Source: Stygiobacter sp. RIFOXYC2_FULL_38_25
GTDB taxonomy: Bacteria > Bacteroidota > Ignavibacteria > Ignavibacteriales > Melioribacteraceae
DNA length: 64,000 nucleotides
Assembly (NCBI GenBank): GCA_001803165.1
Contig: MHAZ01000021.1
Coordinates: 310,001 to 374,000 of the forward strand
Direction: 5' to 3'
Shown piece after piece: positions 1-64,000 of this stretch (its first letter is position 1; each line of letters starts with the position of its first letter). A program made the position numbers and the translations under genes. Below the pieces are notes generated by a model. That model did not search any database and was not told the origin of the DNA. It was given only the letters and a program-made list of their open reading frames with translations.

Positions 1-344
1 ACTATGTGAAGAAATTCTTTGTGTGTAAACGGTTTGGTAATGTAATCGTGAGCGCCCTTCTTGATTGCCTCAACAGCGCTTTCTATAGAACCGTGTGCGG
101 TCATCAAAACTATAGTTGTATCGGGCGAATTTTTCTTTATCTCTACGAGTGTAGAAATTCCATCCATCGGCTGCATTTTTAGATCAACGAAAGCGACATC
201 GAAGAAAACTTCCTTAGTGCGGTTAACTCCATCAACCGGATTTGAAAACACATCGGGATTATATCCGTGCGAAATAAGTGCGAGCTCAATTGTCTTAAGA
301 ATATTAATCTCGTCATCAATTACTAAAATTCTATTGCTATGCAT
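1..344 (-). CDS. Response regulator receiver domain, NtrC-like (partial, C-terminus outside window)
   Basis: The first 114 residues are visible. They form a CheY-like receiver with the acidic pair at D10/D11, the phospho-acceptor Asp at residue 54 (AFVDLKMQPMDG), the conserved Thr/Ser position at MTAHGS (81-86) and the Lys in YITKPF (about 104). The sequence after the Thr (GSIESAVEAIKKGAHDYITKPF) is the wording usual in NtrC-family sigma-54 activators. An AAA+ output domain is therefore likely but lies outside the window. The start codon directly follows the stop of the sensor kinase with no spacer, so the two are translationally coupled and form a kinase-regulator operon. Family membership beyond the receiver domain is inference. 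Confidence 0.85.
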   Translation of the reverse strand, partial: MHSNRILVIDDEINILKTIELALISHGYNPDVFSNPVDGVNRTKEVFFDVAFVDLKMQPMDGISTLVEIKKNSPDTTIVLMTAHGSIESAVEAIKKGAHDYITKPFTHKEFLHI

Positions 345-2180
345 TTACACTACCGGTATTTTAATTTGAAATGTGCTTCCTTTGCCAAGTTCGCTAAAAG
401 CTTTTATTTCGCCGCTGTGAATTTCGATAATTTCCTTTGCGATTGAAAGACCAAGACCAAGACTTCCGGGCGCCGAGTCATCAATCTGAATAAATTTATC
501 AAATACTTTTTTAAGATTATCCGGGCTTATTCCAATTCCGGTATCGGAAATTTCGATGAAGAGATCATCTTCCCTTGTAACAAATTCAATTTTAATCTCG
601 CCGCTGTTTGGTGTAAAGCGAAGGGAATTGGAAACAAGATTTTCAACAGCGCTAATCATACTGTTAATGTTGCCGTTAATACGAGAGCCGGAACTTTTAT
701 CTATAACCTCTAACTTAATATCTTTTTCTTTAGCCTGAATTGAAAATTTCTTTGTTATGTGTTCGGCAAGTTTTGCGGCTTCAAAAGTCTCAAACTTAAT
801 CCTGCCGATGTTTGCTTCCAGCTTGGTTAGCTCTAAAATTTCGTAAACAAGCTTGTTCAAGCGGTCGTAATCTTCTTTCATAGAAACAATAAGATCGTGC
901 TGTTTATCATTAACGCTGCCAACAACTCCATCTTCAAACAAACCAAGCGCCATTCCCATCGAAGTAAGGGGCGTTTTAAGTTCGTGAGAAACCTTTGCGA
1001 TGAACTCACTTTTCATTCTATCTAACTCTTGGTACTTGGTTACATCGTTGAAGACAAAGACCGTTCCTTGTGTTTCACTTTCCGGTATATCCAGAGTAGC
1101 CGTCATAACATTGAAATATTTCTGCGAGCCTTCACTGTCTTTAATGTTTATTATCTCATCTTTCTTCGTCTGGAGATCAATCTTGCTTTTATTCCTCGCT
1201 TTGGTTCGTTCATGCCTAAGAATTTTTTTGATTTCCGAATTCTTAATTGCCTTCTCCCCAAAAATTTGGTTAAACGCTTTGTTGGAAAGAAGCACTTTGA
1301 AGTTTTCATCAACCATTAACACCGGCTCGTTCATACCTTCAATCAGCAGTTCCGATTTTCTTTTTTCATAAAGAATTTTGTTGAGGTTTAACTGCTCATA
1401 CCTTTCAAGCCGCTCGCTCATCTTGTTAAACTCATCTGCAAGCGTGTTAATTTCATCCGAATTTTCATCTAATTCTATCCGCTCGCTAAAATTTCCCTCG
1501 GCAATATGAGAAACAGTTTGCCGCAGCTTGGTAATTGGTCTTACAATGTAGTTGGAGAATTTTGTACCGAATACAAGGCTGATAAAAATTGCGCCGAGAA
1601 GAATTAGAAGAATGGTAATAGCGGCGGTTTGGGTAATTGTCTTAACGTCTTGAACAGAATCGTTAAGAGAAGTGTGGTTTAATAAAAGAATTTTGTTGCA
1701 CTTTCCTTTTATAGATTGAAGCTGCATAATCAAATTTCCGAGATCAACTTTTACTTTTGGCGCTTCTCCCCGAAGAAATATTTTATAATCCAGCGTGTTA
1801 ATGTTTTCTTCTTTGAACTTGGTAAGCTCAATCTGCATCTCGTTAAGAATTTTATGTTCTTCGTTTGAAAGCGCCAGTTCTCTTGTTTTTTGGTGCCAAT
1901 CAAAAAATTCGTTTGTGCTGTTTGTAAATAGGCTGTCTCCTCTTGCAAAATCCTGGTTAAACATTATAATTACGGCTTCAACCTGCTCATCCAAAGACTT
2001 GCTCATATTATCGGAATAGATGATTACGCGGTAGTTGTCCTGCATCGTCTGCTTTATGTACTCGTTAAAGCGGTAGAAATTGTAGATACTCCAAAGCGTA
2101 GCTAGAAACATAATCAGCAGAATTACCGTGAATCCCAGGATAATTTTACTTCGCAGACTTGTAGTATAAAGGTTTATCAT
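345..2180 (-). CDS. Membrane sensor histidine kinase (HAMP-PAS-HisKA-HATPase)
   Basis: This 611-residue protein has TM helices at about 12-34 and 185-205 that bracket a roughly 150-residue periplasmic sensor region. A HAMP linker follows (206-262), then a PAS-like domain (280-385), a HisKA dimerisation helix with the phospho-accepting H399 (KVSHELKTPL), and a C-terminal HATPase. The HATPase shows an N-box (AVENLVSNSLRFTP), G1 box (DTGIGIS) and G2 box (SLGLGLSIAKEI). It autophosphorylates on His and passes phosphate to the receiver encoded immediately downstream. The signal it senses cannot be read from sequence. The family architecture is certain; the exact orthology is not. Confidence 0.93.
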   Translation of the reverse strand: MINLYTTSLRSKIILGFTVILLIMFLATLWSIYNFYRFNEYIKQTMQDNYRVIIYSDNMSKSLDEQVEAVIIMFNQDFARGDSLFTNSTNEFFDWHQKTRELALSNEEHKILNEMQIELTKFKEENINTLDYKIFLRGEAPKVKVDLGNLIMQLQSIKGKCNKILLLNHTSLNDSVQDVKTITQTAAITILLILLGAIFISLVFGTKFSNYIVRPITKLRQTVSHIAEGNFSERIELDENSDEINTLADEFNKMSERLERYEQLNLNKILYEKRKSELLIEGMNEPVLMVDENFKVLLSNKAFNQIFGEKAIKNSEIKKILRHERTKARNKSKIDLQTKKDEIINIKDSEGSQKYFNVMTATLDIPESETQGTVFVFNDVTKYQELDRMKSEFIAKVSHELKTPLTSMGMALGLFEDGVVGSVNDKQHDLIVSMKEDYDRLNKLVYEILELTKLEANIGRIKFETFEAAKLAEHITKKFSIQAKEKDIKLEVIDKSSGSRINGNINSMISAVENLVSNSLRFTPNSGEIKIEFVTREDDLFIEISDTGIGISPDNLKKVFDKFIQIDDSAPGSLGLGLSIAKEIIEIHSGEIKAFSELGKGSTFQIKIPVV

Positions 2181-2283
2181 TAATTAATAGTTGTTTTAAT
2201 TGGCTGCTTTAAAATAGCCATCGTATTACTTAAATAAACATCTTTTTTGTAATTTGAACTAGTAACAAGTTAAGGACAATTAA

Positions 2284-3030
2284 ATGCTGCGTAATAAATT
2301 GATAAACAAAAAAGTTGGAGCCGAACCTCATTTTAATTGGAGAAGCCACGAACCAGTTAGATTGGAGGGATTTAGCGATGCTGTCTTTGCCTTCGCGGTA
2401 ACACTGCTTGTTGTTTCATTAGAAGTACCAAAAACTTTTGATGAGCTTCTTGAAACAATGAGAGGATTTCTGGCTTTTGGGCTTTGCTTTTCTCTGCTGA
2501 TTTGGATTTGGTATAACCAATACCTCTTTTTCAGAAGATATGCATTAAACGATGGATATGTTTTTGCTCTTAATGCTCTGCTGATTTTTGTTGTTCTCTT
2601 TTACATATACCCGCTCAAGTTTTTATTCACCTTTCTTGCAAATATACCAATGGGACTTCTCGGCTGGAGTAACTTAGATGACTCACTTAAAATGATTAGA
2701 CCGGAACAAACACCAACACTAATGATAATCTACAGTGCCGGTTATCTATTAGTATTTTTTGTAATGTTTTTGCTCTACCTTCACGCATATAGCAAAAGAA
2801 ATTTTATAGAATTAAATGCTTCGGAAGTTATTGTTACAAAATCTGATATGCAGTCATCTGCACTTAATATGGGAATTGCTTTACTATCAATTTTAATTGT
2901 GCTGATTGGCGGAGCTTCCGCCTCTGCATGGGCTGGATGGATTTACTGCTTAGTCGGTCCGGCAGCCACAATCAATGGCGCTATAATGGGCAAGAAAGCT
3001 AAAAGAGCCGCTGAATTGGAAACTCAATAA
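2284..3030 (+). CDS. TMEM175-family (DUF1211) potassium channel-like membrane protein
   Basis: The 248-residue integral membrane protein carries the family signature RLEGFSDAVFAFAVTLL, with the FSD triplet at residues 30-32. About five further hydrophobic segments follow, giving the single six-TM repeat typical of bacterial members. Known bacterial relatives form tetrameric, weakly selective K+ channels in the inner membrane. A purine-rich AAGGAC lies about 8 nt before the ATG. It is divergent from the sensor kinase and 26 bp ahead of a secreted peptidase. I infer channel activity from the FSD motif only. Confidence 0.85.
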   Translation: MLRNKLINKKVGAEPHFNWRSHEPVRLEGFSDAVFAFAVTLLVVSLEVPKTFDELLETMRGFLAFGLCFSLLIWIWYNQYLFFRRYALNDGYVFALNALLIFVVLFYIYPLKFLFTFLANIPMGLLGWSNLDDSLKMIRPEQTPTLMIIYSAGYLLVFFVMFLLYLHAYSKRNFIELNASEVIVTKSDMQSSALNMGIALLSILIVLIGGASASAWAGWIYCLVGPAATINGAIMGKKAKRAAELETQ

Positions 3031-3056
3031 CCTTTGTATATAAAACGGAAAGCCTT

Positions 3057-4691
3057 ATGAAAAAAGCATTCTTCTTTTTTATCTCACTCTCTTCCTTTAT
3101 TTATGCACAGTTTGGCTCTCAAGATTCCGGAGGAAAATTATTACCGGAACAAAAGTGTTACGATGTAAAATTTTACGATATTAATCTTACTATTGATCCG
3201 GCAGAAAAAGTTATTGGCGGATTTACAACTATAACCGCCTCTGCTTTAAGCAATCTGCAAACAATTGTAATTGATCTTGATAACACCATGGCAATCAGCG
3301 AACTTACTCGAATATCCCCTAATGGAAATGAAACAGAGATTCCATTCAAACATGAAAATGGAAAAATCAGCTTAACTTTTCCGGGTGTAATAAAACCAGG
3401 CGAAACTTTCTCTGTAAAAATTTCTTATGCCGGAGCGCCAAGAATTGCCAGGCGTCCGCCGTGGGATGATGGATTTATCTGGTCGAAATCCAAAGACGGG
3501 AAAGATTGGGTTACACTCACTTGCCAGGGCGGCGGCGCAGATATTTGGTATCCGTGTAAAGATCATCCAAGCGATGAAGCAGATTCCGTTGCAACTCATT
3601 TAACAGTTCCTTCAAATTTAGTTTGTATTGGTTCGGGCAAACTTCGTTCTTCTGTAGATAACAAGAACGGAACAAAAACTTGGAATTGGTTTTCTTCAAA
3701 CCCGATTAACAATTACTCTGTTATGTTTTATCTCGGCGATTATATTCCTATCGAATATGATTACACAAGCATAACCGGAGAAAAAATTCCTTTCACCGTT
3801 TGGGTTTTACCGGAAAGTTTGGAAAAAGCTAAAACGCATGCGCCTCAGTTTGTTCAACACATGAAAATAAACGAAGAACTACTTGGTCCTTATCCATTTA
3901 GAAACGATAAATACTCTGTTGTTGAATCTCCTCATCTTGGAATGGAACACCAAACCGCAATTGCTTACGGTGCCGGATGGAAGAACCATAAAGATTTTCC
4001 GTTCGATTGGCTTCATCACCATGAATTTTCTCATGAGTGGTGGGGAAATTTAGTTACTGTTGCCGATTGGAGCGATTTCTGGATTCACGAAGGAACCGGA
4101 ACTTACATGCAGCCCCTATACTTGGAAAAAGTTTTTGGCAAGGAAATGTATCTCGGTTACTTAAAGAGTATAAAACGTTTTGCAAACAAAGAGCCAATAG
4201 CTCCGCGAGGAGAAAAAACCGGCGGCGAAAGTTATACACTTGACATCTATTATAAGGGCGCGTGGATTCTACACACACTACGCTATTATTTAGGCGATGA
4301 AACTTTCTTCAAGGTTTTCCGGCACTGGGCTTATCCAACAGAAGCAATGGAGAAAATTAAAACCGGCGCACAATGCCGCAATTCTACAACCGATGAATTT
4401 TTACAAATGGCAGAAAAAATCTCCTGCAAAAAGTTAGATTGGTTCTGGGAAGTTTACATGCGCCAGGCTTCGCTGCCGAAACTCCACTACAAGAAAGAAC
4501 AAAATAAAATTGTTCTTTGGTGGGAAACAGAAAACAATATTTCGTTCCCCCTTCCGGTTGAGGTAAAAATAGCCGGTGTAGTTAAACGTTTGGATATGCA
4601 GAACGGTAAAGGTGAATTTGCACTTACACAAGATGAAGAATTCACAATTGACGCGAACGAGCGATTGTTGATGGAGTTAATAAAAGATTAA
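3057..4691 (+). CDS. Secreted M1-family zinc aminopeptidase-like protein
   Basis: A signal peptide (about 1-18, ending IYAQ) leads into the beta-sandwich N-domain of M1 peptidases. The substrate-anchoring motif appears as GMEHQ in place of GAMEN. The gluzincin motif is HEFSH (residues 322-326), with the third zinc ligand E345 in WIHEGTGTY, exactly the HExxH-x18-E spacing. At 544 residues it has the N-domain and catalytic domain but lacks the long C-terminal helical domain of PepN. This matches the short M1 subgroup of Bacteroidota. It is predicted to cleave N-terminal residues from peptides in the periplasm or outside the cell. The 3' flank carries a degenerate copy of a widespread intergenic motif (CGCTAAGAGCGCAAAG). 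Confidence 0.92.
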   Translation: MKKAFFFFISLSSFIYAQFGSQDSGGKLLPEQKCYDVKFYDINLTIDPAEKVIGGFTTITASALSNLQTIVIDLDNTMAISELTRISPNGNETEIPFKHENGKISLTFPGVIKPGETFSVKISYAGAPRIARRPPWDDGFIWSKSKDGKDWVTLTCQGGGADIWYPCKDHPSDEADSVATHLTVPSNLVCIGSGKLRSSVDNKNGTKTWNWFSSNPINNYSVMFYLGDYIPIEYDYTSITGEKIPFTVWVLPESLEKAKTHAPQFVQHMKINEELLGPYPFRNDKYSVVESPHLGMEHQTAIAYGAGWKNHKDFPFDWLHHHEFSHEWWGNLVTVADWSDFWIHEGTGTYMQPLYLEKVFGKEMYLGYLKSIKRFANKEPIAPRGEKTGGESYTLDIYYKGAWILHTLRYYLGDETFFKVFRHWAYPTEAMEKIKTGAQCRNSTTDEFLQMAEKISCKKLDWFWEVYMRQASLPKLHYKKEQNKIVLWWETENNISFPLPVEVKIAGVVKRLDMQNGKGEFALTQDEEFTIDANERLLMELIKD

Positions 4692-4777
4692 CTTTGCTGC
4701 GTTCATTTGGAAAACGGTTTAACCGCTAAGAGCGCAAAGCGGGTATTAAACGGATCACAAAGAAAAAGAAGAAAAAC

Positions 4778-5140
4778 ATGAGCGAAATATTTATCCTACT
4801 ATTAATTGGTTTAGCCGCCGGACTTCTTAGCGGCTTACTTGGTATCGGCGGCGGCATAATAATCATTCCGATGCTTGTTGGATTTCTCGGCTATACACAA
4901 AAGGATGCGCAAGGAACTTCGCTTGGCTTACTGCTTTTGCCAATCGGCATTTTAGCTGTAATGAATTATTACAAAGCCGGATACATAAATGTAAAAGCAG
5001 TTGGAATTATGGTTATCACCTTTGTAATCGGCAGTTATCTTTCATCCAAATACGTTACATCCTTGCCGGATGCTGTTCTGAAAAAAATCTTTGCCGTCTT
5101 TCTACTTTTATATGCTTTTAAACTTCTATTTGGAAAATAA
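4778..5140 (+). CDS. Half-size TSUP (TauE/SafE) family membrane protein
   Basis: The 120 residues comprise the family signature GLAAGLLSGLLGIGGGIIIIPML followed by three to four hydrophobic helices (signature given here in part: GLLGIGGG at about 19-26). Usual TauE/SafE proteins are 240-280 residues with two such repeats. This one has a single repeat, so it must dimerise to form a full transporter if functional. The sequence is intact, with a purine-rich AAGAAG ahead of the ATG and a clean stop. Full-length members export sulfite or organosulfonates; the substrate here is unknown. Confidence 0.82.
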   Translation: MSEIFILLLIGLAAGLLSGLLGIGGGIIIIPMLVGFLGYTQKDAQGTSLGLLLLPIGILAVMNYYKAGYINVKAVGIMVITFVIGSYLSSKYVTSLPDAVLKKIFAVFLLLYAFKLLFGK

Positions 5141-5144
5141 ATTA

Positions 5145-5300
5145 AGCGTCCTACCCGGTGGATGTCTTATAATTAATGAATCAAAAATATATCAGTGTAA
5201 ACCTGTGCTGAGTGTACCGAAGCATCTGTTAAATCCGCGTCATCCGTGGGCTATTTCTGATTAAATAATTAATTACGCGACATCCACTTACCGGGACGCT
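5145..5300. repeat. 156-bp element with imperfect terminal inverted repeats (MITE-like)
   Basis: The ends at 5145-5166 and 5279-5300 are imperfect inverted copies. They share AGCGTCC at the outer edge and GTGGATGTC at the inner edge, with a divergent six-base centre. The interior is non-coding and includes stretches resembling common extragenic repeats (for example GTGTACCGAAGCA and CGCGTCATCCGTGGGC). No transposase is nearby. It sits between the TSUP gene and the next CDS, so it may be a small mobile or palindromic element, or simply two paired palindromes. Confidence 0.45.
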
Positions 5301-5327
5301 TTTTTTTCACAACAAATAAATATTGAT

Positions 5328-8096
5328 ATGAAAAAATTATTTCTCGCCTATGTAATATTTGTCTCCACACTCTTCGCACAAAACAATCTTTGGATTCTAT
5401 CAGCACCGGCTTATAAAGAGTTTACCAAAATAGACCGTGCCGGAACGACAGTAATTCCAAACGGTAGATTTATAACTCCGCTCGGAAATCAAATTACTAC
5501 TGCGCCGCATCCTTATGGTTTGGTTTTAAGTCCAGATGGAAACACAGCAGTTACAGCAAACTCGGGAACCGGTCCGCTATCAATAACAATTATCAAAAAT
5601 ATTTTGAGTGGGAATCCGCAAGTGATGCAAGTTCCGCCGGGTGCTTCTACAGATAAGGGCGTACTCGAATCCGTATTCATGGGCTTGGCAATATCGCCGG
5701 GTAGCAAAATTGTTTATGTAAGCGGCGGGCAGACAAATAAAATTTACTTGTTCAATCTTGCAGACGGCAACAGAGTTGATTCGATTGACTGCGCGCTTGT
5801 TGATAAACAAAACGATTACTCAACCGGCTACATTGGCGATATGGTTCTCTCTAAAGATGGCAAAAAACTTTTCGCGGTTGATCAGATTAACTTTAGAATG
5901 ATTGTGCTTGATACGAAGAGCCGTAAGCTCATTCAGAATGTTCCGGTAGGTCGTTATCCTTTTGGGATTTCTTTATCGCCGGACGAGAAAAACATTTTTG
6001 TTGCCAATGTTGGAATGTATGAATACAAGAAAATCAAAATCTTAAATGAGAAAAAGAAAGGGATGAATTTTCCTCCTTTTGCTTATCTATCTAAGGAAGC
6101 GGAAAAAGGAATTAAGGATGATGAGTTTGAAGTTCCGGGACTAGGAAATCCTTACGATGCAAAAGCGTTTTCGGTATTCGTAATTGAAAACAAAGCTAAC
6201 GCAAAGGTAATTGCAAAGATTAAAACCGGAATTCAGATTGGCGAAAAGATCGAAGACATTCCGGCAATTGGCGGTGCAAGCCCAAATTCAATTGCGGCAA
6301 CAAACAAACTTGCATTCGTTAGCAACGGAACAAACGACAACATTTCCGTAATTGATATCCAGAAGAAAAAAGTTGTAAAGACAATCAAGCTTGTTCTTGA
6401 TGAACGGCTAAAACACTTCCGCGGAGTAATTCCTTACGGCTTGACTCTATCGTCAGATCATAAAAGATTATATGTTGCAGAATCTGGAATAAATGCAATC
6501 GCGGTTATTGATGTAGCAAAACTCGAAGTACTTGGTCACATTCCAACCGGATGGTTCCCAGCTAAACTAAAATTGAGCAACGATGGGAAGAAAATTATTG
6601 TTGCCAACGCAAAAGGATTCGGAAGCGGACCAAATGGCGGAACAACTTTTAAACGCGGTCCGGAGGGAAGTTACATCGGCAGTCTGATGAAAGGAACGGT
6701 TGGAGTTTTCGATATTCCTTCCGACGAAGAACTAAAAGCTCTAACACAAAAAGTTATAGATAACAATTTCAGAATTGAACAGTCAAACTCGCTTCGTTTT
6801 GCCGAAAGGAAAGACAATCCAATTCCTCTTTATCCAAAAGAAAAAGTAAGCCCAATAAAACACGTCGTGTTTATATCAAAAGAAAACAGAACTTACGATG
6901 AAGTTTTCGGTCAAATTAAAAACGCGGAAGGCGATTCAACAATTGCTCGATACGGCTACAATGTTTCCTTCACCAACAGAAACAAAACTGTTTCGGTAAG
7001 CAACGCCACCATTATGCCAAACCATCTCGCGCTTGCAAAGCGTTTTGCAATAAGTGATAATTTTTATGTGGATGCCGATGTATCCGCCGACGGACACCGC
7101 TGGCTTTCTAACACTTATCCAAATGAATGGATTGAGACAACAGTTCCGGCGAGTTATGGAGATAACCGCGAGTATAAAGAGAATTCGAAATCGCCCGGCA
7201 TACTTTCATTTACTAGTTCTGCCGGAGCTATTTATCCCGAAGATTATAATGAAGCCGGTTCTATGTGGGATCATCTTGACCGCAATAAGAAAAGTTTTTT
7301 CAATTTTGGTTTTGCCTTGATGTTCGAGCCAGCCGACTATGATGTAAAATATAAACAAGGCGGAGTTAGACACATCGCAAATTTTCCTCTTCCGGCGCCA
7401 TTGTTTGCGAACTCTTCAAAAATTTATCCAACATATAACACCTCCATTCCGGATCAATTCCGGATTGATATGTTCCAAAAAGAATTCAAAGAAAAATGGC
7501 TTGATGAGAAAAAAGAAATTCCTTCTATGTTAACCGTCATAATTCCAAACGATCATGGCGCGGGAGAGAAGCCGGATAAAGGTTATCCGTTCCGCGAAAG
7601 CTACATGGCTGATAATGATTTAGCAGTTGGAAGAATTGTTGAGTTTCTTTCTCACACTCCTTACTGGAAAAATATGATGGTTGTTATTACCGAAGATGAC
7701 GCGCAGAATGGTGTTGATCACGTTGACGCACATAGAAGTATTCTTATGGTTATCTCGCCTTATGTTAAAAAGAATTATGTCAGTCACGTACATTACAGTT
7801 TCGGAAGTCTCTTCAAAACATTTTGGAATGTGCTTAGCATTCCATACTTAAACCAGTACGATGCCGGCGCAAATGATTTAGCGGATTTTTTTACAGACAA
7901 GCCGGATTTCACTCCTTACAATGCTCTTCATTCCGATGTAAGATTTTTCGATCCGCAAAAAGCGCTCGATCCGCTTGATGAAAAGTTTGATTGGAAATCG
8001 CTAAAAGATTCTCCGGAAATTGATAATGTGCAAGACATGATGCGTGAAGCAAAAGAAATTGATAAAGACCGTTTGGAAAACAGAGAGAAGAAATAA
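5328..8096 (+). CDS. YncE-like beta-propeller fused to alkaline-phosphatase-superfamily phosphoesterase
   Basis: A signal peptide (about 1-17) is followed by a beta-propeller made of YVTN/NHL-like repeats (about 40-450; repeated patterns such as ANSGTG, SNGTNDNISVIDI, AVIDVAKLEVLGHIPTGWFP). The second half begins at about residue 510 with KHVVFISKENRTYDEVFGQ, the opening motif of the phosphoesterase family (PF04185) that includes acid phosphatases and phospholipase C. Later metal-site motifs include IPNDHGAG and VITEDDAQNGVDHVDAHR. Proteins of this two-part build are known as bifunctional YncE/alkaline phosphatase family proteins. It is exported. Substrate is unknown, likely a phosphomonoester or phosphodiester. 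Confidence 0.88.
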   Translation: MKKLFLAYVIFVSTLFAQNNLWILSAPAYKEFTKIDRAGTTVIPNGRFITPLGNQITTAPHPYGLVLSPDGNTAVTANSGTGPLSITIIKNILSGNPQVMQVPPGASTDKGVLESVFMGLAISPGSKIVYVSGGQTNKIYLFNLADGNRVDSIDCALVDKQNDYSTGYIGDMVLSKDGKKLFAVDQINFRMIVLDTKSRKLIQNVPVGRYPFGISLSPDEKNIFVANVGMYEYKKIKILNEKKKGMNFPPFAYLSKEAEKGIKDDEFEVPGLGNPYDAKAFSVFVIENKANAKVIAKIKTGIQIGEKIEDIPAIGGASPNSIAATNKLAFVSNGTNDNISVIDIQKKKVVKTIKLVLDERLKHFRGVIPYGLTLSSDHKRLYVAESGINAIAVIDVAKLEVLGHIPTGWFPAKLKLSNDGKKIIVANAKGFGSGPNGGTTFKRGPEGSYIGSLMKGTVGVFDIPSDEELKALTQKVIDNNFRIEQSNSLRFAERKDNPIPLYPKEKVSPIKHVVFISKENRTYDEVFGQIKNAEGDSTIARYGYNVSFTNRNKTVSVSNATIMPNHLALAKRFAISDNFYVDADVSADGHRWLSNTYPNEWIETTVPASYGDNREYKENSKSPGILSFTSSAGAIYPEDYNEAGSMWDHLDRNKKSFFNFGFALMFEPADYDVKYKQGGVRHIANFPLPAPLFANSSKIYPTYNTSIPDQFRIDMFQKEFKEKWLDEKKEIPSMLTVIIPNDHGAGEKPDKGYPFRESYMADNDLAVGRIVEFLSHTPYWKNMMVVITEDDAQNGVDHVDAHRSILMVISPYVKKNYVSHVHYSFGSLFKTFWNVLSIPYLNQYDAGANDLADFFTDKPDFTPYNALHSDVRFFDPQKALDPLDEKFDWKSLKDSPEIDNVQDMMREAKEIDKDRLENREKK

Positions 8097-8106
8097 TTTT
8101 TTCTTA

Positions 8107-8133
8107 GTCACGCCGAGCGGAGTCGAGGCGTGG
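8107..8133 (+). repeat. 27-nt palindromic repeat, left arm of a pair
   Basis: The unit carries a core CGAGCGGAGTCGAG flanked by short complementary ends (CACGC...GCGTG). It is an inverted copy of the unit at 8154-8180, with a 20-bp spacer. The same unit recurs at 9117, 24542 and 48177, so it is a dispersed REP-like family. Confidence 0.7.
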
Positions 8134-8153
8134 AATTATAAGGCTGCAAACAA

Positions 8154-8180
8154 CCATTTCTCGACTTCGCTCGAAATGAC
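8154..8180 (-). repeat. 27-nt palindromic repeat, right arm of a pair
   Basis: CATTTCTCGACTTCGCTCGA followed by AATGAC is the inverted partner of 8107-8133. Its own ends (CATTTC and GAAATG) pair to make a small hairpin. Paired opposite units are the arrangement seen in bacterial interspersed mosaic elements. Confidence 0.7.
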
Positions 8181-8209
8181 TTTAAATTAGTAACGCTTAC
8201 TATTTGCCA

Positions 8210-9103
8210 ATGACTAAACCAAAAACACATTCACATACTTCCGCGATTTTTATTGCTCTGCTTGTTACTTTTCTATGGTCAACTTCATTCATCATCATAA
8301 AACTTGGATTGGGTGAAATTCCCCCTCTAACTTTTGCGGGTTTGCGTTACTCAATCGCGTTCATGTGTCTGCTCCCTTTTGCGCTGAAGAAAGAACGCGT
8401 TGAAGAAATCAAAAAAATTGAAAAGTGCGATTGGCTTAAACTTATTGCGCTTGGTTTTATCTTCTATACTTTTACACAAGGAACTCAGTTTCTCGGTCTC
8501 TCACTACTTCCCGCGGTTACAGTTAGTTTGATTCTCAACTTCACTCCGGTTGTTGTTGCGGTAATGGGAATTTTTCTTCTCTCGGAAATTCCTTCTGCGC
8601 GCCAGTGGTTTGGCGCATTTCTATTTATCGCCGGAGTTATGGTTTATTTTTTCCCAGCGGATTTATCCGCAAGCAAAATTACCGGTTTGATTGTTATGTC
8701 AGTCGGTGTAATTGCCAACGCGAGCTCTTCAATTCTCGGAAGGTCGGTTAACCGTGGCGGAAAGTTTCATCCGTTAACCGTAACAATTATAAGTATGGGT
8801 GTTGGCTCTATTGTTCTTCTTGTTGTTGGAATTGCTATGCAAGGCTTTCCCGCAATTGGTTTGAAGAACATTCTTTTCTTGCTGTGGCTTGCGGGAATTA
8901 ACACCGCACTCGCCTTCACACTTTGGAATTTATCTCTCCGCTCACTTACCGCAATGGAATCCTCTATTATAAATGGAACAATGCTGATACAAATTGCCAT
9001 TCTTGCATGGGTATTCCTTGGCGAAACAATTACGCTAAAGGAATTTGTTGGAATGGTAATCGCGGCTGCGGGTGCGTTATTAGTACAACTTAAAAAGAAA
9101 TAA
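8210..9103 (+). CDS. EamA/DMT-family transporter
   Basis: The 297-residue protein has ten predicted TM helices in two EamA repeats (about 8-145 and 155-290). Typical family wording includes FLWSTSFIIIKLGLGEIPPL in the first repeat and AGINTALAFTLWNLSLRSL plus GETITLKEFVGMVIAAAGALLV at the end. The ATG at 8210 is chosen over an in-frame TTG two codons upstream. EamA proteins export or exchange metabolites such as amino acids or nucleosides; the substrate cannot be called. It stands alone between two repeat-rich spacers. Confidence 0.9.
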   Translation: MTKPKTHSHTSAIFIALLVTFLWSTSFIIIKLGLGEIPPLTFAGLRYSIAFMCLLPFALKKERVEEIKKIEKCDWLKLIALGFIFYTFTQGTQFLGLSLLPAVTVSLILNFTPVVVAVMGIFLLSEIPSARQWFGAFLFIAGVMVYFFPADLSASKITGLIVMSVGVIANASSSILGRSVNRGGKFHPLTVTIISMGVGSIVLLVVGIAMQGFPAIGLKNILFLLWLAGINTALAFTLWNLSLRSLTAMESSIINGTMLIQIAILAWVFLGETITLKEFVGMVIAAAGALLVQLKKK

Positions 9104-9116
9104 TTAGCCCCCCTCA

Positions 9117-9143
9117 GTTATCCCGAGCGGAGTCGAGGGAAAG
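9117..9143 (+). repeat. 27-nt palindromic repeat (REP-like)
   Basis: TTATCCCGAGCGGAGTCGAG plus GGA is another copy of the family at 8107/8154, here single and immediately after the EamA gene. Confidence 0.65.
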
Positions 9144-9551
9144 GAGAGGGGATTAGGCTTGTCCCGCGTTTTGTGCGGGAGTGAGGTCTGTAGCGATATA
9201 TTGCAAAGCAGACCTCCCTCTTTGTCTCCCTCCTTGGTAAGGAGGGAGAACTGAACTTTTCTTAATTGATAATGCGTGTAGTGTTATTTAATTTGCAAAC
9301 AGCAACGGGGTTCCATTGAATTCAACTTAGGGGGACCGGGAAAACAAGTACGAATTACGAATTTGGATTTACGAAGTAACTTCATATAGATTTTCTTTTA
9401 ATAAATATAGATGTGCATGATAACACGCACAAAAGTGTGATTTTATTTAACAAACTAAATAAAAGCCGGTAGATATTCCGCCAATGTTGCGGGACCTATA
9501 TTCCAAAATCAATCATCTGCTGACGAACTAATTAATAATTATATTGCAAAA
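9144..9551. other. Non-coding spacer with several hairpins
   Basis: No convincing complete gene lies here. The stretch holds a GAGGTCTG/CAGACCTC stem (about 9183-9215), a perfect 10-bp stem at 9226-9248, and a CCCGC...GCGGG hairpin at about 9163-9181. From about 9459 the frame of the following gene is already open without a usual start codon. Confidence 0.6.
9226..9248. repeat. Perfect 10-bp stem hairpin
   Basis: CTCCCTCCTT pairs exactly with AAGGAGGGAG around a GGT loop. There is no T-run next to it on either strand, so it is more likely an extragenic palindrome than a rho-independent terminator. Confidence 0.5.
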
Positions 9552-10220
9552 ATGTGTATTGAAGAAGAGTTAGAATTTATTAAAGAACAACGAGCAAATG
9601 ATGCCGGTTATCATTTAATACTAGGTCAAAAGTGGCGACGTTTTGGTGAACCCAGTAAACTTCCCAGTCCAATTGTCTATTCTTCAATAGAGTTTCGATT
9701 ATCTATTGAAAGAATAGTGTTTGAGCTTTATGCATTAATGAAGAAGTTGAAATATATAAGCGAAGAGGATGCGAAAAAGTATGAAAGCCTTACAAGCGTA
9801 ATTACACAGATAATGGAAATAGTTGGTAATTCAAGAAATTTGTATCGTATTCTGAAATTTAGCGCAATGTTATTTGATGATGATTCCCAGTTAATTGGTA
9901 AACTAGCTATTCCCGATGTTAACAAACTAAAAAAGTATTGGTATGCTTTGAGCGACTACTGTCATATGAAAGTTAATCCAGAAAACACTTGGTTATCAAA
10001 AGAGTTTGTTAAAAAGGGTTATGAAATACTAAATGAAGTTGAAACCTATCTCTGGGATATTAAAGTACGTAAGCATTTTGGTTTCTACCAGATGGAAACA
10101 TGGCAACCTGAAGTTGTTGCATTAGCTGATGATTATGTTAATTCTAAAATTGATGATGAATCTGTTAAAACAAGATTGATGTTAATGAAACCCGTAATTC
10201 TTTCACGATATAAAAAGTAG
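9552..10220 (+). CDS. Unknown protein, low-GC, possibly 5'-truncated
   Basis: I do not recognise this 222-residue protein. It is soluble, probably mostly helical, with no signal peptide or TM segment. A charged N-terminus (CIEEELEFIKEQR) is followed by a helical stretch (SIEFRLSIERIVFELYALMKKL) and conserved-looking aromatics (YWYALSDYCHMKV). Base composition is visibly AT-richer than the neighbouring EamA gene. The reading frame stays open upstream to about 9459 (reading ...FQNQSSADELINNYIAKM) but has no ATG, GTG or TTG there. The gene may therefore have lost its 5' end. It lies at the start of an accessory stretch. No function is assigned. Confidence 0.6.
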   Translation: MCIEEELEFIKEQRANDAGYHLILGQKWRRFGEPSKLPSPIVYSSIEFRLSIERIVFELYALMKKLKYISEEDAKKYESLTSVITQIMEIVGNSRNLYRILKFSAMLFDDDSQLIGKLAIPDVNKLKKYWYALSDYCHMKVNPENTWLSKEFVKKGYEILNEVETYLWDIKVRKHFGFYQMETWQPEVVALADDYVNSKIDDESVKTRLMLMKPVILSRYKK

Positions 10221-10225
10221 CAAAA

Positions 10226-10272
10226 TAACCTACAAGTCAAAGCCGACCGCGTCTTCGACTTGGCTGTAGGGA
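10226..10272. terminator. Imperfect hairpin downstream of the unknown gene
   Basis: CCTACA and TGTAGG bracket partly complementary arms (AGTC...GACT) just after the stop at 10220. It lacks a U-tract, so the terminator role is weak. Confidence 0.3.
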
Positions 10273-10297
10273 AATAGTTGTGGTTTAGCTTCCTCTC

Positions 10298-10383
10298 GTC
10301 GTCACGGTCCTACCGTGACGAAAATAAAACGTCAAAAAGTGAGCACTGGATAAACATGAAACCGCACAACAAAATAAAATCTT
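10298..10383 (+). repeat. Left copy of an 86-bp direct duplication (truncated DUF3795 5' end)
   Basis: This segment matches 12409-12494 closely by eye, with a few substitutions and small indels. It includes a hairpin (CGTCACGGT/ACCGTGACG, 10300-10320), the leader GTGAGCACTGGA, and a start codon with the first nine codons of the DUF3795 gene (MKPHNKIKS versus MKPHTKIKS). It then hits TAA. It is a remnant copy of the 5' end of the gene now at 12467, lying on the other side of the amylase gene. Confidence 0.85.
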
Positions 10384-10501
10384 AAAAATGCAGCATCGTT
10401 GTTTTGTGCAGCGGGCTAACCGCCATGTCGTTATATGCTAATCAAATATGGAGTTGGCTGACATAGCAGGCAGACATCTATAAACTTAAAACCATTTATA
10501 A

Positions 10502-12367
10502 ATGATTATGACACTTAAAAAAATTGAAACTCGGATACTAATTTTATTATTTGTTTTCCCTTTCCTTTCACTTGCACAAACCATTAGCCGTATTGAACCA
10601 AGTAATTGGTGGGTTGGAATGAAATTAAATACAATTACGTTGTTAGTTTACGGCAAAGAAATTCAAAGCTTACAGCCATCCATAAAATACGACGGGGTGA
10701 AAATCTTAAAAACTGAAAAAGTCGAAAATCCGAATTATTTATTTGTTACTATAAAAATAAATCCGCAAACGATAGCGGGAAATGTAAAATTGGATTTCAA
10801 AAAAGGTAACACAACTGTTATAACAAAAGACTTTCCTTTATTGGCTCGGCAAACAAATAGCGCAAACAGAGATAGCTATACACAAAAGGATGCAATCTAT
10901 TTAATTGTCCCCGACAGGTTTTCTAATGGCGATATTGAAAACGATGTAATTCCGACATTAAATGAAAACGTGGTAGATAGAAAAGGTGATGATAAAAGGC
11001 ACGGCGGAGATATTCAGGGAATTATTAATCATTTAGACTATATCAAATCGCTTGGCTTTACACAAATTTGGTGTACGCCTTTAACGGAAAATGATGAACC
11101 TCTATACTCTTACCACGGTTATGCTGCTACCGATTTCTATAAAATTGATCCAAGGTTCGGAACAAATCAACAGTTTAAGCAATTGGTGGAAGAAGCAAAG
11201 GAAAGAAATATTGGGATAATCTGGGATATCGTATTAAATCATTGTGGTTCGGAATACTATTTCATAAAGGACTTGCCTACAAAGAGTTGGGTCAATTTTC
11301 CAGAAACTCACACACAATCAAATTTTTTGAAAACTACCATCACCGACATTTATGCTACAGAAATTGATAAAAAAGAATATACAGATGGTTGGTTTGATAG
11401 ACACATGGCAGATTTAAATCAACGTAACCCGCTAATGGTGAAGTATCTTATTCAAAATACAATTTGGTGGATAGAATACGCAGGACTTTCGGGTCTCAGA
11501 GCGGATACTTATTCTTATTCGGATAAAGAATTTTTGGCTGCTTGGACAAAAGCAATACTTGATGAATATCCTAATTTTAATATTGTGGGAGAGGAGATGT
11601 CAAGAATTGTTGCTCAAACTTCTTATTGGCAGAAAGACAAACTAAACTTCGATGGGTATAAATCTTATTTGCCAACGTTGATGGATTTTTTATTAAATGA
11701 TAATATCGTTTCAAGTTTAACCAGGTCAAATGATTGGTTCTCGACATGGAGAGACACATACCAGGGAATAGCCCAAGATTATCAGTTTCCACATCCTGAG
11801 AATCAGTTGATTTTTCCAGACAATCACGATTTGGACAGATTTTATTCCAGACTCAATAATAATTTTGATAAATGGAAACTTGGAATTGCGATGTATATGA
11901 CAATGAGAGGAATACCACAATTTTTTTATGGTACAGAAGTATTAATGACCAACGAAAAAGTAGGAAGTGATGGTCAAAGAAGAAGTGATTTCTATGGCGG
12001 TTGGAAAAATGACTTAAAAAATGCTGTAACTGAAAAAGGATTAACCGGTACGGAAAAAGATGCGAAAAAATATTTCTCAAAATTACTTAATTGGCGAAAA
12101 TCAAATTCGGCTATAACTAATGGGCATTTTAAGCATTACGCCCCTCAGAAAAATGATGTTTACATTTATTTCCGCTACAATAAAGAACAAAAAGTTATGG
12201 TCTTATTGAATAAAAATAGTGAAAATGTAACGCTCGATATGAACAGGTATTCTGAAATGATTTCCAATAAATTTAAGGCAAAGGATATAATTACGGATAA
12301 AGAACTTGATGTAAAAAACACATTGACAATTTCAGGAAAGACGGCAATGATTTTAGAAATTAGATAA
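10502..12367 (+). CDS. Secreted GH13 cyclomaltodextrinase/neopullulanase (SusA-like)
   Basis: A signal peptide (about 1-25, ending LSLAQ) precedes a cyclomaltodextrinase N-terminal domain (ISRIEPSNWWVGMKLNTI). A GH13 barrel follows, with nucleophile D335 (GLRADTY), acid/base E364 (IVGEEM) and transition-state D443 (FPDNHDLD). A short C-terminal beta domain ends the protein at residue 621. This is the architecture of Bacteroidota periplasmic neopullulanases that cut alpha-1,4 links in pullulan, cyclodextrins and starch fragments. No SusC/SusD pair or other starch gene is adjacent. The gene looks AT-richer than its neighbours and lies between two copies of an 86-bp sequence, consistent with acquisition as a single-gene insert. 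ATG at 10508 is an alternative start. Confidence 0.93.
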   Translation: MIMTLKKIETRILILLFVFPFLSLAQTISRIEPSNWWVGMKLNTITLLVYGKEIQSLQPSIKYDGVKILKTEKVENPNYLFVTIKINPQTIAGNVKLDFKKGNTTVITKDFPLLARQTNSANRDSYTQKDAIYLIVPDRFSNGDIENDVIPTLNENVVDRKGDDKRHGGDIQGIINHLDYIKSLGFTQIWCTPLTENDEPLYSYHGYAATDFYKIDPRFGTNQQFKQLVEEAKERNIGIIWDIVLNHCGSEYYFIKDLPTKSWVNFPETHTQSNFLKTTITDIYATEIDKKEYTDGWFDRHMADLNQRNPLMVKYLIQNTIWWIEYAGLSGLRADTYSYSDKEFLAAWTKAILDEYPNFNIVGEEMSRIVAQTSYWQKDKLNFDGYKSYLPTLMDFLLNDNIVSSLTRSNDWFSTWRDTYQGIAQDYQFPHPENQLIFPDNHDLDRFYSRLNNNFDKWKLGIAMYMTMRGIPQFFYGTEVLMTNEKVGSDGQRRSDFYGGWKNDLKNAVTEKGLTGTEKDAKKYFSKLLNWRKSNSAITNGHFKHYAPQKNDVYIYFRYNKEQKVMVLLNKNSENVTLDMNRYSEMISNKFKAKDIITDKELDVKNTLTISGKTAMILEIR

Positions 12368-12408
12368 GTGAACTCGATAAAATCTTTGAGCTAAAATAGC
12401 TTATTCCC

Positions 12409-12494
12409 GTCGTCACGGTACTAACGTGAAAATAATTAAACGTCAAGAAGTGAGCACTGGAGAAACATGAAACCACACACCAAAATAAAATCTT
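12409..12494 (+). repeat. Right copy of the 86-bp direct duplication (5' end of intact DUF3795 gene)
   Basis: This is the partner of 10298-10383. It covers the leader and first nine codons of the intact gene at 12467. The hairpin in this copy is degraded (CGTCACGGTACTAACGTGA). Confidence 0.85.
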
Positions 12495-12892
12495 CCTCAA
12501 TAGCCCAGTGCGGTATGAACTGCGGCTTGTGTTATGCCTTTCAAAGAGAAAAGAATAAATGCCCCGGCTGCCGCCAGCTTAGCGCCGGAATGCCGGTATC
12601 TATAGAAAGATGTAAAATTAGAACGTGCGGCTTCTTTACAAATGCCAATGCAAAGTTTTGTTATCAATGCACAGAGTTTCCTTGCAAGAATCTTAAACAT
12701 CTGGATAAGCGATACAGAACAAAGTACGGCACGAGCATGATAGGAAACCTAAGCAACATTAAAGCCGCCGGTATAAGAAAGTTTATTTCAAGCGAACAAG
12801 TTAAACGGACGTGCGGCAGCTGCGGAGATTTGCTTTGTGTTCACAAACCTAATTGCTTAAAATGCGGCGCAAAGAAAGTTAAATCAGTATAG
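12467..12892 (+). CDS. DUF3795 Cys-rich protein
   Basis: The 141-residue protein is rich in cysteines in the DUF3795 pattern. It has CGMNCGLCYAF near residues 16-26, KNKCPGCR (about 31-38), FCYQCTEFPCKNL (about 66-78), and a C-terminal pair of CxxC motifs (CGSCGDLLC, CLKCGAKK). The spacing suggests zinc binding by several four-Cys sites, in the cytoplasm. Function of the family is unknown. It heads a run of small same-strand genes. Its 5' end is duplicated upstream of the amylase. Confidence 0.85.
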   Translation: MKPHTKIKSSSIAQCGMNCGLCYAFQREKNKCPGCRQLSAGMPVSIERCKIRTCGFFTNANAKFCYQCTEFPCKNLKHLDKRYRTKYGTSMIGNLSNIKAAGIRKFISSEQVKRTCGSCGDLLCVHKPNCLKCGAKKVKSV

Positions 12893-12908
12893 AAAGGACT
12901 TCCTCAAA

Positions 12909-13276
12909 ATGAACCCAAGAACAAAACCACAAAACATAGACGAATACATTTCCCTCTTTCCAAAAGATGTTAAAACAATGCTGGAAGTCTAAGGCAGACA
13001 ATACGCAAAGCCGCGCCGAAAGCGGAAGAAGTAGTCAGTTATCAAATGCCGGCATTTAAACAGAATAGTGTTTTGGTTTACTTTGCAGCTTTTAAAAATC
13101 ATATCGGTTTCTATCCAACTTCATCTGGCATTGCGGCTTTCAAAGAAGAAATATCTAAATACAAAAACTCGAAAGGCGCGGTGCAATTCCCGCTTGATAA
13201 GAAACTGCCGCTCGGCTTAGTTACTAAAATTGTTAAGTTTCGTGTTAAAGAAGATCTTGCCAAGAGAAAGAAATGA
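12909..13276 (+). pseudogene. DUF1801 (YdhG-like, PF08818) gene split by a frameshift
   Basis: The N-terminal part starts at ATG 12909 (NIDEYISLFPKDVKTMLE) and stops at a TAA at about 12990. The next frame then continues the family without a break (VRQTIRKAAPKAEEVVSYQ, then MPAFKQNSVLVYFAAFKNH) to 13276. Restoring the frame needs removal of the TA in GTCTAAGGC or an equivalent +1 change. Together the parts give a full-length DUF1801/iron-chaperone-like domain of about 120 residues. Either the gene is inactive or the assembly has a small indel. The C-terminal part could still be made from ATG 13046. Its stop overlaps the next start (ATGA). Confidence 0.8.
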
Positions 13277-13851
13277 AAGAGAAAAGTTTTTTTTGCGATG
13301 TAACTTATTCCAACAACGACTTTGTGAAAGATGGTTTTACTTTCGGCGAATATGAGAATTGCGTTTTCAAAAATTGCCGCTTTGCAAATGTTAATCTGTC
13401 TGCATGTGTATTCATCGGTTGCGAGTTTGTTAACTGCGAACTCAGCAACGCAAAAATTAACGACACTGTTTTCCGCGAAGCTAAATTCACAAATTGTAAG
13501 CTAATCGGATTACAGTTTTCCACTTGCAACCAGCTTCTTCTTTCTATGGAGTTTGAAGGCTCACAGTTAAACCTGGCTTCGTTTTATAATCTTAAACTCC
13601 GCAAAACTACTTTTTCCAAATGCGAGATGAGAGAAACAGATTTTGTAAATGCCGATTTAACCGGCTCGCGGTTTTTAGAGTGCGACTTAAACAAAACTCT
13701 CTTCGAGAGTTCCAACTTATCCGGCTGCGATTTCCGCTCGGCGCTCAACTACGCAATTGACCCGGAAAAAAATAGGATCGCCAAGGCAAAATTTTCGGTA
13801 TTGGGTATTGAAGGTTTGCTAACCAAATATGATATTACGATTGAAAGGTAG
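13273..13851 (+). CDS. Pentapeptide-repeat protein
   Basis: The 192 residues are mostly tandem A(D/N)LXX-type units (CVFIG CEFVN CELSN AKIND TVFRE, then TDFVN ADLTG SRFLE CDLNK), giving a right-handed quadrilateral beta helix. A short break at about 85-100 resembles the division between coils in Qnr-type proteins. The C-terminus (YAIDPEKNRIAKAKFSVLGI) is the usual cap of that group. Relatives mimic DNA and protect gyrase from quinolones or toxins, but many have no known role. I would not call quinolone resistance here. The start overlaps the stop of the preceding DUF1801 frame (ATGA), so they are coupled. Confidence 0.88.
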   Translation: MKEKSFFCDVTYSNNDFVKDGFTFGEYENCVFKNCRFANVNLSACVFIGCEFVNCELSNAKINDTVFREAKFTNCKLIGLQFSTCNQLLLSMEFEGSQLNLASFYNLKLRKTTFSKCEMRETDFVNADLTGSRFLECDLNKTLFESSNLSGCDFRSALNYAIDPEKNRIAKAKFSVLGIEGLLTKYDITIER

Positions 13852-13857
13852 CATATT

Positions 13858-14307
13858 ATGCATATAAAACGAACCACCGGCAGTGATAAAGATTTTCTCG
13901 AACTTGTTAACCTGCTTAACGAGGACCTCAGGAAGCGGTATCCAAAAACTCGTCACTTGTACGAAAGAGGCAATATTATTCCCGATGATGCTCATACGAT
14001 TTTAGTTTACGCTGATGATGTAGCGGTAGGATGCGGCTGCTTAAGAGATTTTGATTCCGATGGCGCCGTTGAACTTAAAAGAATGTTTGTCCGCGATGAA
14101 TACCGTGGAAAAAGAATTGGCAGAATAATAGTTGAAGAGTTAGAAAAATGGGCTGCCGAGTTAAACAAGAAAACAATTTATTTAGAAACCGGAGTAAATC
14201 AGCCGGAAGCTATTTTCCTGTACGAGCGAATGCATTATCAGTGGATTGACAACTATGGAGAATATGCCGGGAATAAAGAAAGTATTTGCATGAAGAAAAA
14301 TTTATAA
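13858..14307 (+). CDS. GNAT-family N-acetyltransferase
   Basis: The 149-residue single-domain protein has the acetyl-CoA pyrophosphate loop RDEYRGKRIGRI (about 81-92, R-x-x-G-x-G type), the preceding beta4 strand (AVELKRMFV), and the C-terminal motif YLETGVNQPEAIFLYERMHY. It transfers an acetyl group from acetyl-CoA to an unidentified amine. It begins 6 bp after the pentapeptide gene, in the same small-gene run. Confidence 0.9.
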   Translation: MHIKRTTGSDKDFLELVNLLNEDLRKRYPKTRHLYERGNIIPDDAHTILVYADDVAVGCGCLRDFDSDGAVELKRMFVRDEYRGKRIGRIIVEELEKWAAELNKKTIYLETGVNQPEAIFLYERMHYQWIDNYGEYAGNKESICMKKNL

Positions 14308-14329
14308 CACAGCAACAAAGACATCTCAC

Positions 14330-14737
14330 ATGAAATCAACAAACTACTTTAATACATTCATAGAAGTCGCCGCCGATTGCCCGGCAAAAACCGCGCAAGT
14401 TCCACCGGTTGGTAAAAGTCCAACAGCCGCCAATATTCAATATGATATGATTGCAGAAAATCCATATAAGCACACTTCCGATGATGTGATTTTTTCTGTT
14501 TATGCTTTCAAAAATAATATTGAACCAAGGAGGCAAGAGAAAGAACGGCAGCAATTTTTCTCGAAAGGACAAGCTTGCATGAGATGTTCTCCCCTATCAA
14601 AAAGGTATGGCTGGGGAGTTCATAGCAACGATAAGGGCAAGATTGCTATCTACGCTGTTGAATCGGACGAATACAAAAAGTTTTGTTCCGATTCTAAATT
14701 GGCTCACACAAAAGCCATGCGTTCAAAGAGACAATAA
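14330..14737 (+). CDS. DUF6157-like conserved protein
   Basis: This 135-residue cytosolic protein starts TNYFNTFIEVAADCPA and contains TAANIQYDMIAENPYKHTSD and KRYGWGVHSNDKGKIAIY. It matches what I know of the DUF6157 family in length and motif order. No catalytic motif is evident. Family members often sit among small stress or accessory genes, as here. The family name is from memory, not a search. Confidence 0.7.
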   Translation: MKSTNYFNTFIEVAADCPAKTAQVPPVGKSPTAANIQYDMIAENPYKHTSDDVIFSVYAFKNNIEPRRQEKERQQFFSKGQACMRCSPLSKRYGWGVHSNDKGKIAIYAVESDEYKKFCSDSKLAHTKAMRSKRQ

Positions 14738-14747
14738 CCGGATTGAA

Positions 14748-15641
14748 TTGAAAAACATTACGGCATTCGGCGAAATACTTTGGGATATTTATCCCGATGA
14801 AAAACGGCTCGGCGGGGCGCCATTTAATTTTATTTATCACATCTGGAAAATTCTCGGCAGAGCAAACTTTATTTCCTCCGTAGGCAATGATGAAAACGGA
14901 AAAGAAATTTTCTACTATCTCAATTCGATGGGCTTTAACACTAAAAACATTATCGTTGATAAAGAACATCCAACGGGAACTGTTCGGGTTGTGTTAGACG
15001 AAAACAAAGCGCCCTGCTTTACACCAACCTACAATTGCTGTTATGATTTTGTTAAACTTGATGAACAAATGAGGAAGATGATCCTCCAAGAAGCAGATTT
15101 AATTTACTTCGGAACTTTCTCTGCCCGCAGCGAAATTACAAGAGAAACTCTTTTCTCTTTGCTGAACCATCCGAACAAAAAATACTTCTGCGATCTTAAT
15201 CTCCGCCATGATTTGTTTACTAAAAATTTAATTGAACGAGCATTGCTTTCGGTAAATGTTCTAAAAATAAACGATGCAGAGCTTTTCAAACTAAAGGAGT
15301 TGTTCAATCTCCCGACAAGCGATTACGAGGCGTGTTTCTTCCTTCTAAACAAGTTTGATATTGATTTGATTGGCTTGACGCTGGGAGAAAGGGGCGCTTT
15401 TCTTTTTAACAAGAACGAATCTGATTATTACATATCTGAGTCGGCACAAATAATAGACACACTTGGCGCCGGCGATGCTTTTGCGGCAATTCTTTGTTTG
15501 GGATACTTACAACAACTTCCTTTAACACAATTAAACCAATTAGCAAACGAGTTTGCGTTGGAAATCTGTAAGGTTAACGGCGCTCTGCCGCATGATAATT
15601 CCATCTATCAAAAATACCAAGAGCTATTCGCAGTTATATAG
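14748..15641 (+). CDS. PfkB-family carbohydrate kinase (fructokinase-like)
   Basis: Family motifs are ITAFGEILWDIYPDEKRLGG at the N-terminus, the first PfkB signature region (ISSVGNDENGKEI), and the C-terminal signature DTLGAGDAFAAIL with the catalytic Asp and anion hole. The frame is open further upstream through the DUF6157 gene, but homology begins at the TTG at 14748, ten bases after that gene's stop. I take that as the start (297 residues, the usual length). It phosphorylates a sugar, probably fructose or a related hexose, with ATP in the cytoplasm. Substrate assignment is inference. Confidence 0.88.
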   Translation: MKNITAFGEILWDIYPDEKRLGGAPFNFIYHIWKILGRANFISSVGNDENGKEIFYYLNSMGFNTKNIIVDKEHPTGTVRVVLDENKAPCFTPTYNCCYDFVKLDEQMRKMILQEADLIYFGTFSARSEITRETLFSLLNHPNKKYFCDLNLRHDLFTKNLIERALLSVNVLKINDAELFKLKELFNLPTSDYEACFFLLNKFDIDLIGLTLGERGAFLFNKNESDYYISESAQIIDTLGAGDAFAAILCLGYLQQLPLTQLNQLANEFALEICKVNGALPHDNSIYQKYQELFAVI

Positions 15642-15786
15642 ATTATTATCTCTGTGTTCCTCTGTGCATCCTTAGTGGTTCTCTGTGAAATTCTTTTCTT
15701 TGCTGTTAGATTCAACACAGTTTAAATAACTATGTAATTTCAATGGCGATATTTCTAAGTTTGTTTATCACAAATGTGGTCTTACC
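15642..15786. other. Spacer with CTCTGTG-type extragenic repeat
   Basis: Repeated CTCTGTG units (CTCTGTGTTCCTCTGTGCAT, then TTCTCTGTGAAATTC) form a common low-complexity extragenic repeat in this lineage. A related stretch lies at about 48110-48150. The sequence is non-coding. Confidence 0.45.
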
Positions 15787-16950
15787 ATGAAAACTAAAAG
15801 CTTACCTATCAAATCAAAACTTACTCTTAGATTAATTATTGCTTCATTGATTCTATCACTTTCATTTAATCTAGTTTCCTTTGCTCAATCAGCAGCAGCG
15901 CCGGAAAAACCAAAGACAAATATTGAAGACGCGCTGAAACATGCGCGCACAAATTTATCTATGCCCGGTTTGTTTCCGGCTAAAGTAGTACAAGTTAACA
16001 GCGAAAAAAGCGTTGCAGAGAATAAGATTGTAGCACAAGCAGTTTACGATATGCTCGCAAAAGGAATGCTCGATTTAACCGGTGAAAGTTCACTAAAAAA
16101 AGCCTGGCTAAAATTTGTAACTCCAGAAGACAGAATTGGTTTGAAAGTTAATCCTGTTGCCGGACCAACTCTTTCTACAAGTGTTGAGTTAACTCAAGCA
16201 ATCGTTAAACAGCTTACCGAAGCTGGAATTTCAAAAGATAATATTCTTATTTGGGATCGCCGCGAAGAACAATTGGCAGAAGCGGGATTCACAAAAGAAA
16301 ATTTTTCCGGTATAAAAATAGTTGGAACAGAGCGCCCCGAAAATGGAAAGATGTACGATGAGAATGGCAAGCTTTACGGCGAGCGCATGATTGATAAAGA
16401 TTGGTACTATTGGGCTGACTGCGAAGAAAAATATGACAGCGCAACAATTCCTTACATGGTAAACGAAGGAAAATTTTCCTACTTCACAAAAATTGTTACA
16501 CAGATGGTTGATAAAATTATCAATGTACCAATTTTGAAAAACGCCGGTTCATCCGTTACGCTTTGTTTGAAAAATCTTGCTTACGGCAGCGTTACAAATA
16601 CCGGAAGACTTCACAAGCAGCTCTGGCACGAGACAACAGCAGAAGTTTGCGCGTTTGCACCACTTCGCGATAAAGTTGTGCTGAATATTGTTGATGGAAT
16701 TAAAGGATGTTTCAATGGCGGACCGGGAGCTAATCCTCAATTCTTTACGGATTACAAAACACTTCTAATTGGAACTGACGCAGTTGCCGTTGATAGAATT
16801 GGCTACGATATTGTTATCAAGAAGCGCATTGCAGAAAAGATTCAGAAGGAAGATAACGCGCGCGGAAGGATTTTTATGGACTTGGCACAAAAGCTAAATC
16901 TCGGTATGGCGGAAATCGAAAAGATTCAGTTAATCAAAGCGGAACTGTAA
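15787..16950 (+). CDS. Exported DUF362 domain protein
   Basis: The 387-residue protein has a long signal peptide (about 1-34, ending SFAQS) and a DUF362 core with VNSEKSVAENKIVAQAVYDM, RIGLKVNPVAGPTLSTSVEL and the C-terminal LLIGTDAVAVDRIGYDIV. It lacks the CxxCxxC ferredoxin clusters that some DUF362 proteins carry. Function is unknown. It overlaps the next gene by one base (TAATG), so the two exported products are likely made together. Confidence 0.82.
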   Translation: MKTKSLPIKSKLTLRLIIASLILSLSFNLVSFAQSAAAPEKPKTNIEDALKHARTNLSMPGLFPAKVVQVNSEKSVAENKIVAQAVYDMLAKGMLDLTGESSLKKAWLKFVTPEDRIGLKVNPVAGPTLSTSVELTQAIVKQLTEAGISKDNILIWDRREEQLAEAGFTKENFSGIKIVGTERPENGKMYDENGKLYGERMIDKDWYYWADCEEKYDSATIPYMVNEGKFSYFTKIVTQMVDKIINVPILKNAGSSVTLCLKNLAYGSVTNTGRLHKQLWHETTAEVCAFAPLRDKVVLNIVDGIKGCFNGGPGANPQFFTDYKTLLIGTDAVAVDRIGYDIVIKKRIAEKIQKEDNARGRIFMDLAQKLNLGMAEIEKIQLIKAEL

Positions 16951-17783
16951 TGGCAAAGTGCTTTCTAAATTTTCGATTAATAACATTTTTGTTTTTTCTT
17001 GCCGGAATTATTTACGCGCAAGCTGACACAGACTTTCCGGCTTTAACCACAACTGATATTACCGGCGGAAAGATTAGCCGTGCAAGTTACTTTGGCGGTG
17101 AAGCTCTCTGGGGAATAATAGATGGCGGGGCGGATATTTATTTAGAATATGGATTCGATAAGCTACTCCTTCAAGAAATTTCGTGGAAGCAAACAAATTT
17201 CCGTATTGAGTTTTATAGAATGATAAACCCAACTTCCGCATACGGAATTTTTTCTGTGTCGCACTTGAAATGCGGCAAGCGTGACACACTTTCTAAATAT
17301 GTCTGTATTACACCTTTTCAAGTTCAATGCGCGCTAGGAAGATTTTATGTTTCAATTGCCAACGACAAGGGAACAAAAGAAGCCGGACTGCTGACAATTA
17401 TATTGTTTGAAGCAATTCTCGGTAGAAGCAAAGAAACGTTATTCGAAATTCCGGCAAGGTTTTCTAAACCCGAGTTTGCTTCACAACTCAATAACCTAAA
17501 AGTTATTAAAGGATCACTTGGATTTCAGAATGGCTTTCCAACTTGGTCGGACAAATTTGAACAGTTTAGCAAATACACTGTTTACTTATTGGCAGAAGAT
17601 GCTGGCGATGAATATTCTTATTCCACAATAATCAAATTTCCATCTACCGATGAAATGAAAAAGTTTGTCGTACAAAACCCGGATTCAAAACTTGTAAAGA
17701 CTAAATCTGTTTCTGATAATGAACTTCTCTACTATGAGTCAAATAAAACTGAACCGGCAATTCCAAAATGGTTTTTAGATTAA
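16950..17783 (+). CDS. Secreted protein of unknown function, DUF6599-like
   Basis: The signal peptide is at about 1-24 (FLFFLAGIIYAQA). The 277-residue mature region contains GEALWGIIDGGADIYLEYGF and FRIEFYRMINPTSAYGIFS, motifs I associate with DUF6599 proteins. These commonly neighbour DUF362 genes. No catalytic motif is visible. Translational coupling to the DUF362 gene suggests a shared role in the periplasm, possibly with a redox partner. That is inference. Confidence 0.65.
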   Translation: MAKCFLNFRLITFLFFLAGIIYAQADTDFPALTTTDITGGKISRASYFGGEALWGIIDGGADIYLEYGFDKLLLQEISWKQTNFRIEFYRMINPTSAYGIFSVSHLKCGKRDTLSKYVCITPFQVQCALGRFYVSIANDKGTKEAGLLTIILFEAILGRSKETLFEIPARFSKPEFASQLNNLKVIKGSLGFQNGFPTWSDKFEQFSKYTVYLLAEDAGDEYSYSTIIKFPSTDEMKKFVVQNPDSKLVKTKSVSDNELLYYESNKTEPAIPKWFLD

Positions 17784-17810
17784 GACGATCTGATAGCAAA
17801 AAAGAAAATA

Positions 17811-17834
17811 GCGCCTCGTGAGCGCCATTTTTTT
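17811..17834. terminator. Short hairpin between convergent genes
   Basis: GCGC...GCGC with a T-run on both strands (TTTTTTT on plus, TATTTTCTTTTTT on minus) lies between the ends of 16950-17783 and 17860-18261. It can serve as a weak bidirectional terminator. Confidence 0.5.
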
Positions 17835-17859
17835 GTTCTTTATCTTTGATGAGACAAGA

Positions 17860-18261
17860 TCACTTAGATTTTTTTGAAGCATCCGGCTTTGCCGGCGTTA
17901 GCTCAACAGAAACTCCTTCGGGCAGAAGCTTATACATTGATCCGGTAAACATATCTATCGCCATGCCCGGTATGAAACCGTTCAATGCGTTTACCCAAAA
18001 CCATGAAGAAATTTTCTTTGTCAATTGAGTTTCATAAACTTCATACCCGTCCAGGTCAAGCTTGATTATATGATTAGAGCCGCGGTCAATATTTACTACT
18101 TGAGGGGTAGTCCCAAATTTTTTCCCATCAATTGTAATCTTCGCATTCGCCGGAACTGATTGGATTTCTACATCTTGGGTCGTTGTATTAAGGACTGTTG
18201 AACAATTGGTCATAAGGACAGCTATAATTAGCAACATTATTGAGATACTTACGCGTTTCAT
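17860..18261 (-). CDS. PEGA-domain lipoprotein
   Basis: A lipoprotein signal peptide with lipobox LMTNC (Cys at about 20) precedes a PEGA domain (VEIQSVPANAKITIDGKKFG, then TPQVVNIDRGSNHIIKLDLDGY). A hydrophobic patch (FWVNALNGFIPGMAIDMFTG) follows, and the tail is Lys-rich. PEGA domains are small beta modules on envelope proteins, often binding cell-wall or surface polysaccharide. The C-terminal hydrophobic part resembles glycine-zipper or membrane-associated segments of similar Bacteroidota lipoproteins. Its role is unknown. It lies on its own, downstream of the VIT pair but separated by a hairpin. Confidence 0.82.
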   Translation of the reverse strand: MKRVSISIMLLIIAVLMTNCSTVLNTTTQDVEIQSVPANAKITIDGKKFGTTPQVVNIDRGSNHIIKLDLDGYEVYETQLTKKISSWFWVNALNGFIPGMAIDMFTGSMYKLLPEGVSVELTPAKPDASKKSK

Positions 18262-18343
18262 TTTTAGTTATACCGTTTTTGTTATTATTATCGAGAAATG
18301 TTAAATGAAGTTTAGATTGAAGACGACTAAACTTTAAATGACC

Positions 18344-18365
18344 AGCGCCCACCGGTGTGGGCGCT
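18344..18365. terminator. Perfect 9-bp hairpin downstream of VIT gene 1
   Basis: AGCGCCCAC pairs with GTGGGCGCT around CGGT, 15 bp past the stop of the minus-strand gene ending at 18380. A similar GCGCCC hairpin follows the second VIT gene at 20774-20793. The T-tract on the minus side is poor, so termination is likely but not certain. Confidence 0.5.
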
Positions 18366-18379
18366 TTGGTTCCAGCCCC

Positions 18380-20515
18380 TTATTTCATGTACATCAGCTT
18401 AAGCGTTTTAACAAATTTTCCGCCGCTAACGTTAAACAAGTAAACTCCGCTCGAGATTACTTCGCCAAAATCATTCTTACCATCCCAGAACAATTTTACC
18501 ACGCTCTTGTTTTGTAATTCATCCGAAGAGAAAGTTTTTACTACCTGACCAAGTGTATTAAATATTTTGAATGATAGTTTTTGTCCAAGCATATTGTTTG
18601 GAAGCTTAACTGTAATTGTAACTTGAGAATTAAACGGATTTGGATAGGCATCCATCGAAAACTCTGTCGGGATTTCTAAGTTGGTTTCAACATCCGTAGA
18701 ACCAATCGGTTTTCCATCATCCTTATAGCAAGTGTAGCACCAGGAAGTATCGTTTTCCAACGCTAAGAACGCTGTATAGTTGGTTAATATCTGATGCGTT
18801 CTGCTTAAGCCTACTATCTCATTAATTACTGAGTTTGTAACTGTGGAGTTCATCAAAGTGTTAATGTAATTGCCAACCCAAGTTTTGGGAATTATATCTT
18901 CACCCATCTTGTTGGCTGCATCGTCAATCATCATTGTTTGGGTAAATGGCGATGAGTTAAACATTCCTGAAGTTTTCACTATAAACGGAAACTCGCCGGT
19001 ATATTTTCCTATTTGAGTAATTGGCTTGTTAAGAGAAACAACCTCACCCTTTCCGCTTATTGCTTGTCTGCTGTAGCAAAAGCCGGACTGCAAAGAAGTA
19101 TATAAATCGAATGAGTTGATTGTTCCGTTAAGTTTTGTAAATAATTCTCCAAGAGTTGTATTAATGTTGTTTCCAATGCGTTGATATGTTCCGCCGGTAA
19201 GTCTGCATAAGTTGTCATAAAAGTATTCATTGCCAACATACGATCTATTGTTGAAGTAGTAATAAACGTAATCTTTGTCATTATAGTCATAAGCCATAAC
19301 GGGATAATTATTCGTCATTATTTTTCGGATATCTGAAATAACCTGGTTAGCCGTAGTATTACTTCCCAGCTGATCGGCATTTGAGAAAAGAAAGATTGTT
19401 CCCGATGCGCCTTTTTTATTTAAGTACTCACAGCCCTCTTTCATCAGTGTAGGTAAATTACTGTAAGTTGAGATTGAGTTTTCGGAGAAAGATGAAAATG
19501 CTTTCTCGATACCGGACTGATCTCCATTAAGCCATTCTTCGGAGACTTTACCAATACTCAGCCCGGAATACATAATGTTAAACTTATCATTCACATTGAA
19601 ATTTGATTTGAGATACTGTTTCAAGTTTGTTAATAGCGTTGCTCTAGATGTGTTGCTTTTTCGGGAATCATAATCAATCATAAAAAGAACTTTCTTGGAA
19701 TTTCCGGTAAGCGAGTTCCCGGGCATAACAGAAAGTTGATAAAATCCTTCGTTGGCAAGCTTATAATATTTGAAATAAACACCGCCAACCATCGGATTGT
19801 TGAAAACCAGATTATTAGAATAAATGCCGGCAAGATTAGTAAGATCCATTTCGAAATGATCGCCAAAAAAAGAATCGCTGCGCAGATTAAATAAATTATC
19901 AGACGCAGAGATTGATGGCGTATTCCATTCTGGGGTTTTCCAAGTTTTAAGTAATACTTTTGGAACCTGATAGCGTGAAACTTTTAGTAATTCCGTTGGA
20001 ATTGGTGTAACAACATAGGTTTCATTCCAAACAACCGGTGCCAGATAGGTAATCCTGACTTTACGTGTTTCATTTTTTCCCATTGGATAAACGCGAAGCT
20101 GATAACTTTTGTTGCCTATCTTTTTCAGAATTGCCGGATCTTGCCTACGGTTAACAATGCTCTCATAAATTTGAGAGGCTGTCCAAACATCCATTATCTT
20201 TCCCTTGCTGATCTTATCGCCAATCCACAACCATAAATCGGATACGATACTACCTTCGGGTAATTCAAAATTGTAAACTACTTCAAGGGGATTGTTAGTA
20301 TAAAAATTGCTGCCCTTAGCAGAAAAAGTTAAGTAAGCACTAACTTGACTGTAAATTCCTTTTGGACCTATCGAAAAAGTCGCTTCTTCAATGCTGCCGG
20401 GTGCGGTATTCCATTGTTGCTGCGGATCGAGAACTGTTAAACTCCATTGTGAATAGGTTTGTGATGCAAAAAGGATTAAACAAAGAATTGTTAAACGACG
20501 AATCATCAAACTCAT
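18380..20515 (-). CDS. VIT-domain T9SS cargo protein, tandem copy 1
   Basis: A signal peptide (about 1-22) leads to a VIT (inter-alpha-trypsin inhibitor) domain at about 40-180. It shows the hallmarks LEVVYNFELPEGSIVSDLWL, WTASQIYESIVNRRQDPAIL and YQLRVYPMGKNETRKVRITY. A von Willebrand A-like fold (about 265-430; KKVLFMIDYDSRKSN) follows, whose MIDAS is degenerate (no clean DxSxS). The C-terminus is a T9SS type A sorting domain (YPNPFNSQVTITVKLP ... SSGVYLFNVSGGKFVKTLKL). It is predicted to be exported through the outer membrane and anchored or released. The SD is AGGAGGG. It is a paralogue of 20810-22954 in direct tandem. Confidence 0.9.
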   Translation of the reverse strand: MSLMIRRLTILCLILFASQTYSQWSLTVLDPQQQWNTAPGSIEEATFSIGPKGIYSQVSAYLTFSAKGSNFYTNNPLEVVYNFELPEGSIVSDLWLWIGDKISKGKIMDVWTASQIYESIVNRRQDPAILKKIGNKSYQLRVYPMGKNETRKVRITYLAPVVWNETYVVTPIPTELLKVSRYQVPKVLLKTWKTPEWNTPSISASDNLFNLRSDSFFGDHFEMDLTNLAGIYSNNLVFNNPMVGGVYFKYYKLANEGFYQLSVMPGNSLTGNSKKVLFMIDYDSRKSNTSRATLLTNLKQYLKSNFNVNDKFNIMYSGLSIGKVSEEWLNGDQSGIEKAFSSFSENSISTYSNLPTLMKEGCEYLNKKGASGTIFLFSNADQLGSNTTANQVISDIRKIMTNNYPVMAYDYNDKDYVYYYFNNRSYVGNEYFYDNLCRLTGGTYQRIGNNINTTLGELFTKLNGTINSFDLYTSLQSGFCYSRQAISGKGEVVSLNKPITQIGKYTGEFPFIVKTSGMFNSSPFTQTMMIDDAANKMGEDIIPKTWVGNYINTLMNSTVTNSVINEIVGLSRTHQILTNYTAFLALENDTSWCYTCYKDDGKPIGSTDVETNLEIPTEFSMDAYPNPFNSQVTITVKLPNNMLGQKLSFKIFNTLGQVVKTFSSDELQNKSVVKLFWDGKNDFGEVISSGVYLFNVSGGKFVKTLKLMYMK
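18411..18628 (-). repeat. 218-bp tract identical to 20841-21058
   Basis: Base-by-base comparison shows no difference over 218 bp between the sorting-domain ends of the two VIT genes. The flanking coding sequence is clearly diverged. Confidence 0.92.
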
Positions 20516-20645
20516 ATTCCCTCCTATTAATGGGTAAATGAAAAGTTATAATAAGACAATTGTTGCGCTCTAAAAATAAACAACATAGGGAACAATAATC
20601 ATACCTTGCAAATTAATCTTTTGTAAACGTTTAACTAAGTACACC

Positions 20646-20746
20646 GGTATCATTACCAATGAATTTTCTTCGTACTTCAAAAATGTTTTTCGCGTGGACT
20701 GGTTTTTGCTTTGTGATATGAGAAGAGGCTTTTTTTGTGCGCTAAA
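20646..20746 (-). promoter_or_regulatory. Upstream region of VIT copy 1, conserved with VIT copy 2
   Basis: It shares blocks with 23074-23164: CATTACCAATGAATT, AAAATGTTTTTCG, TTGTGATATGAG and AGAGGCTTTTTTTGTGC. It contains the dyad GGTATCATTACC about 130-145 bp upstream of the start codon. Conservation beyond the coding region shows that the duplicated unit included its control region. The dyad is a candidate operator. Confidence 0.55.
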
Positions 20747-20773
20747 AATTTAGCAACAAAATGTATATAGCTG

Positions 20774-20793
20774 GCGCCCACAAATGCGGGCGC
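20774..20793. terminator. GC-rich hairpin downstream of VIT gene 2
   Basis: GCGCCCACA/TGCGGGCGC stem (one mismatch) lies 17 bp after the stop of the gene ending at 20810. It matches in position and sequence the hairpin after copy 1. Confidence 0.45.
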
Positions 20794-20809
20794 TTTTGCT
20801 ATAAGAAAT

Positions 20810-22954
20810 TTATTTCATAAACATGAGTTTAAGTGTCTTTACAAATTTTCCGCCGCTAACGTTAAACAAGTAAACTCCGCTCGAGATTACTTCGCCAAAA
20901 TCATTCTTACCATCCCAGAACAATTTTACCACGCTCTTGTTTTGTAATTCATCCGAAGAGAAAGTTTTTACTACCTGACCAAGTGTATTAAATATTTTGA
21001 ATGATAGTTTTTGTCCAAGCATATTGTTTGGAAGCTTAACTGTAATTGTAACTTGAGAGTTAAACGGATTTGGATAAGCATCCATAGAAAACTCTGTCGG
21101 AATTACCAGTTTGCCATCTATTTCCAAATCTACGGAGCCGCCACCACCGGTTTTGCTTTCATTGTAACATGTTGTGCACCAGGAAGTATCGTTTTCCAAA
21201 GCGAGAAATGCAGTATATGTAGTTAATAGATAATGTGTTCTGCTCAAGCCAATTACTTCGTTTATAATCGAATTATTTGTTGTAGTGCTTGTAAGCTGGT
21301 TAATATAATTGCCAACCCAAGTTTTCTGTATTACTTCGTCACCTTTTTTATCAGCCGCATTGTTCAAAATCAGTGATTTACTAAACGCCTGAGAATTATA
21401 AATACCTGAGAATTTTAGATTGAACGGAAATTCACCGGAATATTTTCCTATCTGGGTCATTGCACTGCCAATTGATATTGGCTCGCCTTTTCCATTAAGT
21501 GACTGACGACCAAAACAAAAACCGGTTTGTGTGGATGTGTATAAATCGTACGAGCTAATTGTACCGTTCAGTTTCAAGAACAAGTCCGCCAAAGTTGTGC
21601 TTATGTTGCCGGCTATTCTTTGGTAAGTTCCTCCAGTTGACCTGCTTAAGTTATCATAAAAATATTCGTTACCAACATAGCTCCTGTTATTAAAGTAATA
21701 GTAAACGTATTCTTTATCATTATAATCATAAACCATCACCGGATAATTTACTGCCATCAATTTTCTCAAATCTGTAATTAACTGATTCGCAGTTACATTG
21801 TTGCCTTGCAGATCAGAGTTTGATAACAAAAACATTTTTCCCGACGCACCGTTTTTGTTTAGAAACTCAACGCCCGCACTCATAAGTGTTGGCAAGTTGC
21901 TGTATGTTGATATTGAGTTTTCGATAACCGTATTAAATACCTTATCAATGCTTGCCGGATCTCCATTAACCCAAGTTGCGGATGCCTTTCCAATATTTAA
22001 TCCGGAAAACATAATATTGAAACTGTCTTTTAATGCTAAGTTTGTTCTTATTTGCAGTTTTAGATTGGAAAGCAATTGTTCTCTTGTAGTTGTGCTCTTT
22101 CTTAAATCATAATCAATCAGAAAAAGAACTTTCTTTGAGTTTGTCGTAAGTGAATTTCCGGGAAACAGAGCAAGCTCATAGTAGCCGTCTTCTCCTTTTT
22201 TGTAATGTTTAAAATATACTCCGTCAATCATCGGGCTATTGAATGTTAAGTAGTTGGTATAGACGCGGGAGAGATTTGTTATATCAACTTCATAGTGGTC
22301 GCCAAAGAAGGTATCGCTTTTAGCAACGAAAGAATAATTTGGATCAGAGAAAGTCGGGAAACCCCAATCGGTTTCTTTCCATGTTTTCAACAAAACTTTG
22401 GGAACTTGAGTAGCCGAGACAGATAATAGATTAGTCGGAACTTTCAAGGTAATGTTGTTCAATCCCCAAGTTACCGGAGTTAAATAAGTAATTTTAACTT
22501 TTCTTGTTTCGTTTGCACCCATTGGGTAAACACGAAGTTGATAACTTTTAGCCCCGGTTTTTTTAAGTATTGCGGGATCTTGTTTTCTCTTAACGATACT
22601 TTCATAAATTTGAGAAGCCGTCCAAAGATCCATTACTTTTCCATTACTAATCTTATCGCCGATCCACAACCACATATCCGTAACAAAGCTGCCCTCTGGC
22701 AATTCAAAGTTGTAAACAACTTCCAGCGGATTAGCGGTTGTTAGATTTGAACCCTTTGCTGAAAAAGTTAAGTAAGCACTAATCTGATAATAGATTCCTT
22801 TGGGACCCACCGAGAAGATAGCTTCATCAATGCTTCCGGGATATGTTCTCCATGATTGCTGAGGATCAAGAACCATTAAACTAGTTTGTGAGAATGTTTG
22901 CGTTGCAGTAAGCAATACAAAAAGAAGTGTGATACGCCGAATAAATAATCCCAT
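20810..22954 (-). CDS. VIT-domain T9SS cargo protein, tandem copy 2
   Basis: Same order as copy 1: signal peptide (ending TFSQ), VIT domain (LEVVYNFELPEGSFVTDMWL, YESIVKRKQDPAILKKTG), vWA-like region with degenerate MIDAS (KVLFLIDYDLRKS), and a C-terminal T9SS sorting domain. A Gly-rich linker (KTGGGGSVDLEIDGK) precedes the sorting domain and is absent from copy 1. The paralogues are clearly related throughout, yet identical in the last 70 or so residues apart from the penultimate segment (LMYMK versus LMFMK). VIT-vWA proteins act in adhesion or protein binding in other organisms; the ligand here is unknown. The SD is AGGAGGG. Confidence 0.9.
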   Translation of the reverse strand: MGLFIRRITLLFVLLTATQTFSQTSLMVLDPQQSWRTYPGSIDEAIFSVGPKGIYYQISAYLTFSAKGSNLTTANPLEVVYNFELPEGSFVTDMWLWIGDKISNGKVMDLWTASQIYESIVKRKQDPAILKKTGAKSYQLRVYPMGANETRKVKITYLTPVTWGLNNITLKVPTNLLSVSATQVPKVLLKTWKETDWGFPTFSDPNYSFVAKSDTFFGDHYEVDITNLSRVYTNYLTFNSPMIDGVYFKHYKKGEDGYYELALFPGNSLTTNSKKVLFLIDYDLRKSTTTREQLLSNLKLQIRTNLALKDSFNIMFSGLNIGKASATWVNGDPASIDKVFNTVIENSISTYSNLPTLMSAGVEFLNKNGASGKMFLLSNSDLQGNNVTANQLITDLRKLMAVNYPVMVYDYNDKEYVYYYFNNRSYVGNEYFYDNLSRSTGGTYQRIAGNISTTLADLFLKLNGTISSYDLYTSTQTGFCFGRQSLNGKGEPISIGSAMTQIGKYSGEFPFNLKFSGIYNSQAFSKSLILNNAADKKGDEVIQKTWVGNYINQLTSTTTNNSIINEVIGLSRTHYLLTTYTAFLALENDTSWCTTCYNESKTGGGGSVDLEIDGKLVIPTEFSMDAYPNPFNSQVTITVKLPNNMLGQKLSFKIFNTLGQVVKTFSSDELQNKSVVKLFWDGKNDFGEVISSGVYLFNVSGGKFVKTLKLMFMK
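20841..21058 (-). repeat. 218-bp tract identical to 18411-18628
   Basis: This is the second member of the identical pair, offset 2430 bp. It covers the T9SS sorting domain of VIT copy 2. Confidence 0.92.
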
Positions 22955-23070
22955 GTTCCCTCCTAAGTTATATAGTTTATTGTGGAATATTCGACATTGA
23001 ATTGCAAAGCATCAATTGTGCAAGAATTATACCCAACACAAAGAATACAATTAATCAGCAAAAACAACTA

Positions 23071-23088
23071 ATTGGTACCATTACCAAT
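23071..23088. promoter_or_regulatory. Perfect dyad ATTGGTA-CCAT-TACCAAT
   Basis: A 7-bp perfect inverted repeat with a 4-bp centre lies about 117-134 bp upstream of VIT copy 2. The equivalent site before copy 1 (20646-20660) keeps GGTA-TCAT-TACC. Position and symmetry suggest an operator for a dimeric regulator. The regulator is not identified. Confidence 0.45.
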
Positions 23089-23164
23089 GAATTCTATTCG
23101 CACATACGAAAATGTTTTTCGTGGCTAACTTGTGATATGAGCAGAGGCTTTTTTGTGCACTAAA
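23074..23164 (-). promoter_or_regulatory. Upstream region of VIT copy 2, conserved with VIT copy 1
   Basis: This is the partner of 20646-20746. It marks the right edge of the tandem duplication, whose period is about 2.43 kb. Confidence 0.55.
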
Positions 23165-23193
23165 TGAATGATGCCATAAAACAAACTTATAGC

Positions 23194-24453
23194 TTACATG
23201 TTGTCGTTACCAATAAATGTCTCCCACCAGTTTAGCATTTCTTTTGTGTAGGTACCGCGAAGCATTAATACATGGTTGCCGAGCGGAGCGTTCAGCAAAT
23301 CCGATGGTTTAGCAGCGCCGTGCAATTTTACATTTACTTGTGTTCTACAAAGATTTTCTGCCGAGCCCGATTCTAAAATTTCGCCGCTGGTAATCCAAAT
23401 TTTATCCAAGTTGCTTCCACCAAGTCTCAACAGTGTAACTTTCCCCTTGGTAAATTCACCTTGAATAGCAACGCTAAGACCGGATTCGAAGTGAGAGCGG
23501 AGTTTATAAGTTTGAATCATGCTGATTGGAACCGTGCAATGAGCAAACCAAATTGAATTATTCTGTTCATCCAATTGAGCGGGATTTGCCATCCACACAG
23601 TTTGATCAGTCATTGCGTTTGCCCAAAGCATTCCAAGGGTAGAAACAAGATCGCCTTCGCATCCGGCAACAATTCCATCATCATTTAATTTTGATAATGC
23701 GAAACAGCCTGTTGTTTTTATATCAAGAACCAAATCGAAACACCGGATAGACACGGCATTCAATTCATACTTTTGAACAATGCGTTTAACAGCCCCGTAA
23801 ACACGAACTGCTTGTTTTACTTCTTTTTTAGTGGGCTCTTTTACTTCGCCGGCATTCTTAGAAAATGTAAAGTGTTCGTTTTCCACATCTTCATCTTTAA
23901 TTTCAGCAATTGTATCTTCTAATTCTTTCAAACTAATTTTAACAACTTCCGGACCCCAAACATTTTTAATAGTTTCTATTTCAGGAGAACTTGCTACAAG
24001 CCAAGCTGACGGTTCGCCAATTAAACCAATTTTAATTTTCTTTAGCTGATGATAAACGGTGAGATGCTTAATAGTTTTTTCGAGATCATCCAGCCAATCT
24101 TTGTTGGATTTCTCATCGAGATAAATAATTTTTCCTTTGGCGCCAATCTGATGCAAGCGCGCAAGAATTTCCATTGCTGCCGGGAGCGAGTTATGAGCAG
24201 GGTGTGCTAACAAAACTACCGGTTCGTTGGCATAATGTTTTTTCCTTTGTGAATGGAGCTCTAAAACACTTTGCTCGCTTCCCCCGGTTAGAATCAAAAA
24301 TACAGTCGGCAGGCTTTCACAATTTCTATCTCCGGTAAATTGTTCGCCGCCAATGTGGTAAAGCTGCTGCCACAACTCAGAACCAATTTCCTCCAGTGGC
24401 TTTGGTAAACCACTACTTGTAACAGGAATAAAACCAAAAGTAGTTTTACTCAT
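23194..24453 (-). CDS. L-fucose/L-arabinose isomerase-like protein
   Basis: The 419-residue cytosolic protein has the overall plan of FucI/AraA-type enzymes. An N-terminal Rossmann-like part (VVLLAHPAHNSLPAAMEILA) is followed by a central domain with the metal-site region (SIRCFDLVLDIKTTGCFALS, GIVAGCEGDLVSTLGMLW). A beta-barrel C-terminal part ends the protein. It is annotated in relatives as fucose isomerase-like. Some of this divergent group interconvert unusual sugars or have no proven activity. It starts 13 bp after the stop of the GH3 gene and is in the same direction, so it probably handles a sugar released by that enzyme. The substrate is inference. Confidence 0.78.
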   Translation of the reverse strand: MSKTTFGFIPVTSSGLPKPLEEIGSELWQQLYHIGGEQFTGDRNCESLPTVFLILTGGSEQSVLELHSQRKKHYANEPVVLLAHPAHNSLPAAMEILARLHQIGAKGKIIYLDEKSNKDWLDDLEKTIKHLTVYHQLKKIKIGLIGEPSAWLVASSPEIETIKNVWGPEVVKISLKELEDTIAEIKDEDVENEHFTFSKNAGEVKEPTKKEVKQAVRVYGAVKRIVQKYELNAVSIRCFDLVLDIKTTGCFALSKLNDDGIVAGCEGDLVSTLGMLWANAMTDQTVWMANPAQLDEQNNSIWFAHCTVPISMIQTYKLRSHFESGLSVAIQGEFTKGKVTLLRLGGSNLDKIWITSGEILESGSAENLCRTQVNVKLHGAAKPSDLLNAPLGNHVLMLRGTYTKEMLNWWETFIGNDNM

Positions 24454-24466
24454 AACTCTCCCAAAA

Positions 24467-27400
24467 TTATTTGAGAAGCATCATTTTCTTTACAAGTGTA
24501 AACCCTTCCGTACTCATTCTGTAAAAATAAACTCCGGAAGACATTCCCCGGCTTCGCTCGGAATTACTAATGTTAAACTTTGCGCTATACTTTCCGGCTT
24601 GCTTGAATTCGTTAACAAGCGTTGTTACTTCTCTGCCGAGAACATCGTAAACTTTTATTTCAACATTAGTTGCTTTAGGGATTGTATATTCAATTGTTGT
24701 TTCCGGGTTGAATGGATTTGGATAATTATTTGCCAGCGAGAAATTAAAAGGAAGATTTTCTTCACCGTTCTCAATTGCTGAAGCAGTTTGGTTGTAAACC
24801 TCAAACTCATAAATAGAATAACCGTATTCTGTTCCGCGTTTAGTGCCTATTAAACGAATATATCTTGCGCTCTCATTTACATTCCATTTTTCAACATTAC
24901 CGTTACCGTTTTTCTGTTCTACAACTTTCTTCCAGATAGATGCATCGTTAGAAGTTTCTATTACATATTCCTTTCCAAAAGCGGCTTCCCATGTAATTCT
25001 AATTTGATTGAAAGCTTGTTGCGCGCCGAGATCAATCATAAATATTTGCGGATCCGAAAATTCTGAAGACCACCGCGTTAAATAATTTCCGTCAACCGCC
25101 ATATCTCCCTTTAATGAGGAAACGATGTTGCCGGTACTATCTTTTTTAATCGTTGTAGTTGTTACAGTCCTCTTCAATGCTAAGTTAACAGCCGGTTTAT
25201 CATATACGCGTAACGTTTTTGTTTTTGTGTTATTTGTTTCAACCATCTCTGCTATCGCACTTTTATCATCAATAATAGCTTCAATTGTATATGTACCCGG
25301 CTTCCCTGCAATCCAATAATTTGTTTTGATGTCGGTAGTTTCACCAACATTTCCACAAACTAACGCCATTCCTCCTTTTGAAATAGAATCAGATAGTGCA
25401 ATTGAGTGACTAACAATTTTCCCATTTACCTTAAATGAAACTTCGTGGAAAGTTGCTTTCGGACTTGGACCTGTTCCGCGGTTCAATATAGTAGCAAGGA
25501 AAATTACTTTATCACCTTCTAACGGATAGCGAGGAACAGTATAAACGTTTGCTATTTGCAGATCCGGCAACGGCGGTCTATTGATTATATCAAACTTGCC
25601 GATAAAGACAAGATTATCAGATGAATTGCCAACGTAAAAAGTATATGGTCCAGGATCAATTTCATAGCTGTTGCTCTGCTGTCTAAAATAATAAAGCTCG
25701 TTTGGCGTTACGTTGAATGTTACTGTTTTTGTTTGACCAGGTTCTAAATAAATTTTTTGAAACCCTTTTAAATCTTTTTTGTTTCTTGTGATGAAGCCGG
25801 TACTTCCGCCAACATAAAACTGTACAACTTCTTCTCCGGCTCGGGTTCCGGAGTTAGTAACATCAACAGTAAACCAAATATTATCATCCCAATAAGCTCT
25901 TCCGGTGTGCGACATTTGGAAATTGCCAAAAGAAAATGTTGTGTAGCTTAATCCGTAGCCGAAAGCAAATTGAGGAATAGAGTTGTTTTTATCCAACCAG
26001 CGGTAGCCGCCGCCAACATTATTATCTAAATTGTTAGAGTTTCTATCCGGCAGCTGCGAATCTGTTAACGGCATAGAAACCGGAAGTTTACCGCTCGGGT
26101 TATAATCTCCAAACAATACTTGGGCAATTGCGTTGCCTCCCTCCTGTCCGGGATAAAATCCGTAGAGCAATCCTTTAACATCATTTACGAATGGCGTAAC
26201 CGTGCAAATTCCGCCGCTAATTAGAACAACAACAATGTTCTTGTTTACAGATGCAAGCAGCTTAATTAAATCTTTTTGTTTACCCGGTAACTCTATAGAA
26301 TTATTTGCTCTATCAAACCCTTCACCTTCTTGAGTTTGATCGAGCCCGCCGAAAAAGATTACTACATCGGCTTGGCTTGCATATGTAAGCGCGTTGTTTA
26401 AATCGGAAGCATAACTTGTTCCGCTTATTTCACAACCTTTTGCATATAAAACTTTTGCAGCTCCAACATACTTTTCAATTCCTTCTTTGGGAGACACTTT
26501 ATAGAAAGGATCCACCCAGCTGCTTCCGCTGCCATCTGTTTGCATTACCGCAGCATTTGGTCCTATCACAGCAATCTTTGCTACAGAATTTTTATTTAAT
26601 GGAAGAATATTATCTTGGTTTTTTAACAGCACTAAACTTTTTTTTCCGGCTTCAAGAGTAAGTAATTGATGAGCTGTACTGTTTACATCACCCGGATCGC
26701 CTTGAGGATAGTAATCCATCATTCCGGATAAATATTTTGCGCGTAGTACTCTTTTAACGGCGTTATCAACAACACTCTCAGCAAGCTTTCCGGTGTTAAC
26801 CAGATTTAGTATTCCTGTAGTTGGATCTTGATAAAGAGTTGAACCCATTTCAATATCACAACCGGCTTTCAGGGCATTTTCCGGAGTAGAGTAAATTGAA
26901 TTCCAATCGCTAACAACATAAAATGGAAATCCCCATTTGGTTCTAAGATTAGTTGTTAGCAAAGTAGAATTTTTTGCCGCACTAAACCCGTTGAGTGAAT
27001 TGTAAGAACTCATAACACTGAACGCGCCACCGTTCTGAATCGCTTCTCTAAATTGAAGTCCGTGCTGTTCAAGCAAATTTCTTTGAGAGAGTGTGTAGTT
27101 ATTTGTTGTTCTTCCGTTTTGTCTGTATTCAGTATAGAAATGTTTTATTGTAGCAATTGCCGGTGTTGTTTGAATTCCTAGTACAATAGCTGTATTTATT
27201 TTTGAATTTAAGAAAGGATCTTCGCTTGTACTTTCGGGTGTGCGTCCGTTACGCGGATCCAGAGTTAAATCTAAACATGGTCCCAGTGCCTGATGAATCC
27301 CCTTCCCGCGTAACTCTTTTCCCATTGCTTCGCCCACTCTGTAGGCAACATCAATATCCCATGTAGCCGCCATTCCAATTCCAACAGGAAATGAAGTCGC

Positions 27401-27646
27401 CATTCCATTTCGCACACCGTGCGGTCCATCAGACATAATAAATCCCGGAATGTTTAAGCGCGTGTTGTCCTGGGTATTAAATGAGCCTTCTTGATGAAGC
27501 TGCTTAACTTTTTCGGCAAGCGTCATTTTGGAAATTAGATCGTTAATCTTCTCATCAAGTGTCTGCGAAATTAAATTTGAATTTATGAGAAAGAGTAAAA
27601 CAAAAGTTGTTGTGATAAGCGTAAAATGGCGGAAAGGTTGAATCAT
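24467..27646 (-). CDS. Secreted multidomain GH3 beta-glucosidase (GH3-CARDB-F5/8C-T9SS)
   Basis: The start is placed at the ATG at 27646, which begins a clean signal peptide (MIQPFRHFTLITTTFVLL); an ATG seven codons upstream is also in frame. Domains in order: GH3 N-domain with nucleophile Asp in YVVSDWNS (about residue 247) and KHF motif, GH3 C-domain, fibronectin-III-like domain (TRAGEEVVQFYVG), CARDB domain (DLQIANVYTVPRYPLEGDKV), F5/8 type C carbohydrate-binding domain (MAVDGNYLTRWSSEFSDPQ), and a T9SS sorting domain (NNYPNPFNPETTIEYTIP). It hydrolyses beta-glucosides or xylosides at the cell surface. The sorting domain contains a nine-codon block (SNSERSRGM) that is a copy of the palindromic repeat found between genes. 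Confidence 0.93.
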   Translation of the reverse strand: MIQPFRHFTLITTTFVLLFLINSNLISQTLDEKINDLISKMTLAEKVKQLHQEGSFNTQDNTRLNIPGFIMSDGPHGVRNGMATSFPVGIGMAATWDIDVAYRVGEAMGKELRGKGIHQALGPCLDLTLDPRNGRTPESTSEDPFLNSKINTAIVLGIQTTPAIATIKHFYTEYRQNGRTTNNYTLSQRNLLEQHGLQFREAIQNGGAFSVMSSYNSLNGFSAAKNSTLLTTNLRTKWGFPFYVVSDWNSIYSTPENALKAGCDIEMGSTLYQDPTTGILNLVNTGKLAESVVDNAVKRVLRAKYLSGMMDYYPQGDPGDVNSTAHQLLTLEAGKKSLVLLKNQDNILPLNKNSVAKIAVIGPNAAVMQTDGSGSSWVDPFYKVSPKEGIEKYVGAAKVLYAKGCEISGTSYASDLNNALTYASQADVVIFFGGLDQTQEGEGFDRANNSIELPGKQKDLIKLLASVNKNIVVVLISGGICTVTPFVNDVKGLLYGFYPGQEGGNAIAQVLFGDYNPSGKLPVSMPLTDSQLPDRNSNNLDNNVGGGYRWLDKNNSIPQFAFGYGLSYTTFSFGNFQMSHTGRAYWDDNIWFTVDVTNSGTRAGEEVVQFYVGGSTGFITRNKKDLKGFQKIYLEPGQTKTVTFNVTPNELYYFRQQSNSYEIDPGPYTFYVGNSSDNLVFIGKFDIINRPPLPDLQIANVYTVPRYPLEGDKVIFLATILNRGTGPSPKATFHEVSFKVNGKIVSHSIALSDSISKGGMALVCGNVGETTDIKTNYWIAGKPGTYTIEAIIDDKSAIAEMVETNNTKTKTLRVYDKPAVNLALKRTVTTTTIKKDSTGNIVSSLKGDMAVDGNYLTRWSSEFSDPQIFMIDLGAQQAFNQIRITWEAAFGKEYVIETSNDASIWKKVVEQKNGNGNVEKWNVNESARYIRLIGTKRGTEYGYSIYEFEVYNQTASAIENGEENLPFNFSLANNYPNPFNPETTIEYTIPKATNVEIKVYDVLGREVTTLVNEFKQAGKYSAKFNISNSERSRGMSSGVYFYRMSTEGFTLVKKMMLLK
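24542..24568 (-). repeat. REP-like 27-nt repeat embedded in frame in the GH3 gene
   Basis: CATTCCCCGGCTTCGCTCGG plus AATTACT matches the extragenic unit seen at 8154-8180 (core GCTTCGCTCG with paired CATT/AATG-type ends). It is exactly 27 nt, adds nine codons, and keeps the frame. It falls between the beta strands of the sorting domain (KFNI ... SSGVYFYRM). Confidence 0.8.
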
Positions 27647-27740
27647 CTTATTACTCCAAATATGCATTTAAAAGGTCGGTTCTAAAATAAGAGTTTATTA
27701 AATCTAATACAGGCTTCTCTTTTAAGTAAGATAATTGCAA

Positions 27741-27792
27741 CATTGACGTTTACAGCTTGTTGCAACTTTGCAACATGTAAACAATGTCAATG
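27741..27792. promoter_or_regulatory. Interrupted 25+25 palindrome between divergent genes
   Basis: The left arm 27741-27765 and right arm 27768-27792 share, as inverted copies, CATTGAC, GTTTACA and TGTTGCAA, with small indels. It lies between the GH3 gene (minus) and the barrel gene (plus), so it may be an operator serving either or both. There is no T-run, which argues against a terminator. Confidence 0.5.
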
Positions 27793-27904
27793 CTGGTTTG
27801 GTTTAGTTTTCTGCCTCTAATAGTAAAATAGGACTTGGCATTCTATTTGAGTTTCTCACCGCATAATTACCATTTATCATTCAATCTATTAAGGAGGTTC
27901 AAAA

Positions 27905-28447
27905 ATGAAAAAAGTGCTGTTTACATTATTTGCAGTTGCTTTATTAGTTTCATCAACAACATTTGCACAAGGCTACAACCAAAAAGGAAAAGCATTAAAC
28001 ATTGGTGCCGGCTTCGGTTTTGCTGGTCTTGAGGGAGACGCTACCATTCCGCCGGTAAGTGTTGGTTTGCAATTTGGTTTAACGGATAAAATTTCTATTG
28101 GCGGTATTGTTGGTTATGCAGGTTCGAAATATGATTTCGGTTTCTTTGGAAAATCCTACGAATGGAAATACAGCTACATTATTGTTGGTGCTAGAGGTGA
28201 ATACCACTTTATGGAACCAAGCGATAAACTTGATGCTTATGCAGGCGCAACTGTTGGATACAATGTTGTAAGCGTAACAGAGCCAAGCAATTTAGGTTTG
28301 GGTGTATCTTATTCAGCAGCAGCAAGCTCGGTTCTTATTGGCTTTCATGTTGGTGCCCGTTATGCTGTTGGCAACAACTGGGGTGTTTTCGGCGAACTCG
28401 GTTACGGAATTGGTTATGTAACAGCCGGTGCATTCTTTAGATTATAA
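27905..28447 (+). CDS. Small outer-membrane beta-barrel protein
   Basis: A signal peptide (about 1-22, VALLVSSTTFAQG) is followed by alternating amphipathic strands with Gly/aromatic pairs (NIGAGFGFAGLEG, KISIGGIVGYAGSKYDFGF, NWGVFGELGYGIGYVTAGAF), ending in FFRL. At 180 residues it is an OmpA/OmpW-size eight-stranded barrel. A very strong SD (AAGGAGG) lies 8 nt before the ATG and a strong terminator follows, which fits a highly expressed monocistronic gene. Its function is unknown. Confidence 0.87.
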   Translation: MKKVLFTLFAVALLVSSTTFAQGYNQKGKALNIGAGFGFAGLEGDATIPPVSVGLQFGLTDKISIGGIVGYAGSKYDFGFFGKSYEWKYSYIIVGARGEYHFMEPSDKLDAYAGATVGYNVVSVTEPSNLGLGVSYSAAASSVLIGFHVGARYAVGNNWGVFGELGYGIGYVTAGAFFRL

Positions 28448-28482
28448 TTTTTCTCCAAATTCTCATACATACCTCCCATAAA

Positions 28483-28511
28483 GAAACCCGTCTGCTGACG
28501 GGTTTCTTTTT
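28483..28511 (+). terminator. Rho-independent terminator of the barrel gene
   Basis: Perfect 10-bp stem GAAACCCGTC/GACGGGTTTC with TGCT loop, followed by TTTTTAT. Confidence 0.92.
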
Positions 28512-28516
28512 ATCAA

Positions 28517-28553
28517 AAAAGAAGTCCGCTTCACAGTTTCCTATGAAGCGGAC
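28517..28553 (-). terminator. Rho-independent terminator of the small basic protein gene
   Basis: On the minus strand GTCCGCTTCA pairs with TGAAGCGGAC across a 10-nt loop, followed by TTCTTTTTTG. It stands back to back with the plus-strand terminator at 28483. Confidence 0.87.
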
Positions 28554-28582
28554 AGAGGGGTGTATGTATGGGTTAGGACAAA

Positions 28583-28909
28583 TTAACTTTTGTTTCTTCT
28601 TTCAAATCTGTTGTGCTTTTTTACAGAAATGTTTTTGTTCGCTCTTTTCTGCTCATGCTTAATATGATTTCTTTCACGCGATGTAACCACTCCATCTGTC
28701 TTCGCTATTCTCTTTTCCCTTTGAATGTGAATTTGCTGCTTGTTAAGCTGACGTGCTTCATGTTTGGTTAGTCCACCGCTTTTTACACCTTGATGAATTC
28801 TAGCTCTTTGATGTTTTTGGGCTTTATCTATTCCGGGTGTAGCTGTTTGTGCAAATATTAATGAAGAGGCTGTAATTACCATCAAACCAATTGCTATTAA
28901 CTTTTTCAT
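28583..28909 (-). CDS. Small secreted basic protein of unknown function
   Basis: A signal peptide (about 1-20) precedes 88 residues, strongly basic and helical. They contain two similar segments, RARIHQGVKSGGLTKHEARQL and EKRIAKTDGVVTSRERNHI (each about 20 long). This is the build of a family of hypothetical exported proteins, common in Bacteria, with a helix-loop-helix repeat of the form (D/S)G.(L/V)T..E. No metal-binding DxDxDG loop is complete. A strong terminator follows. I cannot assign a role. Confidence 0.78.
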   Translation of the reverse strand: MKKLIAIGLMVITASSLIFAQTATPGIDKAQKHQRARIHQGVKSGGLTKHEARQLNKQQIHIQREKRIAKTDGVVTSRERNHIKHEQKRANKNISVKKHNRFERRNKS

Positions 28910-29100
28910 TTCATCTCCGCAATTATTGTTTCTGCGGATTCGACATCGGCATTTGAAAAAGAGTTTAATCTTCGCCTAAGAATAAATTATTTGGCGCATT
29001 ATTATTGCCGTTGATGAACAAGGAATAGATTACAACGTACACAAACGATTATTACATTGAAGATACACGGACAAATGTTATAGGGAGATACTTCCTTGTG

Positions 29101-29748
29101 TCATTCATCTATAACTTGAAGGTATTTTGAAAATGATTGCGGAATATCCGCGCTAAATGTTTTTTCTGTACCGTTGATTTCTACAACGAGTTCTTTAGCA
29201 TGAAGCATTAAGCGTGGATATTTTTCTTGAACCATTTTCTCTCCGTAGCGCACATCTCCAACTATTGAATTGCCAATGTAATAAAGATGCACACGAAGCT
29301 GGTGTCTTCTTCCTGTTGTTGGATTCAATTCTATCAAAGTATAAGACGGGTATTTCTTGATCGCTTTATAAACTGTTTTGCTTGGTTTGCCCTTTGCTTC
29401 ATCAATCCCCATTCTCCCGGAGCCAAACTCGCGTATGGGTTTATTGATGGAACCTTCGTCCTTCATCATTTTGCCGTGAACCAGCGCTACATAACTTTTC
29501 TTAACTGTTCTTTCCGCAAATTGTTTGTTGAGCAATTTATGCGTTGCGGCATTCTTTGCATATATAATAACTCCACTCACTTCTTTATCCAGACGATGCA
29601 CAACGAAGACTTTTAACTTGCACCGCTTGGAAAGAATTGTTTGTAAATCTTCTTTCTCTCCCGCGCTATCGTGAATTGAAGCTAAACCTTCCGGCTTATT
29701 AACAACAATAATATCATTGTCTTCATAAAGAATTTCTAAGTCGTTCAT
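29101..29748 (-). CDS. RluA-family RNA pseudouridine synthase
   Basis: The 215-residue catalytic domain has the motif HRLDKEVSGVIIYAKN with catalytic D54 and the family start YEDNDIIVVNKPEGLASI. TGRRHQLRVHLYYIGNSIVGD completes the active site. The N-terminal S4 domain of RluC/D is missing, as in the short TruC/RluA-type enzymes. It converts uridine to pseudouridine in rRNA or tRNA. It is the last gene of the 29101-34113 operon, 6 bp after CutC. Confidence 0.92.
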   Translation of the reverse strand: MNDLEILYEDNDIIVVNKPEGLASIHDSAGEKEDLQTILSKRCKLKVFVVHRLDKEVSGVIIYAKNAATHKLLNKQFAERTVKKSYVALVHGKMMKDEGSINKPIREFGSGRMGIDEAKGKPSKTVYKAIKKYPSYTLIELNPTTGRRHQLRVHLYYIGNSIVGDVRYGEKMVQEKYPRLMLHAKELVVEINGTEKTFSADIPQSFSKYLQVIDE

Positions 29749-29754
29749 TTTTTC

Positions 29755-30498
29755 CTATCGTTTAATTGCGTTTACCATCGCCCGGATTCTTTCCGCAGAC
29801 GTAACCATTAAGTCATACTCTTCCATGCTTTTGGAATCGCTCATAGAAGTTCTTGTATTAACATAATTCATTTTGCTTCTTGCTTTCTCTCTCGCCGAAG
29901 CATGAATCTCTTTCACTCCGGTTTCTTCAACCACCTCTTTAATATTGATTTCGTTAACTCCGCCGCCCGGCATAATAATAATTTTGTCGCCGGCAAGTTC
30001 AACCAGTTTTTTCAAAGTTGGAATACCTTTGTGTACATCGGCTTCTTGCCCGGATGTAAGCAGCCGGTCAATGCAAAGCTCAATCAGAGTATTCAGCGCT
30101 TCTTCCGGTTCGCGAGTCATATCAAACGCACGGTGAAACGTAACACTCATTGGCTTAGCGGCTTCAATTAACTTTTGTGTTCTCGTTTTATCAATTGTCC
30201 CATCATCATTTAGAATACCAATTACAATTCCGTTAACTCCGGCTTGCTTGCAAAACTCAATATCACTCCGCATCACTTCAAATTCATAATCCGTATAAAG
30301 GAAATCTCCGCCGCGCGGACGGATAATTACATTTACCGGAATTTTTAATTTCTCCAACACGAGTTTAATCATCGCATAACTTGGAGTTATTCCCCCTTCG
30401 AGTAAATCTGCGCACAATTCAATTCTATCAGCGCCGCCGGCTTCAGCATTAATCGCGGATTCAACGGAATCAACACAAGCTTCAAAAAGTATTTTCAT
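29755..30498 (-). CDS. cutC: CutC-family protein
   Basis: The 247-residue TIM-barrel protein has the family motifs FEACVDSVESAINAEAGGAD, RIELCADLLEGGITPSY and VIIRPRGGDFLYTDYE. It also has VTFHRAFDMTREPEEAL and RLLTSGQEADVHKG. CutC has been linked to copper homeostasis, although its biochemical role remains unclear. Its start overlaps the stop of the esterase gene by 4 bp (ATGA). Confidence 0.95.
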   Translation of the reverse strand: MKILFEACVDSVESAINAEAGGADRIELCADLLEGGITPSYAMIKLVLEKLKIPVNVIIRPRGGDFLYTDYEFEVMRSDIEFCKQAGVNGIVIGILNDDGTIDKTRTQKLIEAAKPMSVTFHRAFDMTREPEEALNTLIELCIDRLLTSGQEADVHKGIPTLKKLVELAGDKIIIMPGGGVNEINIKEVVEETGVKEIHASAREKARSKMNYVNTRTSMSDSKSMEEYDLMVTSAERIRAMVNAIKR

Positions 30499-31352
30499 TT
30501 CTCAAACACCGATTTTAATCCGTGAGTAGCTATATAAGGAATTATTGTGTAGTGTGTTTCGTTTTTAGCTGTTTCTGTTGTCAATTTCAGTCCTTCGTAA
30601 TTGTGTTCTTTAATAGAACTAATCAATCTATTCCAAGGTTCTGTAAACGAAGAATCCTCCAGCGAACCAACGGTTGTGTAAACCGAAGCATTGAGTTTTA
30701 TATTTTTCTCAGCAAAGGCTTTTTCTTGTTTAAGAATGAGTTCATCATCAAACATTAGCGCCGGACTTATCATAACATACTTATTAAATAAGTTCGGTTC
30801 CTTAAATAAGGTGTAAAACACAAACAAACCCCCGAGCGAGTGACCAACGAAAGTTTTGTCATCTTTCTTGATTCTAAATTTAGATTCAACAAACGGAATC
30901 AGTTCATCCTTAATGAACCCGAGAAATTTTTCACCCACGCCGGAAACCGGAATTGCTAATTTTTCTTTTTCACTCTTCAGCTCGGTTGGAGTATAATCCC
31001 GCATGCGGTTATAATTGAATTCTTTAGAACCGCCTTCGGAAGAAATGCCGACTATGATTAACTCCGGCAACTCTTTGTTGTATGCAAGCAGTCTTACCAT
31101 TTGAGTCATTGTGCCGAAGGAAGAATATGCATCCAGCATAAACACAACCGGATAGTTGTCTTTTGTGTAATTATAACTGCCCGGCAGTGCTATATAAATT
31201 GGATAAAGATTCCCGTTGGTTACCGAAGTTATCTTATGAACTTCTGTTCTATTAATTGTAATAGGCGGAATCGTGCTTTCATTCTTTTCGCTTTGAGCGA
31301 AAAAATTAACCGCAAAAAGTAAGAACAAACCGATCAGGGCCCGTGTTTTCAT
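30495..31352 (-). CDS. Exported esterase D-like alpha/beta hydrolase
   Basis: The start at 31352 is chosen because it overlaps the upstream stop as ATGA and opens a good signal peptide (MKTRALIGLFLLFAVNFFAQ). The fold shows YPVVFMLDAYSSFG and the nucleophile elbow GHSLGGLF, with a C-terminal His in the THYTIIPYIATHGL region. This is the enterochelin-esterase/putative esterase family. It hydrolyses an ester in the periplasm; the substrate is unknown. Operon neighbours give no strong hint. Confidence 0.88.
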   Translation of the reverse strand: MKTRALIGLFLLFAVNFFAQSEKNESTIPPITINRTEVHKITSVTNGNLYPIYIALPGSYNYTKDNYPVVFMLDAYSSFGTMTQMVRLLAYNKELPELIIVGISSEGGSKEFNYNRMRDYTPTELKSEKEKLAIPVSGVGEKFLGFIKDELIPFVESKFRIKKDDKTFVGHSLGGLFVFYTLFKEPNLFNKYVMISPALMFDDELILKQEKAFAEKNIKLNASVYTTVGSLEDSSFTEPWNRLISSIKEHNYEGLKLTTETAKNETHYTIIPYIATHGLKSVFEK

Positions 31353-31966
31353 ATTACTTCCAAGCAATAAACTGGTTTTGAATTATACTCGGATTTAACA
31401 AATCCCATTTTCTTAAGATATCGCTCATGTTTTTTGTTGCCGGAATCGCTGTAAATCTTCTTAACATTTCTCCGTCTAAAGATTTCGGCGAAAACATATT
31501 TACCCATTTTGAAATCGCGGAAGCCGGGAATTGCGAAATCTAATTTCATATAAATCACATTCTGGTTAAGGTATTCAGAAATAACAAGTCCGGCGGGAAT
31601 GGTATCGCGCAGAACAAACATTACATGATAATTATCATTCGGCTCAAACTTAAAACTTGGAATAAACTTGCTGATTTCTTTTGCATGAAACTTTAGGAAA
31701 TAGTCGAGATACTCCGAGGTTGTTTCTACTTCAAGCACTCTGAAATATTCTTGTGCGCCGAAGATTTGTAATAGGTAGTAAATATCAATCAGCGCGATAA
31801 ATCCATTTAGAAAAAATACCGGATACGCGCCAATCAGGAATCCATAAGTTGAAAAACACGTTGCACCAACTAGATTTATAATTCTCAATCTTACTATTGA
31901 ACTCATCGTCAATGAAACAGCAACTACAACCGATGCGGCATAGCCAAATATCTGTAAAAAGGTCAC
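31349..31966 (-). CDS. YgjV-like membrane protein with GNAT-like C-terminal half
   Basis: The N-terminal about 80 residues contain three hydrophobic helices in the YgjV pattern (FGYAASVVVAVSLTMSSIVR, LVGATCFSTYGFLIGAYPV). The soluble C-terminal half ends YSDSGNKKHERYLKKMGFVK, a sequence typical of the last strands of GNAT acetyltransferases. Either it is a membrane-tethered acetyltransferase or the resemblance is only of fold. The stop overlaps the esterase start. Confidence 0.72.
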   Translation of the reverse strand: MTFLQIFGYAASVVVAVSLTMSSIVRLRIINLVGATCFSTYGFLIGAYPVFFLNGFIALIDIYYLLQIFGAQEYFRVLEVETTSEYLDYFLKFHAKEISKFIPSFKFEPNDNYHVMFVLRDTIPAGLVISEYLNQNVIYMKLDFAIPGFRDFKMGKYVFAEIFRRRNVKKIYSDSGNKKHERYLKKMGFVKSEYNSKPVYCLEVI

Positions 31967-31979
31967 TTTGTTTCTCTTT

Positions 31980-32441
31980 CTATTTTAACGGTTTAAAACT
32001 TCTTGTAGTGTACCCATACTCTTCATCCGCAGCTTGCGCAATTGGATCCACCCAGAGGTATTTCGGGAATCCATATTCGTTGTTGAATTGAACTTGAAAC
32101 GAATTGGGCTTATCGTTTTTCGCTTTGATTGCTGTTTCGAACAATTGGTCAACTGTCTTAAACCATTGCCAATGTTCTTGCGGGACTTGTATTACTCCGG
32201 CTGAATCTTGAACGCTGACTATTTTATTGTTCCGTACAAGTACAATCATTTTATCTCCGCCATAAAAGCAAAAGCATAATTGAGATTGAGTCATACTGTA
32301 ATCGGAAATTCCCAACGATTTCCACCGCGTGTAGTTTTCTTCCAACGAATCTGTAACTGGCTCAATTGCTTTATCAACACAGCCATAAGCAAGCACCAAC
32401 ATGAATCCCAATACAATTATTAAAATTTTATTTCTTGTCAT
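31980..32441 (-). CDS. DUF6174-like lipoprotein
   Basis: The signal peptide ends at a lipobox-like AYGC (Cys about residue 21 counting from the ATG at 32441). The mature part has WKSLGISDYSMTQSQLCFCF, then MIVLVRNNKIVSVQDSAG and PNSFQVQFNNEYGFPKYLWV. This is the DUF6174 layout in which a small beta domain presents a CxC. ATG 32453 is a four-codon-longer alternative. It lies 7 bp from the upstream gene and 13 bp from the downstream gene, inside the operon. Function is unknown. Confidence 0.78.
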   Translation of the reverse strand: MTRNKILIIVLGFMLVLAYGCVDKAIEPVTDSLEENYTRWKSLGISDYSMTQSQLCFCFYGGDKMIVLVRNNKIVSVQDSAGVIQVPQEHWQWFKTVDQLFETAIKAKNDKPNSFQVQFNNEYGFPKYLWVDPIAQAADEEYGYTTRSFKPLK

Positions 32442-32460
32442 ATTGCATCTCAACTTGTGG

Positions 32461-33117
32461 TCAATGCGAATCAGTTTTGAAAAAACTTACTGCACCGTCA
32501 TCTAAATCATAACGGGCGCCAATTACTTTAATTTTCTTTTCGTGTACAAACTCTTCCAAAATTGGTTTTGATTTTCTGATTTGTTCAACAACATTGTCCA
32601 CGTTTTGTTTAATTGAGTTCTCAAGCAAATCGCCTTTCTTTGACCGAGCTTTCTCTACCGCTCTCGCAATATTTGATACTAACGCTTTAATATGTCCGGG
32701 AGCTTCTCCTCCTTTAACAGTTGCATCAACAGCGCCGCAACGCTCATGCCCAAGCACAACAACAAGCGGCACTTTCAGATGTTCAACCGCATACTCGATG
32801 CTTCCCAAACCAATGTTATCAAGAATATTTCCGGCTGTGCGAATTACAAACAAATCTCCAATTCCTTGATCGAAAAGAATTTCCGGCGGAACGCGGGAAT
32901 CTGAACAAGTGATAACAACAGCAAATGGCTTTTGTCCTTTTGCAACCTCTTCTCTTCGAGCTTTTGTTTGATTTTGATGTTCCGGCTTACCGGCAACAAA
33001 TCTTTTGTTGCCATCTTGTAATTTTTTAAGAGACACATCGGCTTTCTGAGCAATCAAGCATAATGATGAACTGATCAAAAAAGTTAAAACGGCGAATACT
33101 ACTCTTGTAAATTTCAT
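32461..33117 (-). CDS. Beta-class carbonic anhydrase, exported, from internal start
   Basis: Read from the ATG at 33117 this is a 218-residue protein. It has a signal peptide (about 1-24, ending CLIAQK), the motif CSDSR at 71-75 and GHERCG at 123-128. These give zinc ligands C71, H124 and C127 and the D73/R75 dyad. It would hydrate CO2 in the periplasm. The SD AGGAGG is well placed. Many Bacteroidota encode such a periplasmic carbonic anhydrase as a separate gene, so I favour independent translation from this start. Confidence 0.78.
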   Translation of the reverse strand: MKFTRVVFAVLTFLISSSLCLIAQKADVSLKKLQDGNKRFVAGKPEHQNQTKARREEVAKGQKPFAVVITCSDSRVPPEILFDQGIGDLFVIRTAGNILDNIGLGSIEYAVEHLKVPLVVVLGHERCGAVDATVKGGEAPGHIKALVSNIARAVEKARSKKGDLLENSIKQNVDNVVEQIRKSKPILEEFVHEKKIKVIGARYDLDDGAVSFFKTDSH

Positions 33118-34113
33118 GTTTGTCTTCCTCCTATATTTATTTGAGAAATCATTAATTATTTTGTCCATTAACAGATCAAGGTCGGCATCAACACTGTTGT
33201 TCATTTTCCTACGAACATAGTAATCGGCAATTTCGGCGGCGCCCTCGGTAAATTTAATTTGAGGATTAAACTCCGGCACAATATTTCTAATCTTGGAATT
33301 ATCAAACTTAACACTGTGGGCTTTATCGCCAAGCAGTCCATCGCCCCATTCTTCATCGTACTGCCTAATAAACTCTGAAGGAATATGTGCTATCTTCAAA
33401 TCATATCCGGCTTTTTCCGCAAGCAGTTTTGCAATTTCATTCCATGTGAGCGTCTCATCGGATGTAATGTTATAAGCTTCGCCGATTGTTACCGGGTTTC
33501 CAAGCAAGCCTACAAAACCTTTGGCAAAATCTTTTGTGTGCGTTAATGTCCACAAAGAATTTCCATCATCCTGAATTATAATCGGCTTATTGTTTTTCAT
33601 TCTGTGGAATGGAAGATAATCCACCTTAAGAGGATTCTTGGTTTCGTCGTATGTATGCGATGGACGAACAATAGTAACCGGAAAACCATTCTCTCTGTGC
33701 ATTTTCATCAAGAAATTCTCGCAATCAATTTTTGCACGCGAGTAAGCCCAAAATGGATTTGCGAGCGGTGTTTCTTCGGTGATTGGCAATTTAGGAATTG
33801 GTTTTTGATAAGCTGACGCTGAGCTGATAAAAATGTACTGCTTGGTTTTATCTTTGAACAATTCAAAATCATTTTTAACATGTTCTTCGTTGAATGCAAT
33901 CCAATCAACAACAACATCAAACTTGTAACCGGCTACTGCGTTTTGAGTTGAACCAGAATCGCGTATATCTGCATTAATTATGGTTGCTTTTGCCGGTGGT
34001 GTTCTAAAAGATTTTCCTCTGTTCAAGAGAAATAAATCAATTCCATTTTCCACACATAATTTTGAACATTCGGAGCTAATTACTCCGGTTCCGCCAATAA
34101 ATAGTACTTTCAT
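32461..34113 (-). CDS. NAD-dependent epimerase/dehydratase read through into beta-carbonic anhydrase
   Basis: Residues 1-332 are an extended SDR (FIGGTGVISSECSKLC nucleotide loop, WAYSRAKIDCE with the Tyr-Lys pair, and a C-terminal MDKIINDFSNKY that looks like a natural end). Without a stop codon the frame continues from residue 333 into a complete beta-carbonic anhydrase that has its own signal peptide. A perfect SD (AGGAGG) sits 9 nt before the internal ATG at 33117. The layout is what one expects from two genes whose separating stop was lost. It is therefore either a real fusion protein or a two-product locus. A full-length fusion would carry a hydrophobic segment (FAVLTFLISSSLCLI) in its middle. 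Confidence 0.85.
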   Translation of the reverse strand: MKVLFIGGTGVISSECSKLCVENGIDLFLLNRGKSFRTPPAKATIINADIRDSGSTQNAVAGYKFDVVVDWIAFNEEHVKNDFELFKDKTKQYIFISSASAYQKPIPKLPITEETPLANPFWAYSRAKIDCENFLMKMHRENGFPVTIVRPSHTYDETKNPLKVDYLPFHRMKNNKPIIIQDDGNSLWTLTHTKDFAKGFVGLLGNPVTIGEAYNITSDETLTWNEIAKLLAEKAGYDLKIAHIPSEFIRQYDEEWGDGLLGDKAHSVKFDNSKIRNIVPEFNPQIKFTEGAAEIADYYVRRKMNNSVDADLDLLMDKIINDFSNKYRRKTNMKFTRVVFAVLTFLISSSLCLIAQKADVSLKKLQDGNKRFVAGKPEHQNQTKARREEVAKGQKPFAVVITCSDSRVPPEILFDQGIGDLFVIRTAGNILDNIGLGSIEYAVEHLKVPLVVVLGHERCGAVDATVKGGEAPGHIKALVSNIARAVEKARSKKGDLLENSIKQNVDNVVEQIRKSKPILEEFVHEKKIKVIGARYDLDDGAVSFFKTDSH

Positions 34114-34223
34114 GTTATCTATATTTTTTGAATTGCCGCCGAAAAATACAACTAATTGCTGCGATGGAACAATGCAATATTTTGTTCAAAAAATTTATCT
34201 TTACATTAATTAATGAATGAATA

Positions 34224-35375
34224 ATGAGCGGCGAAATAAATCATCCTACAATAAGCGAAGAAGACGTTTTAAGACCAACCCGTGTTGAGGTTGATTTAAA
34301 AGTTCTTGCTGAAAATTTTCTGAAGATAAAAGCACGCACCGGAACTGCAATGATAATGCCCGTGCTTAAAGCCAACGCTTATGGACACGGACTAGTGCGT
34401 GTAGCTAAGTTAATGCAAGAATTACATGCCGATTATCTTGGAGTTGCGGTGCTTGAGGAAGGAATTCTTTTACGCCGACAAGGAATTACAACTCCCATTC
34501 TAGTGCTTGGCGGAATCTGGGGAAATCAAATTCCACATTTTGTTAAGTATGATCTTTCCATTACCGCATCTTCTGTTGGCAAACTAAATCAAATTGAAGA
34601 AGTTGCGCAGCAAATGAATAGGCGGGCGCGCGTACATCTTAAAATTGATACCGGAATGGAAAGAATTGGCGTTCATTATTACAACGCTGAAAAACTTTTG
34701 GAGGCTAGCCTAAACTGTAAACATGTTGATATAATTGGAATCTATTCTCACTTCGCAAGTTCTGACAGCAGCGATTTAACTTTTGCTAAAATCCAATTAG
34801 AGCGGTATTTAGAAACAGTTTCTTTCTACGATAAGCACTCAGTCCCTTCGCCAATAAAACATATTGCAAACAGCGGCGCAATTTTGCAGATGCCGGAAGC
34901 AACCCTTGATCTTGTTCGTCCCGGAATAATGCTTTACGGTGTTTATCCATCTCAAGAAGTGAAACACACAATTGAAGTTAAACCGGCGCTTAGCTGGAAA
35001 TCTTTGGTTGTTTATTTCAAAATAATTAAGGAAGGAAGCACTGTTAGCTATGGAATGAAATGGCAAGCTACGCATGATGTACATGCTGTTACAGTTCCGC
35101 TTGGTTATGGCGATGGTTATTTGCGAAGTATGTCTCACAAAGCCGAAGTGCTAATTCGCGGAAAGAGATATCCAGTTGTAGGCGTAATTTCGATGGATCA
35201 AATAGTAGTAAACATTGAGAATGATTCGGCTTACAACGGTGATGAAGTAATCTTAATCGGAAGTGATGGAAACAGTTCCATCACTGTTGAAGAACTTGCT
35301 GAGTGGGCAGGAACTATTCCTTACGAGATTCTTACCAATATTAACACTCGCGTTCCGCGTGTATATATTGATTAA
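34224..35375 (+). CDS. alr: Alanine racemase
   Basis: A 383-residue fold-type III PLP enzyme. The PLP lysine is K49 in VLKANAYGHG. The C-terminal domain has TVSYGMKWQA with the second catalytic Tyr region, and the end motif EILTNINTRVPRVY is diagnostic. It supplies D-alanine for peptidoglycan. It diverges from the epimerase gene with a 110-bp intergenic region that must hold both promoters. It overlaps the end of the convergent gene by 4 bp. Confidence 0.95.
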   Translation: MSGEINHPTISEEDVLRPTRVEVDLKVLAENFLKIKARTGTAMIMPVLKANAYGHGLVRVAKLMQELHADYLGVAVLEEGILLRRQGITTPILVLGGIWGNQIPHFVKYDLSITASSVGKLNQIEEVAQQMNRRARVHLKIDTGMERIGVHYYNAEKLLEASLNCKHVDIIGIYSHFASSDSSDLTFAKIQLERYLETVSFYDKHSVPSPIKHIANSGAILQMPEATLDLVRPGIMLYGVYPSQEVKHTIEVKPALSWKSLVVYFKIIKEGSTVSYGMKWQATHDVHAVTVPLGYGDGYLRSMSHKAEVLIRGKRYPVVGVISMDQIVVNIENDSAYNGDEVILIGSDGNSSITVEELAEWAGTIPYEILTNINTRVPRVYID

Positions 35376-37171
35376 GCTCCCGCTAAAGCGTACGACATTA
35401 ATTTTAGCTCAAGCGCTTCCAAATCACGCTGAATCTTTTCTCTAATCTTATCTGTTTCTTCAGCTATTTCCGGTATCATTTTCTTGTAGAAATTAATTCC
35501 ATCAATCAAGTTTGAGTGGAATGTATTGAAGAACTCTTCTTTCTGTGCGGTAACATAATCAACACGCTCATCAATCTTCTTGTGCAAATAATCTATGTAG
35601 AGTGAAAGTTCTTTAAGAAACATATTTGGTCTATCGGGATGAGTAATCAAATTTATGCGTCCGTAAATATGGTCCACCATTTCCTTTAACGTAGCAACTT
35701 TTGAAAAGTAAGCTAAGTTTGGACCGGGGCAAATTGCTACAGCTAAACTTTGCTTGGTATCAGTAATTCCTTTAACAAGCAAAGTAGATGCGGATAAACC
35801 TTCGCACAAACAATTTTTATCGTTTGCATTTAGCAAATCGGCATTATACTTATCTCTCAATTCGGAATTGTCTTTTATTGTATCGAGCTTTTTGAAATAG
35901 GAAATAGAAGCCGTGCAAATCGGCTTATCCGTAAAATCTTTATTGAATTCTAAAAATTTCTTTGGACAAGGACTGCCCGGTTTACCACTTTCCATTCTAT
36001 TAACTCGTTCAACATCTTTGCCGCTGTTGCGTAAGCTGTTAAATGGAACACCAAGCGGTGAAGAATTGCTGAGATAAAAATCATCTTCTTTTGCTTCAGA
36101 TAACTGCTTAAGTGTTTTCTCATCAACATTCATTACTTCGGGAACTAGAAGAAACGGACTTCCCCAGCCTACCGATTTTACATTATAAGCACGCAAAAGA
36201 AATTCGTGCTCGGTTGAAAGCCCGACTCCGCCTTGAACTGTAACATCAACATTAAGTTTACTATCATCAACAAATATTTCTTTCTTATTAATTGCCGGAT
36301 GAAACAATTCTTTGACTGAAGCAATCAATTCTTCTTTTCTCTTTTTAAATTCGTCTAAAATTGGACCGAGCAGCAAGCCGTCCGTTGCAAAAGCATGTCC
36401 GCCGCAATTCAATCCGCTTTCAATTCTATATTCTGAAACCCACAAACCCTTTTTAGCTAAAAATTTTCCTTGAATAAGCGCCGAGCGGAAATCGCTAACC
36501 TTAACAACAATCTTCTTCTTAAAACTTCCGTCTGCTCTCGGGAAGAAATCCTTAAACGTTTCCATATAACTGTATAACTTCGGATTCATTCCGGCAGAAA
36601 AAACAATCGAGCTTTCCAATTCGCTCATTGCATATCCGCGAAGTGCTGCGTGAGCATTATTAAACTCACCGGGGAGTTGTGTTCCGTCAGCAGCATAATT
36701 TGCTTTGTCAAGCTTCGTCATAATATTTACATCTATAGAGCCCTGATGAAGATTCTCTCTCAAATACTTTTGAAGTTTTGCTTTGAGCGATTCTTCTTTT
36801 TCAGCTAACATTTCTTTGTATTTCTGTTTCAGATGAGAAACATCCGGCAGCATCTCGAAATACTTAGTTATCTCGCTTCCTTTCTCAAACGCCGATTGTT
36901 TTACCTTTTCAAATTGTTCTTTCACGATCTCATTCATCAAGTTCAAATATGCCGTAATTCTCTTAGCGCGCGAGTCTTCATCTTTAGGTGAGATTTGCTC
37001 GTACGGTTTGTTCATTTTCTGATAATAATGTTTCCGCAGTTGCTCTAAAAGAATATCATCTACAATTGATATAACCGATGAAATACCATACTTGGCTACT
37101 TTTGCCGGTGCATCTACAGAATAACCAACTCCAAGTACCGGAATGTGAAATGTATGTCCGAAAAACTTCAT
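35372..37171 (-). CDS. Conserved protein of unknown function, possible FMN TIM-barrel
   Basis: This is a 599-residue cytosolic protein. The N-terminal GVGYSVDAPAKVAKYGISSV and the later VDVTVQGGVGLSTEHEFLLR and VGWGSPFLLVPEV recall nitronate-monooxygenase-type barrels, which bind FMN phosphate at a GG(I/V)G motif. GLNCGGHAFATDG could be the counterpart of their AGGH segment. An inserted helical region (about 90-170), four Cys sites (LNCGGH, GSPCPKK, PICTAS, NCLCEG) and a C-terminal coiled-coil-like helix (EIAEETDKIREKIQRDLEAL) are unlike ordinary members. Full-length relatives occur in Bacteroidota as hypothetical proteins. Enzyme class is my inference. Confidence 0.6.
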   Translation of the reverse strand: MKFFGHTFHIPVLGVGYSVDAPAKVAKYGISSVISIVDDILLEQLRKHYYQKMNKPYEQISPKDEDSRAKRITAYLNLMNEIVKEQFEKVKQSAFEKGSEITKYFEMLPDVSHLKQKYKEMLAEKEESLKAKLQKYLRENLHQGSIDVNIMTKLDKANYAADGTQLPGEFNNAHAALRGYAMSELESSIVFSAGMNPKLYSYMETFKDFFPRADGSFKKKIVVKVSDFRSALIQGKFLAKKGLWVSEYRIESGLNCGGHAFATDGLLLGPILDEFKKRKEELIASVKELFHPAINKKEIFVDDSKLNVDVTVQGGVGLSTEHEFLLRAYNVKSVGWGSPFLLVPEVMNVDEKTLKQLSEAKEDDFYLSNSSPLGVPFNSLRNSGKDVERVNRMESGKPGSPCPKKFLEFNKDFTDKPICTASISYFKKLDTIKDNSELRDKYNADLLNANDKNCLCEGLSASTLLVKGITDTKQSLAVAICPGPNLAYFSKVATLKEMVDHIYGRINLITHPDRPNMFLKELSLYIDYLHKKIDERVDYVTAQKEEFFNTFHSNLIDGINFYKKMIPEIAEETDKIREKIQRDLEALELKLMSYALAGA

Positions 37172-37349
37172 TGCTCTTCCCTAACTTTTAAATAGTCTTT
37201 TGTAAAAAGCGCTTGCCAATAACTTCAACGGTGTGACAATAAGAGTTGAATGTATGAGGATATTTTTCCTTTCAGAAGAATGTGAATTAACACAATTTAA
37301 AGTATAAAATAAACGCGCTTTCTATTACGAAAGTAAGCAAAATTTTCCG

Positions 37350-37640
37350 TTAATCTTTCTTTTTCTTTCTGAATAAGGAGGCACCGCCAAAACCGCCAAT
37401 TATTGCGATATAAAAGCCAAAGTCATACCACCAGCCGGTATTGTTGATTTCGTAAACTCTTACTGCCGGGTCAAACAATCCCATAACAAGCGAGAATGGC
37501 GCAATCCAGCCATGCCAAACTCCGGTAAAGAAACCGGCAAGATTTTTTGCGTGATAATTCCCTTCGCCGGGCATGCATGATGTTAAAAGAAAAACCAAAC
37601 TTAGAATGACTATTGAATAACCTAATTGCAACTTTTTCAT
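37350..37640 (-). CDS. Small lipoprotein with C-terminal TM segment
   Basis: The 96-residue protein has lipobox LLTSC (Cys about 22), then a region with HWGxx-like aromatics (FFTGVWHGWIAPFSLVMGLF) and a C-terminal hydrophobic helix (FYIAIIGGFGGASLF) ending in a Lys-rich tail. Similar small proteins occur widely as hypothetical membrane proteins. It precedes no clear partner and lies 14 bp after the GH92 gene, so it is probably co-transcribed with it. Confidence 0.72.
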   Translation of the reverse strand: MKKLQLGYSIVILSLVFLLTSCMPGEGNYHAKNLAGFFTGVWHGWIAPFSLVMGLFDPAVRVYEINNTGWWYDFGFYIAIIGGFGGASLFRKKKKD

Positions 37641-37654
37641 ATTTCCATTCCTTT

Positions 37655-39997
37655 TTACCTTGTCATTGAATAAGGCATTGATTTATCATCTACTGCCCAG
37701 GTTTTGTTTGGTTCTGCTTGCATCACAAATTTCAGATTGCCGCCGCTTACAATTTCTTCATGAGTTAGATAGTTTCTGTCAATCTTCTTTCCGTTAAGCC
37801 CAACTTCTTTGATGTAAATATTTTTCTCACTCAAATTTTCCGCAACGATGTTAAACTTTTTTCCATTCTCCAAGTTGATTTCAGTCTTATTAACACATGG
37901 ACTGCCAATTACATATTCATTACTTCCCGGCGCAACAGGATAAAACCCCATCACACTAAAAATATACCAAGCAGACATTTGTCCGCAATCATCGTTGCCG
38001 CAAAGTCCGTGCGGCTCTGGCTTATACATGGTATTAACAATTTGATGAATGCGCTCTTGTGTTTTCCATGGCGCGCCGGCAAAATTGTACATATATGGAA
38101 CGTGGTGCGATGGTTCGTTTCCATGAACATAGTTTCCAATCATTCCAACTTTAGTTACATCTTCACTTTCGCCGAAATATTTATCTGGCAGATCAAATGT
38201 AAAAAGTGAATCGAGCCACGTAATAAGTTTTTCCTTTCCGCCGAGAAGCTGAATGATTCCTTTTACATCTTGCGGAACGTAGAGAGAATAATTCCATGCG
38301 TTGCCTTCAATGTAACCTTGGTTTGCAACACTTAGCGGATCGAACGGAGATTTGAAAGTTCCATCGGTTTTCTTTGCGCGCATATAATGTGTTTCTTTAT
38401 CATAAATATTTTTGAAACTGTTTGCGCGTTTCCAGTATTCATTAGCTTCCTTTTTCTTTACTAACTTCTCCGCCATCTTATAGATTGTCCAATCATCAAA
38501 AGCATATTCCAAAGTTTTCGAAGCCGAGTTGGAGCTTAAATCTTCCGGTACGAATCCATATTTTTTATAAGCACCAAGACCTTCATAAATATCATAATTT
38601 GCGCTTGCAATACAAGCATCGAAAGCTTTTTTCACATCAAATCCGCCAATGCCTTTCATTACGGCATCGGCAATAACCGGAACTGCGTGATAGCCAATCA
38701 TACACCAGTTTTCGTTCGCCCAGTGAGACCAAACCGGAAGAATTTTATGAACACTTTGTTCGTAGTGAGCAATCATCGAGTTTACGATATCGCTTGTTCT
38801 TTTTTGTTGAATGATTGTGTAGAGCGGATGAAGTGCGCGGTAAGTATCCCACAAAGAAAATGTTGTGTAATTGGTAAACTTATTTGATTTGTGAATGTTC
38901 TGATCTAATCCGCGGTACTCGCCGTTTACATCAGAGAAAATGTTTGGATTAATAAACGCGTGATACATCGAAGTGTAGAAATTTTCTTTTCTCTCTTCGC
39001 TTGCTTCAATTGTGATTTTGGAAAGTTCTTTGTTCCACTTCTCTTTTGCTTGAGCCACAACTTTATTTAAATCCCAGTGAGGAATTTCCGCCCTCAGATT
39101 CTCAAGTGCGTTTGCTGTACTAACTCCGCTTAATGCAACTTTAACTAAGATTGCTTCGCCCTCATCCGTTTCAAAATTGAAAGCACATTTAACTTTGTGT
39201 CCGGCTCGTTCCGGAAAGTTTTCGTTTTGATTAAACTTTCGCCAGAATCCGCCGTAAACATTTTGTTCATCATTTCTAAGCTGATAAGATTTAATTGGTT
39301 TGGAAAATTCCATTGCAAAGTAAACGTAGCGCGTGCGCGCCCAGCCGTTTGTTTGGCGGAATCCGGTTACTAAAGTTTTATTTTCAACGCGAACTGATGA
39401 CCAAACAACTTTTCCATCATAGTTATAAATGCCGGAAGTTAAATCGAGGATCACATGTGCGTCGTTAGTCTTGGGAAATTTATACTTGTGAAATCCAACG
39501 CGCTCGCTTGCAGTTAGCTCAACATCAATATTGTTTTCATCTAAGTGAACCGAATAGTATCCCGGTTTTGCACTTTCTTTTTCGTGAGAAAATTTCGATC
39601 TGTATCCGCTTTCCGGATTTTCTTTTGTTCCCGGATTGAATTGAATTTTTCCAATTGTCGGCATCATTAAAAAATCACCAAGGTCTGAGTGACCCGTTCC
39701 ATTCATATGCGTGTGAGAAAAGCCAACTATAGTTTTATCTGCGTACTGATATCCTGCGCAATATTTGTAAACATCGGGATTGTAAGACTTGCCGTTGTTA
39801 TAAAGTAGAGAATCAGTTTCGGGGCTTAACTGAACCAACCCAAATGGAACAACTGCGCCGGGGAATGTGTGTCCCATATCGTCTGTGCCGATAAACGGGT
39901 TCACATAATCGTACGGAGTTTTGGTCCTTATGTTTTGTTGCTGCGCAAAAGATGTGATTGAGAATAAAACTGCGAAGAACGTAAAAGCTATTTTCAT
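37655..39997 (-). CDS. GH92 alpha-mannosidase
   Basis: The 780-residue protein has a signal peptide (about 1-19, ITSFAQ). The GH92 N-terminal signature is YDYVNPFIGTDDMGHTFPGA. Catalytic-domain motifs include WDTYRALHPLYT, IGNYVHGNEPSHHVPYMYNF and GLCGNDDCGQMSAWYIF. GH92 enzymes are Ca2+-dependent inverting exo-alpha-mannosidases acting on N-glycan or other mannosides, here in the periplasm or on the surface. No SusCD partner is beside it. It shares a transcript with the small lipoprotein downstream. Confidence 0.95.
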   Translation of the reverse strand: MKIAFTFFAVLFSITSFAQQQNIRTKTPYDYVNPFIGTDDMGHTFPGAVVPFGLVQLSPETDSLLYNNGKSYNPDVYKYCAGYQYADKTIVGFSHTHMNGTGHSDLGDFLMMPTIGKIQFNPGTKENPESGYRSKFSHEKESAKPGYYSVHLDENNIDVELTASERVGFHKYKFPKTNDAHVILDLTSGIYNYDGKVVWSSVRVENKTLVTGFRQTNGWARTRYVYFAMEFSKPIKSYQLRNDEQNVYGGFWRKFNQNENFPERAGHKVKCAFNFETDEGEAILVKVALSGVSTANALENLRAEIPHWDLNKVVAQAKEKWNKELSKITIEASEERKENFYTSMYHAFINPNIFSDVNGEYRGLDQNIHKSNKFTNYTTFSLWDTYRALHPLYTIIQQKRTSDIVNSMIAHYEQSVHKILPVWSHWANENWCMIGYHAVPVIADAVMKGIGGFDVKKAFDACIASANYDIYEGLGAYKKYGFVPEDLSSNSASKTLEYAFDDWTIYKMAEKLVKKKEANEYWKRANSFKNIYDKETHYMRAKKTDGTFKSPFDPLSVANQGYIEGNAWNYSLYVPQDVKGIIQLLGGKEKLITWLDSLFTFDLPDKYFGESEDVTKVGMIGNYVHGNEPSHHVPYMYNFAGAPWKTQERIHQIVNTMYKPEPHGLCGNDDCGQMSAWYIFSVMGFYPVAPGSNEYVIGSPCVNKTEINLENGKKFNIVAENLSEKNIYIKEVGLNGKKIDRNYLTHEEIVSGGNLKFVMQAEPNKTWAVDDKSMPYSMTR

Positions 39998-40143
39998 ATT
40001 TAACCGAATGAATTTTGTGGTTCAAATTACAAAGAAGTGATTGCAGATAAAAGAAGAGGAATTGGTTACAAATGATTGAAAAACTTCTTTGCGTCCTTTG
40101 CGGTTATTTAAAGAAAATCTTTAACGCAGAGAACGCAAAGTTG

Positions 40144-40581
40144 TTAAACACCGATATCTTCACTCCAAAGAGTTGGTTTGTCTGCAATAAAGTTTGTCAT
40201 CATATTAATGCATGTTTCGTCTTGAAGGACTTCTACTTCAACTCCGCGAGACTTAAGATGTTCTTCCTCGCCCATAAAAGTTTTGTTTTCGCCGATTATG
40301 ACTTTGGGAATTCCATAAAGAATAATTGCGCCGCTGCACATTGGGCATGGTGAAAGTGTTGTGTACAAAACACATTCCTTGTAAACAGAAGCGGGTTGCC
40401 TTCCGGCATTTTCGAACGCATCCATTTCGCCGTGAAGAATAACGCTTCCCTTTTGTACACGACGGTTGTGTCCGCGTCCTAATATTTTTCCTTTGTGAAC
40501 AATAACAGAACCGATTGGAATACCGCCTTCTTCCAAACCTTTTTGTGCTTCTTCAATTGCAGCTTGCATAAATTGATCCAT
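40144..40581 (-). CDS. Cytosine deaminase of the fungal (FCY1) type
   Basis: A 145-residue zinc deaminase with ligands H50 and catalytic E52 in LHGEMDAFEN and C79/C82 in LSPCPMCSGAI. Beyond the generic CDA motifs, the start (EEGGIPIGSVIV), LGRGHNRRVQKGS and the end (DKPTLWSEDIGV) follow yeast cytosine deaminase closely, more than TadA or guanine deaminase. It converts cytosine to uracil for pyrimidine salvage. Substrate choice is by recalled similarity and should be checked against bacterial nucleoside deaminases. Confidence 0.82.
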   Translation of the reverse strand: MDQFMQAAIEEAQKGLEEGGIPIGSVIVHKGKILGRGHNRRVQKGSVILHGEMDAFENAGRQPASVYKECVLYTTLSPCPMCSGAIILYGIPKVIIGENKTFMGEEEHLKSRGVEVEVLQDETCINMMTNFIADKPTLWSEDIGV

Positions 40582-40643
40582 AACAACTCCAGATTTACAT
40601 TACAATATTGTTCAAAGTTTTCTCTTGGTCAACAAAAGAAGTG

Positions 40644-41285
40644 TTACGGAATTTGTTTTAAGAAATCTTCAACTTGCTGTTTGCCCCAATGCGGCATTAA
40701 TTCGTTCTTGGGAACGAACTCATTAAATTTTTTGAGAGCGACTTCCAAAACCGGCTTTGCTACTTTGGCTCCACCACCAAATTGTTCCGGAGTATAAAAC
40801 AATGTTACTCCTTTCAAATACTCCGGGCGGGGATTTGTAGGATCGAGCGCAATAGCCTTTTCAAAATTTTCGTTCATTTGAAAACCATATTTCATATATC
40901 TGCTCATTGGATCAACCTGAAGGCGAGCTTGGCAGATAAATCCTTTTAGAACATAAATCTCGGATTCATTCGGCTGGAGAGAATCAGCAATTGCAAGATA
41001 CTTATCCGCTTCATCAAGATATTCATCCTTCTTGCTCTTTACAGAATCGGTAAAACTTGAAAGCACACAAAGCTGAGAAGCATAATAATATGGAAGCCAT
41101 TTATCTTTTTCGGCATTGGCAATTCTTAAAAAAGCGTTAGTGAGATCAACCATATCATCTACAGTTTTCATAGAATCCATTTGAATTAAATTTTTCTTCA
41201 TCGCTGCAATGTACTTTTCATCATCAGCACGATTAATGCTTGTAAAGCAAAGAACGACAACTAAAAATGTTAACACACTTTTCAT
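40644..41285 (-). CDS. Secreted TPR-like protein
   Basis: The 213-residue protein has a signal peptide (about 1-19). Helical repeats follow, with TPR-like spacing (YLDEADKYLAIADSLQPNES, EIYVLKGFICQARLQVDP, NENFEKAIALDPTNPRPEYL, KGVTLFY). It probably acts as a periplasmic scaffold. It starts 12 bp after the TonB receptor stop and is likely co-transcribed with it. Confidence 0.75.
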   Translation of the reverse strand: MKSVLTFLVVVLCFTSINRADDEKYIAAMKKNLIQMDSMKTVDDMVDLTNAFLRIANAEKDKWLPYYYASQLCVLSSFTDSVKSKKDEYLDEADKYLAIADSLQPNESEIYVLKGFICQARLQVDPMSRYMKYGFQMNENFEKAIALDPTNPRPEYLKGVTLFYTPEQFGGGAKVAKPVLEVALKKFNEFVPKNELMPHWGKQQVEDFLKQIP

Positions 41286-41297
41286 TTCCTTTCTCCT

Positions 41298-43439
41298 TTA
41301 TTGATATTGATTTGTCTCTCCAATCGAAATAAAAACTCCAAGAAATGCCGAGCGCAAAGTGGGGGGCACTACCGGCGCAACTATTTTTCCATCGGTTGAA
41401 TATCTGTAACCGTAAACATTAGCAAAGCCGGGCAAATTATCTATTGAGAAAAATATTACGCTGTAGCTTCCAAACCATTTTGCAATAAAACTAATGTTTA
41501 AGCTAAGATTATCGTAGCTGCTTCCACGGTCGCCAAGAAACTCCGGATTATTTGGATTAAAATATGGTCTGCCGGAAGCATGAACGTAAGTTAATGCCGC
41601 AAAGGCAGAAATTGATTCGAACCAGCGTTTAAACACAACCGAAAATGTATGCGGCGCGGCAAATGTTGGGAACGCCGTTGTAGGGTAATTACTAAATATT
41701 CTTTTTGTATCAATGAATGAATATGAAACCCAGTAATCACAATATTCAAGTGATCGAGAGTCACGCCAGAAAACATCAATACCTTTTGCGTAACCGTTTC
41801 CATCATTGCTAAAAGGAACAACCGGCAAATTGAAATATGGATAATTGTAAACTGTTCCTCTAACAAGATTATGATACTGCTTGTAATATAATTCTACGCG
41901 AAAGGTTTGTCCTTCACCAAGATATTGATAGTTCGCGATGTAATGATCGGCGTTTTCGTAATCAAACTTGCTGTATTGAACAAGATAATTCTTTTCCGGT
42001 GTTTGATAGAATCTTCCGTAAGCAAAATTAAGTTGGTCGTACGTGCCTAATCTGTACGCAAAAGAAATTCTTGGCGCAAAGTTAGATTTGTCCAAGATTT
42101 TTGAATGCTCTGCTCTAACTCCAACTTTAGCTGCAAGATCGTTGGTAAAATATATATCGCTTTCAACAAATCCCGCTGTGTGTGCTTCGTTAAGTTTTAC
42201 ATTGAATTGATTGTAGGTGTCATCGTAAAGTGTGTTGAGGATTTCCGCGCCGAACGTTAAGTACGCGTTATCAATTATTTTCTTGTTGGCTGTAAATTTT
42301 GTTTGAACCAGTCTTTGATCTTGCTCTATGTTATTACCCGTAGCATTAATTATATCTTTATCCAAACTGTACGAAAAACCGCCGAACACATTCCAGTCGC
42401 CCCAAATATCGCGGTAGCTCGCATTCGAATAATAATTTTCCGGTTTCAATCCGTAAAAAGTTTTATTAGGAAGATTATCAAGATCGGGTAGATAAAGAGA
42501 AAGATCGGATTTACTGTAAGATACAAATGCTTTCAGCAATCCGTTCTTTGAAATCTTCTGGCGGAAATTTGCCGAGCCGGAAATTCCAACCGGTGATTTA
42601 TCCCAATCAACTCTTTGCTTAAAAACATTATTATACGGATTTAGATTATAGTAACCGCCCTCAACAGAGACAGCGGTGTTTTCCCAAAGTTGTGTGTGCG
42701 CGCCGCCCAAGCCAAATACCATTAAGTTTATTGCGCTGATAGTTTGCGTAGGCATGTCTTGCGTTTTCAAAATTAGTGCAGAAGAAAGCGCTTGCCCATA
42801 TTGAGCGGAGTAACCGCCTGTGCTAAAAACAGTTCCCTTGAACATCATTGGAGAAAATCTTCCGCGCGATGGAATATCCGGAACGCTGCTGGAAAAAGGT
42901 TTCTGAACTATCATTTCATCAATAATAGTTTTGGATTCAGCCGCTGAACCACCGCGAACAAACAATCCCTCCGTCTCACCAATTTTTTGTGCACCGGGCA
43001 AAGTGTTCAACGATGTGTATAAGTCCGCAGTAGCGCCGGTAGTAACAACATCAAGCGGTTTTAGAATTACACCTTTCTTTTCATCACTCGCTTCAAACGA
43101 ACCGGCTGAAACAACCACCGCATTCATTTGTGTGATTTCTTCTTCAAGAACTATATCTATTTTTAGTTCTTCTTTTTTTAGAACCACATTATTTTCATAT
43201 TTCTTGTAACCAACAAAACTCGCAACAAGAACCGCGCTCCCTTTTTCCATTGTCTTGAAGGAAAAAGTTCCGTCGGTTTTGGAAGTTGTTCCATCGTAAG
43301 AATCTTTTATGTAGATATTCGCTCCGGGCAAAGCATTGCCGTTAGAATCTATAATCTTGCCGGAAATTTTTGTTTGCGCGTTAATTAAAAATGGAAAGAA
43401 TAAAAAAACAATTAATGAACAGTACAGCTTTATTCTCAT
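41298..43439 (-). CDS. TonB-dependent receptor with carboxypeptidase-like N-terminal domain
   Basis: The start at ATG 43439 is preferred: it has GAGGAC upstream and opens a signal peptide (FLFFPFLINAQ). Next come a CarboxypepD_reg-like domain (KISGKIIDSNGNALPGANIY), a plug (TSLNTLPGAQKIGETEGLFV and RGGSAAESKTIIDEMIVQKP), and a 22-strand barrel to the C-terminus. It lacks a SusD partner and any adjacent uptake genes, so the ligand cannot be called. Co-transcribed with the TPR-like protein downstream. Confidence 0.9.
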   Translation of the reverse strand: MRIKLYCSLIVFLFFPFLINAQTKISGKIIDSNGNALPGANIYIKDSYDGTTSKTDGTFSFKTMEKGSAVLVASFVGYKKYENNVVLKKEELKIDIVLEEEITQMNAVVVSAGSFEASDEKKGVILKPLDVVTTGATADLYTSLNTLPGAQKIGETEGLFVRGGSAAESKTIIDEMIVQKPFSSSVPDIPSRGRFSPMMFKGTVFSTGGYSAQYGQALSSALILKTQDMPTQTISAINLMVFGLGGAHTQLWENTAVSVEGGYYNLNPYNNVFKQRVDWDKSPVGISGSANFRQKISKNGLLKAFVSYSKSDLSLYLPDLDNLPNKTFYGLKPENYYSNASYRDIWGDWNVFGGFSYSLDKDIINATGNNIEQDQRLVQTKFTANKKIIDNAYLTFGAEILNTLYDDTYNQFNVKLNEAHTAGFVESDIYFTNDLAAKVGVRAEHSKILDKSNFAPRISFAYRLGTYDQLNFAYGRFYQTPEKNYLVQYSKFDYENADHYIANYQYLGEGQTFRVELYYKQYHNLVRGTVYNYPYFNLPVVPFSNDGNGYAKGIDVFWRDSRSLEYCDYWVSYSFIDTKRIFSNYPTTAFPTFAAPHTFSVVFKRWFESISAFAALTYVHASGRPYFNPNNPEFLGDRGSSYDNLSLNISFIAKWFGSYSVIFFSIDNLPGFANVYGYRYSTDGKIVAPVVPPTLRSAFLGVFISIGETNQYQ

Positions 43440-43628
43440 CTTGTCCTCTTGAAAAATGTATTCAAGCATTAAGACGCTTAATCGTTGAGATTGTGCCGTA
43501 GGTTGAATATAAACGTAGAAAACTGATTTTGGCAAAAAGTATAGAATGAAGAACGTAGAGTGAAGAACTAAAGAAAATGAATTTTTTCATCTTATCACTC
43601 TGCACTTTTCGTTCTTCTCTCTACACTA

Positions 43629-44972
43629 TCAATGTACATTCATAGTGCTTCCGCCGATAAACTCTCGGAGAACAGAATCTCCCGGAATTGCGGAATCATC
43701 TTCCATTGGTTCAATTGCATCAAGCATTTTACGGACACGCGCCGCACGTACGTAAGCGTCTTCTCTTAACGGATCACCTTGATATTTCTTTTCCCACTCT
43801 TTAAATAATTGCAAAAGTTTTGGGCGGTATATCGGCACTTCAAACGGCATCGAAGTATTCACAATGTAATCAGCGGTGTTGCTGTAAGGAAGAATCGTTC
43901 TCTTTTCCGATGAACGAACGTAATGCCAATGAAGCAATGTTTGTTCTGGGTTGTAGGCGCGGTGAACAGAGTCGCGAAGCATTCTTCTTATCAAACGTAA
44001 GTCCGTCCAGCGGATGTATTGCCCATCCGGCATTTTCATCTGCAAAAGTGGTTCAAGATAGAGTTTGAATTTTTGCGCTACTGGAATTTCGCGGCTAAAC
44101 TCGGGATACAAACCATGCAAACTATCTATTAGCAAAACTTCGTTATCATGAAGCTGGAGCGGTGTACGGTTATCAAAACGTTTGCCTTGCTTAAAATCAT
44201 AATATGGAATTAAAACTTCTTCGCCCGCAGCAAGGCGTTTCAAGTGATCGTTAATCAAATCGAGATCAAGCGCTTGCGGAGTTTCAAAATCGTAATCACC
44301 AAACTCATCTTTAGGATGCATTTCCAAATCGAAGAAATAATTATCAACCACAAGCGCAACAAACTTCATTCCCATTTTATTTAAGCGCTGCTCAAGCTTA
44401 AATGTTGTAGTCGTCTTGCCGGAAGATGAGGGACCACTCACCATTACCATTCTTAGTTCTTCGGCTCGTTCTTTAATTAACTCGGCAGCCGTATCAAGCT
44501 GAGTTTCATAAAACGTTTCCGCTTCGTGTACAATCTGCGGAAACTGTCCGCGCCGGATTCTTGAGTTGATTCCATCTATAGTATTCAAATCATGTTCAAC
44601 CGCCCAATCGAGCGAGCGCCAAACTTTTTTCCAAGGAATTAATTCATTTGGTTTTGAAAAATGCTTGCTGTTTTCTCTTCTTCTATTTGCGGCTTCTTCT
44701 CTGTAAAGAATAAATTCCTTTGCAACCTTTGCGTGTCCGTTCTCTATCAAAACTTTTTCTATAATATCTTGTATCTCTTCAACGTGCGGTTTGTGACCTT
44801 CTTCGTATGTAGCTTCAAGAACTTCGATTACTTGTTTTGCAAGCTCTGCAGCTTTTGCTTTATCGCGTCCGCCAACGGAAACAGCCGCACGGTAAATTAC
44901 GTTGGAAACTCTATCCGGATTAAATGGAACAACCGCGCCGCTTCGTTTAATTACATATTTAAATTTGCTCAT
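43629..44972 (-). CDS. ATP-cone domain fused to uridine-kinase-like P-loop domain
   Basis: Residues 1-95 form an ATP-cone (YVIKRSGAVVPFNPDRVSNV), the allosteric nucleotide sensor found on ribonucleotide reductases. Residues about 170-400 form a P-loop kinase of the uridine kinase/phosphoribulokinase group, with Walker A GPSSSGKTTT at 180-189 and LLIDSLHGL as Walker B. The protein is 447 residues. Its substrate is unknown; uridine or another nucleoside/sugar is plausible. The fusion suggests the kinase is tuned by ATP/dATP. Monocistronic. Confidence 0.85.
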   Translation of the reverse strand: MSKFKYVIKRSGAVVPFNPDRVSNVIYRAAVSVGGRDKAKAAELAKQVIEVLEATYEEGHKPHVEEIQDIIEKVLIENGHAKVAKEFILYREEAANRRRENSKHFSKPNELIPWKKVWRSLDWAVEHDLNTIDGINSRIRRGQFPQIVHEAETFYETQLDTAAELIKERAEELRMVMVSGPSSSGKTTTTFKLEQRLNKMGMKFVALVVDNYFFDLEMHPKDEFGDYDFETPQALDLDLINDHLKRLAAGEEVLIPYYDFKQGKRFDNRTPLQLHDNEVLLIDSLHGLYPEFSREIPVAQKFKLYLEPLLQMKMPDGQYIRWTDLRLIRRMLRDSVHRAYNPEQTLLHWHYVRSSEKRTILPYSNTADYIVNTSMPFEVPIYRPKLLQLFKEWEKKYQGDPLREDAYVRAARVRKMLDAIEPMEDDSAIPGDSVLREFIGGSTMNVH

Positions 44973-45062
44973 CTAGTTTCTCTAATTCTGTTTTTATACA
45001 AAAGTAAATTAACCTAAGCAACATTATGTTTCAATACTGCTTAAATGTCCGTTCTTTTTGTA

Positions 45063-46697
45063 TCAAAAGATATACCCGATGGAAATATTCCATGAGGTAA
45101 AATTACTCAGTGTGCCCTTGAATGCCGATTGAACACGTAACCCAGATTCATGTCTCAATTCAAACCCGGCATATACATCATTTGTAGCGTTCAAGTAAGA
45201 TGATCTATAGGATTCTGATTGATAAGTATCGGCATTGCTCATAGGCAGCTTACTTGTGTAAACACTTTCAACGGGTGAATAGGTGTTTCTTCTCCAGTAC
45301 TCCAACTTATAATAATAATTTAGGCCGCCATATACCGAAAACCAATGTACCGGTGTGAAGTTTAAATATATTGGAAATTGAACCGAAGCTGACCATACCT
45401 TAAAATCATAGATATTGGATATTCCCGGGGTATAGTAAGAAAAATAGTCGGAATAATATTCACTAAATGAATTAGAGTAGGGATATATATTTTTAAATGC
45501 ATAATAACCCACATGAGGATTTATACCAACAATAAAATCGAGATCAATAAGTTTGCCTTTCACAAGATATCCAAACGATATTGTGGCTCCGTAGTTAATT
45601 ACATTTTCGTTTTGTGAAAGCAATTTGTCTGTTGTGTCGTTCGCAGTATATGTAGCATTTGTTTTAACAGTATAGAGACCTTGCGAGAACTGGTTATATT
45701 TTATGTTGCCAGTTGAACGGTATAAATTAGTTGACAGAAAGTAATGATCGTTCGATGTTATTATATCTGCCTTATGTTGATAATAACCGTTTATTCCAAA
45801 CGTTATTGGGCTATGGTCAATATATTTATTACCAACATTTGATTGGCTTCTAATATTTATACTTGACGAGTTTCGCATTACTTCTAATTTTCCGAAATCA
45901 AAAGATATTTCTGAATTTAGTATGTCTTTTTCTACCGTAATACCAGTAATTAAGTCCCAATCTTCAGCAGCAAGTGCATACTCAAAACCCGCAACAAAAT
46001 TTGATTTTTTTTCAAGTATCCTAACCTTTTGGGAGTATATTTCATTTCTGTCGCCATAACTATCCGGGGGAGTATATTTATTCGATGCTTTTGAACTATT
46101 TTCATTTCTTTCATAGGGAAAAATCAACGCATATATCCCAAGGGAAAAGAATTTATCATTTAATTTACCAACCTTAGAAATTTTTAAAGAACTTAACGAC
46201 TGGGATAAATCACTTGTGTAATCGCTAGTACTATTTGCTAGCTGAACATAATTATCAGAAAATGAACGCCCGTTTTTAGATTGCTCGATTTTGCTTTTAA
46301 GAGCATTATTGGAAATTTGCATTAGCCATTTCGACCCGTTAATATCCAGAAGTGTGGCAACAGAAATGGCTGATCCGGAATAATTCAAAAATTGGTAATG
46401 TGGATTTTCGACGTAATAATTATTTCCGTATGATAATTGGGGCTTATTAATCTCCAAAGGAGAATTTGAACTCGGTAAATAATTTGCATAAATAAATTTT
46501 TTCGAATAGGCAGCGCCTCTTGCAGGATTAAATAATACTGCAACAGAAGTATCTTGAGAAAAAATGAGAAATGTGTTGGGTAACCCCCGGGAATTTGCAA
46601 GCATATTTCTATCAAAAGATATTGGATAATCCTGCGCCTTAAGATCACATAATAATGTAAGGAAAGCGAAAAGTAGAATTCGCAGATTAAGTTTCAT
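45063..46697 (-). CDS. Outer-membrane beta-barrel protein paired with SprA-like lipoprotein
   Basis: A signal peptide (about 1-21, LLCDLKAQ) precedes a sequence rich in amphipathic strands. The N-terminus has SVAVLFNPARGAAYSKKFIY, recalling the NPA motif of FadL/PorV-type barrels. The end is SWNISIGYIF, with a terminal Phe as usual for BAM substrates. It is 544 residues, about 16-20 strands. It starts 37 bp after the stop of the SprA-like lipoprotein gene. The gene is visibly AT-rich. Pairing with a SprA-like domain is suggestive of an outer-membrane complex, but the barrel family is not identified. Confidence 0.72.
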   Translation of the reverse strand: MKLNLRILLFAFLTLLCDLKAQDYPISFDRNMLANSRGLPNTFLIFSQDTSVAVLFNPARGAAYSKKFIYANYLPSSNSPLEINKPQLSYGNNYYVENPHYQFLNYSGSAISVATLLDINGSKWLMQISNNALKSKIEQSKNGRSFSDNYVQLANSTSDYTSDLSQSLSSLKISKVGKLNDKFFSLGIYALIFPYERNENSSKASNKYTPPDSYGDRNEIYSQKVRILEKKSNFVAGFEYALAAEDWDLITGITVEKDILNSEISFDFGKLEVMRNSSSINIRSQSNVGNKYIDHSPITFGINGYYQHKADIITSNDHYFLSTNLYRSTGNIKYNQFSQGLYTVKTNATYTANDTTDKLLSQNENVINYGATISFGYLVKGKLIDLDFIVGINPHVGYYAFKNIYPYSNSFSEYYSDYFSYYTPGISNIYDFKVWSASVQFPIYLNFTPVHWFSVYGGLNYYYKLEYWRRNTYSPVESVYTSKLPMSNADTYQSESYRSSYLNATNDVYAGFELRHESGLRVQSAFKGTLSNFTSWNISIGYIF

Positions 46698-46733
46698 TAT
46701 AGCTCCACTAAAATAATTATTGCCTGTGTTGTG

Positions 46734-47792
46734 TTAAAATTTTGTAAGGTGATTACCAGCAACTTTGTATTTGCACCTAATAAAAAAACGATTAGTTTGA
46801 GATTGAACCTGATATTTTGCCGAGTTATAAATCTTATTGTTTTTATATGTAATTGGTAGTTCAGCAGGAAGATCCTTTCCGAACGGTTCCAAAGCGGGAA
46901 AAATAATATCTCCGGTTTCGGGGAAAAATGTTTTTCCGGGAAGAAAATCAAATTTCCCGTCAGGCTCGCTGCTTGTATAAGTTTCATCTGTGAGGTCAAC
47001 TCCAAACAGAGTATTTAGCGCTACCTTTTTATTTTCTATAGTTATTTCATCAACCATTTTCTCATCTTTTAGCATACATATGTTTATCTCTAAATCACCC
47101 GGCTCAAAGGTATTTATTGGTAATCTATATATATTTTTTAGTCGCTTGTTCCACAAGCTCTTGTCGCTAGAATTAATATCGTAATCTTTTACCAGCTTAA
47201 GAACTAATCTCTCTTCTGAAGGAAGATTTATATCAGAAATAAAGTCTCCGTACTGAATATCATCTTGATTACTTGATGAAGGACCTTCTATTGTATAACT
47301 AACTGCAACTAGGCGTGTATCTTCAAGTGGATTAATAAACGATATTAAACCAACATCCCGATTAATTATATAATCATTATCTTCTTCAAGCATGATACAT
47401 CTACGATCAAGATCCTGCTTGCCGGGAATTGTGTTTGAAAAAATTTCTTTTTCCGCTTTGTACCCATCCTTTTCTCTAGCCTTCAAATCAACAAATGAAT
47501 TAGCTTTTCTCTCATCTGGAGATAATAGACCCGTATGAGAACGCCATACCTCAATTTTCTTTATTCTATAATAAGATATTAAATAAGGGACGGCATTGCG
47601 GTAGTACTTACTGAAAATGTTTAAGCTATTTCGATTTGCATAAATTGTATCAACGAAAAAGTGGTTGTCTGAGTAATCCCAAGCTGGAATTTCGAAATAA
47701 AGACAGTTCTCGAAAGGAGAACTTGTTAAACTATCTTCTTCACAGCCCATAAATAAAACTGAAAGCAACAATATTAACGACCACTTTTTCAT
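46734..47792 (-). CDS. Lipoprotein containing a free-standing SprA-like (T9SS translocon) domain
   Basis: The lipobox is LFMGC (Cys 17). The rest, 335 residues, follows the extracellular repeat unit of the T9SS outer-membrane protein SprA as I know it. Landmarks in order are IKKIEVWRSHTGLLSP, EDNDYIINRDVGLISFINPL, LVAVSYTIEG, LWNKRLKNIYRLPINTFEPG, and DGKFDFLPGKTFFPETGDII followed by FPALEPFGKDL. It ends with NRFFIRCKYKV. SprA itself is about 2,400 residues and includes the 36-strand barrel; here one such region stands alone as a lipoprotein. It is AT-rich. Homology is from memory and needs a profile search. Confidence 0.72.
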   Translation of the reverse strand: MKKWSLILLLSVLFMGCEEDSLTSSPFENCLYFEIPAWDYSDNHFFVDTIYANRNSLNIFSKYYRNAVPYLISYYRIKKIEVWRSHTGLLSPDERKANSFVDLKAREKDGYKAEKEIFSNTIPGKQDLDRRCIMLEEDNDYIINRDVGLISFINPLEDTRLVAVSYTIEGPSSSNQDDIQYGDFISDINLPSEERLVLKLVKDYDINSSDKSLWNKRLKNIYRLPINTFEPGDLEINICMLKDEKMVDEITIENKKVALNTLFGVDLTDETYTSSEPDGKFDFLPGKTFFPETGDIIFPALEPFGKDLPAELPITYKNNKIYNSAKYQVQSQTNRFFIRCKYKVAGNHLTKF

Positions 47793-48245
47793 TATGATGC
47801 TCCTAAAGTATCAACTCAATTGCTAATATCTTCATTGACTATACGACAAGTAAATAATTATCAATTGTGTTTGCGATAAATAGTTCTACTACTAAGACTA
47901 AATTTATATTGATGCTTCTATTAAGTAGAGGCTATAAGAATGTAAAAATATTTTCCCACTGTGGTTAAATTCAATTATAAATTAAATTGCTTTTTTAAGC
48001 TTGTCAAGTGAACGCCAATTTTAAAGTCAGCGTTTGTTCTGCAAACCAACCGATTTACTATAAACAATAAAACTTGAAAAAGTAACTTTTCGCGCCATTT
48101 TTTTCTCTGTGCAACTCTGTGGTTCTTGCTGGCACTCTGTGTAATAAAATTCCAAATAGCAGCGAAATAAATCAGAACACACCTCGACTTCGCTCGGTGT
48201 GACATTTTTCAGTACATATTTCTGTTTATAAAACATCTACTCCGT
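47793..48245. other. Non-coding spacer with extragenic repeats
   Basis: No gene is supported in these 453 bp. It is AT-rich near the lipoprotein gene. CTCTGTG-type repeats lie at about 48108-48152 and a REP-like 27-nt unit at 48177-48203. Small minus-strand reading frames here translate the repeats (reading VTPSEVEV) and are not genes. Confidence 0.6.
48177..48203 (-). repeat. 27-nt palindromic repeat (REP-like)
   Basis: ACACACCTCGACTTCGCTCG plus GTGTGAC: the ends ACAC/GTGT and the core TCGACTTCGCTCG match the family at 8107/8154. The end sequences have changed together so that the stem is kept. Confidence 0.7.
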
Positions 48246-48602
48246 TTAACAACCGACTATTTTTATTACGTCTTCTTTGTTGGGAACCATGCACAAAAAC
48301 TCAAATGGTTCATCGCCAATTGTTTCGTACGAGTGTGGTACTCCCGCCGGAATAAACACAACATCATCTTTCTTTACTTCGTAAGAGTTTTCACCAATTA
48401 CAACATGAGCTTTTCCGCCAAGCACAATCTGTTCATGTTCAACCGAATTAGTATGCATAGGCATTCCACCGCCGGGCTCAATCGAAAACTTGCGCATCGC
48501 AAAGTTTGGCGCTTCTTGCGGACTAATTAAAACTTGTCTGGTGGTTTTTGTTCCGGCTTTAACTTCTTCTTTCGCTATATCATTTATTTGTTTAACAAAC
48601 AT
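48246..48602 (-). CDS. Cupin-domain protein
   Basis: The 118-residue single cupin has motif 1 GGGMPMHTNSVEHEQIVLGG (His/His/Glu metal set) and motif 2 VFIPAGVPHSYETIG. Metal-binding cupins range from oxygenases to small-molecule sensors; no function is implied here. It lies 13 bp after the DinB-like gene and is probably in an operon with it. Confidence 0.88.
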   Translation of the reverse strand: MFVKQINDIAKEEVKAGTKTTRQVLISPQEAPNFAMRKFSIEPGGGMPMHTNSVEHEQIVLGGKAHVVIGENSYEVKKDDVVFIPAGVPHSYETIGDEPFEFLCMVPNKEDVIKIVGC

Positions 48603-48615
48603 TTTATTCTCCTTT

Positions 48616-49167
48616 CTATTGATCGTCTAATGCACGTTCAGCTTGATTAATATGGCGAAGTTCATGCGCAATTGTAATCATCATTACCTCGCCAAGGCTG
48701 AATTTCTTTAATTCAAATGTTGGCCATGCTACTTTTATCGATTTCAATTCATCATAATCTACGGAACTAAGCGCCGTTAAAAATTCATCTTGCAGAAAAA
48801 GGAAATCATCAATAACATCTTTGTCGTGGTTTGAATTCGACACAAGCATATTTTTCGGCGATTTCATTTTGATTCTTACCTTTGGACCGAAAAAATGAAT
48901 GAACGTCTTTGCAAATAAACCGGCGCCAATTTTCACATCATCATCTATTAAAACGGCAGAGCGTTTGGGGATTTTGGGAATGTTGCTCAAGTAACTTTGT
49001 CCGGCAACGGTAAGGTGTTCTATGCATTCAGCAGCAGACCATCTTTTCTCCGAAGATTTTTTGTTCAGCTCTTCAACCGAAGCATCTTTTAAAAGACGCA
49101 CCGTTGTTTCTTTTATCTGCTCGAATTGATTTACCATTTCACCTTGCGTCATAGAAAAGAGGCTCAT
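48616..49167 (-). CDS. DinB-like four-helix protein
   Basis: The ATG at 49167 is chosen over 49182 because homology begins at MSLFSMTQGEM. The 183-residue protein has the DinB/YfiT pattern of three metal-binding His (EHLTVAG, then the pair in HELRHINQ). Relatives include thiol-dependent transferases and stress proteins. Forms a two-gene unit with the cupin. Confidence 0.85.
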   Translation of the reverse strand: MSLFSMTQGEMVNQFEQIKETTVRLLKDASVEELNKKSSEKRWSAAECIEHLTVAGQSYLSNIPKIPKRSAVLIDDDVKIGAGLFAKTFIHFFGPKVRIKMKSPKNMLVSNSNHDKDVIDDFLFLQDEFLTALSSVDYDELKSIKVAWPTFELKKFSLGEVMMITIAHELRHINQAERALDDQ

Positions 49168-49280
49168 ACCCTTTCCTTTCATTTGTTCGGTTACAATTTA
49201 CCAAAATGTAAAACTATATTTTCAGCAAGATTTACTTTTTGTAACTTGCCAGCAGTTAATTCAAATCGACTATAGAATCC

Positions 49281-49349
49281 GGGTTTGATAAATCAAACCC
49301 CTACATTATATGCGATAGTAAATTCGTAGGGGTTTCATTCATGAAACCC
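49281..49349. repeat. 69-bp inverted-repeat element (GGGTTT...AAACCC)
   Basis: Arms 49281-49304 and 49326-49349 pair in 21 of 24 positions. Each arm is itself near-palindromic (GGGTTT..AAACCC, then CTAC/GTAG). It lies in the spacer between divergent genes and is non-coding. It looks like another extragenic palindromic family of this genome. Confidence 0.65.
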
Positions 49350-49445
49350 GAAAGAAATTTGCAGCTTGGATATTCCTTTGTTTACTGATTAACTATGTGA
49401 TTATTTAATTCTAACAACGAAAAACATAACATGATTGGAACGCTT

Positions 49446-51083
49446 ATGAAAACCGTAAGACTGCTTCTTCTTGTTGTTTTACTGGCTTCAACATTAACTA
49501 CCGGAACGAACAAAGATAAATATCTAACTATTGCGGAAAAATCTAACTTTGAATCCACCTCCCGCCATGAAGATGTGATGAACTTTTTTAAGTCTCTAAA
49601 GAAAATTTCTCCAAACTTCAGAATTGAATCAATGGGAAAAAGCATTGGCGGTTTGGATATACCTTTAATCATAATGGGCAAGCAACTTCCAAAATCATTT
49701 AAGGAAATAAAGAAAGACAAGCGCATTGTAGTTTATCTGCAAGCAAACATTCACGCCGGAGAAGTTGAAGGCAAAGAAGCAGTACAAATGCTGGCGCGCG
49801 ATATTCTTCTTAAAGAAACTCCCGATTATCTCAAAGATGTAATCATTCTTATCTGCCCAATTTTTAATGCAGATGGGAACGAACAAATCAGCAAGCAAAG
49901 CCGCCCGCATCAAGCCGGACCGGTAAACGGAGTTGGTGTTCGCCACAACGGAATGATGCTCGATCTAAACCGCGACGCGATGAAGGTTGAATCGCCGGAA
50001 GTTTATGGATTGATTACAAACGTTCTCAATAAATGGGATCCGGCGCTGATGATGGATTTGCACACAACAAACGGTTCGTATCATCAAGAACCAACTACTT
50101 ACACATGGATGGTAAACCCAAACACGGACCGCGGCTTAATAAATTATATGCGTGATAAAATGATGCCCTGGGTTAAGAACGATTTAACAACAAACTACAA
50201 ATGGCAAAATCTTTTCTATGGTGAGTTCTTTGATCAGCGCACACCGGAAAAAGGCTGGGTTTACGATGCAGTTCAGCCGCGCTACATAGTTAATTACATC
50301 GGCTTAAGAAACCGTTTATCTATATTAAACGAGAACTATGTTTATGCAGATTTCAAAACGCGCGTGATTGGATGTTACAATTTGCTCAAATCAGTTTTGA
50401 AATACGCTTCTACTAACAAAGATGAAATTAAGAAGATGCTGAAAGCGGTTGATGAAAAAACTATTGCACGTGGAATGAATCCAGCAGAAAGCGATTCTGT
50501 TGCTGTTGAATTTGTGAATAAACCAAGTCCGGTATCGGAAATAATTAACGCTTACGAAATGGAAGCATATAAAGACGCTAACGGTCGTGAGCGTTACAAA
50601 CCGACAGATAAGACAAAAACTGTTTCAGTTCCTTACTATATAGATTACTTTGCAAAGCGGAGCGTAAAGTTTCCTTTTGCTTACCTAATCTCGCAAGCAG
50701 ACGCAAAAGTAGTTGCTCTTCTTAAAACGCATGGAATAAAAGTAGAAAAACTTGAGAAGCCGGTTACTCTTGATGTGCAGACAATTAAAACAAAAGAATT
50801 AAAACCTGCCGCACGTTTGAACCAAGGACATTACAGCAACACAATAAAAGTTGAGTACGTTAATGAGAAGAGAGAATTTGCTGCCGGAACTTTAGTTGTG
50901 CGCACCGCGCAGCCTCTTGCAAACGTTGCAACCTACTTGCTAGAACCGGAAACAGACGATGGTTTGCTCTACTGGAATTTCTGGGATAAATATCTTGTGC
51001 CGCAATGGGGTGGTGTTTTTTTGCCTTATCCGGTAACAAAAGTTTTAACTGCGCAAGAAATGATAACCAAAGAATTGAAATAA
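49446..51083 (+). CDS. Secreted M14-family zinc carboxypeptidase
   Basis: The ATG at 49446 opens a signal peptide (MKTVRLLLLVVLLASTLTTG); ATG 49431 is five codons upstream. The M14 zinc ligands are His and Glu in ANIHAGEVEGKEA and a His in MMDLHTTNGS, with the substrate-site HQAGPVNGVGVRHNGMMLDL. A 180-residue C-terminal extension without hydrolase motifs is present. It should remove C-terminal residues from peptides or act on peptidoglycan stems outside the cytoplasm. Confidence 0.88.
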   Translation: MKTVRLLLLVVLLASTLTTGTNKDKYLTIAEKSNFESTSRHEDVMNFFKSLKKISPNFRIESMGKSIGGLDIPLIIMGKQLPKSFKEIKKDKRIVVYLQANIHAGEVEGKEAVQMLARDILLKETPDYLKDVIILICPIFNADGNEQISKQSRPHQAGPVNGVGVRHNGMMLDLNRDAMKVESPEVYGLITNVLNKWDPALMMDLHTTNGSYHQEPTTYTWMVNPNTDRGLINYMRDKMMPWVKNDLTTNYKWQNLFYGEFFDQRTPEKGWVYDAVQPRYIVNYIGLRNRLSILNENYVYADFKTRVIGCYNLLKSVLKYASTNKDEIKKMLKAVDEKTIARGMNPAESDSVAVEFVNKPSPVSEIINAYEMEAYKDANGRERYKPTDKTKTVSVPYYIDYFAKRSVKFPFAYLISQADAKVVALLKTHGIKVEKLEKPVTLDVQTIKTKELKPAARLNQGHYSNTIKVEYVNEKREFAAGTLVVRTAQPLANVATYLLEPETDDGLLYWNFWDKYLVPQWGGVFLPYPVTKVLTAQEMITKELK

Positions 51084-51108
51084 CGGAAAACGTAAGATGT
51101 AAAACGTA

Positions 51109-51129
51109 AAGACGCGCCGAGCGCGTCTT
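51109..51129. terminator. Perfect 9-bp hairpin between convergent genes
   Basis: AAGACGCGC pairs with GCGCGTCTT around CGA, 26 bp after the M14 stop. A second GAGCC...GGCTC hairpin (about 51149-51193) follows before the SDR stop. T-tracts are weak. Confidence 0.5.
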
Positions 51130-51195
51130 AGTTTATGCTATAACTTGAGCCACATTCGCTTGTCCCGTGATTTTTATGGGAATGCGGCTCTACAA

Positions 51196-51957
51196 TTATA
51201 TCTTCGCTTTCCCTGCCAGCCACTCGTAAACTCTGCCGGGCAGTGCGCCAATAATTCTTGTTGCCAAATATATCTGCCACGGAAATTGAATTACTCTTTT
51301 TTCTTTTTCTATTCCGCTTATAATTATCTCTGCTGCTTTTTCCGGCTCCATTAATAACGGCATCTTAAAATTGTTTTGGTCTGTCATTGGTGTACGCACA
51401 AATCCGGGACGGATAGTAATTACTTTTATGTTGTGCGGTTTTAATTCAACACGTAACCCTTCCAGATAAATTGTTGCGGCGGCTTTGCTCGCACAGTAAA
51501 ATCCGCTTCCGCTAAATCCCCTGTTATCCGCAAGAGAAGAAGTTGCTGCAATTACACCACTCTTCTTTTTCAGAAAATCGGGCAATAGCTTTTCAACCCA
51601 ATAAATTATTCCAAACACATTTGCACCGAAAGTATCTTCCGCATCTTTGGAGTTGTAAGTTTTAACCGTAACGTTTCTTCCTATGCCGGAGTTTAGAATT
51701 GCAATATCAACTCCGCCAAACTTTTGTTTAATCAGTTCGTAAGCGGCGGCGACTTCTTCTTTCTTGCTAACATCGCATTTAATTACCAGCGATTGGCTAC
51801 CGATGTTTTGTGATTGGTTAATGTATTCGCTAATTAATTCTACTCTTCGCGCAATCAAAACAAGATTGCAATTTTGCTTAAGCAGCTTTTGCGCAATTGC
51901 TTTTCCAATTCCGGTTGAAGCTCCGGTGATAAGCAGGGTTTTTCCGGCAAATGTCAT
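51196..51957 (-). CDS. Short-chain dehydrogenase/reductase
   Basis: A 253-residue classical SDR: TGASTGIGKAIA nucleotide loop, CDVS, NSGIG, catalytic Ser/Tyr/Lys in AATSSLAD and YCASKAA, and IRPGFVRTPM. It uses NAD(P)H; the Thr-Gly-Ala-Ser-Thr loop does not decide which. The C-terminal tail IIGALPGRVYEWLAG resembles SDRs acting on lipid-like substrates (DltE/YqjQ type). It stands alone. Confidence 0.92.
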   Translation of the reverse strand: MTFAGKTLLITGASTGIGKAIAQKLLKQNCNLVLIARRVELISEYINQSQNIGSQSLVIKCDVSKKEEVAAAYELIKQKFGGVDIAILNSGIGRNVTVKTYNSKDAEDTFGANVFGIIYWVEKLLPDFLKKKSGVIAATSSLADNRGFSGSGFYCASKAAATIYLEGLRVELKPHNIKVITIRPGFVRTPMTDQNNFKMPLLMEPEKAAEIIISGIEKEKRVIQFPWQIYLATRIIGALPGRVYEWLAGKAKI

Positions 51958-52074
51958 AATCGTCCTTACAGTTTATTTTCATTACCTTTGGTGAGCCGAT
52001 ATTCAATGTCAAGTGCTCATCAATTTTTTTTGCTAGAACAAAATTATTATTTTTTCAAAAAGTAATTAGGGTAA

Positions 52075-52641
52075 ATGGACGCGGATTTTATTCAAATAGA
52101 TGGAATTGTTGTAAACACAGAAGTTGTTGATTCTTACTTTACTTGTGATCTTGGAAAATGCAAGGGTGCTTGCTGTACAATGGAAAGTCCCTATGGCGCT
52201 CCAATAACTAAAGAAGAGATTGATACAATTACAAAAGAGCTGCCGAAGATCGTTCCTTATCTTCCTAAAGTTCACTCAAACGAAATTGAGAAAAAGGGAT
52301 TTTGGGTTAAGCAGCAGAACGAGCTTATGACCCGCAGTATTAACAACCGCGCGTGCGTGTTTGTGTTTTACGAAGGCGATATTGCTAAGTGTTCTATTGA
52401 AAAAGCTCACAACGAAGGAAAGGTAAGCTGCAATAAGCCTATTTCTTGTCATCTTTTTCCGGTAAGAATTTCTAACTTTGCGGGACCGGTTTTGAGATAT
52501 GAACGATACCGCGACTGTCAGCCGGCAATTGAAAAAGGCAAACAAATTAAAGTTACAGTACTGGATTTTTGCAAAGCTTCACTCGAACGGGCATTCGGAG
52601 TAGAGTGGTTTAAGAAAATAAAAGAGGTTACTAAAAAATAA
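52075..52641 (+). CDS. DUF3109 Cys-rich protein
   Basis: The 188-residue protein has the DUF3109 cysteine pattern: YFTCDLGKCKGACC near the N-terminus, then RACVFVFY, KCSIEKAH and KPISCHLFPVRI. These eight or so Cys probably bind metal or an Fe-S cluster. The function is unknown. It lies 2 bp before rpoN and heads a plus-strand operon (rpoN, ICMT-like, hslV, hslU). Confidence 0.88.
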   Translation: MDADFIQIDGIVVNTEVVDSYFTCDLGKCKGACCTMESPYGAPITKEEIDTITKELPKIVPYLPKVHSNEIEKKGFWVKQQNELMTRSINNRACVFVFYEGDIAKCSIEKAHNEGKVSCNKPISCHLFPVRISNFAGPVLRYERYRDCQPAIEKGKQIKVTVLDFCKASLERAFGVEWFKKIKEVTKK

Positions 52642-52643
52642 TT

Positions 52644-54113
52644 ATGCTGTCCCTTCAACACAGATTGTCATTACAGCAAAAGCTTTCGCCGCAGCAGATT
52701 CAATATCAAAAGCTGCTGCAGCTTAATACGCTTGCACTTGAGCAGCGCATTAAGACCGAGCTTGAGCTGAATCCGATTCTTGAAGAGACGCTTGATGATG
52801 AAATTGATCTTGAGCAATTAGAAGAAACTCCTGACGAAGCTGAAGAAAAAACTGTGGACGAGGAAGATACTTACGACAGCAAAGATGATGAGTTTGATTT
52901 AGAAGATTACATGAATGAATCGGAATCTGAACAAGAGCTTGACCGGTTAAATAGAAGATCGGACGAGGACACAGTTCAGCCGATTGCGCCGCAAAGAAAA
53001 ACCCTCCGCGAAAATTTAGTAGATCAGCTTAGAATGCTTGATATGAGTGACGATGAAGTTTCTCTCGGAGAAAATATTATCGGCAGTTTAGACCGCGACG
53101 GATATTTTAAAGCCGACTTGGCAAAAATTGTAAACGAGCTCAAACTTTTTGAAGACATAGATGTAACTGTTGAACACGCCGAAAAAGTTTTGCAAGAGAT
53201 TCAAAGACTTGAACCGGTTGGAATTGGCTCGAGAAGCTTGCAAGAATGTCTGCTCGTTCAAATAAGAAACTCTTCTTACGACCCTTACTATTCTTATCTG
53301 GCAGAAAAAGTTTTATCCGAGCACTTTGACGATTTTGCAAACAGACGCTTTGAAGTAATCCAGAAGACGATGAATATTGCTAAAGAAACTTTACGAACAA
53401 TTATAGAGTTGATTCACAAGCTTAATCCCAAACCGGGCGAAGGAAACATTGATTCCGAAGAGATGAATCAAATAACTCCAGATTTCTTGATCGAAAAAGT
53501 TGAAGAGAATTATATCGTTACGCTGAATGACAGAAGCGTTCCTTCTGTTACCGTTAGCAAAACTTATTTGGAAATGCTTGATACAAACAAACGCAAACGT
53601 AAAATCTCTGACCGGGAAAAAGAAACTCACAAATTCTTGCGCGAGAAGTTTGAATCAGCAAAGTGGTTTATCGCTTCTCTCTATCAGCGCCGCAATACTT
53701 TGATGAAAATTATGCGCGCAATATTGGGAAAGCAGTATGAGTTTTTTGAGGGCGGCGCAAAATTCTTAAAGCCGATGATCTACAAAGACATTGCTGATGA
53801 AATCGGGATGGATATTTCCACAATAAGCCGCGTTGTAAACGGTAAGTATGTTCAAAGCCCGCAAGGAATACATGAACTCAAATATTTCTTCAGCGAAGGT
53901 TTAACAACCGACAGCGGCGAAGAAGTCTCCAACAAGCACATCAAAGAAATCATAAAAGAAATTTGCGAGCATGAACCGAAGAGCGCTCCATACAGCGATG
54001 ATAAAATTGCAAGCATCTTGCAAGAAAAGGGTTTTCATGTTGCGCGCCGTACGGTTGCAAAATACCGCGAAGCATTAAAAATTCCCGTAGCGCGCCTGCG
54101 CAAGGATTTATGA
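52644..54113 (+). CDS. rpoN: RNA polymerase sigma-54 factor
   Basis: The 489-residue protein shows the Gln/Leu-rich activator-interacting region I (LSLQQKLSPQQIQYQKLLQL, NTLALEQRIKTELELNPILE), an acidic region II, the core-binding region, and the RpoN box ARRTVAKYRE (about 467-476) that contacts the -24 element. It directs RNA polymerase to -24/-12 promoters and requires an AAA+ activator. The NtrC-like receiver at the left edge of the window could belong to such an activator. Its stop overlaps the next start by 4 bp (ATGA). Confidence 0.96.
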   Translation: MLSLQHRLSLQQKLSPQQIQYQKLLQLNTLALEQRIKTELELNPILEETLDDEIDLEQLEETPDEAEEKTVDEEDTYDSKDDEFDLEDYMNESESEQELDRLNRRSDEDTVQPIAPQRKTLRENLVDQLRMLDMSDDEVSLGENIIGSLDRDGYFKADLAKIVNELKLFEDIDVTVEHAEKVLQEIQRLEPVGIGSRSLQECLLVQIRNSSYDPYYSYLAEKVLSEHFDDFANRRFEVIQKTMNIAKETLRTIIELIHKLNPKPGEGNIDSEEMNQITPDFLIEKVEENYIVTLNDRSVPSVTVSKTYLEMLDTNKRKRKISDREKETHKFLREKFESAKWFIASLYQRRNTLMKIMRAILGKQYEFFEGGAKFLKPMIYKDIADEIGMDISTISRVVNGKYVQSPQGIHELKYFFSEGLTTDSGEEVSNKHIKEIIKEICEHEPKSAPYSDDKIASILQEKGFHVARRTVAKYREALKIPVARLRKDL

Positions 54114-54733
54114 TCGCGTTAGATATTCTATTGATTGTTTTACTCTTCTCATTATTCGCATTCTCTCACACTTGGCTCGCATCAAGAAAATTTAAAACCG
54201 CGCTGGCAGAAAAGATTGGCAACATGATTGCGTTTTACCGCATGTTCTATAATGTTTCTTCAATTTTATTTTTTTTGGCTTTTATAGCCGTTGCGCCCAA
54301 GCCGGATGTAATAATCTATGACTTACAATTCCCTTTCGATATAATTACATTTGCGTTGCAAGTTCTTTCACTCATTGGTTTGATCTGGACGTTTAGTCAG
54401 TTTGATTCAAAAGAATTTCTCGGCATCTCGCAAATTATCAGATATTTTAACGGAACCTACAAAGCGGAAACTCTTGATGAGAAACAAGAGTTAAAGTTCG
54501 GCGGCGCATTTAAGCTTTCGCGGCATCCGGTTTATTTGTTTTCAATATTGTTTCTCGGATTCCGCCCGCAGATGAGTTTGTTCTACTTAATTCTGTTTAT
54601 CTGTTGCGTAGTTTATTTTTATGTTGGATCAATCTATGAAGAAAAAAAACTTGTTGAAGTTTTTGGAAACGAGTACCGGGAATATCAAAAAAGAACCACA
54701 AGAATATTTCCATTTAGATTAATAAAAAATTAG
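54110..54733 (+). CDS. Isoprenylcysteine methyltransferase-like membrane protein
   Basis: The 207-residue polytopic protein has about five TM segments and the C-terminal ICMT/PEMT-type motif FKLSRHPVYLFS followed by EEKKLVEVFGNEYREYQKRT. In eukaryotes this group methylates prenyl-Cys or phospholipid. Bacterial relatives (NnrU/MddA-like) have mostly unknown substrates. Start overlaps the rpoN stop; hslV begins 9 bp later. Confidence 0.82.
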   Translation: MIALDILLIVLLFSLFAFSHTWLASRKFKTALAEKIGNMIAFYRMFYNVSSILFFLAFIAVAPKPDVIIYDLQFPFDIITFALQVLSLIGLIWTFSQFDSKEFLGISQIIRYFNGTYKAETLDEKQELKFGGAFKLSRHPVYLFSILFLGFRPQMSLFYLILFICCVVYFYVGSIYEEKKLVEVFGNEYREYQKRTTRIFPFRLIKN

Positions 54734-54742
54734 GAATACAAA

Positions 54743-55279
54743 ATGAAAATTCGTTCAACAACTATACTTGGTATAATTCATAACGGCGAAGCTGCAATTG
54801 GCGGCGATGGACAAGTTACACTTGGTAACACTGTTATGAAACACAACTCGATGAAGATTAGAAAACTTCTCGGCGGAAAAGTTTTAACCGGATTTGCCGG
54901 TTCAACCGCCGATGCATTTACATTACTTCAACGCTTCGAAGAAAAATTGGAAGCATACAGCGGCAATGTTAGCCGTGCGGTTGTAGAGCTTGCAAAAGAT
55001 TGGCGCACAGATAAATATTTACGAAAGCTGGAAGCAATGCTTGCAATAATTAGCGAAGACAAAGCTTATGTTGTAAGCGGTACCGGCGATGTTATTGAAC
55101 CGGAAGATGGAATAGTTGCAATAGGCAGCGGCGGAATGTATGCGCTTGCTGCTGCAAAAATGTTGAAGAAATACAGCAACCTTTCTACAAAAGAAATTGT
55201 TGAAGAATCATTAAAAACGGCTGCAGAAATCTGCATCTACACAAACGAAAAAATTACAGTTGAGGTTATTGCGAAATGA
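54743..55279 (+). CDS. hslV: ATP-dependent protease proteolytic subunit HslV
   Basis: The 178-residue threonine protease has a five-residue propeptide ahead of T6 (RSTTILG), the N-terminal Thr nucleophile in the mature form. [15 protein letters not shown] and the C-terminal [10 protein letters not shown] match HslV. It forms two hexameric rings that degrade proteins unfolded by HslU, encoded next with a 4-bp overlap (ATGA). Confidence 0.97.
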
Positions 55280-56655
55280 ATGAAACAAAAAATGAGTTAA
55301 TGCAAAATTTAACACCGACACAAATTGTTAAAGAATTAGACAAGTATATTATCGGTCAGGGTGATGCAAAGCGTGCTGTTGCAATTGCCTTGCGTAACAG
55401 ATGGCGCCGCCGGCAAGTAGATGAAACACTCCGCGAAGAAATTATGCCGAACAATATTATTCTTATTGGACCAACCGGCGTAGGCAAAACAGAAATTGCT
55501 AGAAGGCTTGCAAAACTTTCCGGCGCTCCATTCGTAAAAGTTGAAGCTTCCAAATACACGGAAGTTGGTTACGTTGGCCGCGATGTTGAATCAATGATTC
55601 GCGATCTTGCGGAAATTTCCGTTAGCATGGTTCGCCTTGAAAAGACTGCCGAAGTTCAGGAAAAAGCCGAGCGAATGGCGGAAGATAGAATCCTTGATCA
55701 GCTAATTCCTCCGGTAAGAAAACCGGTTGGCTTAGCTCCCGAAGAGAATGGTGAGAGCGATGAACTTCAGAATGAAAAAACACGAGAGTGGATGCGTGAG
55801 AAAATTAAAAGTGGTGAAATGGATGACCGCTTAATTGAGTTTGATACAACAGCGCCCGCGTTTGGTATGCAAGTGCTTGGACCAATGGGAATGGATGACA
55901 TGACTATGAATCTTCAAGAGATGATGAGCAGTATGATTCCGAAGAAAAAGAAAAAACGCAAGACTCCAATCCGTGAAGCGAAAAAATTAATTGCGCAAGA
56001 AGAAGCGGAAAAATTAATTGATATGGACGCTGTTCAGCGCGAAGCGGTTAAACGCGTTGAAGAATCGGGCATCGTTTTCATTGATGAGATTGATAAAATT
56101 GCCGGAGCAAAAAGCCAACAAGGCGGACCGGACGTTTCCCGCGAAGGCGTTCAGCGCGATTTACTTCCTATCGTTGAAGGCTCAGCTGTAAATACAAAAT
56201 ATGGACCGGTTAGAACCGATCATATATTGTTTATTGCTTCCGGCGCATTTCATGTTTCCAAACCGAGCGATCTTATTCCGGAACTTCAAGGGCGCTTTCC
56301 AATACGTGTTGAGCTTAAGAGTTTAACCGAAGATGATTTTGTAAAGATTCTTACAATTCCGCAAAACGCGTTATTAAAGCAGTATGCAGCTCTTCTTCAA
56401 TCTGAGCAAGTTGTGATTTCTTTTAAAGAAGATGCGATAATTGAAATTGCCAAAACTGCCGCGGCTGTTAATGAGCAAGTTGAAAACATTGGCGCGCGCC
56501 GTCTTCATACAATTTTAACAACATTACTTGAGGATATTCTTTTTGACGTTCCGGATAAAATGCCCGAAGCGGAAATTAAAATTACCGGCGGTATGGTAAA
56601 CCAAAAACTTGATAAGATTGTTAAGAACCGTGATTTGAGTAAGTATATTTTATAG
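55276..56655 (+). CDS. hslU: ATP-dependent unfoldase HslU
   Basis: A 459-residue AAA+ protein: Walker [10 protein letters not shown] (65-73), Walker [11 protein letters not shown], pore loop in [13 protein letters not shown], and the C-terminal tail DLSKYIL that docks into HslV. The intermediate domain (about 105-240) includes a Met-rich stretch ([20 protein letters not shown]) and a Lys-rich block. It unfolds substrates and feeds them to HslV. Confidence 0.97.
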
Positions 56656-56729
56656 TTTTATAAAGGGGCTTTGTTTCTCAAAGCCTCTTTTCTTTTTAGT
56701 TAACTGGGGTTTCACAAAACAACTTTTCT

Positions 56730-58361
56730 ATGGCTAATCTTTTATTTTTCTTCGCGTCGGTTTTTATTTTCTTGTTAAGTGTAGCACTTGCAATTTACCT
56801 TAACAAGAAACGGCTAATCAAAAAGATTGATGAGCGCTGGGGTAAGTTTCATGTTAGTTATTACGATTTAGAAACATCGAAATTATACACCCGCTTCAAC
56901 AAACAAAGAGACTTCAAAGATATTTACACACTTGATGACGAAACTTGGAAGGATCTTAATCTTGACGAACTTTTTGAAGTTATGAATAGAGCTATCACGC
57001 CAATCGGTTCTCAAATACTATATGATATGTTAAAGCATCCTAGAACTAGCTATGACGAGCTGCATAAACGTGAAAAACTTCTTTATTTGTTTGCTAACAA
57101 CACCACTCTTCGCCGGAATATTCAGATTTCTCTTTTAGGATTGGCAAAAGTTCCGGCAAAACATCTCGCTTATTCTCTTTGGAGTCCAATACCCGAAAAG
57201 CCGAAGTATTCTTTTGTTTTTTATCTTCTTTCTGCTCTAAGTGTTTGGATTGCTGTTTTGTCTGTAATCGGTATGATTCATTGGGGCTTTGCAATATTGA
57301 TATACATAACCAATTTAATTGTTTACAGATTCTACGAAAAAAAACTGAGCGAGTTTGTTGTTTCGTTTCAATTCCTAAGCGAGCTAATTGGTAAGTCCCA
57401 CAAGATTGCTTCCCTACTGCCAAATGAATTGATTGATATTAAAGACGAATTGAAAAACGAGCTAAGACACGCTAAGTCAATTTCCAAAAAAGTTTATTCG
57501 CTTCAGTTGGATGCTTCAAATAACCCTATAGTTGCCATTTATAATTCCTACACTTTAGCTCCAATTACCGGATTCATTTCCGCGATTGATAGCCTTAAGA
57601 AGAATGTTAAAAGTCTTCAGCGCATTTTTGAAATAGTTGGTTATCTAGATGCGCTAATTGCCGTAGCTTCATACAGAAAGCAATTTCCAAATTTTTGCAA
57701 TCCTACTTTTAATACATCAAAAAATTTAAGTGTAACTAACATTGCTCACCCATTAGTTGTTAATCCGGTTTCAAATGATTTCACTTTCGACACTAAGTGT
57801 CTGCTAATTACCGGTTCAAATATGTCCGGTAAATCTACATTTCTGAAAACACTTGGTATTAATGCTATTCTAGCACAAACGTTTAATATGTGTTTTGCCG
57901 AAAAATATGAAGCACCATTTTTAAGAGTTATTTCCTCTATAGAAAGAAGCGACGATTTGATTAATGGAAAAAGTTATTACATGTCGGAAGTTGAATCAAT
58001 TTTGAGAATTGTTAATTCCTCTAAAACAGAAGATGTTAATTTGTTTTTAATTGATGAAATCTTCCGTGGTACAAATTCCATCGAAAGAACTGCTGCCTCT
58101 ATTGAAGTTCTTAGATTCCTAAACAATCAGAAAGATTTTGTAATTGTTGCCACACACGATTTGCAGTTAACAGACATTCTAAGCGCCAGTTATCAAAACT
58201 TTCACTTTAGAGAAACCATGACGGACTCCGGTTTGAGTTTCGATTATAAACTGCATCCGGATAAATCTAATAGTAAAAACGCCATTGCCTTGTTAAAATA
58301 TGTAGGCTACCCGGAATCTATTATTGAAGGTGCAACCAGCAGAATAAATCAAAACAATTAA
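56730..58361 (+). CDS. Membrane-associated MutS-family ATPase
   Basis: The 543-residue protein lacks the MutS mismatch-recognition and connector domains. It begins with a TM helix (about 3-24) and has a second hydrophobic stretch (about 152-195). A helical core resembling MutS domains III/IV follows, then the MutS ATPase with Walker A GSNMSGKST at 362-370, LFLIDEIFRGTNSIERTAAS and ATHDLQLTDI. Proteins of this build are common in Bacteroidota and are often labelled mismatch-repair proteins. The membrane helices argue for another role. Its substrate is unknown. Confidence 0.85.
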   Translation: MANLLFFFASVFIFLLSVALAIYLNKKRLIKKIDERWGKFHVSYYDLETSKLYTRFNKQRDFKDIYTLDDETWKDLNLDELFEVMNRAITPIGSQILYDMLKHPRTSYDELHKREKLLYLFANNTTLRRNIQISLLGLAKVPAKHLAYSLWSPIPEKPKYSFVFYLLSALSVWIAVLSVIGMIHWGFAILIYITNLIVYRFYEKKLSEFVVSFQFLSELIGKSHKIASLLPNELIDIKDELKNELRHAKSISKKVYSLQLDASNNPIVAIYNSYTLAPITGFISAIDSLKKNVKSLQRIFEIVGYLDALIAVASYRKQFPNFCNPTFNTSKNLSVTNIAHPLVVNPVSNDFTFDTKCLLITGSNMSGKSTFLKTLGINAILAQTFNMCFAEKYEAPFLRVISSIERSDDLINGKSYYMSEVESILRIVNSSKTEDVNLFLIDEIFRGTNSIERTAASIEVLRFLNNQKDFVIVATHDLQLTDILSASYQNFHFRETMTDSGLSFDYKLHPDKSNSKNAIALLKYVGYPESIIEGATSRINQNN

Positions 58362-58470
58362 CTTGTTCTTATCAAATTGCTGATTTATAGGTTCAATCCG
58401 GTTGGTTTGAACGATATCCGCCCTAATCTGGAATACATTTGCCCTCAAAATTTTAATAAAAGAGGAACAA

Positions 58471-60768
58471 ATGAAACAAGGACTGCTGCTGTTATTGATT
58501 TTACTCTTCTTCATTTCCATTACCGCTTTTGCTCAAGAAGGCAATCTAACCGGAAGCATCAAGGGCAAGGTGCTCGATTCCGAAACCAAGCAACCGCTAA
58601 TTGGTGTGAATATTTACATTCCCGATTTGAAAGCCGGATGTACAACAGATTTAGAAGGAGAATATTCCCTTCTTAAAGTCAAAATTGGAAGTTATAATCT
58701 CGTCTTCTCTTATGTGGGATATGAGAAAATTACAATCCCGGATGTGATTGTAAGGTCCGCAAGAATCACTTACGCAAACGCAGAGCTAAAACCAACCAAC
58801 ATAAACTTAGAAGCGGTGGAAATAACCGCCGGATATTTTAGCCGAACAGAATCACAAAGTATAAGCGCAACATCTTTTTCATTTGAAGAAATACGAAGAG
58901 CGCCCGGCGCCGGCGGAGATGTAAGCAGAATTATTTTCGGACTCCCTTCGCTCGCAAAAGTAAACGATACAAAAAACTCTCTCATCGTCCGCGGCGGAAG
59001 TCCGGTTGAAAACGGATTTTATATTGATAACATAGAAATCTCGAACATCAATCATTTTCCGGTGCAGGGTTCATCCGAAGGTCCGATTGGAATTATAAAT
59101 GTTGATCTGATAGAGAATGTAAATTTCTTGAGCGGCGGATTTAATTCATCATACGGAGACCGGCTTTCTTCCATAATGGAATTGAAGTACCGCGAAGGAA
59201 ACAGAACGACTACAGACATTCAGCTTGATATGAGCTTTCAAGGGTTCGGTGGAGTTATCGAAGGTCCGCTTGCCGGTGGAAAAGGTTCTTATGTTCTTTC
59301 CGCAAGAAGAAGTTATTTGGATTTGATTCTTGATTTGATGAACGAGAAAGTAGGTATGCCTACTTATGCAGATGTTCAGGGCAAACTTATTTACGATATT
59401 TCCGACAAACACAAACTCTCAATCATTGATGTTTTCTCTCATGACAATCAGTTGATGAATCAAGCAGACGCAAAAGAAAACAAGAATTATGTTTACACAG
59501 ATTATCTTTATTACTCGAACACAGCTGGACTCAACTGGCAATATTTGTGGGGAACTTCCGGTTATTCAAACACTTCTCTATCACACACATTACGTAAAAC
59601 CGACGGGAGATTTTATCAGACCAGTGACGCAAAGCTTTTGGTGAACAATAAAACTCTCGAGAAAGAAATCAACTTAAGAAACATCAATCACTGGATAGCG
59701 GGCAAAGCACTCAAGCTGGAGTTTGGAGCCGAAGCAAAATTCATCACAAACAATTACAACCAATATTACAACGAGTACAAAGATTTGCTTGGGCAGAATA
59801 CTCCGGCAATTACAATGAACAAAACTCTTAACACATACAGAGCGGGCGGATTCGCGAACCTAATTCTAAAACCGTTTGCTGGATTTACTTTTACTCCAGG
59901 TCTCCGCGCAGATTATTATGAGTTTAACAAAACAACAAATGTTTCCCCACGGGTTTCTCTATCATTAGAAGTTGATGATGTTACCACTTTCACCGGTTCG
60001 TTTGGTGTTTACTATCAAGCAGTTCCTCTTGTTATTGCGGCACAAAATGAAGCATTTAAGAATTTGAAAAACCCGAAATCGTATCAATACATAATAGGTT
60101 TCTCCCGTCTGCTCGAAGAAAGTACAAAGCTCACATTAGAATTTTACAACAAATCATATCATGATTTTCCGGTTGACCCGAACCAGCCGAATTTGTTTTT
60201 GTTCGATCAAGCTGCGATGGAAAATCTTTTTCTTCCACATTATAATTTAGTTAGTACAGGCACCGCCAACAGCAAAGGTGTTGAACTTACAATTCAGAAA
60301 AAACTTGCTAAAGACTTTTACGGATTAATCAGCGGCTCATACTCCAAAGCAACTTACAACAGCTATGAAGGCAAAACTTACGACCGCATTTACGATAACC
60401 GTTTCAACTTTGCAATTGAAGGCGGTTACAAACCAAATGAAAGCTGGGAATTTAGTTTGCGCTGGCTCTATGCCGGAGGAGCGCCATATACTCCTTTTAA
60501 TGAGTCCGCTTCATACGCAGCTGCCAAAGGTGTTTTAGATGCTTCAAAAACCAACAGCAAGCGGCTGCCCGATTTTCATTCGCTAAATATTCGCGCAGAT
60601 AAACGCTTCCATTTTCAATCATCAACTCTAATTGTTTACTTAAGTGTTTGGAATGCTTACGCGAGAGAAAACATTGCGGCTTATACCTGGAATGAAATTG
60701 ACAACAAACCGGATAAAGAAAAAATGTGGGGATTGCTTCCCATCTTCGGAATCGAGTTTGAGTTTTAA
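58471..60768 (+). CDS. TonB-dependent receptor with carboxypeptidase-like N-terminal domain
   Basis: A signal peptide (about 1-22, FISITAFAQE) precedes a CarboxypepD_reg-like domain (GKVLDSETKQPLIGVNIYIP), a plug (ISATSFSFEEIRRAPGAGGD, SLIVRGGSPVENGFYIDNIE) and a long barrel ending in FGIEFEF with terminal Phe. The 765 residues are complete. No SusD partner. It converges with the membrane AraC regulator, which ends 4 bp into its stop region. Ligand unknown. Confidence 0.9.
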   Translation: MKQGLLLLLILLFFISITAFAQEGNLTGSIKGKVLDSETKQPLIGVNIYIPDLKAGCTTDLEGEYSLLKVKIGSYNLVFSYVGYEKITIPDVIVRSARITYANAELKPTNINLEAVEITAGYFSRTESQSISATSFSFEEIRRAPGAGGDVSRIIFGLPSLAKVNDTKNSLIVRGGSPVENGFYIDNIEISNINHFPVQGSSEGPIGIINVDLIENVNFLSGGFNSSYGDRLSSIMELKYREGNRTTTDIQLDMSFQGFGGVIEGPLAGGKGSYVLSARRSYLDLILDLMNEKVGMPTYADVQGKLIYDISDKHKLSIIDVFSHDNQLMNQADAKENKNYVYTDYLYYSNTAGLNWQYLWGTSGYSNTSLSHTLRKTDGRFYQTSDAKLLVNNKTLEKEINLRNINHWIAGKALKLEFGAEAKFITNNYNQYYNEYKDLLGQNTPAITMNKTLNTYRAGGFANLILKPFAGFTFTPGLRADYYEFNKTTNVSPRVSLSLEVDDVTTFTGSFGVYYQAVPLVIAAQNEAFKNLKNPKSYQYIIGFSRLLEESTKLTLEFYNKSYHDFPVDPNQPNLFLFDQAAMENLFLPHYNLVSTGTANSKGVELTIQKKLAKDFYGLISGSYSKATYNSYEGKTYDRIYDNRFNFAIEGGYKPNESWEFSLRWLYAGGAPYTPFNESASYAAAKGVLDASKTNSKRLPDFHSLNIRADKRFHFQSSTLIVYLSVWNAYARENIAAYTWNEIDNKPDKEKMWGLLPIFGIEFEF

Positions 60769-61931
60769 GAAGCAGATTGCTTCCTGTACTCCGATGGCGT
60801 TGTACCGGTGTACTTCTTAAAAATTGTGTTGAAAGATGATTTGGAACTAAATCCCGACTCAAAGGCTACGGCAATCAAACTGTAGTTGGCGAACTCGGGA
60901 TTTTTTATTCTTTGCTTAAAGTCTTCTACTCGATAACTATTTACGAAGTCGTAAAAGTTTTTTTGAAAAGCCGAGTTAATTGTTTCCGAGAGATTATGTT
61001 TTGAAACGCCAATCTCAAGCGCAAGCTGATCAATTGTTAGTTCACTGTTCAAAAATGCTTTTTTGTTTTCCATCAAAGAGATAAGGCTGGTTTTTATTTC
61101 TTCAATCTGATTTTCGCTAAGATTCGATTTGCTGTACTTTTCTTGCTGAGGAGTTTCACCTACAACTACTTCTCCTGATGAAATATTTTGTTCTTTTTTT
61201 GCAAACATTTCCGGCTGGTAGAGCGCGCCGTATCCAACCGTGTAAATAAAAATCGCAATGCTGAAATATATGATCTCGTTTGAATCGCTGTATCCAAGGC
61301 TTAGAATAACAGTGTAAACAAAGGTGAAAGCGACAATCAGCCAGATTAGCGTTACGCCGATTATTAAATTTCTAAGCCAGCCGAGTTTTTTCTGTTCAAT
61401 GTTGGAATAAGAATTCTTTATTTGTGTGTTGAATTCCTTAAGCAACTTTAGAGAATACAAAGTGTAGATCAATCCGTGTATAGGTTTTAATGCGCTAATT
61501 ACTATAAGATCAATTTGCAAATCCGAGATATAAACGTTGATTTGCTGAATTTTTTCTTGTTCACTCAAAAAGTAAAATGGGGAAACATATAAATGCGCCA
61601 GTATGAATGGAATAAAATGAACTAAATATTTAGCTGAGAATTTTTCTTCCTTTCCGGTTATAAATTTTGCGTAAAGATAAAAAATGGGTCCGTAGATAAA
61701 TGGAAAGCCAAAGTTGGCGCCAAAAATTACCGGATAAGTTTTGTACCAGCCGGCAGCAAACGAATACACGCTCAGCAAATCGAGTGATAAAAAGAACATC
61801 GTTACGGACAAAACTCTGTTTGCTTTAATGTTGTTTTTGCTAAACAAAAGAAAAACGGTTAATAGAATCCCTTGAATTGAAGCTAACAGAAAAATATTTC
61901 CAATCCAGCCGCTCATCAAACTCCTTTTCAA
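60765..61931 (-). CDS. Membrane-bound AraC-family regulator
   Basis: Seven to eight TM helices occupy the N-terminal about 240 residues (for example FLLASIQGILLTVFLLF and IVAFTFVYTVILSLGYS). A C-terminal AraC DNA-binding domain carries two helix-turn-helix motifs (INQ-type LTIDQLALEIGVSKHNLSET and FESGFSSKSSFNTIFKKYTG, ending TPSEYRKQ). A membrane sensor with a DNA-binding tail is a known Bacteroidota pattern. The TonB receptor that ends against it is the obvious candidate target, but this is inference. Confidence 0.88.
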   Translation of the reverse strand: MKRSLMSGWIGNIFLLASIQGILLTVFLLFSKNNIKANRVLSVTMFFLSLDLLSVYSFAAGWYKTYPVIFGANFGFPFIYGPIFYLYAKFITGKEEKFSAKYLVHFIPFILAHLYVSPFYFLSEQEKIQQINVYISDLQIDLIVISALKPIHGLIYTLYSLKLLKEFNTQIKNSYSNIEQKKLGWLRNLIIGVTLIWLIVAFTFVYTVILSLGYSDSNEIIYFSIAIFIYTVGYGALYQPEMFAKKEQNISSGEVVVGETPQQEKYSKSNLSENQIEEIKTSLISLMENKKAFLNSELTIDQLALEIGVSKHNLSETINSAFQKNFYDFVNSYRVEDFKQRIKNPEFANYSLIAVAFESGFSSKSSFNTIFKKYTGTTPSEYRKQSAS

Positions 61932-62045
61932 CTAATAGGCAAAGATAATCTGTTTTGAATTTTTGACAATAACCGGAGACCGCTAAATTATTGTATTCTC
62001 AAAAAGTCCGGTTTATATTCGTTTGTGAAATTTTTGAGCCAAACG

Positions 62046-62690
62046 ATGAGTTTAAGAAATTCTTCATTCCTTTTGTTGGTCCTCTTTTATGCGTGCGGAA
62101 CACAAGCGCCGCAAATGCTTAATCTTGATACCGCAAAGAAGCTGATTCAGAACTATTATGAAGGCGGTCTGTTCGATAAAGAATGTGCCGAAGCAATTAA
62201 TGTTGGAATAGCCGAAATAGAAAAGTTAAAGCTGTCGAGAAACTCCGCCGTTGTGTTTGATATAGATGAAACCGTGCTATCAAACTACGAACACACAAAG
62301 GAACTCGGCTTTGGATATGTTTATGATCTCTATGAAAAATGGCTGAGGCAAGGCGAGGCAAAAGCGATCCCGGAAACCAAGCGCTTTTACAATTGGCTCG
62401 TTCAAAAAAATATAAAAGTTATATTCCTAACCGGAAGACAAGCTGGAGATTTTGCTTCGACGAAGAAAAATTTGTTGAATGAAGGATTCACAAACTTTGA
62501 TACATTAATCGTTCGTTCGGAACAAACAAGAAAGATTCCGGCGGCGGAATGGAAAGCAATTGAACGAGAACGCCTAACCAAGAATGGATATGAGATTATC
62601 GCTTGCATCGGTGACCAATGGAGCGATCTGGTGGGAGGATACACCGGTATTAAAATAAAATTGCCAAATAATTTGTATATCATAGAATAA
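62046..62690 (+). CDS. HAD acid phosphatase, class B/e(P4)-like lipoprotein
   Basis: The ATG at 62046 opens a lipoprotein signal with lipobox FYAC (Cys about 17); a GTG at 62025 is an upstream alternative. HAD motif I is VVFDIDETVLSN (DxDET), motif II FLTGRQ, the Lys in the region AAEWKAIERERL, and motif IV CIGDQWSDLVGG. This is the subfamily IIIB acid phosphatase/5'-nucleotidase e(P4) group. It dephosphorylates nucleotides or other organophosphates on the envelope. Confidence 0.9.
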   Translation: MSLRNSSFLLLVLFYACGTQAPQMLNLDTAKKLIQNYYEGGLFDKECAEAINVGIAEIEKLKLSRNSAVVFDIDETVLSNYEHTKELGFGYVYDLYEKWLRQGEAKAIPETKRFYNWLVQKNIKVIFLTGRQAGDFASTKKNLLNEGFTNFDTLIVRSEQTRKIPAAEWKAIERERLTKNGYEIIACIGDQWSDLVGGYTGIKIKLPNNLYIIE

Positions 62691-62692
62691 GC

Positions 62693-62890
62693 ATGAGCTC
62701 GTTTTCCTGTCCCCATATTGATGCAACCAGTTTTTGCAGCCGGTTAAATGTTGATTGCATTCCGGGTAGAAAAGGATGCGTGTTAAGCCGTAAAGTTTCG
62801 TTCGCTATTCCGGCAAATAAAAGAAAACTTTCCGACGAGCATGAAAAAGTGAACGATCCTTTCAAAGAATATAGAAGAAAGAAAAAATAA
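62693..62890 (+). CDS. Small Cys-rich cytosolic protein
   Basis: The 65-residue protein has four to five Cys and a His in CPHIDATSFCSRLNVDCIPG followed by RKGCVL, a compact metal-site pattern. The tail is basic and ends RRKKK. It lies 2 bp after the phosphatase stop and 12 bp before the next start, so it is in an operon and probably real. Similar short CPxx...C...DC(I/V)PGR.GC sequences occur in the lineage as far as I recall. No function known. Confidence 0.65.
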   Translation: MSSFSCPHIDATSFCSRLNVDCIPGRKGCVLSRKVSFAIPANKRKLSDEHEKVNDPFKEYRRKKK

Positions 62891-62902
62891 ACGGAGACAA
62901 TT

Positions 62903-63772
62903 TTGAAAAAGATTTTAATTGCCGTTCTACTGGTAACATCATTTGCGTATTCGCAATCGCCGGTACCTAAAAATGCCAGACTCGAAAAGATTTCTACGGG
63001 ACATGTTTTTGTTGAAGGACCGGTTTGGAAAGATGGAGTTGGCTTGCTCTTTTCAGACATGGGCTCAAACTGCATCAACAAGTGGAATCCGGAAAGCGGC
63101 ACAACAGTTTTTATGAAACCATCTTTTGTTTCCAACGGATTAACTTACGATAACAACGGCAGCTTAATTATGATGCAGACCGGAAAGCGCCGAGTTGCGC
63201 GCCTGGAAAAAGATGGAACAACACAAACTTCTTTAGCTGATAAGTTCGAAGGGAAAAGATTCAACAGTCCAAACGATATCGCTGTAAAATCCAGCGGTTC
63301 AATTTTCTTTACCGATCCGGATTTCAATACTCCTTCCGGCGAAAGTGCTGAATTAAGTATAAAAGGAATTTACAGACTCGGCATAAACGGCTCGCTCAAA
63401 CTGCTTGATGATACTTTTGATAAACCAAACGGAATTTGTTTTTCGCCAGACGAGAAAAAACTGTATGTGTGTGAATCGCCCAAAGCAATTGTATACGTTT
63501 GGGATGTTGTTAACGATTCAACTGTTGCTAATAAAAAACTTTTCTACGCTATACCGAAAAAAGGTTACGCAGATGGAATGAAAACCGATCCGGCTGGAAA
63601 TCTTTACTGCACTGGTCCCGGTGGTGTTTGGGTAATTTCGTCGGATGGAAAACTGCTGGATAAAATTGCAACCCCGGAAACTCCAACAAATTGCAATTGG
63701 GGCGATGCGGATAGAAAAACTTTGTACATCACAGCGCAAACATCTGTTTACAAAATTAGATTAGCCGAATAA
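62903..63772 (+). CDS. Exported SMP-30/gluconolactonase-like protein
   Basis: The reading frame starts at TTG 62903 with GGAGAC upstream and opens a signal peptide (KKILIAVLLVTSFAYSQS). The six-bladed propeller has VEGPVWKDGVGLLFSDMGSN (metal Glu), RFNSPNDIAVKSSGSIFFTD (Asn/Asp), FDKPNGICFSPDEKKLYVCE and YADGMKTDPAGNLYCTGPGG (Asp). The metal-ligand set of SMP-30 lactonases is present. It should hydrolyse a sugar lactone in the periplasm; the substrate is unknown. Confidence 0.9.
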   Translation: MKKILIAVLLVTSFAYSQSPVPKNARLEKISTGHVFVEGPVWKDGVGLLFSDMGSNCINKWNPESGTTVFMKPSFVSNGLTYDNNGSLIMMQTGKRRVARLEKDGTTQTSLADKFEGKRFNSPNDIAVKSSGSIFFTDPDFNTPSGESAELSIKGIYRLGINGSLKLLDDTFDKPNGICFSPDEKKLYVCESPKAIVYVWDVVNDSTVANKKLFYAIPKKGYADGMKTDPAGNLYCTGPGGVWVISSDGKLLDKIATPETPTNCNWGDADRKTLYITAQTSVYKIRLAE

Positions 63773-63785
63773 ATTTAGAGGAACT

Positions 63786-64000
63786 ATGAACCGCTTTCTT
63801 AAAATCACCAGTTTACTTTTTCTTTTATTTGTTTCATTTGCTTATTCGCAAGAGCTAAAACTCGAACCGAAAGTAATTGTTCCGGAAGATGTAAAATGGA
63901 CTGTTGCCGCAAATGGTATTCAAACTTCTGTGCTATACGGCGATCCAACCAAAGCTGGCTACTATGTTATGTTTTATAAAATTCCGGCTGATCTAAAACT
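63786..64000 (+). CDS. Exported cupin-like protein (partial, continues past window)
   Basis: The start is at ATG 63786, 13 bp after the preceding stop, with AGAGGA upstream. A signal peptide (about 1-22, VSFAYSQ) is followed by the opening of a ChrR/DUF4437-type cupin (WTVAANGIQTSVLYGDPTKA, then GYYVMFYKIPAD). The metal motif would lie beyond the window edge. It is probably co-transcribed with the SMP-30-like gene. Confidence 0.7.
   Translation, partial: MNRFLKITSLLFLLFVSFAYSQELKLEPKVIVPEDVKWTVAANGIQTSVLYGDPTKAGYYVMFYKIPADLK

Follow-up and report, generated by a model that had tools for sequence, protein, structure and literature searches.

The 352-residue lipoprotein encoded in the window (the whole 64,000-nucleotide stretch of Stygiobacter sp. 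RIFOXYC2_FULL_38_25 contig MHAZ01000021.1 that was analyzed) is, by sequence comparison, a single SprA module of ~310 amino acids in free form, present beside a complete SprA in the same genome. SprA (Sov) is the outer-membrane translocon of the T9SS, a giant single polypeptide that forms a 36-strand barrel. The features of the lipoprotein gene and of its neighbor are given in Table 1; both open reading frames (ORFs) are as described in the first-pass annotation of this DNA.

Table 1. Features of the free-module locus, in window coordinates.
Feature	Position	Strand	Basis
544-aa protein with signal peptide and aromatic C-terminal residue, barrel-like by sequence	45063..46697	-	ORF, sequence
352-aa free-standing SprA-module lipoprotein	46734..47792	-	TIGR04189 match, identity to own SprA, match of 22-module profile to 6h3i_A
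Lipoprotein signal peptide and lipobox (LFMGC, Cys17, then EED)	47742..47792	-	Sequence
SprA module proper (residues 33-344)	46761..47696	-	Alignment to own SprA and F. johnsoniae SprA

All four SprA landmarks that had been noticed at first pass (NDYIINRDVGLISFINPL, NIYRL, DGKFDFLPG and FPALEPFG) were located in the lipoprotein, and the kinship to SprA proposed at that stage is borne out by profile searches. The NCBIfam model TIGR04189 (surface_SprA) matches residues 120-346 at profile positions 359-593 of 2319 and none of its barrel part is matched (E = 8.3e-32, 109.5 bits; the whole-protein cut-off is 200 bits, and a score below it is expected of a fragment). The SprA of the same genome (2390 aa) aligns to lipoprotein residues 33-344 with 39% identity (E = 5.5e-70). 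When 22 modules were combined into a profile, it retrieved the SprA chain of PDB 6h3i/6h3j (E = 3.9e-33), the entries that had been proposed for a check, and aligned to F. johnsoniae SprA strongly over residues 395-685 and weakly over residues 259-330; phmmer with the lipoprotein as a single sequence retrieved no SprA from the PDB up to E = 10. There is no Pfam match to the lipoprotein, and the type A cargo C-terminal sorting domain (TIGR04183, PF18962) is absent from it up to E = 10. The AlphaFold model (input including one distant relative) has a pLDDT of 33.6 and is unusable.

By homology the lipoprotein belongs with the SprA module (F. johnsoniae residues 259-685) and falls outside the definition of a SprA/Sov translocon (TIGR04189; PDB 6H3I, 6H3J). 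While it corresponds to one module of that protein, with SprA-conserved positions largely kept across the free copies (see below), it differs in length (352 vs. 2390 aa), in having neither the barrel nor the N- or C-terminal regions, in carrying a lipid anchor and in being encoded by a separate gene.

The full-length sprA that the first-pass annotation had suggested looking for resides on another contig (TIGR04189, 1029 bits). The Pfam family SprA_N covers residues 1170-1599 of this protein, i.e., a region outside the module. Read by eye, a short-turn hairpin (KMGPF) leads into the module, which is followed by a domain of ~70 residues and then by further barrel-like strands. The landmarks had been assigned to a repeated region of SprA; in the SprA stretches examined the module is instead single-copy, with the exception of a 2605-aa SprA frame containing two module copies (G314, contig C119, L145). 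Because the SprA N terminus is periplasmic, as stated in the excerpted text of PMC10994853, and the module comes after a short-turn hairpin, the module would lie on the outer face of SprA, where it is probably part of the pore-capping region. According to the same paper, the SprA cap assists CTD binding in the SprA pore, and the CTD surface buried against SprA amounts to ~1,000 square angstroms (PMC10994853).

The lipoprotein gene is followed, 36 bases downstream, by the gene for the 544-residue protein that had been called an outer-membrane barrel. The frame itself is present, but its barrel nature is read from sequence features, as the protein has no Pfam or NCBIfam match and no credible PDB match; an AlphaFold model of the protein alone is unusable (pLDDT 30.4). 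Three distant homologues (21-31% identity) were found in a sample of 391 genomes of the class. The four family members known here have lengths of about 520-570 aa, an N-terminal motif like DTATQILFNPARAA and no credible library match. This motif is NPA-like and by eye resembles that of PorV, but a PorV relationship was rejected, with NF033709 unmatched and an hhalign comparison to 12 PorV-family proteins of the same genome giving a probability of 9.7%, in a different stretch.

The first-pass annotation had treated the lipoprotein and the barrel as a pair, and had named as the contrary outcome that homologues of the lipoprotein never occur next to a barrel gene. For the 544-aa protein this is what we observe: a homologue is encoded at 0 of the 26 other free-module loci, and its three homologues have unrelated genes around them, the 14, 13 and 4.6 kb examined containing no SprA module. 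The adjacency in the window is thus no evidence for a pair, and the 544-aa protein is not supported as a conserved part of the lipoprotein system. At one further free-module locus (G436), an unrelated gene for a small barrel-like protein of 235 aa, recognized by eye, adjoins the module. A split or reduced translocon assembled from the lipoprotein and the 544-aa protein, as had been suggested, would fit two genes placed so closely on one strand; given the complete SprA in this genome and the separate distribution of the two families, we consider it very improbable.

A second protein with similarity to SprA is encoded on contig C16 of the same genome (1150 aa, L039:4705-8157). It matches positions 599-685 of the SprA profile (E = 6e-8), has no Pfam family and shares the domain that comes after the free module in SprA. 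The possibility that it is a second part of a split SprA was considered, and was abandoned in view of the complete SprA in this genome.

Free-standing SprA modules are encoded by at least 28 full-length genes in 25 genomes. Seven of these genes come from the order, where 7 of 164 genomes have one each, and the remaining 21 are spread over 18 further genomes of the class (families coded f8, f14, f20, f21 and f30). The sets searched comprised 58 relatives, 391 genomes of the class (a sample), 164 of the order, 395 of the phylum (a sample) and 80 chosen genomes; copy counts are lower bounds, being made among the matches listed and, in the larger searches, from few scored candidates per genome. 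No short-frame copy from outside the class occurs among the matches listed for the phylum sample, or in nine genomes with multiple matches that were searched again. Every one of the 25 genomes also holds a separate SprA frame (1032 to 2399 aa, some perhaps shortened by contig ends). Since most genomes yielded no copy (7/164 in the order did), the free module is dispensable for the T9SS.

A lipobox was detected in all 28 free copies by regular expression, and its cysteine is invariant in the 9 copies that were aligned. An acidic residue is present at positions +2 to +5 in 26/28 free copies, vs. 15/37 other lipoprotein-like ORFs, a comparison set that was also drawn by regular expression and includes some false positives. 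This acidic N terminus is the basis in the free copies themselves for suggesting that they are surface-exposed. In the excerpted text of PMC5080379, the lipoprotein export signal (LES) of Capnocytophaga, Bacteroides and Flavobacterium is given as K-(D/E)2 or Q-A-(D/E)2; the free copies are like LES surface lipoproteins in having acidic residues after the lipobox, but are unlike them in that this particular form, as the excerpt gives it, is not general among them.

Some genomes have unusual copy arrangements. G166 encodes a tandem pair of free-module lipoproteins about 80 bases apart (L174:6988-9119), and the nearest SprA of both copies is that of G166 itself. In G275, a decayed free-module gene (L188:5881-6222) lies in the neighborhood that surrounds the full-length copies in its relatives G246, G255 and G340. 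Two genomes of family f10 (G112 and G181) have two long SprA frames each (2328-2337 aa), for which contamination is possible.

For phylogenetic placement, we constructed a tree in which the 28 free copies were combined with 54 SprA modules, the latter hand-picked from 79 distinct modules to spread over families. The free copies fall in several places, together with SprA modules of their own family (f8, f20, f14, f21/f30 and the order), although some of these groupings are not well supported (e.g., f20, 90/69; f14, 91/90). The label free vs. SprA changes 8 times on the best tree, with at least 5 changes forced by well-supported branches. A single clade for all 28 free copies is rejected (472 log units worse, AU test, p = 2e-8), as are single clades for the 15 copies outside f8 (p = 7e-6) and for the order plus f21/f30 (p = 9e-6), two groups that were defined after the tree was known. 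The seven copies of the order form one clade with modest support (81/80). A single f8 clade is not rejected (p = 0.10), so that f8 may have one or several origins. In an early tree with 4 free copies these formed one clade (93/98), a grouping that was lost when 28 copies were included. The split is unlikely to stem from long-branch attraction, which would pull the free copies together.

Free copies thus apparently arose from SprA at about five or more points in the tree, or else have one origin followed by gene conversion. In the latter case, one old free copy would have been converted repeatedly by the local SprA, which would likewise make free copies resemble the SprA of their own genome. 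We regard this as a rather unlikely account of the origin: the five groups have no common gene neighborhood in neighborhood clustering, and the single clade is strongly rejected, though conversion of the whole module could produce that rejection.

The SprA of the same genome is in the compared set for 11 of the 28 free copies and is the nearest SprA in 9 of them, the exceptions being the window copy (G000) and G308. The window copy has 36% identity to its own SprA and 39% to that of a congener in this comparison, and it is therefore probably old. The 9/11 pattern would fit a partner matched to the local SprA, i.e., a regulator or substitute of SprA in which the lipoprotein sits on SprA, Plug or a carrier, where it shuts or biases the lateral opening. 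Recent birth of the copies alone gives the same pattern, and SprA already has the module; such a role is in our view unlikely.

Purifying selection acts on the free copies in the pairs tested, with dN/dS of 0.09-0.19 in 6 of 7 pairs, values that are rough as dS is ≥1.05 in all pairs and is saturated in the seventh. Of the 59 positions conserved in SprA (at least 80% of sequences), 52 are retained in the free copies (at least 40% of copies); four of the other seven positions (K, K, G, G) sit in the linker to the barrel. That the free modules are functionless by-products of SprA duplication would agree with their sporadic presence and with the one decayed copy in G275, but it is hard to reconcile with 28 full-length frames that all carry a lipobox, with the selection measured and with the recurrence of the architecture, and we give it very little credence.

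The genes beside the free modules were examined for T9SS cargo. Counts exclude ORFs of less than 100 aa and cover 50 of the 54 possible adjacent genes, as some contigs end. In f8, 9 of the 23 adjacent genes encode a type A CTD. These genes are distributed over 7 of the 12 loci, and all nine score over the TIGR04183 cut-off. This exceeds both the frequency in control stretches (21/296 ORFs, in 20 stretches from 7 of the 10 copy-bearing f8 genomes; Fisher test, p = 6e-5) and that among genes farther away at the same loci (10/83, p = 0.005), with p values that overstate the case because of dependence among the f8 loci (G192, G261, G175a and G175b form one clade, and G175a and G261 have neighbors in common). 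The link to cargo is absent outside f8, where 1 of 27 adjacent genes was called as cargo by a custom profile (G356); this call, for a 1366-aa protein, has no support from TIGR04183 or PF18962. At the window locus no cargo gene lies beside the lipoprotein gene.

A rival reading is a decoy role. Agents for which SprA is the receptor, such as phages, bacteriocins or predators, would be presented with its outer face by the free module, and the cell would thereby be protected. Repeated descent from SprA, patchy presence, the tandem pair in G166 and the decayed gene in G275 fit a gene that undergoes turnover, and retention of SprA-conserved positions fits mimicry. The dN/dS values give no whole-gene sign of diversifying selection, however, a decoy does not predict the cargo neighbors in f8, and SprA is not named as a receptor in the titles and abstract openings surveyed; we therefore hold this role to be improbable.

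The explanation we prefer, tentatively and at a little under an even chance, is that the lipoprotein is a lipid-anchored T9SS accessory of the outer membrane, probably on the cell surface, that binds a partner of the SprA module. As the module in SprA would face outward, the free copy would probably be exported to the surface and could there bind whatever the SprA module binds. The likeliest partner would be type A cargo, through its C-terminal signal, or the carrier of that cargo, in which case the free copy would give T9SS cargo an additional place to dock or be handed over outside the translocon. The cargo-adapter reading raised by the first-pass annotation thus stays viable. A stronger version, which we put forward with distinctly less confidence, is that the capping module of SprA, repeatedly released as a surface lipoprotein, works in trans as a cargo receptor, which would mark the module as the autonomous cargo-recognition part of SprA.

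The place and task proposed here, on the cell surface and on the cargo side of the T9SS, resemble those of PorV, PorU, PorZ and PorQ (cargo carriers and surface-attachment proteins), while the lipoprotein matches none of the library models for these proteins. Possible T9SS carriers are many in the genome of the window, with 26 matches to the PorV-family model NF033709, 14 of them over the cut-off and a few in common frames. The component list of the T9SS, as excerpted from PMC7463736, includes no such lipoprotein, and no report of a free-standing SprA module was found in the titles and abstract openings listed from the open-licence PMC literature. The apparently repeated origin of the free-module lipoprotein points to a so far undescribed T9SS helper. 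With it, a likely accessory is added to a secretion system whose transfer of cargo to the surface is not fully understood. That the architecture recurs in about five or more lineages makes it a natural experiment on where SprA can be cut and, if the module acts alone, cargo recognition could be tested directly on a small fragment of this translocon of 2400 residues.
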